From assembly GCA_030835925.1 (NCBI GenBank), contig JAURQW010000023.1:1-45872 (forward strand): 45,872 nucleotides of DNA, written 5' to 3'. The DNA comes from Gammaproteobacteria bacterium (GTDB taxonomy: Bacteria; Pseudomonadota; Gammaproteobacteria; GCA-002705445; GCA-002716945). Below are positions 1 to 45,872 of the stretch, piece after piece. A program made the translations under genes and the position numbers. Below the pieces are notes generated by a model. That model was not told where the DNA came from and did not search any database. It saw nothing but the letters and a program-made list of their open reading frames with translations. Numbering within the stretch: the stretch's first letter is position 1; the number at the start of each line of letters is the position of its first letter.

Positions 1-208
1 AAAAGCCAGGAACAACTAACTGAAGCCCTGGTTGAAATAATTCTGCTCTTATCACAAGAGCCATTAGCCCACCAATAAAAAACATTATCAAGCTAAACCA
101 TAAATACATAGAACCAATATCCTTATGGTTTGTAGTAGTTATCCATCTCATAATACCTGAAGGAGTATGGCTATGGTCATCATGTAATTTATCTATATTT
201 GCACTCAT
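1..208 (-). CDS. ctaD: cytochrome c oxidase subunit I, N-terminal part (partial)
   Basis: This gene is too short for the ORF track and runs off the left edge. Read on the minus strand from the ATG at 208, it gives 69 residues. They include TTNHKDIGSMYLWFSL, the hallmark opening of haem-copper oxidase subunit I, and the first membrane helix (IMFFIGGLMALVIRA). Subunit I carries the haem a and a3-CuB centres in the inner membrane and reduces O2 while pumping protons. It starts 12 bases after the ctaC stop on the same strand, so the pair is an operon in the usual order subunit II then I. The catalytic histidines lie outside the window. Confidence 0.93.
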   Translation of the reverse strand, partial: MSANIDKLHDDHSHTPSGIMRWITTTNHKDIGSMYLWFSLIMFFIGGLMALVIRAELFQPGLQLVVPGF

Positions 209-220
209 AATAATTTCCGT

Positions 221-1015
221 TTATTTAGTTATAGCAACCTTGTTACTTTTTTGGATTGAAACCCATTTGTAATACTCGTTTTTAGGAACTGCCTTCACAA
301 CTATTGGCATAAACCCATGATCTTTTCCGCATAATTCAGCACACTGGCCTCTATATATACCTGGTTTTTTAATATCAACCCACATTTCATTTATATAACC
401 AGGAATAGCATCTTTCTTCCCACCAAGTTCTGGAACCCACCAAGCATGAATTACATCGCTCGCAGTTAATAATATTCTAACTTTAGTATCTGTAGGTAGA
501 ACGACAACATTATCAACATTTCTTAAGTAATGGTCGACATTTGATACTTCTACTCCAGAGTTCAGTCTCCTAGCCACATTGCTCTCATTATCAATTTTAC
601 TAAAAAAGGACACATTATCTTCTAAATATTCATATTGCCACATCCACTGATAACCAGTTACCTTTAATGTTATTTCTGAGTCCCTAGTATCTTCCATCAA
701 TATTAATGCTTTGGTTGCAGGCACGGCCATACCAACTAGTATTATGAATGGGATAACGGTCCAAATAATCTCAACTTTTGTGCTCTCATGAAAAGTAGCA
801 GGTTTGTGACCAAGAGATTTACGATGGTAGATGATCGAGTAGAGCATAGCTCCAAATACAAGTATACCTATCACCACAGTTATATAGAATATGAGCATAT
901 GTAAATCATATGCTACCTCACTTGTAGGTGTTACTCCGCGTGGCATATTTGTTTCCCAATCTGCTAGAACTGTCGTTGGGAGAATAACCATTAATAAAAT
1001 GTTAAATATCTTCAT
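221..1015 (-). CDS. ctaC: cytochrome c oxidase subunit II (CuA subunit)
   Basis: This is subunit II of an aa3-type oxidase, which takes electrons from cytochrome c at its periplasmic CuA centre and passes them to subunit I. The 264 residues begin with a cleavable-looking signal sequence (MKIFNILLMVILPTTVLA). Two membrane helices follow at about 38-60 and 85-108, then a periplasmic cupredoxin domain. The CuA ligands are visible: the early His in VIHAWWVPELGGK and the GQCAELCGKDHGFM cluster with both Cys, His and Met. There is no fused cytochrome c tail, so the protein is the short form. A good ribosome site (AAAGGA) lies about 7 bases before the ATG. The gene lies 72 bases downstream of bioC and probably has its own promoter. 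Confidence 0.95.
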   Translation of the reverse strand: MKIFNILLMVILPTTVLADWETNMPRGVTPTSEVAYDLHMLIFYITVVIGILVFGAMLYSIIYHRKSLGHKPATFHESTKVEIIWTVIPFIILVGMAVPATKALILMEDTRDSEITLKVTGYQWMWQYEYLEDNVSFFSKIDNESNVARRLNSGVEVSNVDHYLRNVDNVVVLPTDTKVRILLTASDVIHAWWVPELGGKKDAIPGYINEMWVDIKKPGIYRGQCAELCGKDHGFMPIVVKAVPKNEYYKWVSIQKSNKVAITK

Positions 1016-1087
1016 TAATCATCCTTTATTTAATGAGCTCATAATAGCAAAATATTAGTATTTATGGAATTTCTAATTTAAAAAAAA

Positions 1088-1912
1088 TTAAATATTTTTT
1101 ATAGGTATTACCCCAATATTTTCATTAGATTTTAAGTTATTTTTCCAGGCCAAGCCATATATCATCTCATATGTAACAGGCAGTCTTTTGTTAGTATCAT
1201 TCAAAGGATAATTTTCAGCTAATTTATAATATGAACTTTTTGTGATAGCTTTGGGTTTTTGCCCAATAACTGTATTGGCTCCAGTTTTTTTTAAAGAGCT
1301 TAAGACATCCTTAAATGAATTATATTCTATAACTATATTTTCAATATCCATTACTGGATCATGAAACCCATGTTTTAATAACGAATCTCCATATAAGTGC
1401 ATATCTGAAAATGTATTGATATGCTGTTCTTCATCTACAAATGAATAAGCATCTCGTAGCTCCTGAAGTGTGCTTGGCCCAACTGTTGTAAATAAAAATA
1501 GTCCTTTGTCTTTTAGAAATCTATGGATATCAGAAAATATTCTCTCCACTTCATCGCACCAGTGCAGAGTAAAACTAGACACAACTAGATCAAATGCATT
1601 ATTCTTAAATGGCATATTTTCTGCATCCGATAGAACACAGTTAAGCTTAGGGTTTTTTTTATATACTTCATTAAGCATATTAAAAGATATGTCTAGACAA
1701 GTGATGCTGGCATCAGGGAAAAGATTATATAAGGAGTTAGATAAATACCCGGTGCCACAACCAATATCTAATATATTTAATGGTTTTATTTTAATTGAAG
1801 ATAATCTTTCGCAAAGTCTGTTAGCTACTTCTCTTTGAACTAATGAATACTTATCATATGATGAAGCTTTAGAGTTAAATGAATATTTTATTTTATTTTT
1901 AAATTTTTCCAT
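1088..1912 (-). CDS. bioC: malonyl-ACP O-methyltransferase (biotin synthesis)
   Basis: BioC methylates malonyl-ACP with S-adenosylmethionine so that the fatty-acid machinery can build the pimeloyl chain of biotin. The 274 residues have the N-terminal region typical of BioC (FNSKASSYDKYSLVQREVA). A class I methyltransferase SAM motif follows (ILDIGCGTGYLS, about 47-58), then the acidic strand-2 end CLDIS, and the BioC-like SSFTLHWC and TVGPSTLQELRDAY. The length is close to the usual 250-270. It starts 4 bases after the end of bioH, so the two form an operon that supplies both the cap (BioC) and its removal (BioH). A run of T follows the stop, but there is no G+C-rich terminator stem. Confidence 0.9.
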   Translation of the reverse strand: MEKFKNKIKYSFNSKASSYDKYSLVQREVANRLCERLSSIKIKPLNILDIGCGTGYLSNSLYNLFPDASITCLDISFNMLNEVYKKNPKLNCVLSDAENMPFKNNAFDLVVSSFTLHWCDEVERIFSDIHRFLKDKGLFLFTTVGPSTLQELRDAYSFVDEEQHINTFSDMHLYGDSLLKHGFHDPVMDIENIVIEYNSFKDVLSSLKKTGANTVIGQKPKAITKSSYYKLAENYPLNDTNKRLPVTYEMIYGLAWKNNLKSNENIGVIPIKNI

Positions 1913-1916
1913 CGGT

Positions 1917-2618
1917 TTAAATAAAATCCATTATTAATTTAAAAATCTGTTTGTTCCCATGAATGAAAGGAATGTGCCCCAAATCTTCTATAGTGGCTTC
2001 CAAATAAACATTGTCTCTTTTATCAACAAATTGATCTTTATCTGTATTTATACAAAGTATATTATCATTTTTGAGTGATGTATGTTCGCTAGATGAAAAT
2101 AACTTCATATCATTTAAGTTTTGAATTAATGTCTTATTATCAGGAAGATTATTAATCTCGAATTTATTAATAATTTTTTTAAATTCGTCCATAGGTTTAA
2201 TAGAATTTTTTACACATTCGTACATGAATCTCTTTATGGCCTTACTTCTATCTCTTTCAAGATTGATAATAAGTTTATTAATATTATTTATATTAAATTC
2301 TTTATTACTAGAGTCATATATTTTTAGATTAGCATTTATTAAAACTATTTGTATGTTTGGATTAATTAATGAATGATACGCTTCTAGTATCAATGATGCT
2401 CCATATGACCAAGCAATTATAATAGTTCGTTCTTTGATTGCTCTTAATAAGTTCTTACAGAAATCAACATGATTTATTTTAGATGCCTTATTCTCCCCAT
2501 AACCAGGTAGATCAATAGTGTACACAGATTTAAAGTCAGTAAATTCATTATCTAAACCCCACCATATTTTGCTATCGAATAGCCACCCATGAACGAATAT
2601 TACGTTTAAATTTTTCAT
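1917..2618 (-). CDS. bioH: pimeloyl-ACP methyl ester esterase-like hydrolase
   Basis: This alpha/beta hydrolase of 233 residues probably removes the methyl group from pimeloyl-ACP methyl ester, ending the chain-building stage opened by BioC. Visible features are the oxyanion-loop HGW (VIFVHGWLFDS), the nucleophile elbow AWSYGAS with Ser, an acid candidate in NTDKDQFVD, and the C-terminal histidine in LGHIPFIH. The first elbow residue is Ala rather than Gly, which BioH proteins tolerate. The call rests on size, fold motifs and the tight bioH-bioC pairing. The middle of the protein is very Asn/Lys-rich and diverged, so another esterase is possible, but the context makes BioH clearly the best call. 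Confidence 0.83.
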   Translation of the reverse strand: MKNLNVIFVHGWLFDSKIWWGLDNEFTDFKSVYTIDLPGYGENKASKINHVDFCKNLLRAIKERTIIIAWSYGASLILEAYHSLINPNIQIVLINANLKIYDSSNKEFNINNINKLIINLERDRSKAIKRFMYECVKNSIKPMDEFKKIINKFEINNLPDNKTLIQNLNDMKLFSSSEHTSLKNDNILCINTDKDQFVDKRDNVYLEATIEDLGHIPFIHGNKQIFKLIMDFI

Positions 2619-2652
2619 ACCTTATAAGTTATCTTTTTTTAATGTACTATTG

Positions 2653-2662
2653 ATTATATATT
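2653..2662. promoter_or_regulatory. overlapping divergent -10 boxes for bioH and plsY
   Basis: The 50-base gap between divergent bioH and plsY contains TATAAT read on the minus strand (2658 to 2653) and TATATT read on the plus strand (2657-2662). The two hexamers share two bases, so polymerase could not occupy both at once. The plus-strand box lies 6 bases before the plsY ATG. I see no convincing -35 for either, so this is a motif-level call. Confidence 0.4.
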
Positions 2663-2668
2663 AATCAG

Positions 2669-3259
2669 ATGTCAGAAAATATGATCAACACTGAAACCTT
2701 TATCATTATTGTATTATTGTATCTACTAGGATCTATACCATTTGCTGTTGTAAGCTCGAAAATATTCAATCTACCTGACCCAAGATCATTTGGTTCAAAA
2801 AATCCAGGTGCAACGAATGTTATGAGAAGTGGCAATAAACTAGCAGCACTTTTTACATTGCTAGGTGATGGTCTTAAAGGATTCATACCTATCTCTTTTT
2901 TGCTAAGCCATGGTTTTATTGAATACGAATTATACTTACTATCATTTCTTATACTAATAGGCCATTGTTATCCTATTACTCTAAACTTCAAAGGTGGTAA
3001 AGGTGTGGCAACGTCACTCGGCATACTATTTGCTCTTACTCCACTGGTTGCAATGTGTGTAATTATGTCATGGCTATTAGTGTATTATCTTTTTAAGGTT
3101 TCAGGTGTGTCTGCACTAGTAGGTTTTCTATTATTACCTTTGTTCATGTATTTGTTGACTGATGATAGTTATATGATAATACTATCTTTTTTTAATGTTA
3201 TTTTTATCTATCTAACACATAAGAAGAACATTGTTGACTTTTTGTCAAGCCAATCTTGA
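2669..3259 (+). CDS. plsY: glycerol-3-phosphate acyltransferase PlsY
   Basis: PlsY moves an acyl group from acyl-phosphate to glycerol-3-phosphate, the first step of phospholipid synthesis in the inner membrane. All three family motifs are present: YLLGSIPFA near the N terminus, FGSKNPGATNVMR at about 41-53, and GHCYPITLNFKGGKGVATS at about 97-115. There are about five hydrophobic segments across 196 residues, the standard size. The ATG at 2669 is used; a second ATG four codons later is also possible. The 3' end overlaps the 3' end of tsaD by 15 bases in convergent orientation. This plsY-tsaD neighbourhood is common in proteobacteria. Confidence 0.95.
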   Translation: MSENMINTETFIIIVLLYLLGSIPFAVVSSKIFNLPDPRSFGSKNPGATNVMRSGNKLAALFTLLGDGLKGFIPISFLLSHGFIEYELYLLSFLILIGHCYPITLNFKGGKGVATSLGILFALTPLVAMCVIMSWLLVYYLFKVSGVSALVGFLLLPLFMYLLTDDSYMIILSFFNVIFIYLTHKKNIVDFLSSQS

Positions 3260-4237
3260 TGAAGGGCTTGGGTTTATCTCAAGAGAGCTTTTGATATCTT
3301 TATGGTATTTTAAATAACCCATATAAGCTATCATCGCACCATTATCTGTGCTAAACGCAATATCTGGGAAAAAGATGTTTTTGTTGCGTTTTTCATTTTC
3401 AAATCTTTCTCTCAATCTCTTGTTAGCGCTAACACCACCAGATATAACAATATTATCAACATTTAGATCAGTCGCTGCCCGAAGAGTTTTAGATATCAAC
3501 ACATCTAAAATTGCATTTTCAAAATCAAACGCAATATTAGATATTAGTTCTTCTGTTAAAATATTTTTATTAACAGATTGAGTAACATGTGTTTTGAGCC
3601 CGCTAAAACTAAAATCATAGCAATTTGTATTTATCATTGGTCTAGGAAATTTAAAAGATGATGAGGATGTTTTGGCAGATGCTTTCGATATCTGTGGGCC
3701 ACCTGGATATGGTAAACCGAGATGTCTTGCAACCTTGTCAAAAACCTCGCCGGCAGAATCATCCAATGTCTTTCCCAGTACGTCATAGTTGGTACTAGTA
3801 TTAACTGATGATAGGATAGTATGTCCTCCAGATACAAGTAACGATATGAATGGTGGTTTTAATGACTTCTCTGATATCATAGGAGAAAAAATATGTGCCT
3901 CTAAATGATCAATTTCTATGGATGGTATTTTTAGTGTCCAGGCTAATGATTTTGAAAATGATGCCCCAGTTAACAAAGGACCTAATAATCCAGGCCCATT
4001 AGTGAAAGCAATTAGGTCTATATCTTTTAGGTCTTTTGCTGTGATATTTAACAGTTCATCTAGTAATGGCACTAATTTTAAAACATGATCTCTGGATGCC
4101 AATTCTGGAACAACTCCGCCGTACTTCCCATGTATGGTATGTTGCGAATTTACAACATGCCCCAGCATACCCGCGTCAGAGTCATAAAGCGCTAATCCTG
4201 TTTCATCGCAAGAAGATTCTACCCCCATTACTAACAT
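3245..4237 (-). CDS. tsaD: tRNA t6A37 threonylcarbamoyltransferase TsaD
   Basis: TsaD transfers the threonylcarbamoyl group onto A37 of ANN-decoding tRNAs, working with TsaB and TsaE. The 330 residues open with MLVMGVESSCDETGLALYD, the family N terminus. They include the metal-binding HLEAH, the ASKHD-type loop SLLVSGGHT, the FSFSGLKT segment and a late GGVSANKRLRE and DNGAMIAYMG. Length and motif order are normal. The ATG at 4237 has a strong ribosome site (AGAGG, 5-base spacing). It is divergent from rpsU across 84 bases, the classical arrangement. Confidence 0.96.
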   Translation of the reverse strand: MLVMGVESSCDETGLALYDSDAGMLGHVVNSQHTIHGKYGGVVPELASRDHVLKLVPLLDELLNITAKDLKDIDLIAFTNGPGLLGPLLTGASFSKSLAWTLKIPSIEIDHLEAHIFSPMISEKSLKPPFISLLVSGGHTILSSVNTSTNYDVLGKTLDDSAGEVFDKVARHLGLPYPGGPQISKASAKTSSSSFKFPRPMINTNCYDFSFSGLKTHVTQSVNKNILTEELISNIAFDFENAILDVLISKTLRAATDLNVDNIVISGGVSANKRLRERFENEKRNKNIFFPDIAFSTDNGAMIAYMGYLKYHKDIKSSLEINPSPSSRLA

Positions 4238-4321
4238 TGTTACCTCTATTTATTTAAATCTATTGCTTTATTAGTATAATCAAGTAATATTACGCCATTA
4301 TAAACTATTTTAAATAAATAT

Positions 4322-4546
4322 ATGCCAAGTGTACAAATTAGAGAAAATGAGCCATTTGAAATTGCTCTAAGAAGGTTTAAAAGAGGCTGTGAAAAAGCAG
4401 GTATTTTAACAGAGACTCGCAGACGCGAGTTCTATGAAAAACCTACAGCCATGAGAAAAAGAAAAATTGCTGCTGCAACCAAAAGACATAAAAGAAAAGT
4501 AAGTATGTCTGCAATCAGAAAAAAACCTCCATATAAAAAATTCTAA
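4322..4546 (+). CDS. rpsU: 30S ribosomal protein S21
   Basis: S21 is a small basic protein of the 30S platform that helps the subunit engage messenger RNA. The 74 residues match the family throughout ([24 protein letters not shown] near the start), with the basic [14 protein letters not shown] region and a Lys-rich tail. It is divergent from tsaD and is followed after 6 bases by yqeY, as in many proteobacteria. In the classical macromolecular-synthesis operon dnaG would follow soon, but here dnaG is about 9 kb away behind gltD-hemE-aroK-aroB-gltB. TATAAT at 4275-4280 is a candidate -10, with no clear -35. Confidence 0.96.
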
Positions 4547-4552
4547 TCTTTG

Positions 4553-5008
4553 ATGTCAAATCAATCTACTAAAGATAAAATACAAGAAGATCTCGTGAAA
4601 TCTATGAAATCGGGAGAAAAGGATAAAGTTGAAATTATTCGTTTTGCCCAGTCATTCATAAAACAATTAGAAAAAGATAAAAATATAGAATTATCAGAGT
4701 CTGAGACTGTGCAAGTACTCAAGAAAGTCATAAAAAGGAATCAAGAATCATATGATCAATTTATAAATGCAGGAAGAGATGATTTAGCTGCTAAAGAAAA
4801 AAAAGAAATGGATATTATAAAAACCTATTTACCAGAAGAAATGTCTGAAGCGGATATGATTGAAGTAGTAAAAAAATCTATAGTAAACTGTGAGGCTAAA
4901 AGTTCTAAAGATATGGGTAAAGTTATGGCTGATATCAAAAAAAACCATGGAGATAATGCTGATATGAGCATGGTAAGCAAAATAGTCAAAGAACTCTTAT
5001 CTCTTTAA
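4553..5008 (+). CDS. yqeY: GatB/YqeY domain protein
   Basis: This is a stand-alone YqeY protein, related to the tRNA-binding tail of the GatB amidotransferase subunit. Its exact role in bacteria without GatCAB is not settled. The 151 residues are helical and highly charged, with the family core IKQLEKDKNIELSESE, KRNQESYDQFINAGRDDLA and IIKTYLPEEMSE. The track starts at a TTG (4550), but the ATG one codon later gives MSNQSTKDKIQ and is the better start. It follows rpsU after 6 bases and so is cotranscribed with it. Confidence 0.9.
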   Translation: MSNQSTKDKIQEDLVKSMKSGEKDKVEIIRFAQSFIKQLEKDKNIELSESETVQVLKKVIKRNQESYDQFINAGRDDLAAKEKKEMDIIKTYLPEEMSEADMIEVVKKSIVNCEAKSSKDMGKVMADIKKNHGDNADMSMVSKIVKELLSL

Positions 5009-5062
5009 TCTTATAAAAACATATAATCTTTATTCCACTGGTCATATCACTAACAGATATAG

Positions 5063-5068
5063 TATAAT
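5063..5068 (+). promoter_or_regulatory. candidate -10 box of gltD
   Basis: TATAAT lies 11 bases before the gltD ATG, inside the 71-base gap after yqeY. A poor -35 candidate, TGGTCA, sits 18 bases upstream at 5039-5044. The gap is the largest on this strand before metK, so a fresh promoter for the gltD-to-dnaG run is reasonable. The match could still be chance in AT-rich DNA. Confidence 0.4.
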
Positions 5069-5073
5069 TTTAA

Positions 5074-7555
<2,482 letters not shown>

Positions 7556-7559
7556 CACT

Positions 7560-8069
7560 ATGGATTTAAAAAATATCTTTATTGTTGGAGCTATGGGCTC
7601 AGGAAAGTCATCAATAGGAAAACTTTTTGCACAAAGTTGTCAGAAACAATTTCTAGATACTGACCATGAGATTGAAAATGATAGTAAACTTGACATTACA
7701 ACAATATTTGAGAAATATGGTGAAGAAGAGTTTAGAAAAAAAGAAACCAAATTACTTGAAGAATTATCTGGAGTAGAGAATCATGTAGTAGCAACTGGTG
7801 GCGGAATAATATTGAAACAGGAAAATGCTGATATTATGAAAAAGATGGGGATGATAGTTTTTTTAGACATTGATTTAAAGACTCAAATCAAACGTGTTAA
7901 ATATAGAAAACATCGCCCATTACTAGAGAATACCGATCTAGAAAAAAGATTAAAAATTTTAAAAAGTGAGAGAGATCCTATTTATAATACTATTGCAGAT
8001 TATATAATAGATGTTTCTAGAAAAGATAAAAAAACAGTGGTTGAGGAAATTAAAAATAAATTACTATGA
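7560..8069 (+). CDS. aroK: shikimate kinase
   Basis: AroK phosphorylates shikimate at the 3-OH with ATP in aromatic amino-acid synthesis. The 169 residues show the Walker A loop VGAMGSGKSSIGK, the shikimate-binding DTDHEIE and EEFRKKE, the VATGGG turn, and the lid arginines in KYRKHRPLL. This is a normal single-domain enzyme. It begins 4 bases after hemE and overlaps aroB by 4 bases (ATGA), so translation of the two is likely coupled. Confidence 0.95.
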   Translation: MDLKNIFIVGAMGSGKSSIGKLFAQSCQKQFLDTDHEIENDSKLDITTIFEKYGEEEFRKKETKLLEELSGVENHVVATGGGIILKQENADIMKKMGMIVFLDIDLKTQIKRVKYRKHRPLLENTDLEKRLKILKSERDPIYNTIADYIIDVSRKDKKTVVEEIKNKLL

Positions 8070-9142
8070 AGAAAGTGTCGTTAAAACTCAAACATAAGAA
8101 TATACCAATTTATATTGGCAACAATATACTTGTTGGATCTACTATTGCTAATCATATTAAGCATAAAGATGTAGTAATTATTACTAATACTAAAATTGCT
8201 AATCTCCATTTAAAAAAAGTTAAGAGATCTCTAAAAGGTTTTTTAGTAAAAACTTTAATACTACCTGATGGCGAAAAATATAAAAACATTAACACACTAA
8301 ATAAAATTCATGATTATTTAATTAAAAATAAATTTAATAGAGATCTAACTGTTATAGCTTTAGGCGGTGGCGTTATCGGAGATCTCGTTGCTTTTGCGTC
8401 AGATACTTTTCTTAGAGGCGTCAATCTAATTCAGGTTCCTACTACTCTGCTTGCTCAGGTAGATTCATCCATAGGTGGCAAAGCTGGCATAAATCATCAA
8501 AACGGTAAAAACTTGATTGGTAGTTTTAAACATCCTGAAGCAATATTTATAGATATAATGTTTTTAAAGACACTATCTAATAAACAGTACATTGCTGGAT
8601 TAGCAGAAGTTGTTAAGTATGGAGCCATTGGTAATTCCGTTTTCTTAAAATGGCTAAATAAAAACTTTAAAGCTATATTATTAAGAAAGACTGAATGTTT
8701 GGTTAAATTAATTAGTACTTCTGTTAAGGCTAAGGTAGATGTTGTTCAACAGGATGAGAAAGAATCAAATATTCGCGCACATCTAAATTTTGGTCACACG
8801 CTAGGACATGCGATAGAGTCAGCTATGAAATATAAAGGAATTCTTCACGGGGAGGCAGTAAGCATTGGAATGAATTTTGCTGCTGCAATATCTGTAGAGA
8901 AAAGCACTTTAGAAATAATGGAATATAATTTACTGGAGGATACTCTGTTAAAACTAGGTTTACCAATACATGCACCCTCCTCTATTTCTGACAAAAGCAT
9001 AATGAAGCATATGTCTTTTGATAAAAAGAAAAAAAATGGAAAAAATCACCTTGTTCTCTTAGAATCCATTGGCAAAAGCTTTATTTGTGACAAACTTACA
9101 GACAGCTACCTTTCAAAATTCGTTAAAACATTTCAGAGCTAA
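8066..9142 (+). CDS. aroB: 3-dehydroquinate synthase
   Basis: AroB cyclises DAHP to 3-dehydroquinate using NAD and a divalent metal, early in the shikimate pathway. The 358 residues contain the NAD-binding ALGGGVIGDLVAFASDTFLR, followed by VPTTLLAQVDSSIGGK and the metal-ligand segment LNFGHTLGHAIE with both histidines, then HGEAVSIGM. The length matches the family. It follows aroK with a 4-base overlap and precedes gltB by a 33-base gap, as in many proteobacteria that carry aroK-aroB-gltB. Confidence 0.96.
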   Translation: MKKVSLKLKHKNIPIYIGNNILVGSTIANHIKHKDVVIITNTKIANLHLKKVKRSLKGFLVKTLILPDGEKYKNINTLNKIHDYLIKNKFNRDLTVIALGGGVIGDLVAFASDTFLRGVNLIQVPTTLLAQVDSSIGGKAGINHQNGKNLIGSFKHPEAIFIDIMFLKTLSNKQYIAGLAEVVKYGAIGNSVFLKWLNKNFKAILLRKTECLVKLISTSVKAKVDVVQQDEKESNIRAHLNFGHTLGHAIESAMKYKGILHGEAVSIGMNFAAAISVEKSTLEIMEYNLLEDTLLKLGLPIHAPSSISDKSIMKHMSFDKKKKNGKNHLVLLESIGKSFICDKLTDSYLSKFVKTFQS

Positions 9143-9156
9143 TATCATAAATAATA

Positions 9157-9165
9157 TGCTAGAAT
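9157..9165 (+). promoter_or_regulatory. extended -10 promoter candidate of gltB
   Basis: TGCTAGAAT is an extended -10 element (TG, one base, then TAGAAT) in the short aroB-gltB gap, ending 10 bases before the preferred gltB ATG. Extended -10 promoters can work without a good -35. It may give gltB extra transcription on top of read-through from aroB. Confidence 0.4.
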
Positions 9166-9175
9166 CATATTGATT

Positions 9176-12100
9176 ATGATAAACAAGAATATATACAAAA
9201 ATAATGGTCTTTATAACTCATTATTTGAGAAAGATAATTGTGGGTTTGGACTCATTACACAGATGGATGATATTCCATCCCACTGGGTTATTGATACCAG
9301 CATTAAAGCCCTAGAGAGATTAACACATAGAGGTGCTGTTTCAGATGATGGCAAAACCAGCGATGGTTGCGGCTTACTAATCAAGAAGCCTGATTCTTAT
9401 TTCAGGAAAATAGCTTTAGATTTAAACATCAAGCTTGATGTTAATTATGCATTTGGCTGTGTTTTTATAAATAAAAAAAATTTAAAAAAAACCAAAGAAA
9501 CACTTCATTTCCAATTAAGAAAACAAGGCTTGGAAGTAAAAGGCTGGAGAGATGTTCCTATAAATAAAAATGTTTGCGGGAAAGATGCTCTATCAACTTT
9601 ACCTCTAATTAAACAAATTATTGTATCTGCTCCAGACTCAATGTTAGAGTCGGATTTTGAAAAAAAATTATATATAGCAAGAATTCAGTCTGAAAAAATT
9701 CTTGCTGATGATGATGTTTTCTATGTGCCTAGCCTGTCATCAAGAGTTATTTCATATAAAGGCTTAATTGTCTCTGGGCATATAAAAGACTTTTATCTAG
9801 ATTTATCGGATAAAAACATGAAGGCATCCATGTGTGTTTTTCATCAAAGATTTTCTACAAACACTCTTCCTCAATGGAAGCTTGCTCAACCTTTTAGGTA
9901 CTTGGCTCATAATGGTGAAATTAATACAATCCAAGGAAATAGAAATTGGTACTTAGCTAGAAGGAATAAACTTAACATTGATTCATTGCCTGAACTCAAT
10001 AAACTTCACCCGCTAATATCTAGAGAGGATTCAGATTCTTATACATTAGACAATATGTTGGAGTTATTACTTGCTGGAGATATGGGCGTATTCAGAGCCA
10101 TGAGAACACTAATGCCACCAGCATGGCAGAATAATAAAAATATCGATGATAATTTAAAAGCATGTTATGAATATCATTCCATGCATATGGAGCCATGGGA
10201 TGGCCCTGCTGGGATCGTACTAACAGACGGAAGATATGCTGCTTGTGCTCTAGATAGAAATGGATTGAGACCTGCTAGATATGTAATGACGAAAGATAGA
10301 CATATAACCCTAGCATCAGAAATAGGTGTTTATGATTATGATCACAAAGATGTTGTAAAAAAAGGCAGATTAGCACCTGGTGAAATGCTAGCTGTTGATA
10401 CACAAAAAGGTCAATTATTATTAACAGATGAAATTGATCATATACTAAAAGATAGACATCCATATCTATCATGGCTTAAAAAATACTCTGTTAAATCTCA
10501 TGAATATGTCGCCGAGAAAGAACATCCTTTAAATTTTAAATCAGATGATTTACTTACATATAAGAAATCATTTCTAGTAACGTTTGAAGAAGAAAAAGAA
10601 ATTATAGCTCCCTTGGCTGAGATTGGACAAGAGGCTACTGGATCTATGGGGGATGATACCCCTATGCCAGTATTATCATCTCATAATAGATCTATTTATG
10701 ATTATTTTAGACAGCAATTTGCACAGGTTACAAATCCACCAATAGATCCATTAAGGGAAGCAAGCGTGATGTCCCTGGAGGTATGTTTTGGCAAAGAGAG
10801 AAATTTATTTGAGGAATCTTCAAAACATGCAGATAGACTAATACTTAGATCGCCTGTATTAGATAGACAAACTTATGACTCAATATTGAACTGTACTCAG
10901 AAAAATTATCCTAATGACACCATTAACCTAAATTATGAGTCATCATTGGATTTAGAAGAAGCAATTAACACTATTTGTGATCGTGTAATTAGAAGTGTTA
11001 AAAAAGGAAATATTAATATTATTTTATCTGATAAGAAAATAAATAAAAATCAACTAATTATACCTGCGCCTATGGCAGTTGGAGCTGTGCATCACAAGCT
11101 AATTGATGCAGGACTAAGATGTGATACTAATTTAATAATAGAAACAGGTTCTGCGAGAAACCCTCACCACTATGCAGTCCTAATTGGATATGGTGCCACA
11201 GCAATTTACCCATACCTTGCTTTTGAAATTTTAAATGAAATGGTTAATAAAAAGAAAATCACAATAACTAAGTATGGTGATTGTGTAAAAAATTATGTGC
11301 AAGGTATTAATAAAGGTATCTTAAAAATTATGTCTAAGATGGGCATATCATGTATATCTAGTTATAGAGGTGCTCAACTCTTTGAGATTGTTGGTTTAAA
11401 TCAGAAGATTGTGGAACTCTGCTTCAAGGATACTACTAGTCGTGTATCAGGTTCAGATTTTTCTGACATTGAAGTTGACCTAAACGATAATAGAAATCTT
11501 GCATGGGATATCACAAAAGAAATCAAAACTGGTGGCTTATTAAAATATGTGCATAGCGAGGAACATCATGATTATAATCCTGATGTTGTTAAAGCTCTAC
11601 AACAGTGTGTAATGACTGGAGATTATGAGGACTATAAAAAGTATTCTAATATAGTAAATAATAGGCAGCCAAGCTTTATTAGAGACTTATTATCATTAAA
11701 AAAGAGCTCTAAAAAAATCTCATTATCTAAAGTTGAGCCAGCCCAAAAATTTTATCATCGATTTGATACTGCAGGTATGTCTCTAGGGGCGCTTTCTCCA
11801 GAGGCGCATGAAGCACTTGCTGTTGCAATGAATAAGTTAGGCGGCAGATCAAACTCAGGTGAAGGCGGCGAAGATAAAAAAAGATTCAACTGTGAAAAAA
11901 CATCAAAAATAAAACAGGTGGCATCTGGAAGATTTGGAGTCACGCCACACTATTTGGTTAATGCAGAAGTTATACAAATTAAAATAGCTCAAGGAGCAAA
12001 ACCTGGAGAAGGAGGTCAATTGCCAGGAGATAAAGTGAATAGCATGATTGCAGAACTTAGGTTTTCAGTCCCAGGAGTTACATTGATTTCTCCGCCACCA

Positions 12101-13630
12101 CACCATGATATATATTCAATTGAAGATTTAGCACAACTCATATTTGATTTAAAACAGGTTAATAATAAAGCATTGATATCAGTTAAACTTGTGTCGCAAG
12201 CAGGTGTAGGAACAATTGCTGCAGGAGTTGCAAAAGCTTATGCAGACCTGATAACAATTTCTGGTTATGATGGAGGTACTGGGGCAAGTCCATTAACATC
12301 AGTGAAGTATGCTGGTAGCCCATGGGAGCTTGGCATCAGTGAAGCTCACCAAACTTTAATGAAAAATAATTTAAGACGTAAAGTTAGACTTCAAACAGAT
12401 GGGGGTTTAAAGACAGGATTAGATGTTATAAAGGGAGCAATTTTAGGAGCTGAAAGTTTTGGATTTGGAACATCTGTAATGGTTGCGTTAGGTTGTAAAT
12501 ACTTAAGAATATGTCATTTAAATAACTGTGCAACTGGAGTGGCAACACAAAACAAAATTTTAAGGATGAATCATTTTTCCGGCAGTCCAGAAAGAGTTGT
12601 AAACTATTTTAAATTTGTAGCACAAGATGTCAGAGAAATACTTGCTAGCTTAGGCTTTACATCATTAAATCAAATTATTGGTAGAACTGATTTATTAAAA
12701 CAAATAAAAGGTGAAACAAAAAAACATCGAAAATTAAATTTAAAAAATTTATTAACGAAAGTTAATAAAAAGAGTGACAGATATTGCACCACTAAGTCAA
12801 ATGACCCATTTGATAAAGCTACTTTGGCCAAACGAATACTCAAAGATGCCATGCCATTCATAAAAAAACAACAAATGAAAACTTTTTCATATGATATAAA
12901 AAACTTTAATAGGAGTATAGGCGCAAATCTATCTGGAGAAATAGCTAAGTTATATGGAAACTATGGTCTTAAAAAGAACCCTATAACTTTACAACTTAAA
13001 GGTACAGCTGGTCAAAGCCTTGGTGTATGGAATGCTGATGGATTGAATATAACTTTAACTGGTGACTCTAATGATTATGTCGGCAAGGGTATGGCTGGTG
13101 GAGAAATTGTAATAAAAACTCCGCTTGAGATAAAAGAATCTGCCAATAAGATGATCATTATTGGTAATACATGCTTATATGGTGCTACTGGAGGAAAACT
13201 ATATGCTGAAGGAATCGCGGGCGAGAGATTTGGGGTGCGTAACTCAGGTTCCACGGCTGTCATTGAAGGAAGTGGTGACCACACATGTGAATATATGACT
13301 GGTGGCGCGGTTGTAGTTCTAGGGGATACGGGAAATAATTTTGGAGCAGGCATGACTGGAGGTCTAGCATTTGTATATGACAAAAATAAATCTTTTAAAA
13401 ATAAGATTAACACTCAGTCTGTAGAAATTAGCAATTTATCAAATAAAGTTTACTCTGATCATCAGGGCTACCTACTTAAACTTTTAAAATCTTATTACAA
13501 AAAAACAAAAAGTATTCATGCGGATAAACTTATTAATAACTATAAAGAAGAAATCAAAAACTTCGTAATGGTTAAACCAAAAGCATCTAGTTATAAAGAA
13601 TTATTGAACTTAATAACAAAAGTGGCGTAA
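9176..13630 (+). CDS. gltB: glutamate synthase (NADPH) large subunit
   Basis: The alpha subunit of GOGAT hydrolyses glutamine, channels the ammonia and reduces 2-iminoglutarate on FMN to make glutamate. From the ATG at 9176 it has 1484 residues; the track's start two codons earlier is a TTG. A 21-residue propeptide would be cut to expose Cys22 (KDNCGFG) as the glutaminase nucleophile. The FMN barrel region includes GMSLGALSPEAHEAL and GRSNSGEGGED. A 3Fe-4S cluster follows at CKYLRICHLNNC (about 1107, 1113, 1118), then a C-terminal Gly-rich beta-helix with repeated Gly-Gly turns. Its partner gltD lies upstream in the same run, an inverted subunit order. dnaG begins one base after its stop. Confidence 0.96.
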   Translation: MINKNIYKNNGLYNSLFEKDNCGFGLITQMDDIPSHWVIDTSIKALERLTHRGAVSDDGKTSDGCGLLIKKPDSYFRKIALDLNIKLDVNYAFGCVFINKKNLKKTKETLHFQLRKQGLEVKGWRDVPINKNVCGKDALSTLPLIKQIIVSAPDSMLESDFEKKLYIARIQSEKILADDDVFYVPSLSSRVISYKGLIVSGHIKDFYLDLSDKNMKASMCVFHQRFSTNTLPQWKLAQPFRYLAHNGEINTIQGNRNWYLARRNKLNIDSLPELNKLHPLISREDSDSYTLDNMLELLLAGDMGVFRAMRTLMPPAWQNNKNIDDNLKACYEYHSMHMEPWDGPAGIVLTDGRYAACALDRNGLRPARYVMTKDRHITLASEIGVYDYDHKDVVKKGRLAPGEMLAVDTQKGQLLLTDEIDHILKDRHPYLSWLKKYSVKSHEYVAEKEHPLNFKSDDLLTYKKSFLVTFEEEKEIIAPLAEIGQEATGSMGDDTPMPVLSSHNRSIYDYFRQQFAQVTNPPIDPLREASVMSLEVCFGKERNLFEESSKHADRLILRSPVLDRQTYDSILNCTQKNYPNDTINLNYESSLDLEEAINTICDRVIRSVKKGNINIILSDKKINKNQLIIPAPMAVGAVHHKLIDAGLRCDTNLIIETGSARNPHHYAVLIGYGATAIYPYLAFEILNEMVNKKKITITKYGDCVKNYVQGINKGILKIMSKMGISCISSYRGAQLFEIVGLNQKIVELCFKDTTSRVSGSDFSDIEVDLNDNRNLAWDITKEIKTGGLLKYVHSEEHHDYNPDVVKALQQCVMTGDYEDYKKYSNIVNNRQPSFIRDLLSLKKSSKKISLSKVEPAQKFYHRFDTAGMSLGALSPEAHEALAVAMNKLGGRSNSGEGGEDKKRFNCEKTSKIKQVASGRFGVTPHYLVNAEVIQIKIAQGAKPGEGGQLPGDKVNSMIAELRFSVPGVTLISPPPHHDIYSIEDLAQLIFDLKQVNNKALISVKLVSQAGVGTIAAGVAKAYADLITISGYDGGTGASPLTSVKYAGSPWELGISEAHQTLMKNNLRRKVRLQTDGGLKTGLDVIKGAILGAESFGFGTSVMVALGCKYLRICHLNNCATGVATQNKILRMNHFSGSPERVVNYFKFVAQDVREILASLGFTSLNQIIGRTDLLKQIKGETKKHRKLNLKNLLTKVNKKSDRYCTTKSNDPFDKATLAKRILKDAMPFIKKQQMKTFSYDIKNFNRSIGANLSGEIAKLYGNYGLKKNPITLQLKGTAGQSLGVWNADGLNITLTGDSNDYVGKGMAGGEIVIKTPLEIKESANKMIIIGNTCLYGATGGKLYAEGIAGERFGVRNSGSTAVIEGSGDHTCEYMTGGAVVVLGDTGNNFGAGMTGGLAFVYDKNKSFKNKINTQSVEISNLSNKVYSDHQGYLLKLLKSYYKKTKSIHADKLINNYKEEIKNFVMVKPKASSYKELLNLITKVA

Positions 13631-13631
13631 A

Positions 13632-15326
13632 ATGGCTAGTCTTGATAGGGCTTTTATAGATGATCTATTATCGAGAATAGATATTGTTGAAGTTATTAGT
13701 GCTGTAGTTCAATTAAAAAAACATGGAACTGGTTATAAAGGGCTTTGTCCTTTTCATGCAGAAAACACTCCTTCATTTAATGTATCAAGCACCAAACAGT
13801 TTTATCATTGCTTTGGATGTGGTGCTTCAGGTGATGCCATAAAGTTTTTAAGGGAGCATGGTGGTTTAACTTTTATGGAGGCAATTGAAAAACTAGCAGC
13901 TCAAGCAAACATTGAAATACCAAAGACATACACCAAAACAAATAATAATTTAAAAGAATTGTCACATATAAATGAAATTGTAAAGAATAAATTTATTGAA
14001 AACCTAAAATCTAATAGCGTCGCATTAGATTATTTGGAAAACCGTAGCATCACCGATGATTTAATTAATAAATTTGAAATTGGCCTAGCTAAAGACACTT
14101 GGGATGATGTTACGAATATATTAAAAAAGGATAATATGCTTAAAAATGGTTTGAGCATAGGGTTAGTTGTTGAGAGTAAAGGTAAGGTATATGACAGGTT
14201 TAGAAACAGGGTCATGTTTCCGATAAGAAATACATCAGGACATACAATTGCATTTGGGGGAAGAGCATTAAGCCAAAGTGATAATGCTAAATATATAAAT
14301 TCACCAGAGTCTGAAATATTCTATAAGAGTTCAGAGGTTTATGGTTTATATGAATCTAAGCAAGAAATAAGCAAAAAGGATCAAATTATAATAGTTGAAG
14401 GATACACTGATGTTTTGGCTCTTCATAAGAATGGGTTTGGTAATTGTGTGGCCACCTTAGGTACTGCATTTACAAAATTTCATATTGTAAAATTATTAAG
14501 GTATAGCAAGAATATTATATTTTGTTTCGATGGTGATGATGCTGGTAAAAAAGCTGCATGGAAAGCAATGACTAATTGTTTGTCTGAGTTAAGAGATGAA
14601 ACAAATATTGGCTTCTCATTCATAGAAGATGGAAGAGATCCTGATGAAATATCAAACGAAGATCCTGATGAATTTAGAAAAGTTATAGATAATCCTGTAC
14701 CACTATCTGATTTTTTATTTGATAGTTACTTAAGGAACCTGGACCTTAGAAAAATTGAAGATAAAACTAGATTTACAAAAAGTATAATGCCTTTAATATC
14801 TCAAATACCAATGGGTTTGTATAAAAAATTACTTCAAGAAAAGTTATTAACATTAACAAATCTGTATAATGAAGATTTATTTAATGATAATCAAATAAAA
14901 GCCGAAAAAAATCAGCCACCTGGAGCAACTAATGATATAAGTCTGTCTGATAGTTTGATGTTATCTATATTTTTGGAACACCCTAGTTTGCTTGACCAGT
15001 TTAGCGAAAAAGTAACTAAAATAATTGAAGATAAAAATATTATAAAAATTATGAAGTTGATACCCACCTTTAAAAAAGGAAATAGTTTTCAAATGAATAA
15101 ATTCCTAGAAACTGATGATGAAATAAAAGAATTATTCATCAAATATTCTACAGACAAAATTATGTATAAAAATGAGGATTCTGCTAAAACTACAATTATT
15201 TCAATATTAAATAACTATGAAGGTCAAGATAAAGAATCTCAATATTTTGCTGTACTACAAAAATACTCTGATGGAATAGAGTTGACCGATACAGAAAAGA
15301 CCTTATTAAAAAGTTTCAAAAAATAG
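13632..15326 (+). CDS. dnaG: DNA primase
   Basis: DnaG makes the RNA primers for chromosome replication. The 564 residues start with a CHC2 zinc ribbon (Cys39, His42, Cys60, Cys63 in LCPFHAENTPSF and HCFGCGASGD). The catalytic core with a TOPRIM fold follows (IIVEGYTDVLALH and IFCFDGDDAGKKAAW), then a C-terminal helical domain that would bind DnaB. The C-terminal third is short, Lys/Asn-rich and poorly conserved. The gene starts one base after gltB, so it may depend on gltB transcription. In most relatives it follows rpsU and precedes rpoD; here metK follows. A short A/T-only stem (AAAAAAT-AGTT-ATTTTTT) at the stop is a weak terminator candidate. Confidence 0.95.
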   Translation: MASLDRAFIDDLLSRIDIVEVISAVVQLKKHGTGYKGLCPFHAENTPSFNVSSTKQFYHCFGCGASGDAIKFLREHGGLTFMEAIEKLAAQANIEIPKTYTKTNNNLKELSHINEIVKNKFIENLKSNSVALDYLENRSITDDLINKFEIGLAKDTWDDVTNILKKDNMLKNGLSIGLVVESKGKVYDRFRNRVMFPIRNTSGHTIAFGGRALSQSDNAKYINSPESEIFYKSSEVYGLYESKQEISKKDQIIIVEGYTDVLALHKNGFGNCVATLGTAFTKFHIVKLLRYSKNIIFCFDGDDAGKKAAWKAMTNCLSELRDETNIGFSFIEDGRDPDEISNEDPDEFRKVIDNPVPLSDFLFDSYLRNLDLRKIEDKTRFTKSIMPLISQIPMGLYKKLLQEKLLTLTNLYNEDLFNDNQIKAEKNQPPGATNDISLSDSLMLSIFLEHPSLLDQFSEKVTKIIEDKNIIKIMKLIPTFKKGNSFQMNKFLETDDEIKELFIKYSTDKIMYKNEDSAKTTIISILNNYEGQDKESQYFAVLQKYSDGIELTDTEKTLLKSFKK

Positions 15327-15382
15327 TTATTTTTTTAGAATATCACTAGATTTAATGATATATTGGTTTGAGTTAAAATATC

Positions 15383-16555
15383 ATGAATAATAAACATCTA
15401 TTTACATCAGAAAGCGTATCACCTGGACATCCTGACAAACTCAGCGACCAGCTGTCAGATGCAGTTCTAGATTATGTCTTTGAAACAGATAAAAATGCAA
15501 GAGTGGCATGCGAGGTTCTAACAAAAGGGAAAAAAGACTCGGCAGGTTCTATTGTAGTTGCTGGTGAAATAACTTGTTCAAACCCACTAGATTTTGATCA
15601 AATACTTCGTGATGCTATTTGTGACATTGGGTATAACTCCAATGAATTGGGTTTTAATGGTAAAGAATGTGACATTGTAAGATTAATTAATCAACAGTCG
15701 CCAGATATCAAAATGGGCGTAGATCGCCAAGATAAAAAAAAACAAGGGGCTGGTGACCAAGGCTTAATGTTTGGTTATGCGTCAAATGAAACAGAAGTGT
15801 TAATGCCGGCGCCTATATATTACTCTCATCGATTAGTGGAAAAACAAGCAAATATTTTAAAAGAAGGCAAAGCTAAGTGGCTAAGACCTGATGCAAAAAG
15901 CCAAGTAACATTCCTATATGAAAATGGTAATCCTGTGTCGGTTGATACTATTGTTTTATCAACACAACATGATGATACTATTAATCTAAAACAAATAGAA
16001 GAATTCGTAATAGAAGAGATAATCAAGCCAACGATTCCAAAAGAATACCATACTGATAACACTAAAGTATTTGTAAATCCAACTGGTAATTTCATTGATG
16101 GTGGACCAATGGGTGATTGTGGTTTAACAGGTAGAAAAATTATTGTAGATACTTATGGAGGAATGGCCAGGCATGGTGGAGGCGCCTTTTCAGGAAAAGA
16201 TCCTTCTAAAGTTGATAGATCAGCAGCATATATTTCAAGGTATGTTGCAAAAAATATTGTTGCTGCTGGAATTGCTGATAAATGTGAAATTCAATTATCA
16301 TATGCAATTGGCATAGCTCAACCAACATCAATATCTGTAAATACATTTGGCACTGGTAAAAAAGATGATTCAACAATATCATCTATTATAAGCGAGGTAT
16401 TTGACTTAACTCCTTATGGAATTACCGAGACCTTAGACTTACTTAACAGAAAATATCAACCGACTGCAGCTTTTGGCCACTTTGGAAGAATTGGTGAGAA
16501 CTTTACGTGGGAGCAAACAGATAAAATTGATATACTTAAAGAAAAAGTATCATAA
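15383..16555 (+). CDS. metK: S-adenosylmethionine synthetase
   Basis: MetK makes S-adenosylmethionine from methionine and ATP. The 390 residues match the family from end to end: [19 protein letters not shown] at the N terminus (methionine and ATP site), [12 protein letters not shown], the [19 protein letters not shown] loop and the C-terminal TAAFGHFGR. It is separated from dnaG by 56 bases that hold no recognisable SAM or SAH riboswitch. It heads a long run of genes (metK to metW), and ahcY follows 19 bases later. Confidence 0.97.
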
Positions 16556-16574
16556 AAATATATAGGAAAACATT

Positions 16575-17888
16575 ATGAAAACTGATGAAATTAAAAAAAT
16601 TGGAACAGACTATAAAGTTGCTGACATATCACTAGCAGAGTTTGGTAAAAAAGAAATTAAAATTGCTGAAACTGAGATGCCTGGTTTAATGGCAATTAGA
16701 GAAGAGTATAGAAACAAAAAACCTCTTGAGGGAGCTAGAATCATCGGTTGTCTTCATATGACTATTCAGACAGCGGTGCTGATAGAGACTTTAGTCGATC
16801 TTGGTGCTGATGTAAGATGGTCTTCATGTAATATTTTTTCAACTCAGGATCATGCGGCAGCAGCAATAGCAGACCAAGATATACCTGTATATGCATGGAA
16901 AGGTGAAACTGAAGAAGAATATAAGTGGTGCATAGATCAAACAATTAATGGTCCTGAAGGATGGAAGCCGAATATGCTGCTTGATGATGGTGGCGATCTT
17001 ACTGGAATAATTCATGAAGAACATAAAGACCTTTTAAGCGATATCGTAGGTGTTTCAGAAGAGACCACAACAGGTGTCCATAGGTTATATGAAATGGAAA
17101 AGAATAATGAGTTAATGATGCCTGCAATGAATGTAAATGATTCTGTAACTAAATCTAAATTTGATAATCTATATGGTTGCCGTGAATCACTGGTGGATGG
17201 TATTAAAAGAGCAACAGACACAATGATCGCTGGTAAACTTGCAATTGTATGCGGGTATGGTGATGTTGGGAAAGGCTCAGCTGGTTCTCTTAGAGGTTTA
17301 GGTGCCAATGTTCTTATAACCGAAGTGGACCCTATATGTGCTCTTCAAGCATCAATGGAAGGCTACAAAGTTGTTGATATGAATGATTATATAGAAGAAA
17401 TAGATATATTCGTCACAGCTACTGGAAACTTTAATGTTATCAATCATGATCAAATGATAAAAATGAAAAATGGTGCAATAGTATGTAATATAGGCCACTT
17501 TGATAATGAAATAGATGTTGAAGGTCTCAAACAATATCAATGGGAAAACATTAAGCCACAGGTTGATCATGTTATTTTTCCAGATGGCAAAAGAATTATA
17601 TTATTAGCTGAAGGAAGACTTATAAACTTGGGTTGTGCTACAGGGCATCCTAGTTTTGTTATGTCATGTTCTTTTACAAACCAAGTTATGGCTCAGATAG
17701 AATTATGGAATAATCATAAAAATTATGAAAATAAAGTTTATGTTCTACCTAAAGATCTAGATGAGAAAGTAGCTAGATTGCATTTAGACAAACTGGGAGT
17801 AAAACTGACTAAGCTCACAAAAGAACAAGCGGACTATATCAGTGTTAATGAACAAGGGCCTTATAAGAAAGATACTTATAGATATTAA
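16575..17888 (+). CDS. ahcY: S-adenosylhomocysteine hydrolase
   Basis: AhcY splits S-adenosylhomocysteine, the inhibitory product of methyl transfer, into homocysteine and adenosine using bound NAD. The 437 residues include the substrate-site [16 protein letters not shown] and [17 protein letters not shown], the NAD fold [20 protein letters not shown], and the C-terminal lysine/tyrosine motif ending KKDTYRY. A ribosome site (AGGA) precedes the ATG by about 8 bases. The metK-ahcY pair makes and clears the SAM cycle, and bioA, which uses SAM as its amino donor, comes next. Confidence 0.97.
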
Positions 17889-17915
17889 AAACTCTTGTAA
17901 AAATTTTTAGACACT

Positions 17916-19280
17916 ATGTCAAATATTCTTACTAAAAATAAATCTCAAATAATTCATAGAGATCTCAAAGTTGTGTGGCACCCATGCACTCAAATGAAAG
18001 ATCATGAAAAGATTCCTATGATACCAATCAAAAAAGGAAAAGGTGTCTGGTTAACTGACTATGAGAATAACAAGTATATAGATGCAATAAGTTCATGGTG
18101 GGTTAATCTTTTTGGTCATTCGAACACATATATAAACAATAAAATAACTAAACAATTGAAAAATCTGGAACATGTTTTGTTAGCTGGCTTCACTCATATG
18201 CCTGCTATTCAATTAGCTGAGAGATTAATTAATATCTCACCTAACAAAATTAAGAAATGTTTTTTTACTGACAATGGTTCATCTGCGATTGATGCAGCAA
18301 TGAAAATGAGTTTTCATTACTGGGCGAATAAGGGTTACAAGAAAAAGAAAAAATTTATCGCTCTCTCAAATAGTTATCATGGCGAAACCTTAGGGTCATT
18401 ATCCGTAAGTAATATTGATTTATATAAAAAAACATATAAGAGTTTGATGAAAGAAACGATAATTGTCCCTAGCCCAGACTCTTATCTAAAGAATGATAAA
18501 CATACTAAAAAACAACATGCAGAATTAATGTTTGATTATATGCTTAAAGCTATAGAAAAAAATCATACTCATGCATGCGCAGTAATCATAGAACCGTTAG
18601 TACAATGCGCAGGGTATATGAGGATGTATCATCCTATATATTTAAAGTTACTTAGACAAGCATGTAGCAAATATAATATTCATCTAATAGCTGATGAAAT
18701 TGCTGTAGGGTTTGGCAGAACGGGGTCAATGTTTGCCTATGAGCAAAGTAAAATTACCCCTGATATCATATGTCTGTCCAAAGGAATAACCGGTGGTTAT
18801 ATGACTCTATCTACAATATTAACAACTGATGAAATATATAATGCTTTCTATGACGAATATACAAAACTAAATGCTTTTTTGCATTCTCATAGCTACACTG
18901 CAAACCCAATAGCTTGTGCTGCCGCCAATGCCTCATTGGACTTATTTGAAAAAAATAATGTAATTGAGAAGAATAAGATACTTTCTAATTATATTCATAA
19001 TTCACTTAAAGACTTATCTATGCATCCGCATGTGAGCGATGTAAGACAACATGGAATGATTGCTGCCATAGAGATGGTTAAAAATAAACTCACAAAGGAA
19101 CCATATGATTGGAAAGAAAGACGTGGAATGCTTGCTTATCAATATGGTTTAAAGAATGGTGTGTTAATTAGACCTTTAGGCAATGTTATTTATTTTATGC
19201 CTCCATATGTTATAAAAAAGAAAGAGATTGATAAGGTCATCAATGTCATTAAGGCTGCTATTGATGTTGCAACAAAATAA
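17916..19280 (+). CDS. bioA: adenosylmethionine-8-amino-7-oxononanoate aminotransferase
   Basis: BioA converts KAPA to DAPA in biotin synthesis, with SAM as the unusual amino donor and pyridoxal phosphate as cofactor. The 454 residues carry the BioA-specific WHPCTQMKDHE and SSWWVNLFGHS near the N terminus. The class III aminotransferase core has TDNGSSAIDAAMKM, SYHGETLGSLS, the LIADEIAVGFGRTG acid motif and the PLP lysine in CLSKGITGGYMTLS. The other biotin genes seen here, bioH and bioC, lie about 15 kb away on the other strand. It sits directly behind metK-ahcY, which supplies its co-substrate. Confidence 0.94.
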   Translation: MSNILTKNKSQIIHRDLKVVWHPCTQMKDHEKIPMIPIKKGKGVWLTDYENNKYIDAISSWWVNLFGHSNTYINNKITKQLKNLEHVLLAGFTHMPAIQLAERLINISPNKIKKCFFTDNGSSAIDAAMKMSFHYWANKGYKKKKKFIALSNSYHGETLGSLSVSNIDLYKKTYKSLMKETIIVPSPDSYLKNDKHTKKQHAELMFDYMLKAIEKNHTHACAVIIEPLVQCAGYMRMYHPIYLKLLRQACSKYNIHLIADEIAVGFGRTGSMFAYEQSKITPDIICLSKGITGGYMTLSTILTTDEIYNAFYDEYTKLNAFLHSHSYTANPIACAAANASLDLFEKNNVIEKNKILSNYIHNSLKDLSMHPHVSDVRQHGMIAAIEMVKNKLTKEPYDWKERRGMLAYQYGLKNGVLIRPLGNVIYFMPPYVIKKKEIDKVINVIKAAIDVATK

Positions 19281-19980
19281 AATACATAGAATCTTTTTAA
19301 AAAATATTATTGAAATCAATAATACTGTAAAACTGGACAAGGATATATCTAATCATATCAAGAATGTTTTAAGGATAAGAAATAATGAAGAAATAAAAAT
19401 ATTCAATGGTGATGGTAAAGAATATAATGCTAAAGTTGAATATCAGGAAAAATCTATTACAACAACTCCCTACAAATTATTCAGGCAGACCTCAAAAGAT
19501 GATCATCAAATAATATTAGCTCAATGTATACCTAATTATAAAGCTATGGATCTAGCTATACAGAAATCAACAGAACTTGGAGTGAATAAGATAGTCCCTA
19601 TATCGTCGTCGAGAAGTCATCCTGGTAATCATGAAAAAAAAATAGACCACTGGGAAAAAATCATTGTTCATGCAACTGAACAATCTAATGGTCTATATTT
19701 ACCAGTACTAGATAAAGTTATGTCTCTCGAAGATTTTATAAGTAAACACAATAATGATCAGTGTTATAATATTTGTTTCAATACAATGGGACGAAAAATA
19801 CAACCAAACGATATAAATCATAAATTACATGCTATCATGATTGGTCCTGAAGGAGGCTTCAGTAACCAAGAACTCGAATTATTGAAGAATAATAACTGGA
19901 ATATAGTTACTCTAGGAGATAGGATATTTAGAACAGAAACTGCTTCTATTGTTGCACAAATAATTTTGAGAGGATATTAA
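19264..19980 (+). CDS. rsmE: 16S rRNA m3U1498 methyltransferase
   Basis: RsmE methylates N3 of U1498 in 16S rRNA with SAM. It is a SPOUT-fold protein with an N-terminal PUA-like domain (KIHRIFLKN, IKNVLRIRNNEEIKIFNGDG) and a C-terminal knot (MIGPEGGFSNQELELL, TLGDRIFRTETASIVA). The track begins at 19228, inside bioA. The ATG at 19264, preceded by TAAGG nine bases upstream, gives the natural family N terminus and 238 residues, with a 17-base overlap with bioA. It is followed immediately by gshA. Confidence 0.92.
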   Translation: MLQQNKIHRIFLKNIIEINNTVKLDKDISNHIKNVLRIRNNEEIKIFNGDGKEYNAKVEYQEKSITTTPYKLFRQTSKDDHQIILAQCIPNYKAMDLAIQKSTELGVNKIVPISSSRSHPGNHEKKIDHWEKIIVHATEQSNGLYLPVLDKVMSLEDFISKHNNDQCYNICFNTMGRKIQPNDINHKLHAIMIGPEGGFSNQELELLKNNNWNIVTLGDRIFRTETASIVAQIILRGY

Positions 19981-21237
19981 ATGTTCAATGTTAAGACCAT
20001 TGCTGAATATACTAAAACTTTTAAGAATGAAAAGCTGCATTCTGAGATCATAAAGAATCATATGAAGATAGAGGCATGGTTTAGAAATCAATGGATTAAA
20101 TATCCTGCTCCATTCTACTCCTCTATTGATATAAGAAATTCAGGTTACAAAATAGCACCAGTAGATACTAATCTTTTCCCAGCAGGATTTAATAATCTAG
20201 ACAAAGATTTAGAGTTTCTGTATATTTCAGCAGCGCAGCATGCATTTGAAAGACTCTCGCCAAATTTGACTAAAATCTTGATTATCTCTGAAAATCATAC
20301 AAGAAATAAGTTTTATCAATCTAGTATTGATGCTTTATGTAACATCTTGAGTAAATCTGGTTATGAGATCAAGGTTACAACATTATATAATACGTATAAT
20401 GGCGAGGAGATAAATCCTGCGTTGTCCCATGATCGAGGTTTTCTTAAATATGATAACTTTGTACCTGATGCGATCTTACTAAACAATGATTTATCAGCTG
20501 GGGTACCAAGCATTCTAAATAATATCAGTCAACCCATATTACCAGATAAAAATTTAGGGTGGACAAATCGATCAAAAACAATACATTTTGAATATTATAG
20601 TGATATTGTAAGCAATTTCTCTAGAATATTAGAAATTGATTCATGGTTAATAGAACCATTATTCAGAAATTGCGGTGAAATTGATTTTAAAACTAAACAG
20701 GGAGAAGATTGTCTCGTACATCATGCATCTAGACTTTTTACATTGATTAAGGATAAATATGAATTTTATAAAATAAATGAAAAGCCATACATAATGATAA
20801 AGGCTGACTCAGGAACATATGGTATGGGAATTATGCAAGTCAGAAGTATAGATGAACTTACAAGTTTAAATAGAAAACAAAGAACAAAAATGTCAAAAAC
20901 TAAAGGCGGGAATAAACTTAATAAAGTAATTCTTCAGGAAGGTATTTACTCGAATGAAAATATGAAACATGATAATCATGTTGCTGAACCTGTTATATAT
21001 GCTTTTGGGAGTAACCTTGTTGGTGGATTCTATAGGCTGCATGATGCTAAAAACAACTCAGAAAACTTAAATTCTCCTGGAATGACATTTCATCCTATCC
21101 CATTTAAGGACGCTTGTATTAGCCCAAATAATGACGAACTAATATATTCAGATACTAATAAATTCTATATCTATGGTGTTATTGCAAGGTTAGCAATATT
21201 AGCGGCAGCTAAAGAATTGTACAATGTTGAGACGTAA
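19981..21237 (+). CDS. gshA: glutamate-cysteine ligase (proteobacterial, non-E. coli type)
   Basis: This enzyme joins glutamate and cysteine in the first step of glutathione synthesis. I recognise the family found in Acidithiobacillus and many beta- and gammaproteobacteria, which differs in sequence from the E. coli enzyme. Typical segments are WFRNQWIKYPAPFYSSIDIR, the Lys/Asp pair in YIMIKADSGTYGMGIM and GGFYRLHDAKN. The 418 residues are near the usual length. The ATG abuts the rsmE stop, and gshB begins 2 bases after the end, so both glutathione enzymes are made together. Confidence 0.92.
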   Translation: MFNVKTIAEYTKTFKNEKLHSEIIKNHMKIEAWFRNQWIKYPAPFYSSIDIRNSGYKIAPVDTNLFPAGFNNLDKDLEFLYISAAQHAFERLSPNLTKILIISENHTRNKFYQSSIDALCNILSKSGYEIKVTTLYNTYNGEEINPALSHDRGFLKYDNFVPDAILLNNDLSAGVPSILNNISQPILPDKNLGWTNRSKTIHFEYYSDIVSNFSRILEIDSWLIEPLFRNCGEIDFKTKQGEDCLVHHASRLFTLIKDKYEFYKINEKPYIMIKADSGTYGMGIMQVRSIDELTSLNRKQRTKMSKTKGGNKLNKVILQEGIYSNENMKHDNHVAEPVIYAFGSNLVGGFYRLHDAKNNSENLNSPGMTFHPIPFKDACISPNNDELIYSDTNKFYIYGVIARLAILAAAKELYNVET

Positions 21238-21239
21238 AG

Positions 21240-22193
21240 ATGTATTCATTTGGAATTATAATGGATCCTATCCAGAATATAGATATAACCAAAGATTCAA
21301 CGATAGCTATAATTGAGTCGTTACAAAAAAGTTCAAAAATATTTTACGTAATTCCAAAATCACTACATATAAATAATAAAAAAGTGTATGGGAAGTTAGG
21401 GCGTCTAAAAATAGATAGTAAAAAAAAAGAGTTCTATGAAGTTTCAAGTCCTTATTTAAAAGAATTAACTGAATTGGATTGCATATTATTTAGATTAGAC
21501 CCGCCCGTCGATGAATATTATATACAGTTAACATATCTACTTGACCATTTAGAGTCACAAGGAGTCCTGATTATTAATTCTCCTCAATCTCTAAGAGATT
21601 TTAATGAAAAAATCCTAGGTAATACACTATCAAATAAACAGATTCCAACAATTATAACCTCGAACAAAAATGATATAATAGATTTTTTAAAAAAATATAA
21701 GAAGATTGTTTTAAAACCAATGAATCTTATGGCGGGTAAAGGAATTATATCCTTATCATGTAATGATGATACTGATTTTTTAGCTCAAGAATTTGATGAG
21801 TTAAGACAGTATGTGATATGTCAAAAATTTATCAATGAGATTACTGATGGTGATACACGTATATTAATTACTAATGGAATAGTTCATGAAGATGTTTTAG
21901 TTAGATATCCACCTAAAAATGACTTTAGATCTAACTTATCTTATGGTGGAAAGTATGAAGTAAAAAAAATTAACAATAAATATTTAAATCATTTAAAAGA
22001 AGTCGCTCAGTACCTAAAATATAATAGAATTTATTTTGCTGGTGTTGATATGATTGGCGATTATATTACTGAAATAAATATCACATCACCAACAGGAATA
22101 AAACAGATTGAAGAAAAGAACAAAAGAATAAGTGATGAAATAGCATCAGAGTTTATAAAAATCATTCAGAATTATTATGAAGGAAAAAAATAA
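21240..22193 (+). CDS. gshB: glutathione synthetase
   Basis: GshB adds glycine to gamma-glutamylcysteine with ATP. The 317 residues form an ATP-grasp enzyme: the family start FGIIMDPIQNIDITKDST, the FRLDPPVDEYYI loop, the ATP lysine and Gly-rich loop in VLKPMNLMAGKGII, and the metal-binding end TEINITSPTGIKQI. Length is normal. It follows gshA after 2 bases and overlaps ruvX by 17 bases. A gshB-ruvX neighbourhood is typical of gammaproteobacteria, though algH/yqgE, often between them, is absent here. Confidence 0.95.
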   Translation: MYSFGIIMDPIQNIDITKDSTIAIIESLQKSSKIFYVIPKSLHINNKKVYGKLGRLKIDSKKKEFYEVSSPYLKELTELDCILFRLDPPVDEYYIQLTYLLDHLESQGVLIINSPQSLRDFNEKILGNTLSNKQIPTIITSNKNDIIDFLKKYKKIVLKPMNLMAGKGIISLSCNDDTDFLAQEFDELRQYVICQKFINEITDGDTRILITNGIVHEDVLVRYPPKNDFRSNLSYGGKYEVKKINNKYLNHLKEVAQYLKYNRIYFAGVDMIGDYITEINITSPTGIKQIEEKNKRISDEIASEFIKIIQNYYEGKK

Positions 22194-22635
22194 TAATATA
22201 ATCAATAAAGATTATTTGTACATGGGTATTGACTTTGGGAGTAAAAAAATTGGTTTTGCCATTGGTCAACTTATTACTGCTAAATCCTCGCCCTTAGGTA
22301 TAGTAATTAATAAAAATAATCAAGTTAACTGGACTGATATTAAACTCCTTATTGAAAAATGGAAACCAAATGTAATAATTGTTGGATATCCATATGCACT
22401 CAAAAAAAATAAGTTTCTTGAAAGTCTTGATAATTTCATCCAGGATTTGACACATATGTATAAAGATACAATACAAGTTTCAGTATTTTCAGAAGTCTTA
22501 TCAACAGAAGAAACTAAAGAGCTCTATGCTAATATTCGTAAAAGCGATTACAATATTGGTAAAAAAGAGAACTTAGATGATTTATCAGCATCTATAATTT
22601 TAGAAAGCTGGTTTAATGAAAATATGATAAACTAG
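22177..22635 (+). CDS. ruvX: RuvX/YqgF-family pre-16S rRNA nuclease
   Basis: YqgF (RuvX) is an RNase H-fold protein that matures the 5' end of 16S rRNA. The 152 residues keep the fold markers: MGIDFGSKKIGFAIGQ with the first catalytic Asp (about 19) and the closing DDLSASIILESWF with a late Asp. The middle motif, normally DERLTT, reads SEVLSTEE, and the usual GLPLNMDG-like loop reads GYPYALKKN, so the copy is diverged. The start at 22177 overlaps gshB by 17 bases; ATG 22222 would also keep the core. It is followed by pyrB, with no pyrR between. Confidence 0.85.
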   Translation: MKEKNNNIINKDYLYMGIDFGSKKIGFAIGQLITAKSSPLGIVINKNNQVNWTDIKLLIEKWKPNVIIVGYPYALKKNKFLESLDNFIQDLTHMYKDTIQVSVFSEVLSTEETKELYANIRKSDYNIGKKENLDDLSASIILESWFNENMIN

Positions 22636-22639
22636 GGAT

Positions 22640-23572
22640 ATGAACATTAATCATAATATTCAATTTAATGATGATAAAAAGTTGATTCATTTCTTAAATA
22701 TTCAAAATCTATCTGCTCAGCAGATCCTAGAGATTTTAGAACTTGCAGATACTGTAAAATCAAAAAGCTTAGATGGAAAAACAGTTGCAAGCTTATTTTT
22801 TGAGCCTAGCACACGTACAAAGACGACATTTGAGCTCGCAGCCAAGAGACTTGGGGTAGACTTTATAAATATCGATATAGCTAACTCATCCACATCTAAG
22901 GGTGAGTCTATAGTAGATATGATAAAAACACTTGAAGCTATGCAGTGTAATATGTTTGTAGTAAGGCATAGCACATCTGGTATACCACATTACATAGCAG
23001 AACAAGTTGGTAACAAAATTTCAGTTATAAACGCAGGTGATGGCGCTCATGCCCATCCCACTCAAGCAATGCTAGACATGTATACAATTAAAAAATATAA
23101 AACAAATTTTAAAGACTTAAATGTTGCTATTGTAGGAGATATACTTCATTCCAGAGTTGCTAAATCCTTAATTACAAGCCTGAATATATTAAGAGTAAAA
23201 AATATTAATATTGTAGGTCCTAAAAACTTAATGCCTGAAAATATTGATGAACTTAATGTTATATATTCAGATAAACTAGAAGAAGGTATAGATCAAGCTG
23301 ATGTTATCATTATGCTAAGATTGCAAAAAGAAAGAATGCGTGAAGCCCTGATTTCAACAGATGACTATTATAAAGAGTTTGGGTTGACTAAAAATAAGAT
23401 AAAAAGCGCAAAAAAGGATGTGATAGTTATGCATCCTGGTCCTATAAACAGAGGGATAGAAATTGATTCAGATGTTGCAGATGGGCCAAATTCAGTAATA
23501 CTTGATCAAGTGTCTGCTGGAATATCAATAAGAATGGCGATTATGTCGCTAATTTTAAAAAATAAATCATAA
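22640..23572 (+). CDS. pyrB: aspartate carbamoyltransferase catalytic subunit
   Basis: PyrB condenses carbamoyl phosphate with aspartate in pyrimidine synthesis. The 310 residues show the carbamoyl-phosphate loop FFEPSTRTKTTFE, the SSTSKGES loop, GAHAHPTQAMLDM, and the aspartate-site MLRLQKERM and MHPGPINRG. In Pseudomonas-type operons pyrB is followed by an inactive dihydroorotase (pyrC') that builds the dodecamer. Here yggS follows, and no pyrI, pyrR or pyrC' is present, so a simple trimer or a remote partner is implied. It lies 4 bases after ruvX. Confidence 0.95.
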   Translation: MNINHNIQFNDDKKLIHFLNIQNLSAQQILEILELADTVKSKSLDGKTVASLFFEPSTRTKTTFELAAKRLGVDFINIDIANSSTSKGESIVDMIKTLEAMQCNMFVVRHSTSGIPHYIAEQVGNKISVINAGDGAHAHPTQAMLDMYTIKKYKTNFKDLNVAIVGDILHSRVAKSLITSLNILRVKNINIVGPKNLMPENIDELNVIYSDKLEEGIDQADVIIMLRLQKERMREALISTDDYYKEFGLTKNKIKSAKKDVIVMHPGPINRGIEIDSDVADGPNSVILDQVSAGISIRMAIMSLILKNKS

Positions 23573-23577
23573 TATTC

Positions 23578-24255
23578 ATGAAATCAGATTATATACAGGT
23601 GCTATCATCCATAAAAGAGGATATAGAAAATTTCAATAAACTAAAGAATGATAAGATTTCATTAATAGTAGTAACTAAATCACAAACTACGGAAAACATT
23701 TCTAAAGTTGTACAAAATGGTTATAAGCGTTTGGGCGAAAACTACGTTGATGAAGCATCCGAAAAAATTGAGTTTTTTGATGATGATTCTATAGAATGGC
23801 ATTTTATAGGAAAAATCCAATCAAACAAGATAAAGAAGATTGTTAAAAATTTTAGTTGGGTACAAACAGTTTCGTCTATAAAGCATGCTAAGTTACTCCA
23901 TAAAGCCTGCTTAGAAACATCAAAGAGAATAAACGTTTGTATCCAGATTAATATCGATAATGAACCCACAAAGTCAGGTATATTGCTTGATGATATTGAT
24001 GATTTCATAGAAAACATTGTAGTTTTCGATAAACTGGTAATAAGAGGACTTATGGCTATCCCATCAAAAATCAATGCTTTGAAAGAAAATATAAATTCAT
24101 ATAAGATACTTAAGTCAGAGTATGATAGATTGCAGCATAAATATAAAGATTTCAATACTCTATCAATTGGTATGAGCAATGACTATAAACTTGCAATGGA
24201 TAATGGTTCAAATATGGTAAGGATAGGTAGCTTAATATTTGGCGAGAGAAAATAA
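23578..24255 (+). CDS. yggS: YggS-family PLP homeostasis protein
   Basis: This is a one-domain pyridoxal-phosphate protein of the alanine-racemase barrel fold that buffers PLP and affects amino-acid pools. The 225 residues include the cofactor lysine in LIVVTKSQTTENI, the RLGENYVDEA segment, WHFIGKIQSNK and the C-terminal LSIGMSNDYKLAM and VRIGSLIFGER. Stop and start overlap by one base with proC (TAATG). The yggS-proC-yggT order is widespread and is kept exactly here. Confidence 0.93.
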   Translation: MKSDYIQVLSSIKEDIENFNKLKNDKISLIVVTKSQTTENISKVVQNGYKRLGENYVDEASEKIEFFDDDSIEWHFIGKIQSNKIKKIVKNFSWVQTVSSIKHAKLLHKACLETSKRINVCIQINIDNEPTKSGILLDDIDDFIENIVVFDKLVIRGLMAIPSKINALKENINSYKILKSEYDRLQHKYKDFNTLSIGMSNDYKLAMDNGSNMVRIGSLIFGERK

Positions 24256-25061
24256 TGTTAAAAAAAATTTCGATAATAGGAGCAGGTAATTTAACTCAGG
24301 CATTACTTTATTCAATAGATAACTCGCTATTAAAAATGGATATAAATCTATATGATAAAGATAAAAAAAAGAAAGTTTTTGCTTCTCAGAAGAAATGGAA
24401 GTTTTTTACAAAAGTTGGTAAAGAGATAGCCAGTAGTGACATTATCATCTTAGCTGTAAAACCAAACCAATATAAAAATATCTGCAGTGATATTAGACAA
24501 GAAGTTATTAAAGAGACTGTTATTGTAAGTCTAATGGCTGGTGTTAAAATTAGCGATTTGAAAGCTCAACTACCTAGTCAGTCCAATGTTCTAAGAGTTA
24601 TGACTAATATTAATGCAAAATATAATAATGCCATATCATCTATTTATTTTGACAAAAGTTTTAAAAAAACACGCATACCTTCTTTGATAAAATTTTTTTC
24701 AATGTTCGGTGATATTAGAGTTCTAAAAAAAGAGTCCGATATAGATAAGGCTACTGCCTTGATAGGTAGTGGCCCTGCATATTTTATTTATTTTTCAGAA
24801 TCTATGATTGAAATATTTCAGAGCTTTGGCTTTACTAAAAATGAATCTGCTGAACTGGTTTCTCAACTTTTTTATGGGACTGCTCTACTATGTAAACAAG
24901 ATAATAGAAGTTTTGAAAAAATTAAAAAATCTGTTGTATCAAAAGGAGGTACTACTGAGGCAGCTTTACAAAAACTTGATAGACTTAAAACTAAAAAAAT
25001 ATTAAAGGAGTCCATAAAAGATGCTTATGTTAAAGCTAAATCTTTAGGCAGGGGTAAATAA
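24255..25061 (+). CDS. proC: pyrroline-5-carboxylate reductase
   Basis: ProC reduces pyrroline-5-carboxylate to proline with NAD(P)H. The 268 residues contain the Rossmann start ISIIGAGNLTQALL, the VKPNQYK segment, VLRVMTNINA (canonical RxMPN, here with Thr for Pro), GSGPAYFIYFSESM, and KGGTTEAAL near the active site. Length is normal. The nucleotide loop lacks the usual Met after GAGN, a mild divergence. It overlaps yggS and yggT by one base at each end. Confidence 0.93.
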   Translation: MLKKISIIGAGNLTQALLYSIDNSLLKMDINLYDKDKKKKVFASQKKWKFFTKVGKEIASSDIIILAVKPNQYKNICSDIRQEVIKETVIVSLMAGVKISDLKAQLPSQSNVLRVMTNINAKYNNAISSIYFDKSFKKTRIPSLIKFFSMFGDIRVLKKESDIDKATALIGSGPAYFIYFSESMIEIFQSFGFTKNESAELVSQLFYGTALLCKQDNRSFEKIKKSVVSKGGTTEAALQKLDRLKTKKILKESIKDAYVKAKSLGRGK

Positions 25062-25630
25062 TGGATGGCTATGCATCAAAACCTATAATTTTTCTTCTGG
25101 TTACTTTAATTGGATTTTTTCAATTTTTATTGATATTGAGATTTATATTTGAAGTTATGAGGGTCTCTTATAACAACCAAATAACACAATTTGTTGTTAA
25201 GGCAACAGATCCGGTGTTGATACCATTAAGGCTAATACCCTTATACATCGGCAGATTGGATCTTATCATTATTATACTTATAACTGCTATAACTACTCTA
25301 AAGATCTATTTAAATCCTAATTTTAGTGGTTTTGAATATAGCTTAAGTGCTCTCCTGGTTGCTGGTTTTGGGTATGCTATTAAGGAGACTATAGATATAT
25401 TATGGTATGCAGTTATCATTGGTGCTATAGGTAGCTGGTTTATGGCTTACAATAAACACCCGATTTTTAATTTGATTGATGAAATATGTGAGCCAATGTA
25501 TAGACCAGTCCGATCTATAATGCCAAATTTATCAGGCATAGATTTATCGCCTATCATATTATTGGTTGGTTTAAACTTACTGCAAATGATAGTTTTACCG
25601 CCAATATTTAATTTAACGAGGTTTTTATAA
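25061..25630 (+). CDS. yggT: YggT-family membrane protein
   Basis: This is a small inner-membrane protein with two YggT repeats, each made of paired hydrophobic helices around a short loop. The function is not firmly known; roles in osmotic or ion homeostasis and cell division have been suggested for relatives. The 189 residues show repeat one with [19 protein letters not shown] and repeat two with [18 protein letters not shown], both ending in the P-rich turn typical of the family. It is translationally coupled to proC (ATG inside TAATG) and lies one base before metX. Confidence 0.9.
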
Positions 25631-25631
25631 T

Positions 25632-26756
25632 ATGAGTGACCCGTCAATCAATATCTTTACCGACGTTGCAGAGATAAAATCTCCACTTACATTAGTATCA
25701 GGTAAAGTTATTGATGAATATAATCTAAAATATGAAACATATGGGATGCTCAATAAAGAAAAGAATAATGCCGTATTAATATGTCATGCCTTATCAGGAA
25801 ATCATCACGCAGCAGGATGTTATAATAATGAAAAAAAACCAGGCTGGTGGGATAATATGATAGGTCCAGGAAAACCTATAGATACCGATAAGCTATATGT
25901 TGTGTGTGTAAATAATTTAGGAGGATGCCATGGATCAACTGGTCCAACAAGTCAAATTCCTAACACACAAAAAATATATGGCTCATCATTTCCTATTATA
26001 ACAGTCAATGATTGGGTTAATTCGCAAAAAGAATTAATGGATTTTCTTAAAATCCCTAGCTGGAGATTTATTGTTGGTGGCAGTCTAGGTGGCATGCAGG
26101 CATTTCAATGGACAATACAATATCCGTCTTTAGTCAAAAACTGTATTGTTATTGCTGCAGCACCTAAACTCACAGCTCAGAATATTGCCTTCAATGAAGT
26201 TGCAAGACAAGCAATAATGAAAGATCCTAATTGGCACGATGGGAATTATATAGAAAAAGGAGTTGTGCCAGCGCAAGGGCTTTCACTTGCTAGAATGCTT
26301 GGACACATAACATATCTCTCAGATGAATCAATGGGTGAGAAGTTTGGTAGAGAATTAAAACAAGCAAAACTTAACTTTAACTATGATGTGGAGTTTCAGA
26401 TAGAAAGTTATTTGAGGTATCAAGGTGAAAAGTTTGTAACAGGATTTGATGCTAATACATATTTATTAATGACAAAATCATTAGATTATTTTGACCCTAT
26501 AAAAGATTTTGGAGATTCGCTAAAGGAGATTTTTAAATCAGTAAAATCAAAGTATCTGGTAATTTCTTTTACATCAGATTGGAGATTCCCTCCCAAACGA
26601 TCAAGAGAGATAGTTAAATTATTATTAGATAATGAAAAAGATGTTAGCTATTCTGAAATTAATTCTGAGGGTGGACATGATGCGTTTTTAATGGACAATG
26701 AAGACTATTTCGGAGTTATGAAATCTTTTATAGATGAGGTTAATAATGGCATTTAG
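25632..26756 (+). CDS. metX: homoserine O-acyltransferase MetX
   Basis: MetX activates homoserine by O-acylation at the start of methionine synthesis. In proteobacteria carrying metW beside it, succinyl-CoA is often the donor. The 374 residues form an alpha/beta hydrolase with the oxyanion segment [17 protein letters not shown], the nucleophile elbow [13 protein letters not shown], and the C-terminal His in SEGGHDAFL with an Asp in FTSDWRFPP. Donor choice cannot be told from the motifs I can check by eye. It overlaps metW by 11 bases. Confidence 0.94.
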
Positions 26757-27339
26757 AAAAGATTTGTTATTAATAAGCTCATGGATACGACCTAGAAGTA
26801 AAGTCCTTGATTTAGGTTGTGGTGATGGGGAGTTATTGAAATTATTAAAAATTGACAAAAATATCAATGGATATGGAATTGATAATGATGTGATGAATAT
26901 AAAGAAATCATTAACTAATGATATCAACGTCCTTCAAATGGATTTAGATGATGGTTTAGGTGATTTTGAATCTAATTCTTTTAACTATGTAGTATTAGCT
27001 CAGTCCTTGCAGGTAGTGAAGAATCCAAAGTTATTGATCGATGATATGTTAAGAGTTGGTGATGAAATAATAGTTTCATTTCCAAATATGGGGCATTGGG
27101 TTGCTAGACTGCAACTTCTCTTTAGAGGAAAAATGCCTGTTACAGAAAATCTTCCATACAAATGGCAGGACACCCCAAACATTCATCTATGTACAATTAA
27201 AGATTTCATGGATTTCTGTAAGGAGAATAATTATGAAATTACTGAAAAATACATAGCTAATGATAAACAAAAAAAGAACCTATTTAATAAAGTGATGCCG
27301 AACTTATTTGGAGAAGTTGCAACATTTAGGATTAGATAG
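26746..27339 (+). CDS. metW: methionine biosynthesis protein MetW
   Basis: MetW is a methyltransferase-fold partner of MetX that is needed for, or boosts, homoserine acylation in several proteobacteria. The 197 residues have the class I SAM motif [15 protein letters not shown], the [17 protein letters not shown]-like acidic segment, and the family-specific [21 protein letters not shown] and [15 protein letters not shown]. The track starts at 26734, but the ATG at 26746 has GAGG six bases upstream and gives the natural N terminus [14 protein letters not shown]. The stop touches the stop of the convergent terB-like gene with no gap. Confidence 0.94.
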
Positions 27340-27786
27340 TTATCTATGTTTAGCCTTCATAAAATCTTCATGTTTTACATAAATTAAGTCTGCAATTTTT
27401 CGAATTGTATGATCTTCATATTTATCAATTCGTCCATCAGCGAATGCAACATCCCATAATTCTCGAATCAGTGCTTTCTTTTCATTATATTTATAAACTT
27501 CATTAATCTTAGAAGTCCAGTCATATAATGAGATCATCTCTTGATTCTTATTATCAGCAATTTCTAACAAAATGTTGACCTGAGAGTCATCAAGATTAAA
27601 TTTGTTTTTTAAAATACTAATAATTTTGTTATTTTCTGCCTCATCAAACTTATCATCTGATTTTGAAACCTCAATTAATAGAACGCATGTTGCAAGCGTC
27701 ATATCATCGAATTTTTGTATATCTTCTTGAATAGACTTATCTGACTTACGCAGATATTTATCCATAATATTTAAAAAAGATTTCAA
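27340..27786 (-). CDS. TerB-like domain protein of unknown role
   Basis: This is a small helical acidic protein (148 residues) resembling the TerB/DjlA-type domain family, whose members bind metal through conserved acidic residues and often sit near membranes. Two repeat-like halves can be seen: VSKSDDKFDEAENNKI and FADGRIDKYEDHTIRKIADLI, each with the Asp/Glu pattern typical of TerB. Its cellular role is not known, and tellurite resistance should not be assumed. The track start is a TTG; the ATG at 27765 (MDKYLRKS) is the other option. It follows hspQ after 2 bases, so the two are cotranscribed. Confidence 0.75.
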   Translation of the reverse strand: MKSFLNIMDKYLRKSDKSIQEDIQKFDDMTLATCVLLIEVSKSDDKFDEAENNKIISILKNKFNLDDSQVNILLEIADNKNQEMISLYDWTSKINEVYKYNEKKALIRELWDVAFADGRIDKYEDHTIRKIADLIYVKHEDFMKAKHR

Positions 27787-27788
27787 TT

Positions 27789-28118
27789 TTAATTAAAAGT
27801 TTGCTTGAGAGAATATAGCCCGCTGTTGTCATACTCGTTAAAAAAGATATCAACAAAAGGGTGATCTACTGGATCAGTGCTTGCATCACTCAGTAAATTA
27901 GACTCTGCAACATAGGTCTCATTACCTTGACCATGAACTAAGACATGATACCAGGGCTTGTTTTTGGCTGGTTTAGACTTAGCTACATTATCATACCATT
28001 CTTCTGTTCCTTGGAAAAAAGGATCAGCATCAACTATGACGCCTCTATATCTAAACTTTGAATGATATACTATTTGCCCTAATCTGAATCTAGCCTTTGA
28101 TTTAAGTGGTGTGTCCAT
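27789..28118 (-). CDS. hspQ: heat shock protein HspQ (YccV family)
   Basis: HspQ is a small protein that in enterobacteria adjusts Lon protease specificity and was first described as binding hemimethylated DNA. The 109 residues keep the family core: ARFRLGQIVYHSKFRYRGVIVDADP, WYHVLVHGQGNETYVAESNL and HPFVDIFFNEY. A TATAAT lies 6 bases before the ATG on this strand, and a palindrome covers the likely -35 region, so it seems to have its own regulated promoter, perhaps with a leaderless message. It is upstream of the terB-like gene. Confidence 0.92.
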   Translation of the reverse strand: MDTPLKSKARFRLGQIVYHSKFRYRGVIVDADPFFQGTEEWYDNVAKSKPAKNKPWYHVLVHGQGNETYVAESNLLSDASTDPVDHPFVDIFFNEYDNSGLYSLKQTFN

Positions 28119-28124
28119 ACTTAC

Positions 28125-28156
28125 ATTATAAGGTCTCTTTAATCATATTTAAAGAG
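28125..28156 (-). promoter_or_regulatory. hspQ promoter with palindromic operator candidate
   Basis: On the minus strand TATAAT (28130 to 28125) lies 6 bases before the hspQ ATG. An inverted repeat CTCTTTAA-6 bases-TTAAAGAG (28135-28142 and 28149-28156) overlaps where the -35 would be. It has no following T-run, so it fits an operator better than a terminator for the upstream TPR gene. It does not match the E. coli heat-shock sigma-32 consensus. Confidence 0.45.
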
Positions 28157-28174
28157 TCTGATACAGATATTTTG

Positions 28175-29734
28175 TTAATCATACAAAAAAGTTATATTAA
28201 CCCTTTTATTTTCATAAGAATTATCAAATTTAAAATTATCTGTTGAATGAAAAAGTTTAGAATTAAATATCACGGCTCGATTCTCCTTATAAGGTATAAT
28301 CTTTTCTTTGACGTTATTTGATATTAGCATATCCATGATTTTAGGAGATCTCTCCAGACTATTATATTCTGAAAAATCCCAATCCTTAGGAGGGATCTTG
28401 CTCCAAATTTTTAAACCACCAGAATTTTTGTCTTGGTTTGCTGACTCTGGGCTAATCCAAAAATTAACATTCACTGAAGCTTGATCAGCATGAATATTTG
28501 TTCCAACTTTTTGGCTATCATATTTAAAAATCCATGCCTGAGTTAATCTCAGGTCTTTAAATATATGATTATAAGTTAATCTTAAGTTTTCACTTAACTG
28601 TAGAATAAATTCATTAGATAATCCTTTTGATAAAAAAGCACCAACATAACCACCATGGTAAGGGTATTTAAAAACATTTGCATTCCTACAGAATTTTTGA
28701 ATTTCATATAACGCATCATCGGAAAGAAAATTATCTATCACCACGACTTCTGGAGATCCATTAATATAACTATTTTCAATTAATTTGATATCATTTTTGA
28801 GATTTAATAAATTAGACGATGTTATTTTTGGAGGCTTGTTATACAAAACTTTAAATAGTTTTTTCTTAAAGTCATATGGAATACGATTAAAATCTAGGTC
28901 ACTTTTTTTTGACTCTTCATAAAGATCTTTTAGTAAGCTATAATACTCTTTTGTAAACTTAGGATTTCTAATATCGTCTATATCATTATCGATAAATGTT
29001 AGTTGCTGATATTCATGAGCAATTAAAGTACTCAATAGTTTTTCGTCTGATAAATGTCTTTTAATATTTTTTTTCTGTAATTCAACATTAGAACTATAAA
29101 GACTTAAAACTGCTTTAAAATTCTTATTAGCCTCTTCAATATTTCCCATCCATAGATGACTCATTCCTAACATTAAATATGAATCAACATACTCAGGGTC
29201 TTTCATAATAGCGTTGTTAAACCATTTGATTGATATTTCAAGATTTTTAATTTTTCTATTTTCTTGAAAAATATATTGGTAAACTTCTCCTATTCTTTGG
29301 TCTGCATCACTAAATGATTGATTACATGATAAAGCATGTTTTAATAAATCAATTGATTCATGATACATTTCATGATCAATATAGAGATTTGCGCAATTAA
29401 AATATGCCTTATACTCACTACTGTTTAAAAGCATAGCTTTTTTAAAACATTGTTCTGAGTTTTTTAGATCTTTTAGATTTTTATAAACTATTCCTAAATT
29501 ATTATTTGCTTCATAATTATTTGGATCGATATCACATGCTTTCTTAAGATACGATACAGCATCCTTATATTTTAAATTTTGAGAAAGAATACATCCATGA
29601 AGATGATTTGCAGAGAAATTATTTTCATCTTGATTTAGAATTAATAGATAAATCTCATCTGCTTTCTCTAGCTTACCATCATGGTGTAAATTTAGAGCTT
29701 GATTTAATAGATCGTTTGTATTTTTATCTTTCAT
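28175..29734 (-). CDS. TPR-repeat protein with C-terminal 2OG-Fe(II) oxygenase domain
   Basis: This 519-residue protein has about five tetratricopeptide repeats in the first 240 residues (for example YEANNNLGIVYKNLKDLKNS and VDSYLMLGMSHLWMGNIEEA). A linker follows, then a 2-oxoglutarate/iron(II) oxygenase-like fold. The iron facial triad is visible as HAD (His415, Asp417) and a distal His496 in FNSKLFHSTDN, with Arg511 placed to bind 2-oxoglutarate. No signal peptide is seen, so it is cytosolic. The TPR part suggests a protein or peptide partner, and related domains hydroxylate proteins or small molecules. The substrate is unknown. It begins 8 bases after the 3' end of tRNA-Phe. Confidence 0.78.
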   Translation of the reverse strand: MKDKNTNDLLNQALNLHHDGKLEKADEIYLLILNQDENNFSANHLHGCILSQNLKYKDAVSYLKKACDIDPNNYEANNNLGIVYKNLKDLKNSEQCFKKAMLLNSSEYKAYFNCANLYIDHEMYHESIDLLKHALSCNQSFSDADQRIGEVYQYIFQENRKIKNLEISIKWFNNAIMKDPEYVDSYLMLGMSHLWMGNIEEANKNFKAVLSLYSSNVELQKKNIKRHLSDEKLLSTLIAHEYQQLTFIDNDIDDIRNPKFTKEYYSLLKDLYEESKKSDLDFNRIPYDFKKKLFKVLYNKPPKITSSNLLNLKNDIKLIENSYINGSPEVVVIDNFLSDDALYEIQKFCRNANVFKYPYHGGYVGAFLSKGLSNEFILQLSENLRLTYNHIFKDLRLTQAWIFKYDSQKVGTNIHADQASVNVNFWISPESANQDKNSGGLKIWSKIPPKDWDFSEYNSLERSPKIMDMLISNNVKEKIIPYKENRAVIFNSKLFHSTDNFKFDNSYENKRVNITFLYD

Positions 29735-29742
29735 TTATTTCT

Positions 29743-29815
<73 letters not shown>

Positions 29816-29822
29816 TTGAATA

Positions 29823-30092
29823 TTATTTATCTTCTGGCACAAATCCTTCTGGCATCACAGCGCCATCACCAAATAAAAACTTTTCCATCTCTTCTTCAAG
29901 AAATTTTCTTGCTTTAGGGTCAACAGGTGTCAACCTCATTTCATTTATCAACATTGTCTGGTGCCCCATCCACATTTGCCAGGCTTCCGCAGAAATATTC
30001 TCCATTATTTTTTTTCCCATATCACCGGGATATGGCTGATAATCCAATGCTTCAGATTCTTTTTTTAACTTTAAACAATTGACTGTAGCCAT
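29823..30092 (-). CDS. yggX: YggX family Fe(II)-trafficking / oxidative-damage protection protein
   Basis: YggX is a small cytosolic protein linked to protection of iron-sulfur enzymes from oxidation and to iron handling. The 89 residues match the family: VNCLKLKKESEALDYQPYPG with its single N-terminal Cys, AWQMWMGHQTMLINE and LTPVDPKARKFLEEEMEKFLF. It follows mutY after 2 bases. MutY carries an iron-sulfur cluster, and the mutY-yggX pair is standard in gammaproteobacteria, as is a tRNA-Phe gene just downstream. Confidence 0.95.
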   Translation of the reverse strand: MATVNCLKLKKESEALDYQPYPGDMGKKIMENISAEAWQMWMGHQTMLINEMRLTPVDPKARKFLEEEMEKFLFGDGAVMPEGFVPEDK

Positions 30093-30094
30093 TA

Positions 30095-31132
30095 TTACTC
30101 TTTGTATTTGTTAAATATTGTAGTTTGGTATTTTGGTATACCAAAATCTATGCTTGATAGATTATACCAATTATCAACAGATAGGCTAATCTTTTTATGA
30201 TATTTGATATCACAAACCATGACATTAAATGTGAATTTAATGTGTGAAAGATTATGCGAAAACTTCCAAGTGACTGAATTTAATGATTTATTCAATTTGA
30301 AAGAACTGGCCCATTTTAATAAATCTGATTTATTATGAAAGATTGGCGAAGAATATAGCCCTTTCCAAAGATTATCATATGATATCTTTTCTAAATATAT
30401 ATCTTTATTTCTATTAATAATTACTAATGCCCAAATTTCTTTTTTTACTGGTCGTGTCTTCTTAACTAAATTATTATTAGAGGGTGTATAAGGATATGAC
30501 ATACAAATAGTGTTAATAGGACACTCATAACATAAAGGTTTTGATTTTTTACACACGAGTGAACCATAGTCCATATAGGCTTGAATAAAATCATCAGCTC
30601 GTTTTTCAGGTAGTAAGTCCTCAGACAATTCCCATAGAGCATTCATATTATTATCTCTAATTTTAAATGCTCTGGACAAAAATCTTTTAACATTACCATC
30701 TAAAATCGACCGATGTCCTTTCCCGCTAAAAGTAAGAATAGCTGAGGCTGTTGTTCTTCCAATCCCAGGAAGACTAAGTATATCATCATAGGTTTCAGGA
30801 AAATTCCCATCGAAATCATTTTCAATTTTCCTTAGAGATTTATGGATATTCTCTGCTCTTCTATAAAACCCTAGGCCGCTCCAAAGTTCCATAATCTCGT
30901 CTAAGCTTGCTGCGGATAGTTTTTTAAGGTTTGGATATTTAGTGATGAAGTTTTTGTAATAAGGTATTACAGTTTTTACTTGTGTTTGCTGTAACATAAT
31001 TTCAGATATCCATATCTTATAAATATCTCTTACTTTCCATGGTAAAGAGTCTCTTCCATAGCGATCATACCATTTCAAAAGTTTTTTTCTGAATAATGTT
31101 CTCAGTTTAGAATGGTAGTTTAATTTTGTCAT
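30095..31132 (-). CDS. mutY: A/G-specific adenine DNA glycosylase
   Basis: MutY removes adenine paired with 8-oxoguanine and so prevents G:C to T:A mutations. From the ATG at 31132 it has 345 residues. It shows KIWISEIMLQQTQVKTVIPYY, the helix-hairpin-helix LPGIGRTTASAIL, the catalytic Asp in SILDGNVKRFLSR, and the 4Fe-4S ligands CKKSKPLCYECPINTIC (C-x6-C-x2-C-x5-C). A C-terminal NUDIX-like domain recognises 8-oxoG. The track start (31144, TTG) or ATG 31141 would lengthen it slightly; all overlap the end of the asmA-like gene. yggX follows. Confidence 0.94.
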   Translation of the reverse strand: MTKLNYHSKLRTLFRKKLLKWYDRYGRDSLPWKVRDIYKIWISEIMLQQTQVKTVIPYYKNFITKYPNLKKLSAASLDEIMELWSGLGFYRRAENIHKSLRKIENDFDGNFPETYDDILSLPGIGRTTASAILTFSGKGHRSILDGNVKRFLSRAFKIRDNNMNALWELSEDLLPEKRADDFIQAYMDYGSLVCKKSKPLCYECPINTICMSYPYTPSNNNLVKKTRPVKKEIWALVIINRNKDIYLEKISYDNLWKGLYSSPIFHNKSDLLKWASSFKLNKSLNSVTWKFSHNLSHIKFTFNVMVCDIKYHKKISLSVDNWYNLSSIDFGIPKYQTTIFNKYKE

Positions 31133-31919
31133 CGAGCTCATCAAATACTTTGTCCTTAATTACATCTATGACTTTTTCTTTTATTGGCTCTATTTTTTTA
31201 ATAGCAATCTGACCCAAATCAATAGAAACAGAGAGATTATTTAATTCTCCAGTGATCATAATAGGAAGTTCTTCACCATTTAATTCATCTGGGTATATTT
31301 TTTGATAAGAGTTGTTTATCTTGCTTGATTCTTTAATGTTACCAGTCATCCTAATGTCGGCAACCTTTGTAAGAATATTTATTGTTCCACTTCCTTTTGC
31401 TTCCATCATTTCCGTCTCAATATAGATATCATTTACGTTCATAATGTTATCATCTATATTTGCTCTAGCTGACATGTTCTTGATGTTTGTGATATTTGGA
31501 TGAAGATCATCATACAGTGAAAATTTCAACAAAGAATAAGTTTTAAGTAGTACAGCATCGGCGTTAATGCCATAATATTTAAAGTTCTTAGCCGTAATAT
31601 CTTTCACATCGATTATATTATCAATTAATTTATCAAGTGATATCAACAATTCAGTCTTTGCGACAGAAATAATCATATTCTTTGAGCCAGAAGATAGTTC
31701 TTTATAAATTTCGATATTAGGCATTGAAATTTTAGTTTCTGGCAAAAAATGAATTTCTAAGTCGCCATTATATGTGAACTCATATTTTGTTTTTGACGAA
31801 ATATAATCTGTAATTTTATCTTTATAATTATTTGGATTAAATATAAAAAATAAATAAATAATAGATAAACTAATGATAAAAATAATTAAATAAATAAAAT
31901 TAATAGCTATTTTTTTCAT
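31107..31919 (-). CDS. short AsmA-like protein
   Basis: This gene occupies the asmA position directly upstream of mutY. The 270-residue product has an N-terminal membrane anchor (FIYLIIFIISLSIIYLFFIF) followed by an AsmA-type start (YEFTYNGDLEIHFLPETKISMPNIEIYK). The rest lies in the periplasm, with beta-rich ITAKNFKYYGIN and MTGNI-like strands, and ends in an amphipathic Lys/Asp tail. AsmA proteins usually have about 600 residues or more and help phospholipid transport to the outer membrane, so this copy is less than half length. It overlaps the moaC stop by one base and mutY by 26 bases. No frameshift is obvious; it looks like a genuine reduced form. Confidence 0.75.
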   Translation of the reverse strand: MKKIAINFIYLIIFIISLSIIYLFFIFNPNNYKDKITDYISSKTKYEFTYNGDLEIHFLPETKISMPNIEIYKELSSGSKNMIISVAKTELLISLDKLIDNIIDVKDITAKNFKYYGINADAVLLKTYSLLKFSLYDDLHPNITNIKNMSARANIDDNIMNVNDIYIETEMMEAKGSGTINILTKVADIRMTGNIKESSKINNSYQKIYPDELNGEELPIMITGELNNLSVSIDLGQIAIKKIEPIKEKVIDVIKDKVFDELDDKIKLPF

Positions 31920-32389
31920 TATTTTAACTGATAAATACCTGATTTACCGCCCTCTTTAAAAAGTAATTTTACATCAGATATAATCATAGATTTGTCTATA
32001 TATTTACACATATCATAAATGGTTAGCAAGGCAATCTGTGTGGAGCATAAAGCTTCAATTTCAACACCTGTTTTTCCTTCACAGTTTATTTCACAAGTAC
32101 ATTCAACGCGGTCTTTTTTAATATTAAAATCTATAGTTGCACTGACTATATTTAATGGATGTGCTAGAGGTATTAAAGAAGAGGTTTTCTTTGCTGCCTG
32201 AATCCCTGCTATCTGTGCTACAGTTAATACATCTCCTTTTTTATTTTTATTTTGTAAAATTGATTCTAACGCATCGTTATTCAACTTAATATACCCGCTG
32301 GCTACTGCCATACGCCCGCTACTTGGCTTAGCTCCAATATCAACCATTCGTATATTGCCATTATTGTCAATGTGGTTACTTTTCTTCAT
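31919..32389 (-). CDS. moaC: cyclic pyranopterin monophosphate synthase MoaC
   Basis: MoaC converts the MoaA product into cyclic pyranopterin monophosphate in molybdenum cofactor synthesis. The 156 residues include RMVDIGAKPSSGRMAVASG near the start, KKTSSLIPLAHPL, the GKTGVEIEAL segment, MCKYIDKSM, and the C-terminal KEGGKSG, all diagnostic. No other moa/moe gene lies in the window. It is the first gene of the minus-strand run leading to mutY, and is divergent from rdgB across 68 bases that include TATAAT at 32412-32417. Confidence 0.96.
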   Translation of the reverse strand: MKKSNHIDNNGNIRMVDIGAKPSSGRMAVASGYIKLNNDALESILQNKNKKGDVLTVAQIAGIQAAKKTSSLIPLAHPLNIVSATIDFNIKKDRVECTCEINCEGKTGVEIEALCSTQIALLTIYDMCKYIDKSMIISDVKLLFKEGGKSGIYQLK

Positions 32390-32457
32390 ATCTTTATATA
32401 TTTAATTTTATTATAATTCTACAGTATATAGATCAGTTTTAAAATTTAAGAATCATA

Positions 32458-33060
32458 ATGAAAATTATACTTGCATCAAAAAACCAAGATAAGATTAAAG
32501 AAATTGGAAAAATACTTAATCGTTCTAACAGAAAACTTATCACCTGTAATGATGTGGATATACCAGAAGTTGAAGAAACAGGGTCAACTTTTGTTGAAAA
32601 TGCAATCCTTAAAGCAAGGAGCGCCTCGCTATCAACAGGTTTACCAGCAATAGCGGATGATTCTGGCATAGAAGTAGATTATCTAAATGCTAAACCAGGG
32701 ATTAAATCCGCCAGATACTCGGGTGAAAATGCTACAAATGAAAGTAATAATTTAAAATTACTTGGAGCACTTAATGGATTGCCACATAAAGATAGGAAAG
32801 CTTGTTATAGATGTATAATTGTTTACATGAGGTTCCCGGATGATCCATTTCCAGTTATTACATCAGGAAGTTGGCATGGGTACATAACAGACAGATTAAT
32901 TGGATCTAATGGTTTCGGATATGATCCGCTATTCTATTTGCCTGAATATGATAAAACTTCAGCTCAGATTTCATCAGATTTAAAAAATAAAATTAGTCAT
33001 AGAGCTCAGGCTCTTATTAAACTTGAAGAGTACTTCGAAAAAGAAGAGGCCGGTGCATGA
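32458..33060 (+). CDS. rdgB: XTP/dITP diphosphatase RdgB
   Basis: RdgB hydrolyses XTP, ITP and dITP to keep deaminated purines out of nucleic acids. The 200 residues show the N-terminal IILASKNQDKIKEI, then EETGSTFVENAILKA, PAIADDSGIEVDYLN with the catalytic Asp pair, the SARYSGENATN segment, GSNGFGYDPLFYLPE and the closing SHRAQAL. Length is normal. It overlaps the M48 protease gene by 4 bases (ATGA). Confidence 0.96.
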   Translation: MKIILASKNQDKIKEIGKILNRSNRKLITCNDVDIPEVEETGSTFVENAILKARSASLSTGLPAIADDSGIEVDYLNAKPGIKSARYSGENATNESNNLKLLGALNGLPHKDRKACYRCIIVYMRFPDDPFPVITSGSWHGYITDRLIGSNGFGYDPLFYLPEYDKTSAQISSDLKNKISHRAQALIKLEEYFEKEEAGA

Positions 33061-34538
33061 TTAGAAGAATCATCTTTTCTTTATTCTTCCCTATGCTATT
33101 ATCTGGTTGCGCCACTAACCCTGTCTCTGGATTACCAGATTTTGTAACAATTACTGAACAACAAGAAATCTCTATAGGCGCCTCATACCATAAACAAATC
33201 CTTGAGGAAAATAAATTAATTGATAATAAAGAATTAAATGATTATTTCCAAAAACTTGGTGAATCTATAGCAAAAGAAAGCCATAGGCCCAAGCTTAAAT
33301 GGACTTTTACTTTAATTGACGATCCTACATTTAATGCCTTTGCTACACCAGGAGGATATGTATATATGTACAGGGGGATGCTGAACTATTTTAACTCAGA
33401 AGCCGAGTTTGCAGGTGTGATAGGCCATGAAATAGCCCATATTACTGCAAGACACGCAGTAAGAGGCATGAGTACAGCACAAGTATCGGGTCTTCTTCTA
33501 GGGCTGCTCCAAGCAAATGTGCCAGGTGGACAATTAACAGGCAATGCATTTAACTTAGTTAATATGATTATTAACCGTGGCTATTCTAGAAAATTTGAAC
33601 TAGAAGCTGATCAACTAGGTGAAGAGTACCTAGATAGAGTCAACTATGACCCTAGCGCAATGTCCGCATTCTTGAAGACTCTAAAATATTCAGATGAACT
33701 AGAAATAAAAATAGCCAAAAATGAAGGGAGAGAGCCTAATATTGGATACCATGGGGTTTTTTCAACTCACCCTGATCATGAAAAAAGAATCAAAGCATTA
33801 GATAAGACTACTAAAAAAAATAATAAAATGAAGATTGGCAAAGAGAAATTCTTAAAAATGTTAGATGGATCATTGTATGGGTCAAGCCCAGAAGAAGGAT
33901 ATGTAAAAAATTCAGTTTTCTATCATCCAGTTTTAGCAATTAAATTCGATATTGAGAAAACATGGAATTTTAAAAACCATCCTGATAAGTTGGAATTAAC
34001 AAAGACAGATGCAAATATGACTTTAAGAGCTGATGATTTATTGGCTGATGATTTAGAAAATGGATTGACTGCTGAAAAGTATTTATCAGACGGTATCAAT
34101 AAGAGCTCTTTCTTGAGTTCCAATGAATTGATAGAGTCTAAAGATTTCTCATATAATAATCTAAAAGGTCATAGTCACCTCTACATAAATGAGAGCATTA
34201 TAGATAAAAGTTACAAAAGATTCACAGTGATATTTGATACTAAAAATTCTAACACTAAACCAAAAGCTTGGATTGCTGTTACAAGTTTTAAAAATCTTAG
34301 TGATGACAAAGAAATAAAATTGATGCTCAAATCTTTCTCTAAAATGTCTCAAGATGAAATTAAAAAATCTAAAGGCTTGAGGATTAAAGTTATAAGATTT
34401 AAATCAGGCATGACATACGATAAGCTTGCTGCATCTTCACCTCTTGGCAAGTATGCTCTTGATAAACTGCGTTTATTGAATGGACATTACCCAGACGATA
34501 ATCCAAGAGTTGGGGAGCTTATTAAAATTGTTGAATAA
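33057..34538 (+). CDS. M48-family metalloprotease lipoprotein (BepA/YfgC-like)
   Basis: This 493-residue protein is probably an outer-membrane-linked zinc protease of the periplasm. It has a lipoprotein signal with lipobox LLSGC (Cys18), followed by PGGYVYMYRGML, the zinc motif HEIAHITARH at about 124-133, and the third ligand in ELEADQLGEEYLD. The M48 domain ends near 260. The C-terminal half, with a beta-rich part and FKSGMTYDKLAASSPLGKYA, resembles the long YfgC-like M48 lipoproteins rather than TPR-tailed BepA. Relatives clear misfolded outer-membrane proteins. It is coupled to rdgB, and its stop overlaps the next gene's likely start. Confidence 0.88.
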   Translation: MIRRIIFSLFFPMLLSGCATNPVSGLPDFVTITEQQEISIGASYHKQILEENKLIDNKELNDYFQKLGESIAKESHRPKLKWTFTLIDDPTFNAFATPGGYVYMYRGMLNYFNSEAEFAGVIGHEIAHITARHAVRGMSTAQVSGLLLGLLQANVPGGQLTGNAFNLVNMIINRGYSRKFELEADQLGEEYLDRVNYDPSAMSAFLKTLKYSDELEIKIAKNEGREPNIGYHGVFSTHPDHEKRIKALDKTTKKNNKMKIGKEKFLKMLDGSLYGSSPEEGYVKNSVFYHPVLAIKFDIEKTWNFKNHPDKLELTKTDANMTLRADDLLADDLENGLTAEKYLSDGINKSSFLSSNELIESKDFSYNNLKGHSHLYINESIIDKSYKRFTVIFDTKNSNTKPKAWIAVTSFKNLSDDKEIKLMLKSFSKMSQDEIKKSKGLRIKVIRFKSGMTYDKLAASSPLGKYALDKLRLLNGHYPDDNPRVGELIKIVE

Positions 34539-35439
34539 ATCTGATTATGACAAAGTTTTCTTAATTGACTCAACGGGTTTTGTACTAAAATACTGGTTCT
34601 CGATGCCACCAGTTGAAACAAAGAACTTTGAGTCAATTTCAGCTTTCTTAGGCTTTAGCAGTTTTGTAATTGGATTATTGAGTAAGTATAAGCCCATATA
34701 CATATCGTTTGCTTTTGATGAAAGTTTAGGGACATGTTTTAGAAATAAAATATATCCTGATTATAAAAAATCTAGGGAAAGTGCTCCAGAAGAATTGAAA
34801 GCTCAATTAACATTATGTAGAGAGTTTCTTGATGTCTTAGGGTTAGACAATAATGCAAGTAACACATATGAGGCTGATGATATCCTATATACTGTCGCAA
34901 AAAATGTTAGAGAATCTGGGTTCAATAGTATAATTCTCACAAATGATAAAGATCTATATCAATTAGTACATCCGGGTGATATTTGGTGGGATTATAAAAG
35001 TAAGATTTTTTACTACGATGGTCTGCTAGACTTCTTAGGCTTTGTTCCACAAAATTTATCTGATTTTTTAGGATTAATGGGTGATTCAGTGGATAACATA
35101 CCAGGCGCTCCTGGGCTAGGAGAAAAAACTGCAATGACATTGATGAGTAGGTATAAAGATTTAGAGAACTTGATGATAAATATTGACTCTATAACGGATC
35201 ATGTTGGGATGAAGTTTAAAAGATTTATCAAAATAATTAAAGAAAATAAAAAAATTATATACCTTTCTAAAAAGTTAGCTACACTAGAGTATGTTGATGA
35301 TCTTAATAATGATTTAAGCTCGTTAAAAAGAGAAACCATAGATTTTAAAAAGCTAGAAGCTTTCTTGATCAAAACAGGAATGAAAGAAGGTCAGAGAAAT
35401 TCTTGGTTAAGAGATATAAAAAAATTAGTTGTACTATAA
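34528..35439 (+). CDS. stand-alone 5'-3' exonuclease (polymerase I N-terminal type)
   Basis: This is a flap/5' nuclease that would remove RNA primers or flaps. Every hallmark of the DNA polymerase I 5'-nuclease domain is present: KVFLIDSTGFVLKYWFS, FRNKIYPDYKKSRESAP, YEADDILYTVA, ILTNDKDLYQLV and LMGDSVDNIPGAPGLGEKTA, holding the metal-binding acidic residues. No polymerase domain follows. The track begins at 34480 within the protease gene. A TTG at 34528 with GGGGAG 10 bases upstream gives MLNKSDYDKVFLID (303 residues) and fits the family better. Size suggests a pol I-type domain rather than ExoIX. Its stop lies one base before the PFK gene. Confidence 0.87.
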   Translation: MLNKSDYDKVFLIDSTGFVLKYWFSMPPVETKNFESISAFLGFSSFVIGLLSKYKPIYISFAFDESLGTCFRNKIYPDYKKSRESAPEELKAQLTLCREFLDVLGLDNNASNTYEADDILYTVAKNVRESGFNSIILTNDKDLYQLVHPGDIWWDYKSKIFYYDGLLDFLGFVPQNLSDFLGLMGDSVDNIPGAPGLGEKTAMTLMSRYKDLENLMINIDSITDHVGMKFKRFIKIIKENKKIIYLSKKLATLEYVDDLNNDLSSLKRETIDFKKLEAFLIKTGMKEGQRNSWLRDIKKLVVL

Positions 35440-35440
35440 T

Positions 35441-36703
35441 ATGAAAAAGAATATTTTTTATGCACAGTCTGGGGGCGTTACACCAGTTATAAATGCAACA
35501 GCTGCAGGTCTAATAGATTATGTCTCTAGAAACAAAGCTTCTTTTGGTAAATTATTTGTAGGTAAAAATGGCATTGCAGGTGCCTTGAATGAAGAACTAA
35601 TTGATATAAGTAAAGAAAAATCTAGCGAGCTGAGGAAACTAGTTCACACACCTGGAGGAGCCTTTGGATCCTGTCGGATTAAACTTCAAGACCCAGTCAA
35701 AAATGAAAAGGAGTTTAGAAGAATACTAGAAGTTTTCAAAGCACATAACATAGGATATTTTTTTTATAATGGTGGTGGAGACTCACAGGATACAACATTA
35801 AAAATCTCTAATTATTGCAAAGCAAATAACTATGATGTTACATGTATTGGGTTGCCTAAAACTATTGATAATGATCTGCCAGTGACTGATAATTGTCCGG
35901 GGTTTGGATCTGTAGCTAAGTATATTGCGACTTCAACATTAGAAGCATCCCTTGATGTAGCCTCTATGGCAAACTCGTCAACAAAAGTTTTTATTTTAGA
36001 AGTAATGGGAAGACATGCTGGCTGGCTGGCAGCATCTGCGGGGGTGATTAAAGAAAATAAAAGCATGCCCCCACACCTTATTCTCTTGCCAGAAGTTATA
36101 TTTGATGAAAAGAAATTTCTTCAAGAAACTAAAACTATAGTAAAGAATTATGGGTATTGCGTAATAGTAGCATCAGAGGGTATAAAGAATAAAAAAAATC
36201 AATTTATAGCTTCGAGTACCTCAAAAGACAGTTTTGGCCATGCACATCTTGGTGGAGTAGCTCCCAAGCTTGCCAATATTATTTCAAATAAATTATCATA
36301 TAAAGTCCACTGGGCTGTAGCTGATTATTTACAAAGAGCTGCTAGGCATCTTGCGTCATCTGTCGATGTCAAACAGGCTTATGCAATTGGCTTTAAAGCT
36401 TTATATTATGCAAAAAAAGGCGTTAATGGCGTTATGTTAACCATAAAAAAGCAAAAAGCAAAAACATATAAATGGGAAATAAAATATACAAAACTACAGA
36501 ATGTTGCAAATTTTGAAAAAGAATTACCAAAAAGCTTTATAACCAAGGATGGTTTTGGCATAACATCTATATGTAAAAATTACATTAAGAACCTTATTTC
36601 TGGTGAGGATTTCCCACCATATAAAAATGGTGTTCCTGTCTATGCCAAATTAAAACTTCCTCTTGTCAAAAAGAAATTAAAGAAATTTAAAGTAAGTCTC
36701 TAA
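35441..36703 (+). CDS. pfp: phosphofructokinase, pyrophosphate-dependent type
   Basis: This enzyme interconverts fructose 6-phosphate and fructose 1,6-bisphosphate. The donor loop reads GGGDSQDTT rather than the GGDGS of ATP enzymes, and the next motif is PKTIDNDLP, where the Lys marks pyrophosphate users (ATP enzymes have GTIDND). EVMGRHAGWLAA gives the sugar-phosphate site. A PPi enzyme is reversible, so it can serve glycolysis, gluconeogenesis or a Calvin-type cycle. The 420 residues start at ATG 35441; the track's TTG four codons earlier overlaps the exonuclease. The 3' end overlaps hemH by 17 bases, convergent. Confidence 0.9.
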   Translation: MKKNIFYAQSGGVTPVINATAAGLIDYVSRNKASFGKLFVGKNGIAGALNEELIDISKEKSSELRKLVHTPGGAFGSCRIKLQDPVKNEKEFRRILEVFKAHNIGYFFYNGGGDSQDTTLKISNYCKANNYDVTCIGLPKTIDNDLPVTDNCPGFGSVAKYIATSTLEASLDVASMANSSTKVFILEVMGRHAGWLAASAGVIKENKSMPPHLILLPEVIFDEKKFLQETKTIVKNYGYCVIVASEGIKNKKNQFIASSTSKDSFGHAHLGGVAPKLANIISNKLSYKVHWAVADYLQRAARHLASSVDVKQAYAIGFKALYYAKKGVNGVMLTIKKQKAKTYKWEIKYTKLQNVANFEKELPKSFITKDGFGITSICKNYIKNLISGEDFPPYKNGVPVYAKLKLPLVKKKLKKFKVSL

Positions 36704-37700
36704 AATCAATCTTTTCTTTTTCATGATCTTTTATAAGCATTTCAAGAAAGTCTATAAAATCTTTGTCACCATTGAGACAAGGTATAAATTTATATGTCTC
36801 ACCTCCAGATTCCATAAATAAGTCATGTGACTCTTCTCCAATTTCCTCAATAGTTTCCAGACAATCAGATGGAAATCCTGGGCAATAAACCTGTATATTT
36901 TTGGTGTTTTCAAGCGGAAGTTTCTCTAACCTCTCCGCCAAATAAGGTTGAATCCACTCAGATTTTCCAAATCTTGATTGAAAAACAATTTCATAATCAT
37001 TATTAGAAAGGTTTAGTTTATTTGCAATAAGATTAGCTGTTTTGAAACATTGAGATTGATATGGCTCATCTTCTCCTACATAAGATTTTGGAATACCATG
37101 AAATGATAATAATAATTTATCAGGTTTACCATGTGCACTTTGGAATGATTTAATATGCGAGACAGATGAATTTATATAACCATCATAATCATGAAAGTCT
37201 TTAATCATGCTGATATTTTTATCTTCCAGAGATATATTATTTTTTTTAGTAATACGAGCAATTTGATTTGCTATTGACTTAGTTGTTGTAGTTGAGTACT
37301 GAGGGAACATTGGTAGAAACAAGATATTCTTAAACCCTAGCTTGAAATACTCCATAATTTTGCTTTCTATTGAAGGTTTGCCATACCTCATTGCCACATC
37401 AATAGTAAAATCATGCGGTAATTTCTGGCGCAGCAAACCTGCTTGAAGAAACGTATTATATAATAATGGTGAGCCCCATTCTGTCCAAACCTTCTTATAT
37501 AACTCTGCGCTTTTCTTCGGCCTACTTCTTAAAATTATTAAATGTAATAATGGAAGCCAGAATATTCGAGGCAATCTTATGACATCTTTATCAGAAAGGA
37601 ATTCTCTTAAATAAATCCTAACATCCTGCTCAGTAGGCTGGCTTGGAGTGCCAAGGTTTGATACGAGAACAACTGTTTTAGGTTTATGATTAGATTCCAT
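36687..37700 (-). CDS. hemH: ferrochelatase
   Basis: HemH inserts iron(II) into protoporphyrin IX, the last step of protohaem synthesis. The 337 residues show VVLVSNLGTPSQPTEQDVRIYLREFLSD, FLPMFPQYSTTT, LLLSFHGIPKSYV with the catalytic histidine, FQSRFGKSEWIQPYL and VYCPGFPSDCLETIEEI. No C-terminal cluster-binding cysteines are seen, as in most gammaproteobacteria. The track starts at a TTG (37718), but the ATG at 37700 (MESNHKPKT) gives the normal N terminus. It follows the HNH nuclease gene after about 20 bases. Confidence 0.95.
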   Translation of the reverse strand: MESNHKPKTVVLVSNLGTPSQPTEQDVRIYLREFLSDKDVIRLPRIFWLPLLHLIILRSRPKKSAELYKKVWTEWGSPLLYNTFLQAGLLRQKLPHDFTIDVAMRYGKPSIESKIMEYFKLGFKNILFLPMFPQYSTTTTKSIANQIARITKKNNISLEDKNISMIKDFHDYDGYINSSVSHIKSFQSAHGKPDKLLLSFHGIPKSYVGEDEPYQSQCFKTANLIANKLNLSNNDYEIVFQSRFGKSEWIQPYLAERLEKLPLENTKNIQVYCPGFPSDCLETIEEIGEESHDLFMESGGETYKFIPCLNGDKDFIDFLEMLIKDHEKEKIDFRDLL

Positions 37701-37720
37701 TCGTTTATTGTAAAGCAATG

Positions 37721-38311
37721 CTAAGTCTTTGTGTATCTCTTAAAGATCGGGCTTTTATCTGAAATATGGGATATAAGAAACTCCATTTGATCAGCTAATA
37801 TCTTTCTTCCTCTTAAAATTAAATATTCTACCCTGGATGGCGCAAATGGAATAGCAAGGAGCATCATATTTGCTTTTTCCGGTGTTCTGCCACCTTTCTG
37901 GTTATTACATCGCTTACAAGATGTGACAACATTAGTCCATACATCTAAACCACCATGTGATAGTGGTATAACATGGTCTCTTGATAAATCTTTATAATTA
38001 AAAAACTCACCACAATATAAGCAATTATTAGCATCCCTTTTAAATAATGTTGTATTTGACAAGGAAGGCGTAAAGCTTGAAAAATCCGATTTATTTATAT
38101 CATGTGTAGCAATGATAGAATTCACTTTTAACTTGCTTTTGAGCTGTGTTAGACGGTTATAACCGCCTCTTAAAAGCATAGAACTAGAGCCACACTCATA
38201 GGATACCTGATTTGTATAATACAGCCTAGCTGCTGTTTCATAAGATACCCAAGATACTGGATAACCCGCAGAATTTAACCTAAGTATTTTTTGTTGATTT
38301 GTAAACATCAT
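37721..38311 (-). CDS. HNH endonuclease family protein
   Basis: This 196-residue protein has a clear HNH nuclease domain in its second half. A zinc knuckle CLYCG (about 97-101) and CKRCNNQKGGRTPEKA flank the core SRDHVIPLSHGGLDVWTNVV with its His and Asn residues. The first 90 residues are conserved in chromosomal relatives as an extra domain (VLRLNSAGYPVSWVSYETAARLYY-like, with a WxSY motif). These proteins are widespread single-copy genes, not tied to introns, and their biological role is unclear. Two ATG codons in tandem (38311, 38308) follow a TATAAT by 5 bases. It is divergent from priA across the DnaA-box region. Confidence 0.87.
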   Translation of the reverse strand: MMFTNQQKILRLNSAGYPVSWVSYETAARLYYTNQVSYECGSSSMLLRGGYNRLTQLKSKLKVNSIIATHDINKSDFSSFTPSLSNTTLFKRDANNCLYCGEFFNYKDLSRDHVIPLSHGGLDVWTNVVTSCKRCNNQKGGRTPEKANMMLLAIPFAPSRVEYLILRGRKILADQMEFLISHISDKSPIFKRYTKT

Positions 38312-38316
38312 TACTA

Positions 38317-38322
38317 ATTATA
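38317..38322 (-). promoter_or_regulatory. candidate -10 box of the HNH gene
   Basis: Read on the minus strand this is TATAAT, separated by 5 bases from the first of the tandem ATG codons. Transcription would then begin at or next to the start codon, giving a leaderless message. ATGTTG, a weak -35, lies 17 bases further upstream. Confidence 0.45.
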
Positions 38323-38647
38323 CCCAGTATATTGCTCATCAACATGATAAATAAATTATTATATTAAAAATTGCCTGTTAGTTTAAAAATAAAGGCTATA
38401 AAATCATATATATCTCAGGAAAAACCTAAAATTAGGAGTCAAAATAAAGCTAAAAACATAAATGATGCACTATTTATTAACATACCGATAAAAAATGAAT
38501 AAACAAAACCTTAAAAACAATCAGTGATAAAAAGATATTTATTATCTTTATAAGTTATTGTTATTTATATATATTTACGATTGGTTATAAATTGAACAAT
38601 CTGCCACAGGTAAAATGAGGGAAAGAAAAATCAATAAAAAAGCATAT

Positions 38648-38682
38648 TTATCCACAACTTTATTAACATAAACTGTGGATAA
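38648..38682. promoter_or_regulatory. inverted pair of perfect DnaA boxes
   Basis: TTATCCACA (38648-38656) and TGTGGATAA (38674-38682) are both exact matches to the strongest E. coli DnaA box, in opposite orientation with 17 bases between. With flanking bases the arms extend to TTTATCCACA/TGTGGATAAA. The spacer holds TTATTAACA, a weaker near-match. The pair lies about 65 bases before priA, in the AT-rich gap. DnaA binding is therefore likely; whether the site starts replication or controls priA is open. Confidence 0.7.
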
Positions 38683-38735
38683 AGAAAATCTCGACTAGAA
38701 TACAAGCAAAGATATTAAAAGATTTTACGTGAATG

Positions 38736-38741
38736 TATAAT
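38736..38741 (+). promoter_or_regulatory. candidate -10 box of priA
   Basis: TATAAT lies 5 bases before the priA ATG, so a transcript from it would start at the start codon. It sits 54 bases downstream of the second DnaA box, so bound DnaA could act on it. No clear -35 is seen. Confidence 0.45.
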
Positions 38742-38746
38742 AAATT

Positions 38747-40909
38747 ATGAAAAAGCTGCTAAAAATTGCATTTAACCTGCCTCTCTATAGCACTTACGAT
38801 TATTTAGCTCCAGAATATACTACACATATTAGAATTGGGATGAGAGTTGAGGCGCCTTTTGGAAGAAAAAAATTAATAGGTATAATCAGTGAAATAAATA
38901 ATATAGATATAGCCAATTACAACAAATATAAGTTAAAGACCATATATTCTGTTCTGGATACTAAAGCTATTATAACAAAAGATCTCATGAAAATATGTAA
39001 ATGGGCATCTAATTATTATCAACATCCTCTCGGACAAGTTTACTTCAGTTGTATACCTAGCAAACTCAAGAAGAATAATGTAGTAAATGTAAAAAATAAT
39101 AAAAGTTTTTTTTATGAAACTACGGATAAGAAAAAAGATGACTATTTTAGTAATAAATCTGCACAAAAAAGAATATATGAATTTATAAAAGAAAAAACGA
39201 GAGTAAAGTCAAAAGAAATAAAACAGTCTAATTCATTGAAGCTGTTATTAGATAATGGCTTTGTTAAGAAGAATTACTCTTTTTGTCCGACAAATGCTTC
39301 TCGAGCAGTAAATTTAAATCATGAGCAAACTAAAGCATACCAGGATATAGTCCAAAAAATTAATATGTTTTCTCCAAGCCTGATTGAAGGAGTAACAGGT
39401 AGTGGAAAGACAGAGTTATACATTAAAGTTATAAAAAAAATATTATTGTCGGAAGGCCAGGCATTGGTAATTGTTCCAGAAATAAACCTAATTCCACAGA
39501 TGGTTAAAAGGTTCATAAATTATCTAGATTGTAATATTTCAGAATACCATTCATCAATCTCAGAAAATAATAAATATAATATTTGGAAAGAAAGCGCAGA
39601 TGGAATTATAGATGTAGTTATTGGAACAAGGTCAGCAGTTTTCTTACCTTTTAAAGATCTCAAAATAATTATAATTGATGAAGAACATGATGGGTCGCTT
39701 AAACAATCAGAAAAATTTAGATATCATGCTAGAGATTTGTCACTGGTGAGATCAAAAAACTTAAATATTCCAATATTGATGGGAAGCGCCACTCCCTCTT
39801 TTGAAAGTTTACATAATTGTGAGATAGGGAAGTATAATCATATTGTTCTTAAGAAAAGATTCTTTAATACAAAACTACCTACTGTAAAAGTAGTTGATGT
39901 TAACAAAGATACTATGACTGATGGTTTTTCATCTGAGTTAGTTAGATCTATTAGGAATGAATTATGTTCAAATAAACAAGTTTTATTATTTGTTGGGAGA
40001 AGAGGCTATAGTCATGCCCTATTGTGCAAGATATGTGGCTGGACCTCTAAATGCTACAAATGTGATACTTATATGACATTTCATAAAAATGAAAATATTT
40101 TATGGTGTCATCACTGTGGTTATAAGAAAAAGATCAATATAGACGAAATATGCTCATGCAAAGATAAAAATGCAATAGTGCCGTTAGGAACTGGAACAGA
40201 AAGAGTGGAGACAAAATGTAAGGAACTTTTCCCGCAAGCTAAAGTAATGAGAGTTGACAGTGACACTATAAATAATATTACAAAGTTAAGAGGTTTTATA
40301 AAAAAAACTCAATCTAATGAAATTGATATACTTGTAGGAACTCAAATGTTAACAAAAGGACATGATTTTCCTGAGTTAAATCTCGTTGGTATAATTGATA
40401 TTGACGCTGGTCTTTACAGTCTAGATTTCAGAGGAATAGAGAAAATCGGACAAATGATAATTCAAGTTGCTGGCAGATCAGGAAGACATAATAGTCAAGG
40501 CAAGCTCATCATACAAACTAGGAAGCCAGATAATATTTTAATGAATGAGCTATTAAATAATGGCTATAACAAATTTTATAAAAAAGCCATGCTAGAAAGA
40601 AATCAGTCCTTATTCCCCCCTTACTCATACTTATCATTATTTCGCGTATCTAGTTTGAATAAAAATGAGGGTTTGTCTTTCCTTATGAAAGTTAAAAATA
40701 ACTTTTCAGGAACTATAGTGAACCTGCTAGGACCGGCTCCTGCTCCAATTTTAAAAAAAAATAATAGGTATTATTATCAACTACTTGTAAATGCTAGAAC
40801 CAGAAAATCACTTTTACAGAAATCTTCTGAGATAAGAGAGTATATAATCAAGCAAAAAAAGAGTAATATTAGATGGTCAATAGATATAGACCCTGTCGAC
40901 TTATATTAA
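38747..40909 (+). CDS. priA: primosomal protein N' (replication restart helicase)
   Basis: PriA recognises stalled forks and reloads the replisome. The 720 residues start with the DNA-binding domain (LYSTYDYLAPE, VEAPFGRKKLIGII). The helicase domain follows, with Walker A GVTGSGKTELYIK, Walker B IIIIDEEHDGS, GSATPSFESL and QVAGRSGRH. The zinc-binding insertion has CKICGWTSKCYKCD and CHHCG, but the last pair reads CSCK, with one rather than two residues between the cysteines. Length is close to the usual 730. The gene follows the DnaA-box region, and argS follows after 18 bases, a common gammaproteobacterial pairing. Confidence 0.95.
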   Translation: MKKLLKIAFNLPLYSTYDYLAPEYTTHIRIGMRVEAPFGRKKLIGIISEINNIDIANYNKYKLKTIYSVLDTKAIITKDLMKICKWASNYYQHPLGQVYFSCIPSKLKKNNVVNVKNNKSFFYETTDKKKDDYFSNKSAQKRIYEFIKEKTRVKSKEIKQSNSLKLLLDNGFVKKNYSFCPTNASRAVNLNHEQTKAYQDIVQKINMFSPSLIEGVTGSGKTELYIKVIKKILLSEGQALVIVPEINLIPQMVKRFINYLDCNISEYHSSISENNKYNIWKESADGIIDVVIGTRSAVFLPFKDLKIIIIDEEHDGSLKQSEKFRYHARDLSLVRSKNLNIPILMGSATPSFESLHNCEIGKYNHIVLKKRFFNTKLPTVKVVDVNKDTMTDGFSSELVRSIRNELCSNKQVLLFVGRRGYSHALLCKICGWTSKCYKCDTYMTFHKNENILWCHHCGYKKKINIDEICSCKDKNAIVPLGTGTERVETKCKELFPQAKVMRVDSDTINNITKLRGFIKKTQSNEIDILVGTQMLTKGHDFPELNLVGIIDIDAGLYSLDFRGIEKIGQMIIQVAGRSGRHNSQGKLIIQTRKPDNILMNELLNNGYNKFYKKAMLERNQSLFPPYSYLSLFRVSSLNKNEGLSFLMKVKNNFSGTIVNLLGPAPAPILKKNNRYYYQLLVNARTRKSLLQKSSEIREYIIKQKKSNIRWSIDIDPVDLY

Positions 40910-40927
40910 AAGAAAAAGGTTTGAGTT

Positions 40928-42556
40928 TTGAAAAAGATAATAAAAGATATACTAATAAATGCTATTAATCATACTTACCCAAATAGTGAATTTATTGGGT
41001 TAATAGAAGTTCAAAATGTAACTGCTAAAAATGTTGAAGCTGATTTTTTTTCTAATATATCAATGAAGTTAGCGAAACAATTAAAAGAAAATCCGATGCA
41101 TATTGCTCAAGAAATTACAAAAAATATTTCAAAAATAGATGATATTCAAGTTGATATTGTAAAGCCTGGATACATAAATTTTATCGTACATGACAAAGAA
41201 AAGAATAATGTAATTTCTATTATTAATAATAGCAATGATCTTCTTGGTCATTGTAAAACTGATGACAAGCTCAAAATTAATGTGGAATTTGTGTCCGCTA
41301 ATCCTACAGGGCCACTACATGTGGGGCATGGCAGAGGCGTCATATATGGTAATATAATCGCTAAGTTTTTAAAAATACAAGGACATAATGTTACGAAGGA
41401 GTATTATGTAAATGACCACGGTAACCAAATACGAAAACTTTGTTTAAGTGTGTTCTCTCATATTGATGAGTTATATGCTAAAAGTGAAGATGATCTTTAT
41501 CAAGGTGAATATACAAAAGAAATCGCAGTCTTAATAAAAAAAAATAATATTGAGCTTCCTGTTATACCCAAAACCTCAGATCATTTAATAGATATACCTG
41601 AGGATACTAGGAACTTCATTGTTAAAAACATGGTTGATAGAATCAAAACGCAACTTAATAATTTAAACATAAAGTTCGATAATTGGTTTTATGAAACATC
41701 TCTTTTTGATGAAAAAAGTAAATATAAACCTGATCATCTTATTCAAAAATTAGAAAAATCAGGCAATCTCCATAATGATGGGACAAACGCAATAATGCTC
41801 AAAGCTGAAGAGCCTAGAGTGCTGGTTAAATCTGATGGAACATATACATACTTTGCGACAGACCTGGCATATCATCATTTAAAAATGGAGGAATATGATG
41901 TTGTTATAGATGTATGGGGCGCAGATCATCATGGGTATATCCCTAGGATGGAAGCAGGCCTCATAGCACTTGGGCATAAAACTGACAAATTAGATATTCA
42001 TTTAATACAATTTGCGAATTTATATAGAGATGGAGAAAAAATATCTATGTCTACAAGAAAAGGTGAATATGTTGAACTAAATGAACTTGGTGATGAAATA
42101 GGAAATGATGCTATAAATTTCTTTTATTTAACTAAAAATAAAGATCAGCATCTAGATTTTGACTTAAATGTCGCTATTAATCAGAATAAGAATAATCCAG
42201 TTTTTTACATTCAATATGCCCATGCAAGAATAGAAAAAATATTGACAGAAGTAGGGAGGTATCAAGATAAGGAGTATGACCTACAAAGTTTAGATAACAA
42301 ACTTGAAAAAGATTTAATATCTACTCTTATGAATTTCAATGAAGTTGCAACTAAAACAATAATGAAGCTTCAACCTCATCTAATGACACATTTTTTGCTA
42401 AAATTAGCGCAAGACTTCCATAGTTACTATGCAAATATAAAAATATTAAATCAGGATGAAATTGATTATAGTAAAATTCACCTAATAGCTGCTGTACAGA
42501 AAGTAATCAAGTGTGGGCTAGACTTATTAAACATAAACTCACCAAAGGTTATGTGA
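40928..42556 (+). CDS. argS: arginyl-tRNA synthetase
   Basis: ArgS charges tRNA-Arg. It is a class I synthetase with the HIGH-type motif ANPTGPLHVGHGRGVIYG, the KEYYVNDHGNQIRKL segment, VWGADHHGYIPRMEA, and the KMSKS counterpart ISMSTRKGEYV, followed by a C-terminal anticodon-binding domain. The 542 residues are slightly short for the family. The start is a TTG at 40928 with AAAAAGG upstream. No nearby ATG keeps the N-terminal domain, so this TTG is likely genuine. Its stop overlaps the HAD phosphatase start by one base (TGATG at the junction). Confidence 0.94.
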   Translation: MKKIIKDILINAINHTYPNSEFIGLIEVQNVTAKNVEADFFSNISMKLAKQLKENPMHIAQEITKNISKIDDIQVDIVKPGYINFIVHDKEKNNVISIINNSNDLLGHCKTDDKLKINVEFVSANPTGPLHVGHGRGVIYGNIIAKFLKIQGHNVTKEYYVNDHGNQIRKLCLSVFSHIDELYAKSEDDLYQGEYTKEIAVLIKKNNIELPVIPKTSDHLIDIPEDTRNFIVKNMVDRIKTQLNNLNIKFDNWFYETSLFDEKSKYKPDHLIQKLEKSGNLHNDGTNAIMLKAEEPRVLVKSDGTYTYFATDLAYHHLKMEEYDVVIDVWGADHHGYIPRMEAGLIALGHKTDKLDIHLIQFANLYRDGEKISMSTRKGEYVELNELGDEIGNDAINFFYLTKNKDQHLDFDLNVAINQNKNNPVFYIQYAHARIEKILTEVGRYQDKEYDLQSLDNKLEKDLISTLMNFNEVATKTIMKLQPHLMTHFLLKLAQDFHSYYANIKILNQDEIDYSKIHLIAAVQKVIKCGLDLLNINSPKVM

Positions 42557-43395
42557 TGAAACAAAATAAAATTGCTATTATCTATGATTTTGATGGGACG
42601 TTGACGCCTAAGTCAATGCAAGAATATACTTTATTGCCTAAACTAGGGATTAATTCCCAAAGCTTCTGGAAAAATATAGTCAAAGAAGCCAAAGAAACTG
42701 GAGGCGAATCGATGATGATCTATATGAGACAACTTTTAGATCATGCTAAAAATAAAAATATAAGGATATCAAAAGATGAATTCTTCAAAATGGGTAAAGA
42801 TATCCAATATTACGACGGAGTAATTGAATGGTTTAAAAATATTGATAGATATGTGAAAAAAATTTCATGTGGAGAGGTTGAAATATATCATTATATAATT
42901 TCAGCAGGTCATATAGAAATACTTGAGGGCATATCTATCAAGAAATACATCAAGAAAATATTTGCATCTGAATATTTTTATAATGATGAACAACATGCAG
43001 TATTCCCAAAAATTGTAGTTACAGATACAACAAAAACCCAATATTTATTTAGAATTAACAAAGGTAAGGAGCACCTCTCGGATAATATCAATAGTCATAT
43101 GTCTGAGAATAAACGCCCGATACCATTTGATAATATGATTTATGTTGGCGATGGGCTTACAGATGTGCCAAGTATGGCGTTGATTAAAAAAGAAGGTGGT
43201 CATTCTATAGCTGTTTACCAAAAAAAACTAAAGGCACAGGTTAAAATATGTGAGCAGTTATTTAAAGCAAATAGAGTTGATTTTATATCTGAAGCAGATT
43301 TTAGAAAAGGTTCTAACTTATACAAAAGAACTTGCTTATTGCTTGACTATGTAATTGCAAAGATAAGATATACAATGGAACTTGATAGGAAATAA
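42556..43395 (+). CDS. HAD-superfamily phosphatase of unknown substrate
   Basis: This is a cytosolic HAD hydrolase of 279 residues from the ATG at 42556; the track start at 42511 lies inside argS. Motif I IIYDFDGTLTPKS gives the nucleophile Asp and acid Asp (about 11 and 13). Motif II is the Ser in IISAGH, motif III a Lys near DTTKTQYLF, and motif IV YVGDGLTDVPSM. The layout resembles phosphoserine phosphatase-like members with a helical cap at about 20-100. The C-terminal 60 residues (YKRTCLLLDYVIAKIRYTME) have no assigned role. It is coupled to argS and convergent with speD. Confidence 0.8.
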   Translation: MKQNKIAIIYDFDGTLTPKSMQEYTLLPKLGINSQSFWKNIVKEAKETGGESMMIYMRQLLDHAKNKNIRISKDEFFKMGKDIQYYDGVIEWFKNIDRYVKKISCGEVEIYHYIISAGHIEILEGISIKKYIKKIFASEYFYNDEQHAVFPKIVVTDTTKTQYLFRINKGKEHLSDNINSHMSENKRPIPFDNMIYVGDGLTDVPSMALIKKEGGHSIAVYQKKLKAQVKICEQLFKANRVDFISEADFRKGSNLYKRTCLLLDYVIAKIRYTMELDRK

Positions 43396-43396
43396 T

Positions 43397-43780
43397 TTAA
43401 ATTTCGTCGATTAAAACTAAGTCAGATTTTCTATCTAAGAATTTATATTGAAGTTTTGTTATGCTAAATGATTCCTTTAGAGATGAGATCACAATATCTA
43501 AATCAAAGAGTTTGCAGCTGTAGACATCAAGTTGAAATAAACCAGGCTCCTGCTCATCCCATATGTGTAAAACAATGTGACTCGTTTCGATTAAGGCCAT
43601 GCAAGTAATACCTCTATTCCCCTCTTGATCAATATAAGAGATATGAGGGCCTTGCATTAATTTCATGTCAATCTTAGCTATAAGATCATTCATCCATGTT
43701 AAAACGTAACCCAGCTCATCCTTTGATGGACAGTTGTCCACCTCAGCTCTAACAAGGAGGTGTTTATGTTCTAGAATCAT
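43397..43780 (-). CDS. speD: S-adenosylmethionine decarboxylase proenzyme (short bacterial form)
   Basis: SpeD makes decarboxylated SAM, the aminopropyl donor for spermidine. The 127 residues are the small one-chain class. Ser67 in LIETSHIVLHIW is the self-cleavage site that becomes the pyruvoyl cofactor. His72 and Cys89 (LDVYSC) match the processing and proton-donor residues, with two more residues between Ser and Cys than in the Thermotoga enzyme as I recall it. Some small SpeD relatives have become pyruvoyl arginine or ornithine decarboxylases, so activity is not fully certain. It is divergent from speE across an 80-base gap and convergent with the HAD gene (1-base gap). No ribosome site precedes the ATG. 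Confidence 0.85.
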   Translation of the reverse strand: MILEHKHLLVRAEVDNCPSKDELGYVLTWMNDLIAKIDMKLMQGPHISYIDQEGNRGITCMALIETSHIVLHIWDEQEPGLFQLDVYSCKLFDLDIVISSLKESFSITKLQYKFLDRKSDLVLIDEI

Positions 43781-43808
43781 AATAATTACTAATATTTAAA
43801 AAAATTTG

Positions 43809-43830
43809 TTATAAGAGTATAATCTTATAA
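43809..43830. promoter_or_regulatory. palindrome enclosing a -10 box between speD and speE
   Basis: TTATAAGA-6 bases-TCTTATAA is a perfect 8-base inverted repeat, and the centre supplies TATAAT (43818-43823) facing speE. Reading the other way, TATACT/TATAAC hexamers face speD. A repressor bound here would block both promoters. AGAGG at 43844-43848 is the likely speE ribosome site, 12 bases before the ATG. Confidence 0.5.
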
Positions 43831-43860
43831 ATTTTAATATAAAAGAGGTATATTATTAAA

Positions 43861-44580
43861 ATGTATGCATCAGAGTTTAACAGAGAAACTGGAACTACAT
43901 TTTCAATAAAATGTAAAAAGTTAATATATAAAACCAAATCGAATTTTCAGAACATAGAGGTATATCAGTCTGAACAGTATGGGAATGTAATGATGCTGGA
44001 TAATTGTTTTATGCTCACCGCTAAAGGCAATGACCAATACCATGATAAATGCATATCTCTAGCAACCACCGATAAAAAAGGGGCAAATGTTTTAATTATA
44101 GGAGGAGGTGACTTTGGATTAGTTAAGAGTCTTTTTAAAAAAATAGATATAAAAAAGTTATATATTGTAGAAATTGATGAGAAAGTTATTGATGTCAGTA
44201 TGGAGTTTTTTCCGGATTTTTTTAAATTGTCTAAAAAAGCAAAAGAAAAAATTACTATAACTATAGATGATGGTTATGATTGGGTAAAAAATAATAAAAT
44301 AGCATTTGATATTATTATTATAGACTGCACAGACCCAAATCCTATTGCTAAAAAATTATACTCAAAAAGATTCTACCAACACATCTATAAGTCACTTAAT
44401 AAAAAAGGAATATTAATACAGCAAAGTGGCTCTCCATACTTAAATAAGAAAGATATTATAAATCCTACTATTAGTAAATTATCTACTATAGGGTTTACTA
44501 AAATTACACTAAATACCTTTGGTATGCCGATATATCCATTAGGTACATGGTCATTTATTAAATGTAAAAAGGCGCGATAA
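43861..44580 (+). CDS. speE: spermidine synthase-family aminopropyltransferase
   Basis: SpeE moves an aminopropyl group from decarboxylated SAM to a diamine. The 239 residues keep the nucleotide-binding LIIGGGDFGLVKSL, the acidic YIVEIDE, the catalytic IIIDCTDPNP and the closing MPIYPLGTWSF. The N-terminal gate differs: the usual QTTERDEFIYHE reads MLTAKGNDQYHD, so the Gln and several acidic positions that line the substrate pocket are changed. The protein is also shorter than the common 280-290. A different acceptor is possible. The last codons and stop lie inside a terminator hairpin shared with amt. Confidence 0.83.
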   Translation: MYASEFNRETGTTFSIKCKKLIYKTKSNFQNIEVYQSEQYGNVMMLDNCFMLTAKGNDQYHDKCISLATTDKKGANVLIIGGGDFGLVKSLFKKIDIKKLYIVEIDEKVIDVSMEFFPDFFKLSKKAKEKITITIDDGYDWVKNNKIAFDIIIIDCTDPNPIAKKLYSKRFYQHIYKSLNKKGILIQQSGSPYLNKKDIINPTISKLSTIGFTKITLNTFGMPIYPLGTWSFIKCKKAR

Positions 44581-44591
44581 ATTATCGCGCC
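44571..44591. terminator. bidirectional terminator between speE and amt
   Basis: GGCGCGAT-AAATT-ATCGCGCC is an 8-base-pair, G+C-rich stem in otherwise AT-rich DNA. On the minus strand it is followed by TTTTT and would end amt; on the plus strand by TTT for speE. The final codons and TAA stop of speE form the left arm. It is the clearest intrinsic terminator in the window. Confidence 0.85.
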
Positions 44592-44608
44592 TTTCAATAT
44601 GAGATTAG

Positions 44609-45872
44609 TTATTTTTTTGGGTATACAGATGGAGCAGAATCAAATTGTTTGCTAAATTCTGGATATGCTTCTAAACCACATTCAGAAATATCTACACCTT
44701 CTTCTTCTTCTTGTTCTGTAACTCTTAATCCATATATGCTATGGATAATTTTCCAGATGATGAAACTTGTGATAAAAGTCCATAAGAAAATCACAATTAT
44801 TCCATATAACTGAGCACCTAAGCTTCCACCAGTTAAAGTAACTGCTAACAAGCCCCATATACCTGCAGTTCCATGAGCTGAAATCGCACCCACTGGATCA
44901 TCAATATTCAATTTATCTAGAGTGATGATAGAGAATACAACTATCAGTCCGCCGATAAATCCAATTATAAGAGCTAAGCCAGGTGTAGGCGCCAGTGGCT
45001 CGGCAGTTATAGACACTAATCCAGCAATAGCGCCATTAAGAGCCATTGTTAAATCAGACTTACCAAACATCATTTTTGATAGAATTAATGCACCCATAAC
45101 GCCACCAGCAGCGGCTAAATTTGTATTTACAAATATTAAAGAGACTGCATTAGCTTCAACAACATTTGAAACGATTAATTCAGAACCACCATTAAAACCA
45201 AACCAGCCAAGCCACAAGATGAAAGTACCAAGTGTTGCTAATGGTAAATTAGCTCCAGGCATTGCTTGAGGTTTACCGTCTTTATATTTTCCTTTTCTAG
45301 ATCCTAATACAATTACACCTGCTAGAGCAGCTGCAGCGCCGCAAAGATGTACTACACCAGAACCTGCAAAATCTGAAAAACCAGCAGCATCTAAGAAACC
45401 ACCGCCCCATTTCCAATATCCTTGAACTGGGTATATTATGCTTGTCATAAATACACAGAAAAGAAGAAAAGGCCATAATTTCATACGTTCAGCTACAGCA
45501 CCAGAGATTATTGAACATGCGGTAGCTACAAATACAACCTGAAAAAAATGATCAGACATACCTGAATAATATACATCACCACCGCTACCAACAACCGCTT
45601 CAACTGTATTGTCAGTGCCTAGAAAAAATGAGAGATCCGGTATGATGCCAGATCCTCCGCCAGGATACATAAGATTGTATCCTACCACCATATACATTAT
45701 GCAAGAGATGGAATATAGAGAGATATTTTTTGTTAATATCTCAGCAGTATTTTTAGCTCTTACAAGACCAGCTTCAAGCATTGTGAAACCAGCCGCCATC
45801 CACATGACAAATGCGCCCATTACTAGAAAGTAAAGTGTGTCTAACGCATATGCCAACTCTATGAGTTGTGTT
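44609..45872 (-). CDS. amt: ammonium transporter (5' end outside window)
   Basis: Amt is an inner-membrane channel for ammonium. The fragment of about 420 residues spans helices from LYFLVMGAFVMWMAAGFTMLEAGLVR to a cytosolic tail rich in Glu. Both pore histidines are seen, in VVHLCGAAAALAG and ISAHGTAGIWG, along with the NPMGG-like and WKWGGGFLD stretches. The track's start is a TTG at 45856, but the frame stays open to the window edge (TQLIE precedes LAYALD), so the real start, probably with a signal peptide, lies beyond. The sequence resembles marine proteobacterial Amt types. No glnK is downstream, as the gene ends at the shared terminator. Confidence 0.92.
   Translation of the reverse strand, partial: TQLIELAYALDTLYFLVMGAFVMWMAAGFTMLEAGLVRAKNTAEILTKNISLYSISCIMYMVVGYNLMYPGGGSGIIPDLSFFLGTDNTVEAVVGSGGDVYYSGMSDHFFQVVFVATACSIISGAVAERMKLWPFLLFCVFMTSIIYPVQGYWKWGGGFLDAAGFSDFAGSGVVHLCGAAAALAGVIVLGSRKGKYKDGKPQAMPGANLPLATLGTFILWLGWFGFNGGSELIVSNVVEANAVSLIFVNTNLAAAGGVMGALILSKMMFGKSDLTMALNGAIAGLVSITAEPLAPTPGLALIIGFIGGLIVVFSIITLDKLNIDDPVGAISAHGTAGIWGLLAVTLTGGSLGAQLYGIIVIFLWTFITSFIIWKIIHSIYGLRVTEQEEEEGVDISECGLEAYPEFSKQFDSAPSVYPKK

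Follow-up and report, generated by a model that had tools for sequence, protein, structure and literature searches.

A conserved candidate DARS-type DnaA module upstream of priA in Gammaproteobacteria

In the DARS elements of E. coli, a head-to-head arrangement of DnaA boxes II and I makes ADP-DnaA oligomers release ADP, which allows reloading with ATP. Such elements are known at uvrB (DARS1) and mutH (DARS2), and DARS2 is conserved in close relatives of E. coli (PMC4245941). The core consists of three boxes at a fixed spacing, box I standing opposite to boxes II and III, and the head-to-head II/I pair is a prominent feature of DARS (PMC5742627). DARS1 reads TAATACACA-N3-TTATCCACA-N5-AGTGGATAA, and DARS2 reads TTCTTCACA-N3-CTATCCACA-N5-GGTGAATAA. 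DARS1 lies between bioD and uvrB and overlaps uvrBp3, a promoter of a DNA repair gene that is repressed by DnaA, where mutation of a box derepresses about six-fold (PMC6015884). DARS2, in the rppH-mutH gap, depends on IHF (PMC4245941). Geometry is not sufficient to define a DARS, since box pairs with a similar arrangement number about 52 in E. coli and two of them have been taken up as DARS (PMC5835720). Our literature search, which covered few subscription papers, so that prior notice is possible, returned no paper linking DARS or DnaA to priA, the gene for the replication restart helicase.

Here we describe a DnaA-box array beside priA in a gammaproteobacterial contig of 45,872 nucleotides (the window). 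A sequence-only reading of the window had pointed to two exact TTATCCACA boxes in opposite orientation, 17 bases apart, in an AT-rich gap next to priA, and had proposed either a relocated chromosome origin or a DnaA-controlled switch for the restart helicase gene. Both boxes are where they had been placed, at 38648-38656 (+) and 38674-38682 (-), and the identity of priA is confirmed by TIGR00595 (551.6 bits against a cut-off of 230). The gap between the divergent genes, 38312-38746, spans 435 bp and has 22.5% GC, compared with 31.6% for the whole window. It is the longest gap in the window, but to call it the only long one was a slight overstatement, since a 312-bp gap at 4238-4549 comes next. 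The pair itself is real; a weak box at 38660, a distal box at 38474 and an IHF-like site had been missed. The features of the locus, with distances counted from box III, are as follows.

37721-38311, minus strand: divergent gene for a protein with an HNH endonuclease domain (Pfam HNH_5/HNH)
38474-38482, plus strand: box IV, a distal DnaA-box-like TTATTAACA, at -174
38551-38563, minus strand: IHF-like site TAAGTTATTGTTA, one mismatch from the consensus YAANNNNTTGATW, at -97; predicted binding site
38580-38603, no strand assigned: conserved block ATTGGTTATAAATTGAACAATCTG, from the family alignment
38648-38656, plus strand: core DnaA box III, TTATCCACA, the left box of the exact pair, aligned in 22 genomes
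38660-38668, plus strand: core DnaA box II, a weak TTATTAACA, 3 bp after box III
38674-38682, minus strand: core DnaA box I, TTATCCACA, the right box of the exact pair, facing box II head-to-head over a 5-bp spacer
38736-38741, plus strand: -10-like TATAAT, 5 nt before the priA ATG; putative promoter element
38747-40909, plus strand: priA, replication restart helicase (primosomal protein N'), with Pfam PriA_3primeBD, DEAD, Zn_ribbon_PriA and PriA_C, and TIGR00595

Single TTATNCACA boxes are not enriched, either in the window (three found, 3.3 expected) or genome-wide (41, against 35 for the reversed control). The inverted TTATCCACA pair is not a chance occurrence: it was absent from 100 shuffles and occurs once in the entire 919-kb assembly. 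Within the family, the exact pair is present in 21 of 23 genomes and lies just upstream of priA wherever it could be mapped. Alignment of 22 family regions placed the core upstream of priA in every one and resolved it into three boxes: III at 0 (+), II at +12 (+) and I at +26 (-). The last of these reads TTATCCACA in 20 of the 22 genomes and TTTTCCACA, one base different, in the other two. Box II, weak in the source genome as TTATTAACA, is usually TTATCCACA in the relatives; the source genome combines a strong box III with a weak box II, and genera g5 and g6 mostly show the reverse, or have all boxes strong.

Conservation extends to both sides of the core. Box IV is present in all 22 aligned genomes, at -174/-175 in 15 of them and at -185/-186 in the seven of genus g5. 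The IHF-like site at -97 was found with at most one mismatch in 18 of the 22 (the highest count in shuffles was 4), and a TATAAT or TATACT stands shortly before the priA ATG in all 22, at 28-29, 40-43 or 47-53 bp from the core. The family also has proteins that such an element would use: an IHF-alpha homologue was found in all 12 family genomes searched, the source genome included, as were Hda-like homologues, although with scores below a curated cut-off that only 1 of 14 control genomes passed. The dnaA gene was not found in the source assembly, which is 83% complete, but is present in relatives. Two family DnaA proteins that we checked keep most nucleotide-handling and box-reading residues, with Met in place of Leu290 in G006, the best-assembled relative, whose genome is 99% complete.

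The three-box arrangement at priA matches the DARS core definition given above. Its spacing and orientation are identical to those of DARS1 and DARS2, with two and four mismatches, respectively. When seven E. coli DnaA-binding regions were compared, box I (with one or two mismatches) was found at DARS1 and DARS2 only, and was absent at polA, purH, nrdA, datA and the oriC-dnaA region; thus, the layout is that of a DARS and not of a generic DnaA operator. Like a DARS, the element is intergenic and lies off oriC, between origin and terminus, in G006 about 128 kb from dnaA on an arm of ~545 kb. DARS1 is likewise promoter-linked. It adjoins uvrB and not priA, however, its core faces the opposite way with respect to the gene that follows, a search upstream of it found no IHF-like site, and its weaker boxes are I and III, whereas the weaker box of the source-genome element is II. 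DARS2 is not at priA either, and E. coli has no such element there. Upstream of box III, DARS2 carries further boxes and IHF-like matches, but the latter stand at -87/-71 and not at the -97 predicted for the priA element, and its -185 box is oppositely oriented.

The element is not confined to one family. Allowing up to three mismatches, we found core-type arrays in 139 of the 185 gammaproteobacterial genomes examined, and the reversed control pattern gave none. Among the matches listed, 78 genomes had both a core and priA; in 34 of them the core lay 40-206 bp upstream of priA, and its orientation relative to the gene was identical in all 34. A stricter pattern, core plus box IV, matched 63 genomes with 80 modules between them. 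Of these modules, 32 lie 64-206 bp upstream of priA, all 32 in the same orientation. Examples linked to priA come from Marinicella gelatinilytica, an Alcanivoracaceae MAG, a Lysobacterales MAG, Massilia polaris and a Herminiimonas MAG. Depending on the pattern used, about a third (strict) to three quarters (core alone) of the gammaproteobacterial genomes sampled have the module, in one to three copies per genome.

The outer parts of the module recur together with the core. In other families, TTATNCACA (at most one mismatch) stands between -165 and -193 at all 17 priA-linked cores examined, and at 15 of these cores between -174 and -180. In the strict set the box IV distance was 174-181 bp in 69 of 80 modules, where the search had allowed 164-194 bp. 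Helical phasing of box IV is only suggested by these distances, as too few fall outside the main peak to establish a 10.5-bp period (p about 0.14). An IHF-like site at about -97 was found at 13 of 19 priA-linked loci (0.2 expected) and box IV at 18 of 19 (0.4 expected). Away from priA, 50 of 88 core loci have both the IHF site and box IV. Because it is this common elsewhere, the module is a general DARS-like one, for which priA is a preferred but not the exclusive home. Over 110 core loci, the right-hand neighbour was most often priA (15), followed by proS (11), and the left-hand neighbour was most often hemW (9). We also considered rpmE as the ancestral neighbour and rejected it, since E. coli rpmE matched nothing next to those priA-linked cores that were searched with it.

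Based upon this architecture, we think it rather likely that a DARS-type DnaA module has been built into the promoter region of priA, one that probably recharges DnaA and also regulates priA. ADP-DnaA would bind boxes III, II and I, and the head-to-head contact between II and I would drive the loss of ADP. IHF, by bending the DNA at -97, would draw distal box IV towards the core, comparable to the need for IHF at E. coli DARS2. Since box I stands 53 bp before the TATAAT in the source genome (28-53 bp in the family), bound DnaA would probably affect the transcription of priA as well, most likely by repression, as for DARS1 at uvrBp3. The TATAAT lies so few bases before the priA ATG that the message may be leaderless. 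Initiation and fork restart may in this way share one control element. The weak box II of the source genome counts against a DARS, though this box is strong in most relatives, and the single orientation at priA could reflect one inherited ancestral placement instead of promoter coupling. The earlier proposal of a DnaA-controlled element at priA is borne out in its architecture by conservation upstream of the gene, but the arrangement is that of a DARS and not of a plain operator.

Several other explanations could account for parts of these data. A relocated chromosome origin, the other proposal of the sequence-only reading, would fit an AT-rich gap with DnaA boxes and an IHF-like site. Moreover, the priA site is the strongest consensus-box cluster in the sequences used for GC skew (G006, whose two large contigs were joined by skew; contig C1 of G014; and 400 kb of contig C4 of G007), and no comparable or otherwise strong cluster was found beside dnaA in the relatives examined. 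In G006, few consensus DnaA boxes were seen in the rpmH-dnaA gap (C1:52,731-52,846) and the dnaA-dnaN gap (54,139-54,316). However, the canonical glmS-atp-rsmG-mnmG-mnmE-yidC-rpmH/dnaA-dnaN-recF-gyrB cluster is intact in the relatives, about 125 kb from priA. In G006 the cumulative GC skew has its maximum at 596.6 kb and its minimum at 95 kb, whereas priA lies at 181 kb; around the origin the curve stays flat for about 300 kb. With dnaA at 52.8 kb, the two arms to the skew maximum measure 544 and 547 kb, while an origin at priA would give arms of about 415 and 676 kb. A local skew maximum coincides with priA in all three genomes. The recurrence of the module across the class, at one to three copies per genome, also speaks against an origin. 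On skew and gene synteny together we rejected the origin, which we regard as very improbable.

A purely transcriptional operator, through which DnaA would regulate priA by a double box that has no part in recharging DnaA, is less improbable, though still unlikely. In vivo, E. coli DnaA favours direct pairs 2-3 bp apart, among them those of nrdA, polA and purH, where two direct boxes 3 bp apart lie upstream of a DNA-metabolism gene (PMC11317965); boxes III and II have the same spacing. The closeness of the core to priA, its fixed orientation and the clustering of its distances to the TATAAT point the same way. What an operator leaves unexplained is the inverted box I at +26, which is conserved across the family and is present in DARS1 and DARS2 but absent from the E. 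coli operators, and the occurrence of the module, with IHF site and box IV, beside other genes. A site of the datA or titration type, at which an IHF-dependent DnaA cluster would retain DnaA or hydrolyse DnaA-ATP, appears improbable to us. Like datA, the priA element combines DnaA boxes with an IHF-like site, and its order of distal box, IHF site and boxes recalls the boxes that datA needs on both sides of its IHF site (PMC4585315); in the two large contigs of G006, moreover, no other cluster of consensus boxes is as dense. E. coli datA nevertheless lacks the III-II-I core, and its biochemical effect is the opposite of that of a DARS; the head-to-head II/I pair is a DARS feature (PMC5742627). 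Finally, the 23-bp II/I unit forms a near-perfect palindrome in genus g5, as a site for some unrelated regulator might, but the exact TTATCCACA boxes, the fixed 12- and 14-bp steps, box IV, the recurrence across the class and the absence of control matches make such a palindrome, or chance, scarcely credible.

A DARS-type module at priA would bear on why DARS sites sit where they do and on how widely DnaA is recycled, and suggests that recharging of the initiator is wired together with fork restart. We tentatively propose, as a possibility that goes well beyond the locus itself, that Gammaproteobacteria have an old, hitherto undescribed type of DARS anchored at priA, consisting of box IV, IHF site at -97, core and priA promoter, through which production of the restart helicase is coupled to the regeneration of ATP-DnaA. 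E. coli DARS1 and DARS2 would then be derived forms that lost the anchor, and streamlined marine lineages, that of the source genome among them, would have retained no copy but the one at priA. In the two large contigs of G006 (1.09 Mb), the sole close match to the core is the priA site, and a genome of ~1 Mb with a single candidate offers a minimal system for asking what a DARS is for. The fixed module of four boxes and an IHF site, commonest at priA in our samples, provides a testable rule for locating DARS elsewhere.

Some further observations concern the neighbours of these cores. In other Gammaproteobacteria, the same core adjoins proS (10-34 bp away, convergent), often with IHF site and box IV (L152, L156, L157, L175 and others), or follows hemW, again often with both (L168, L169, L177 and others); these may be further DARS-type sites. 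Exact core-type arrays also turned up in records labelled Halonatronum, Bacilli and Acidaminococcus (L158, L204, L211). At the locus itself, a block ATTGATTATAAA...ACAATTTG at 38580-38603, between the IHF-like site and the core, is kept in the family and is perhaps the promoter of the divergent gene or a site for another protein; a known-RNA search of the whole gap, this block included, gave no Rfam match. The divergent gene, which is also the left neighbour in family loci L163, L171 and L187, encodes a stand-alone protein of 196 aa whose HNH domain resembles that of Cas9/IscB. Elsewhere in the window are genes for an ammonium transporter of the marine subtype (44609-45856, minus strand; TIGR03644) and a diphosphate-dependent phosphofructokinase (35429-36703, plus strand), fitting a marine streamlined gammaproteobacterium.
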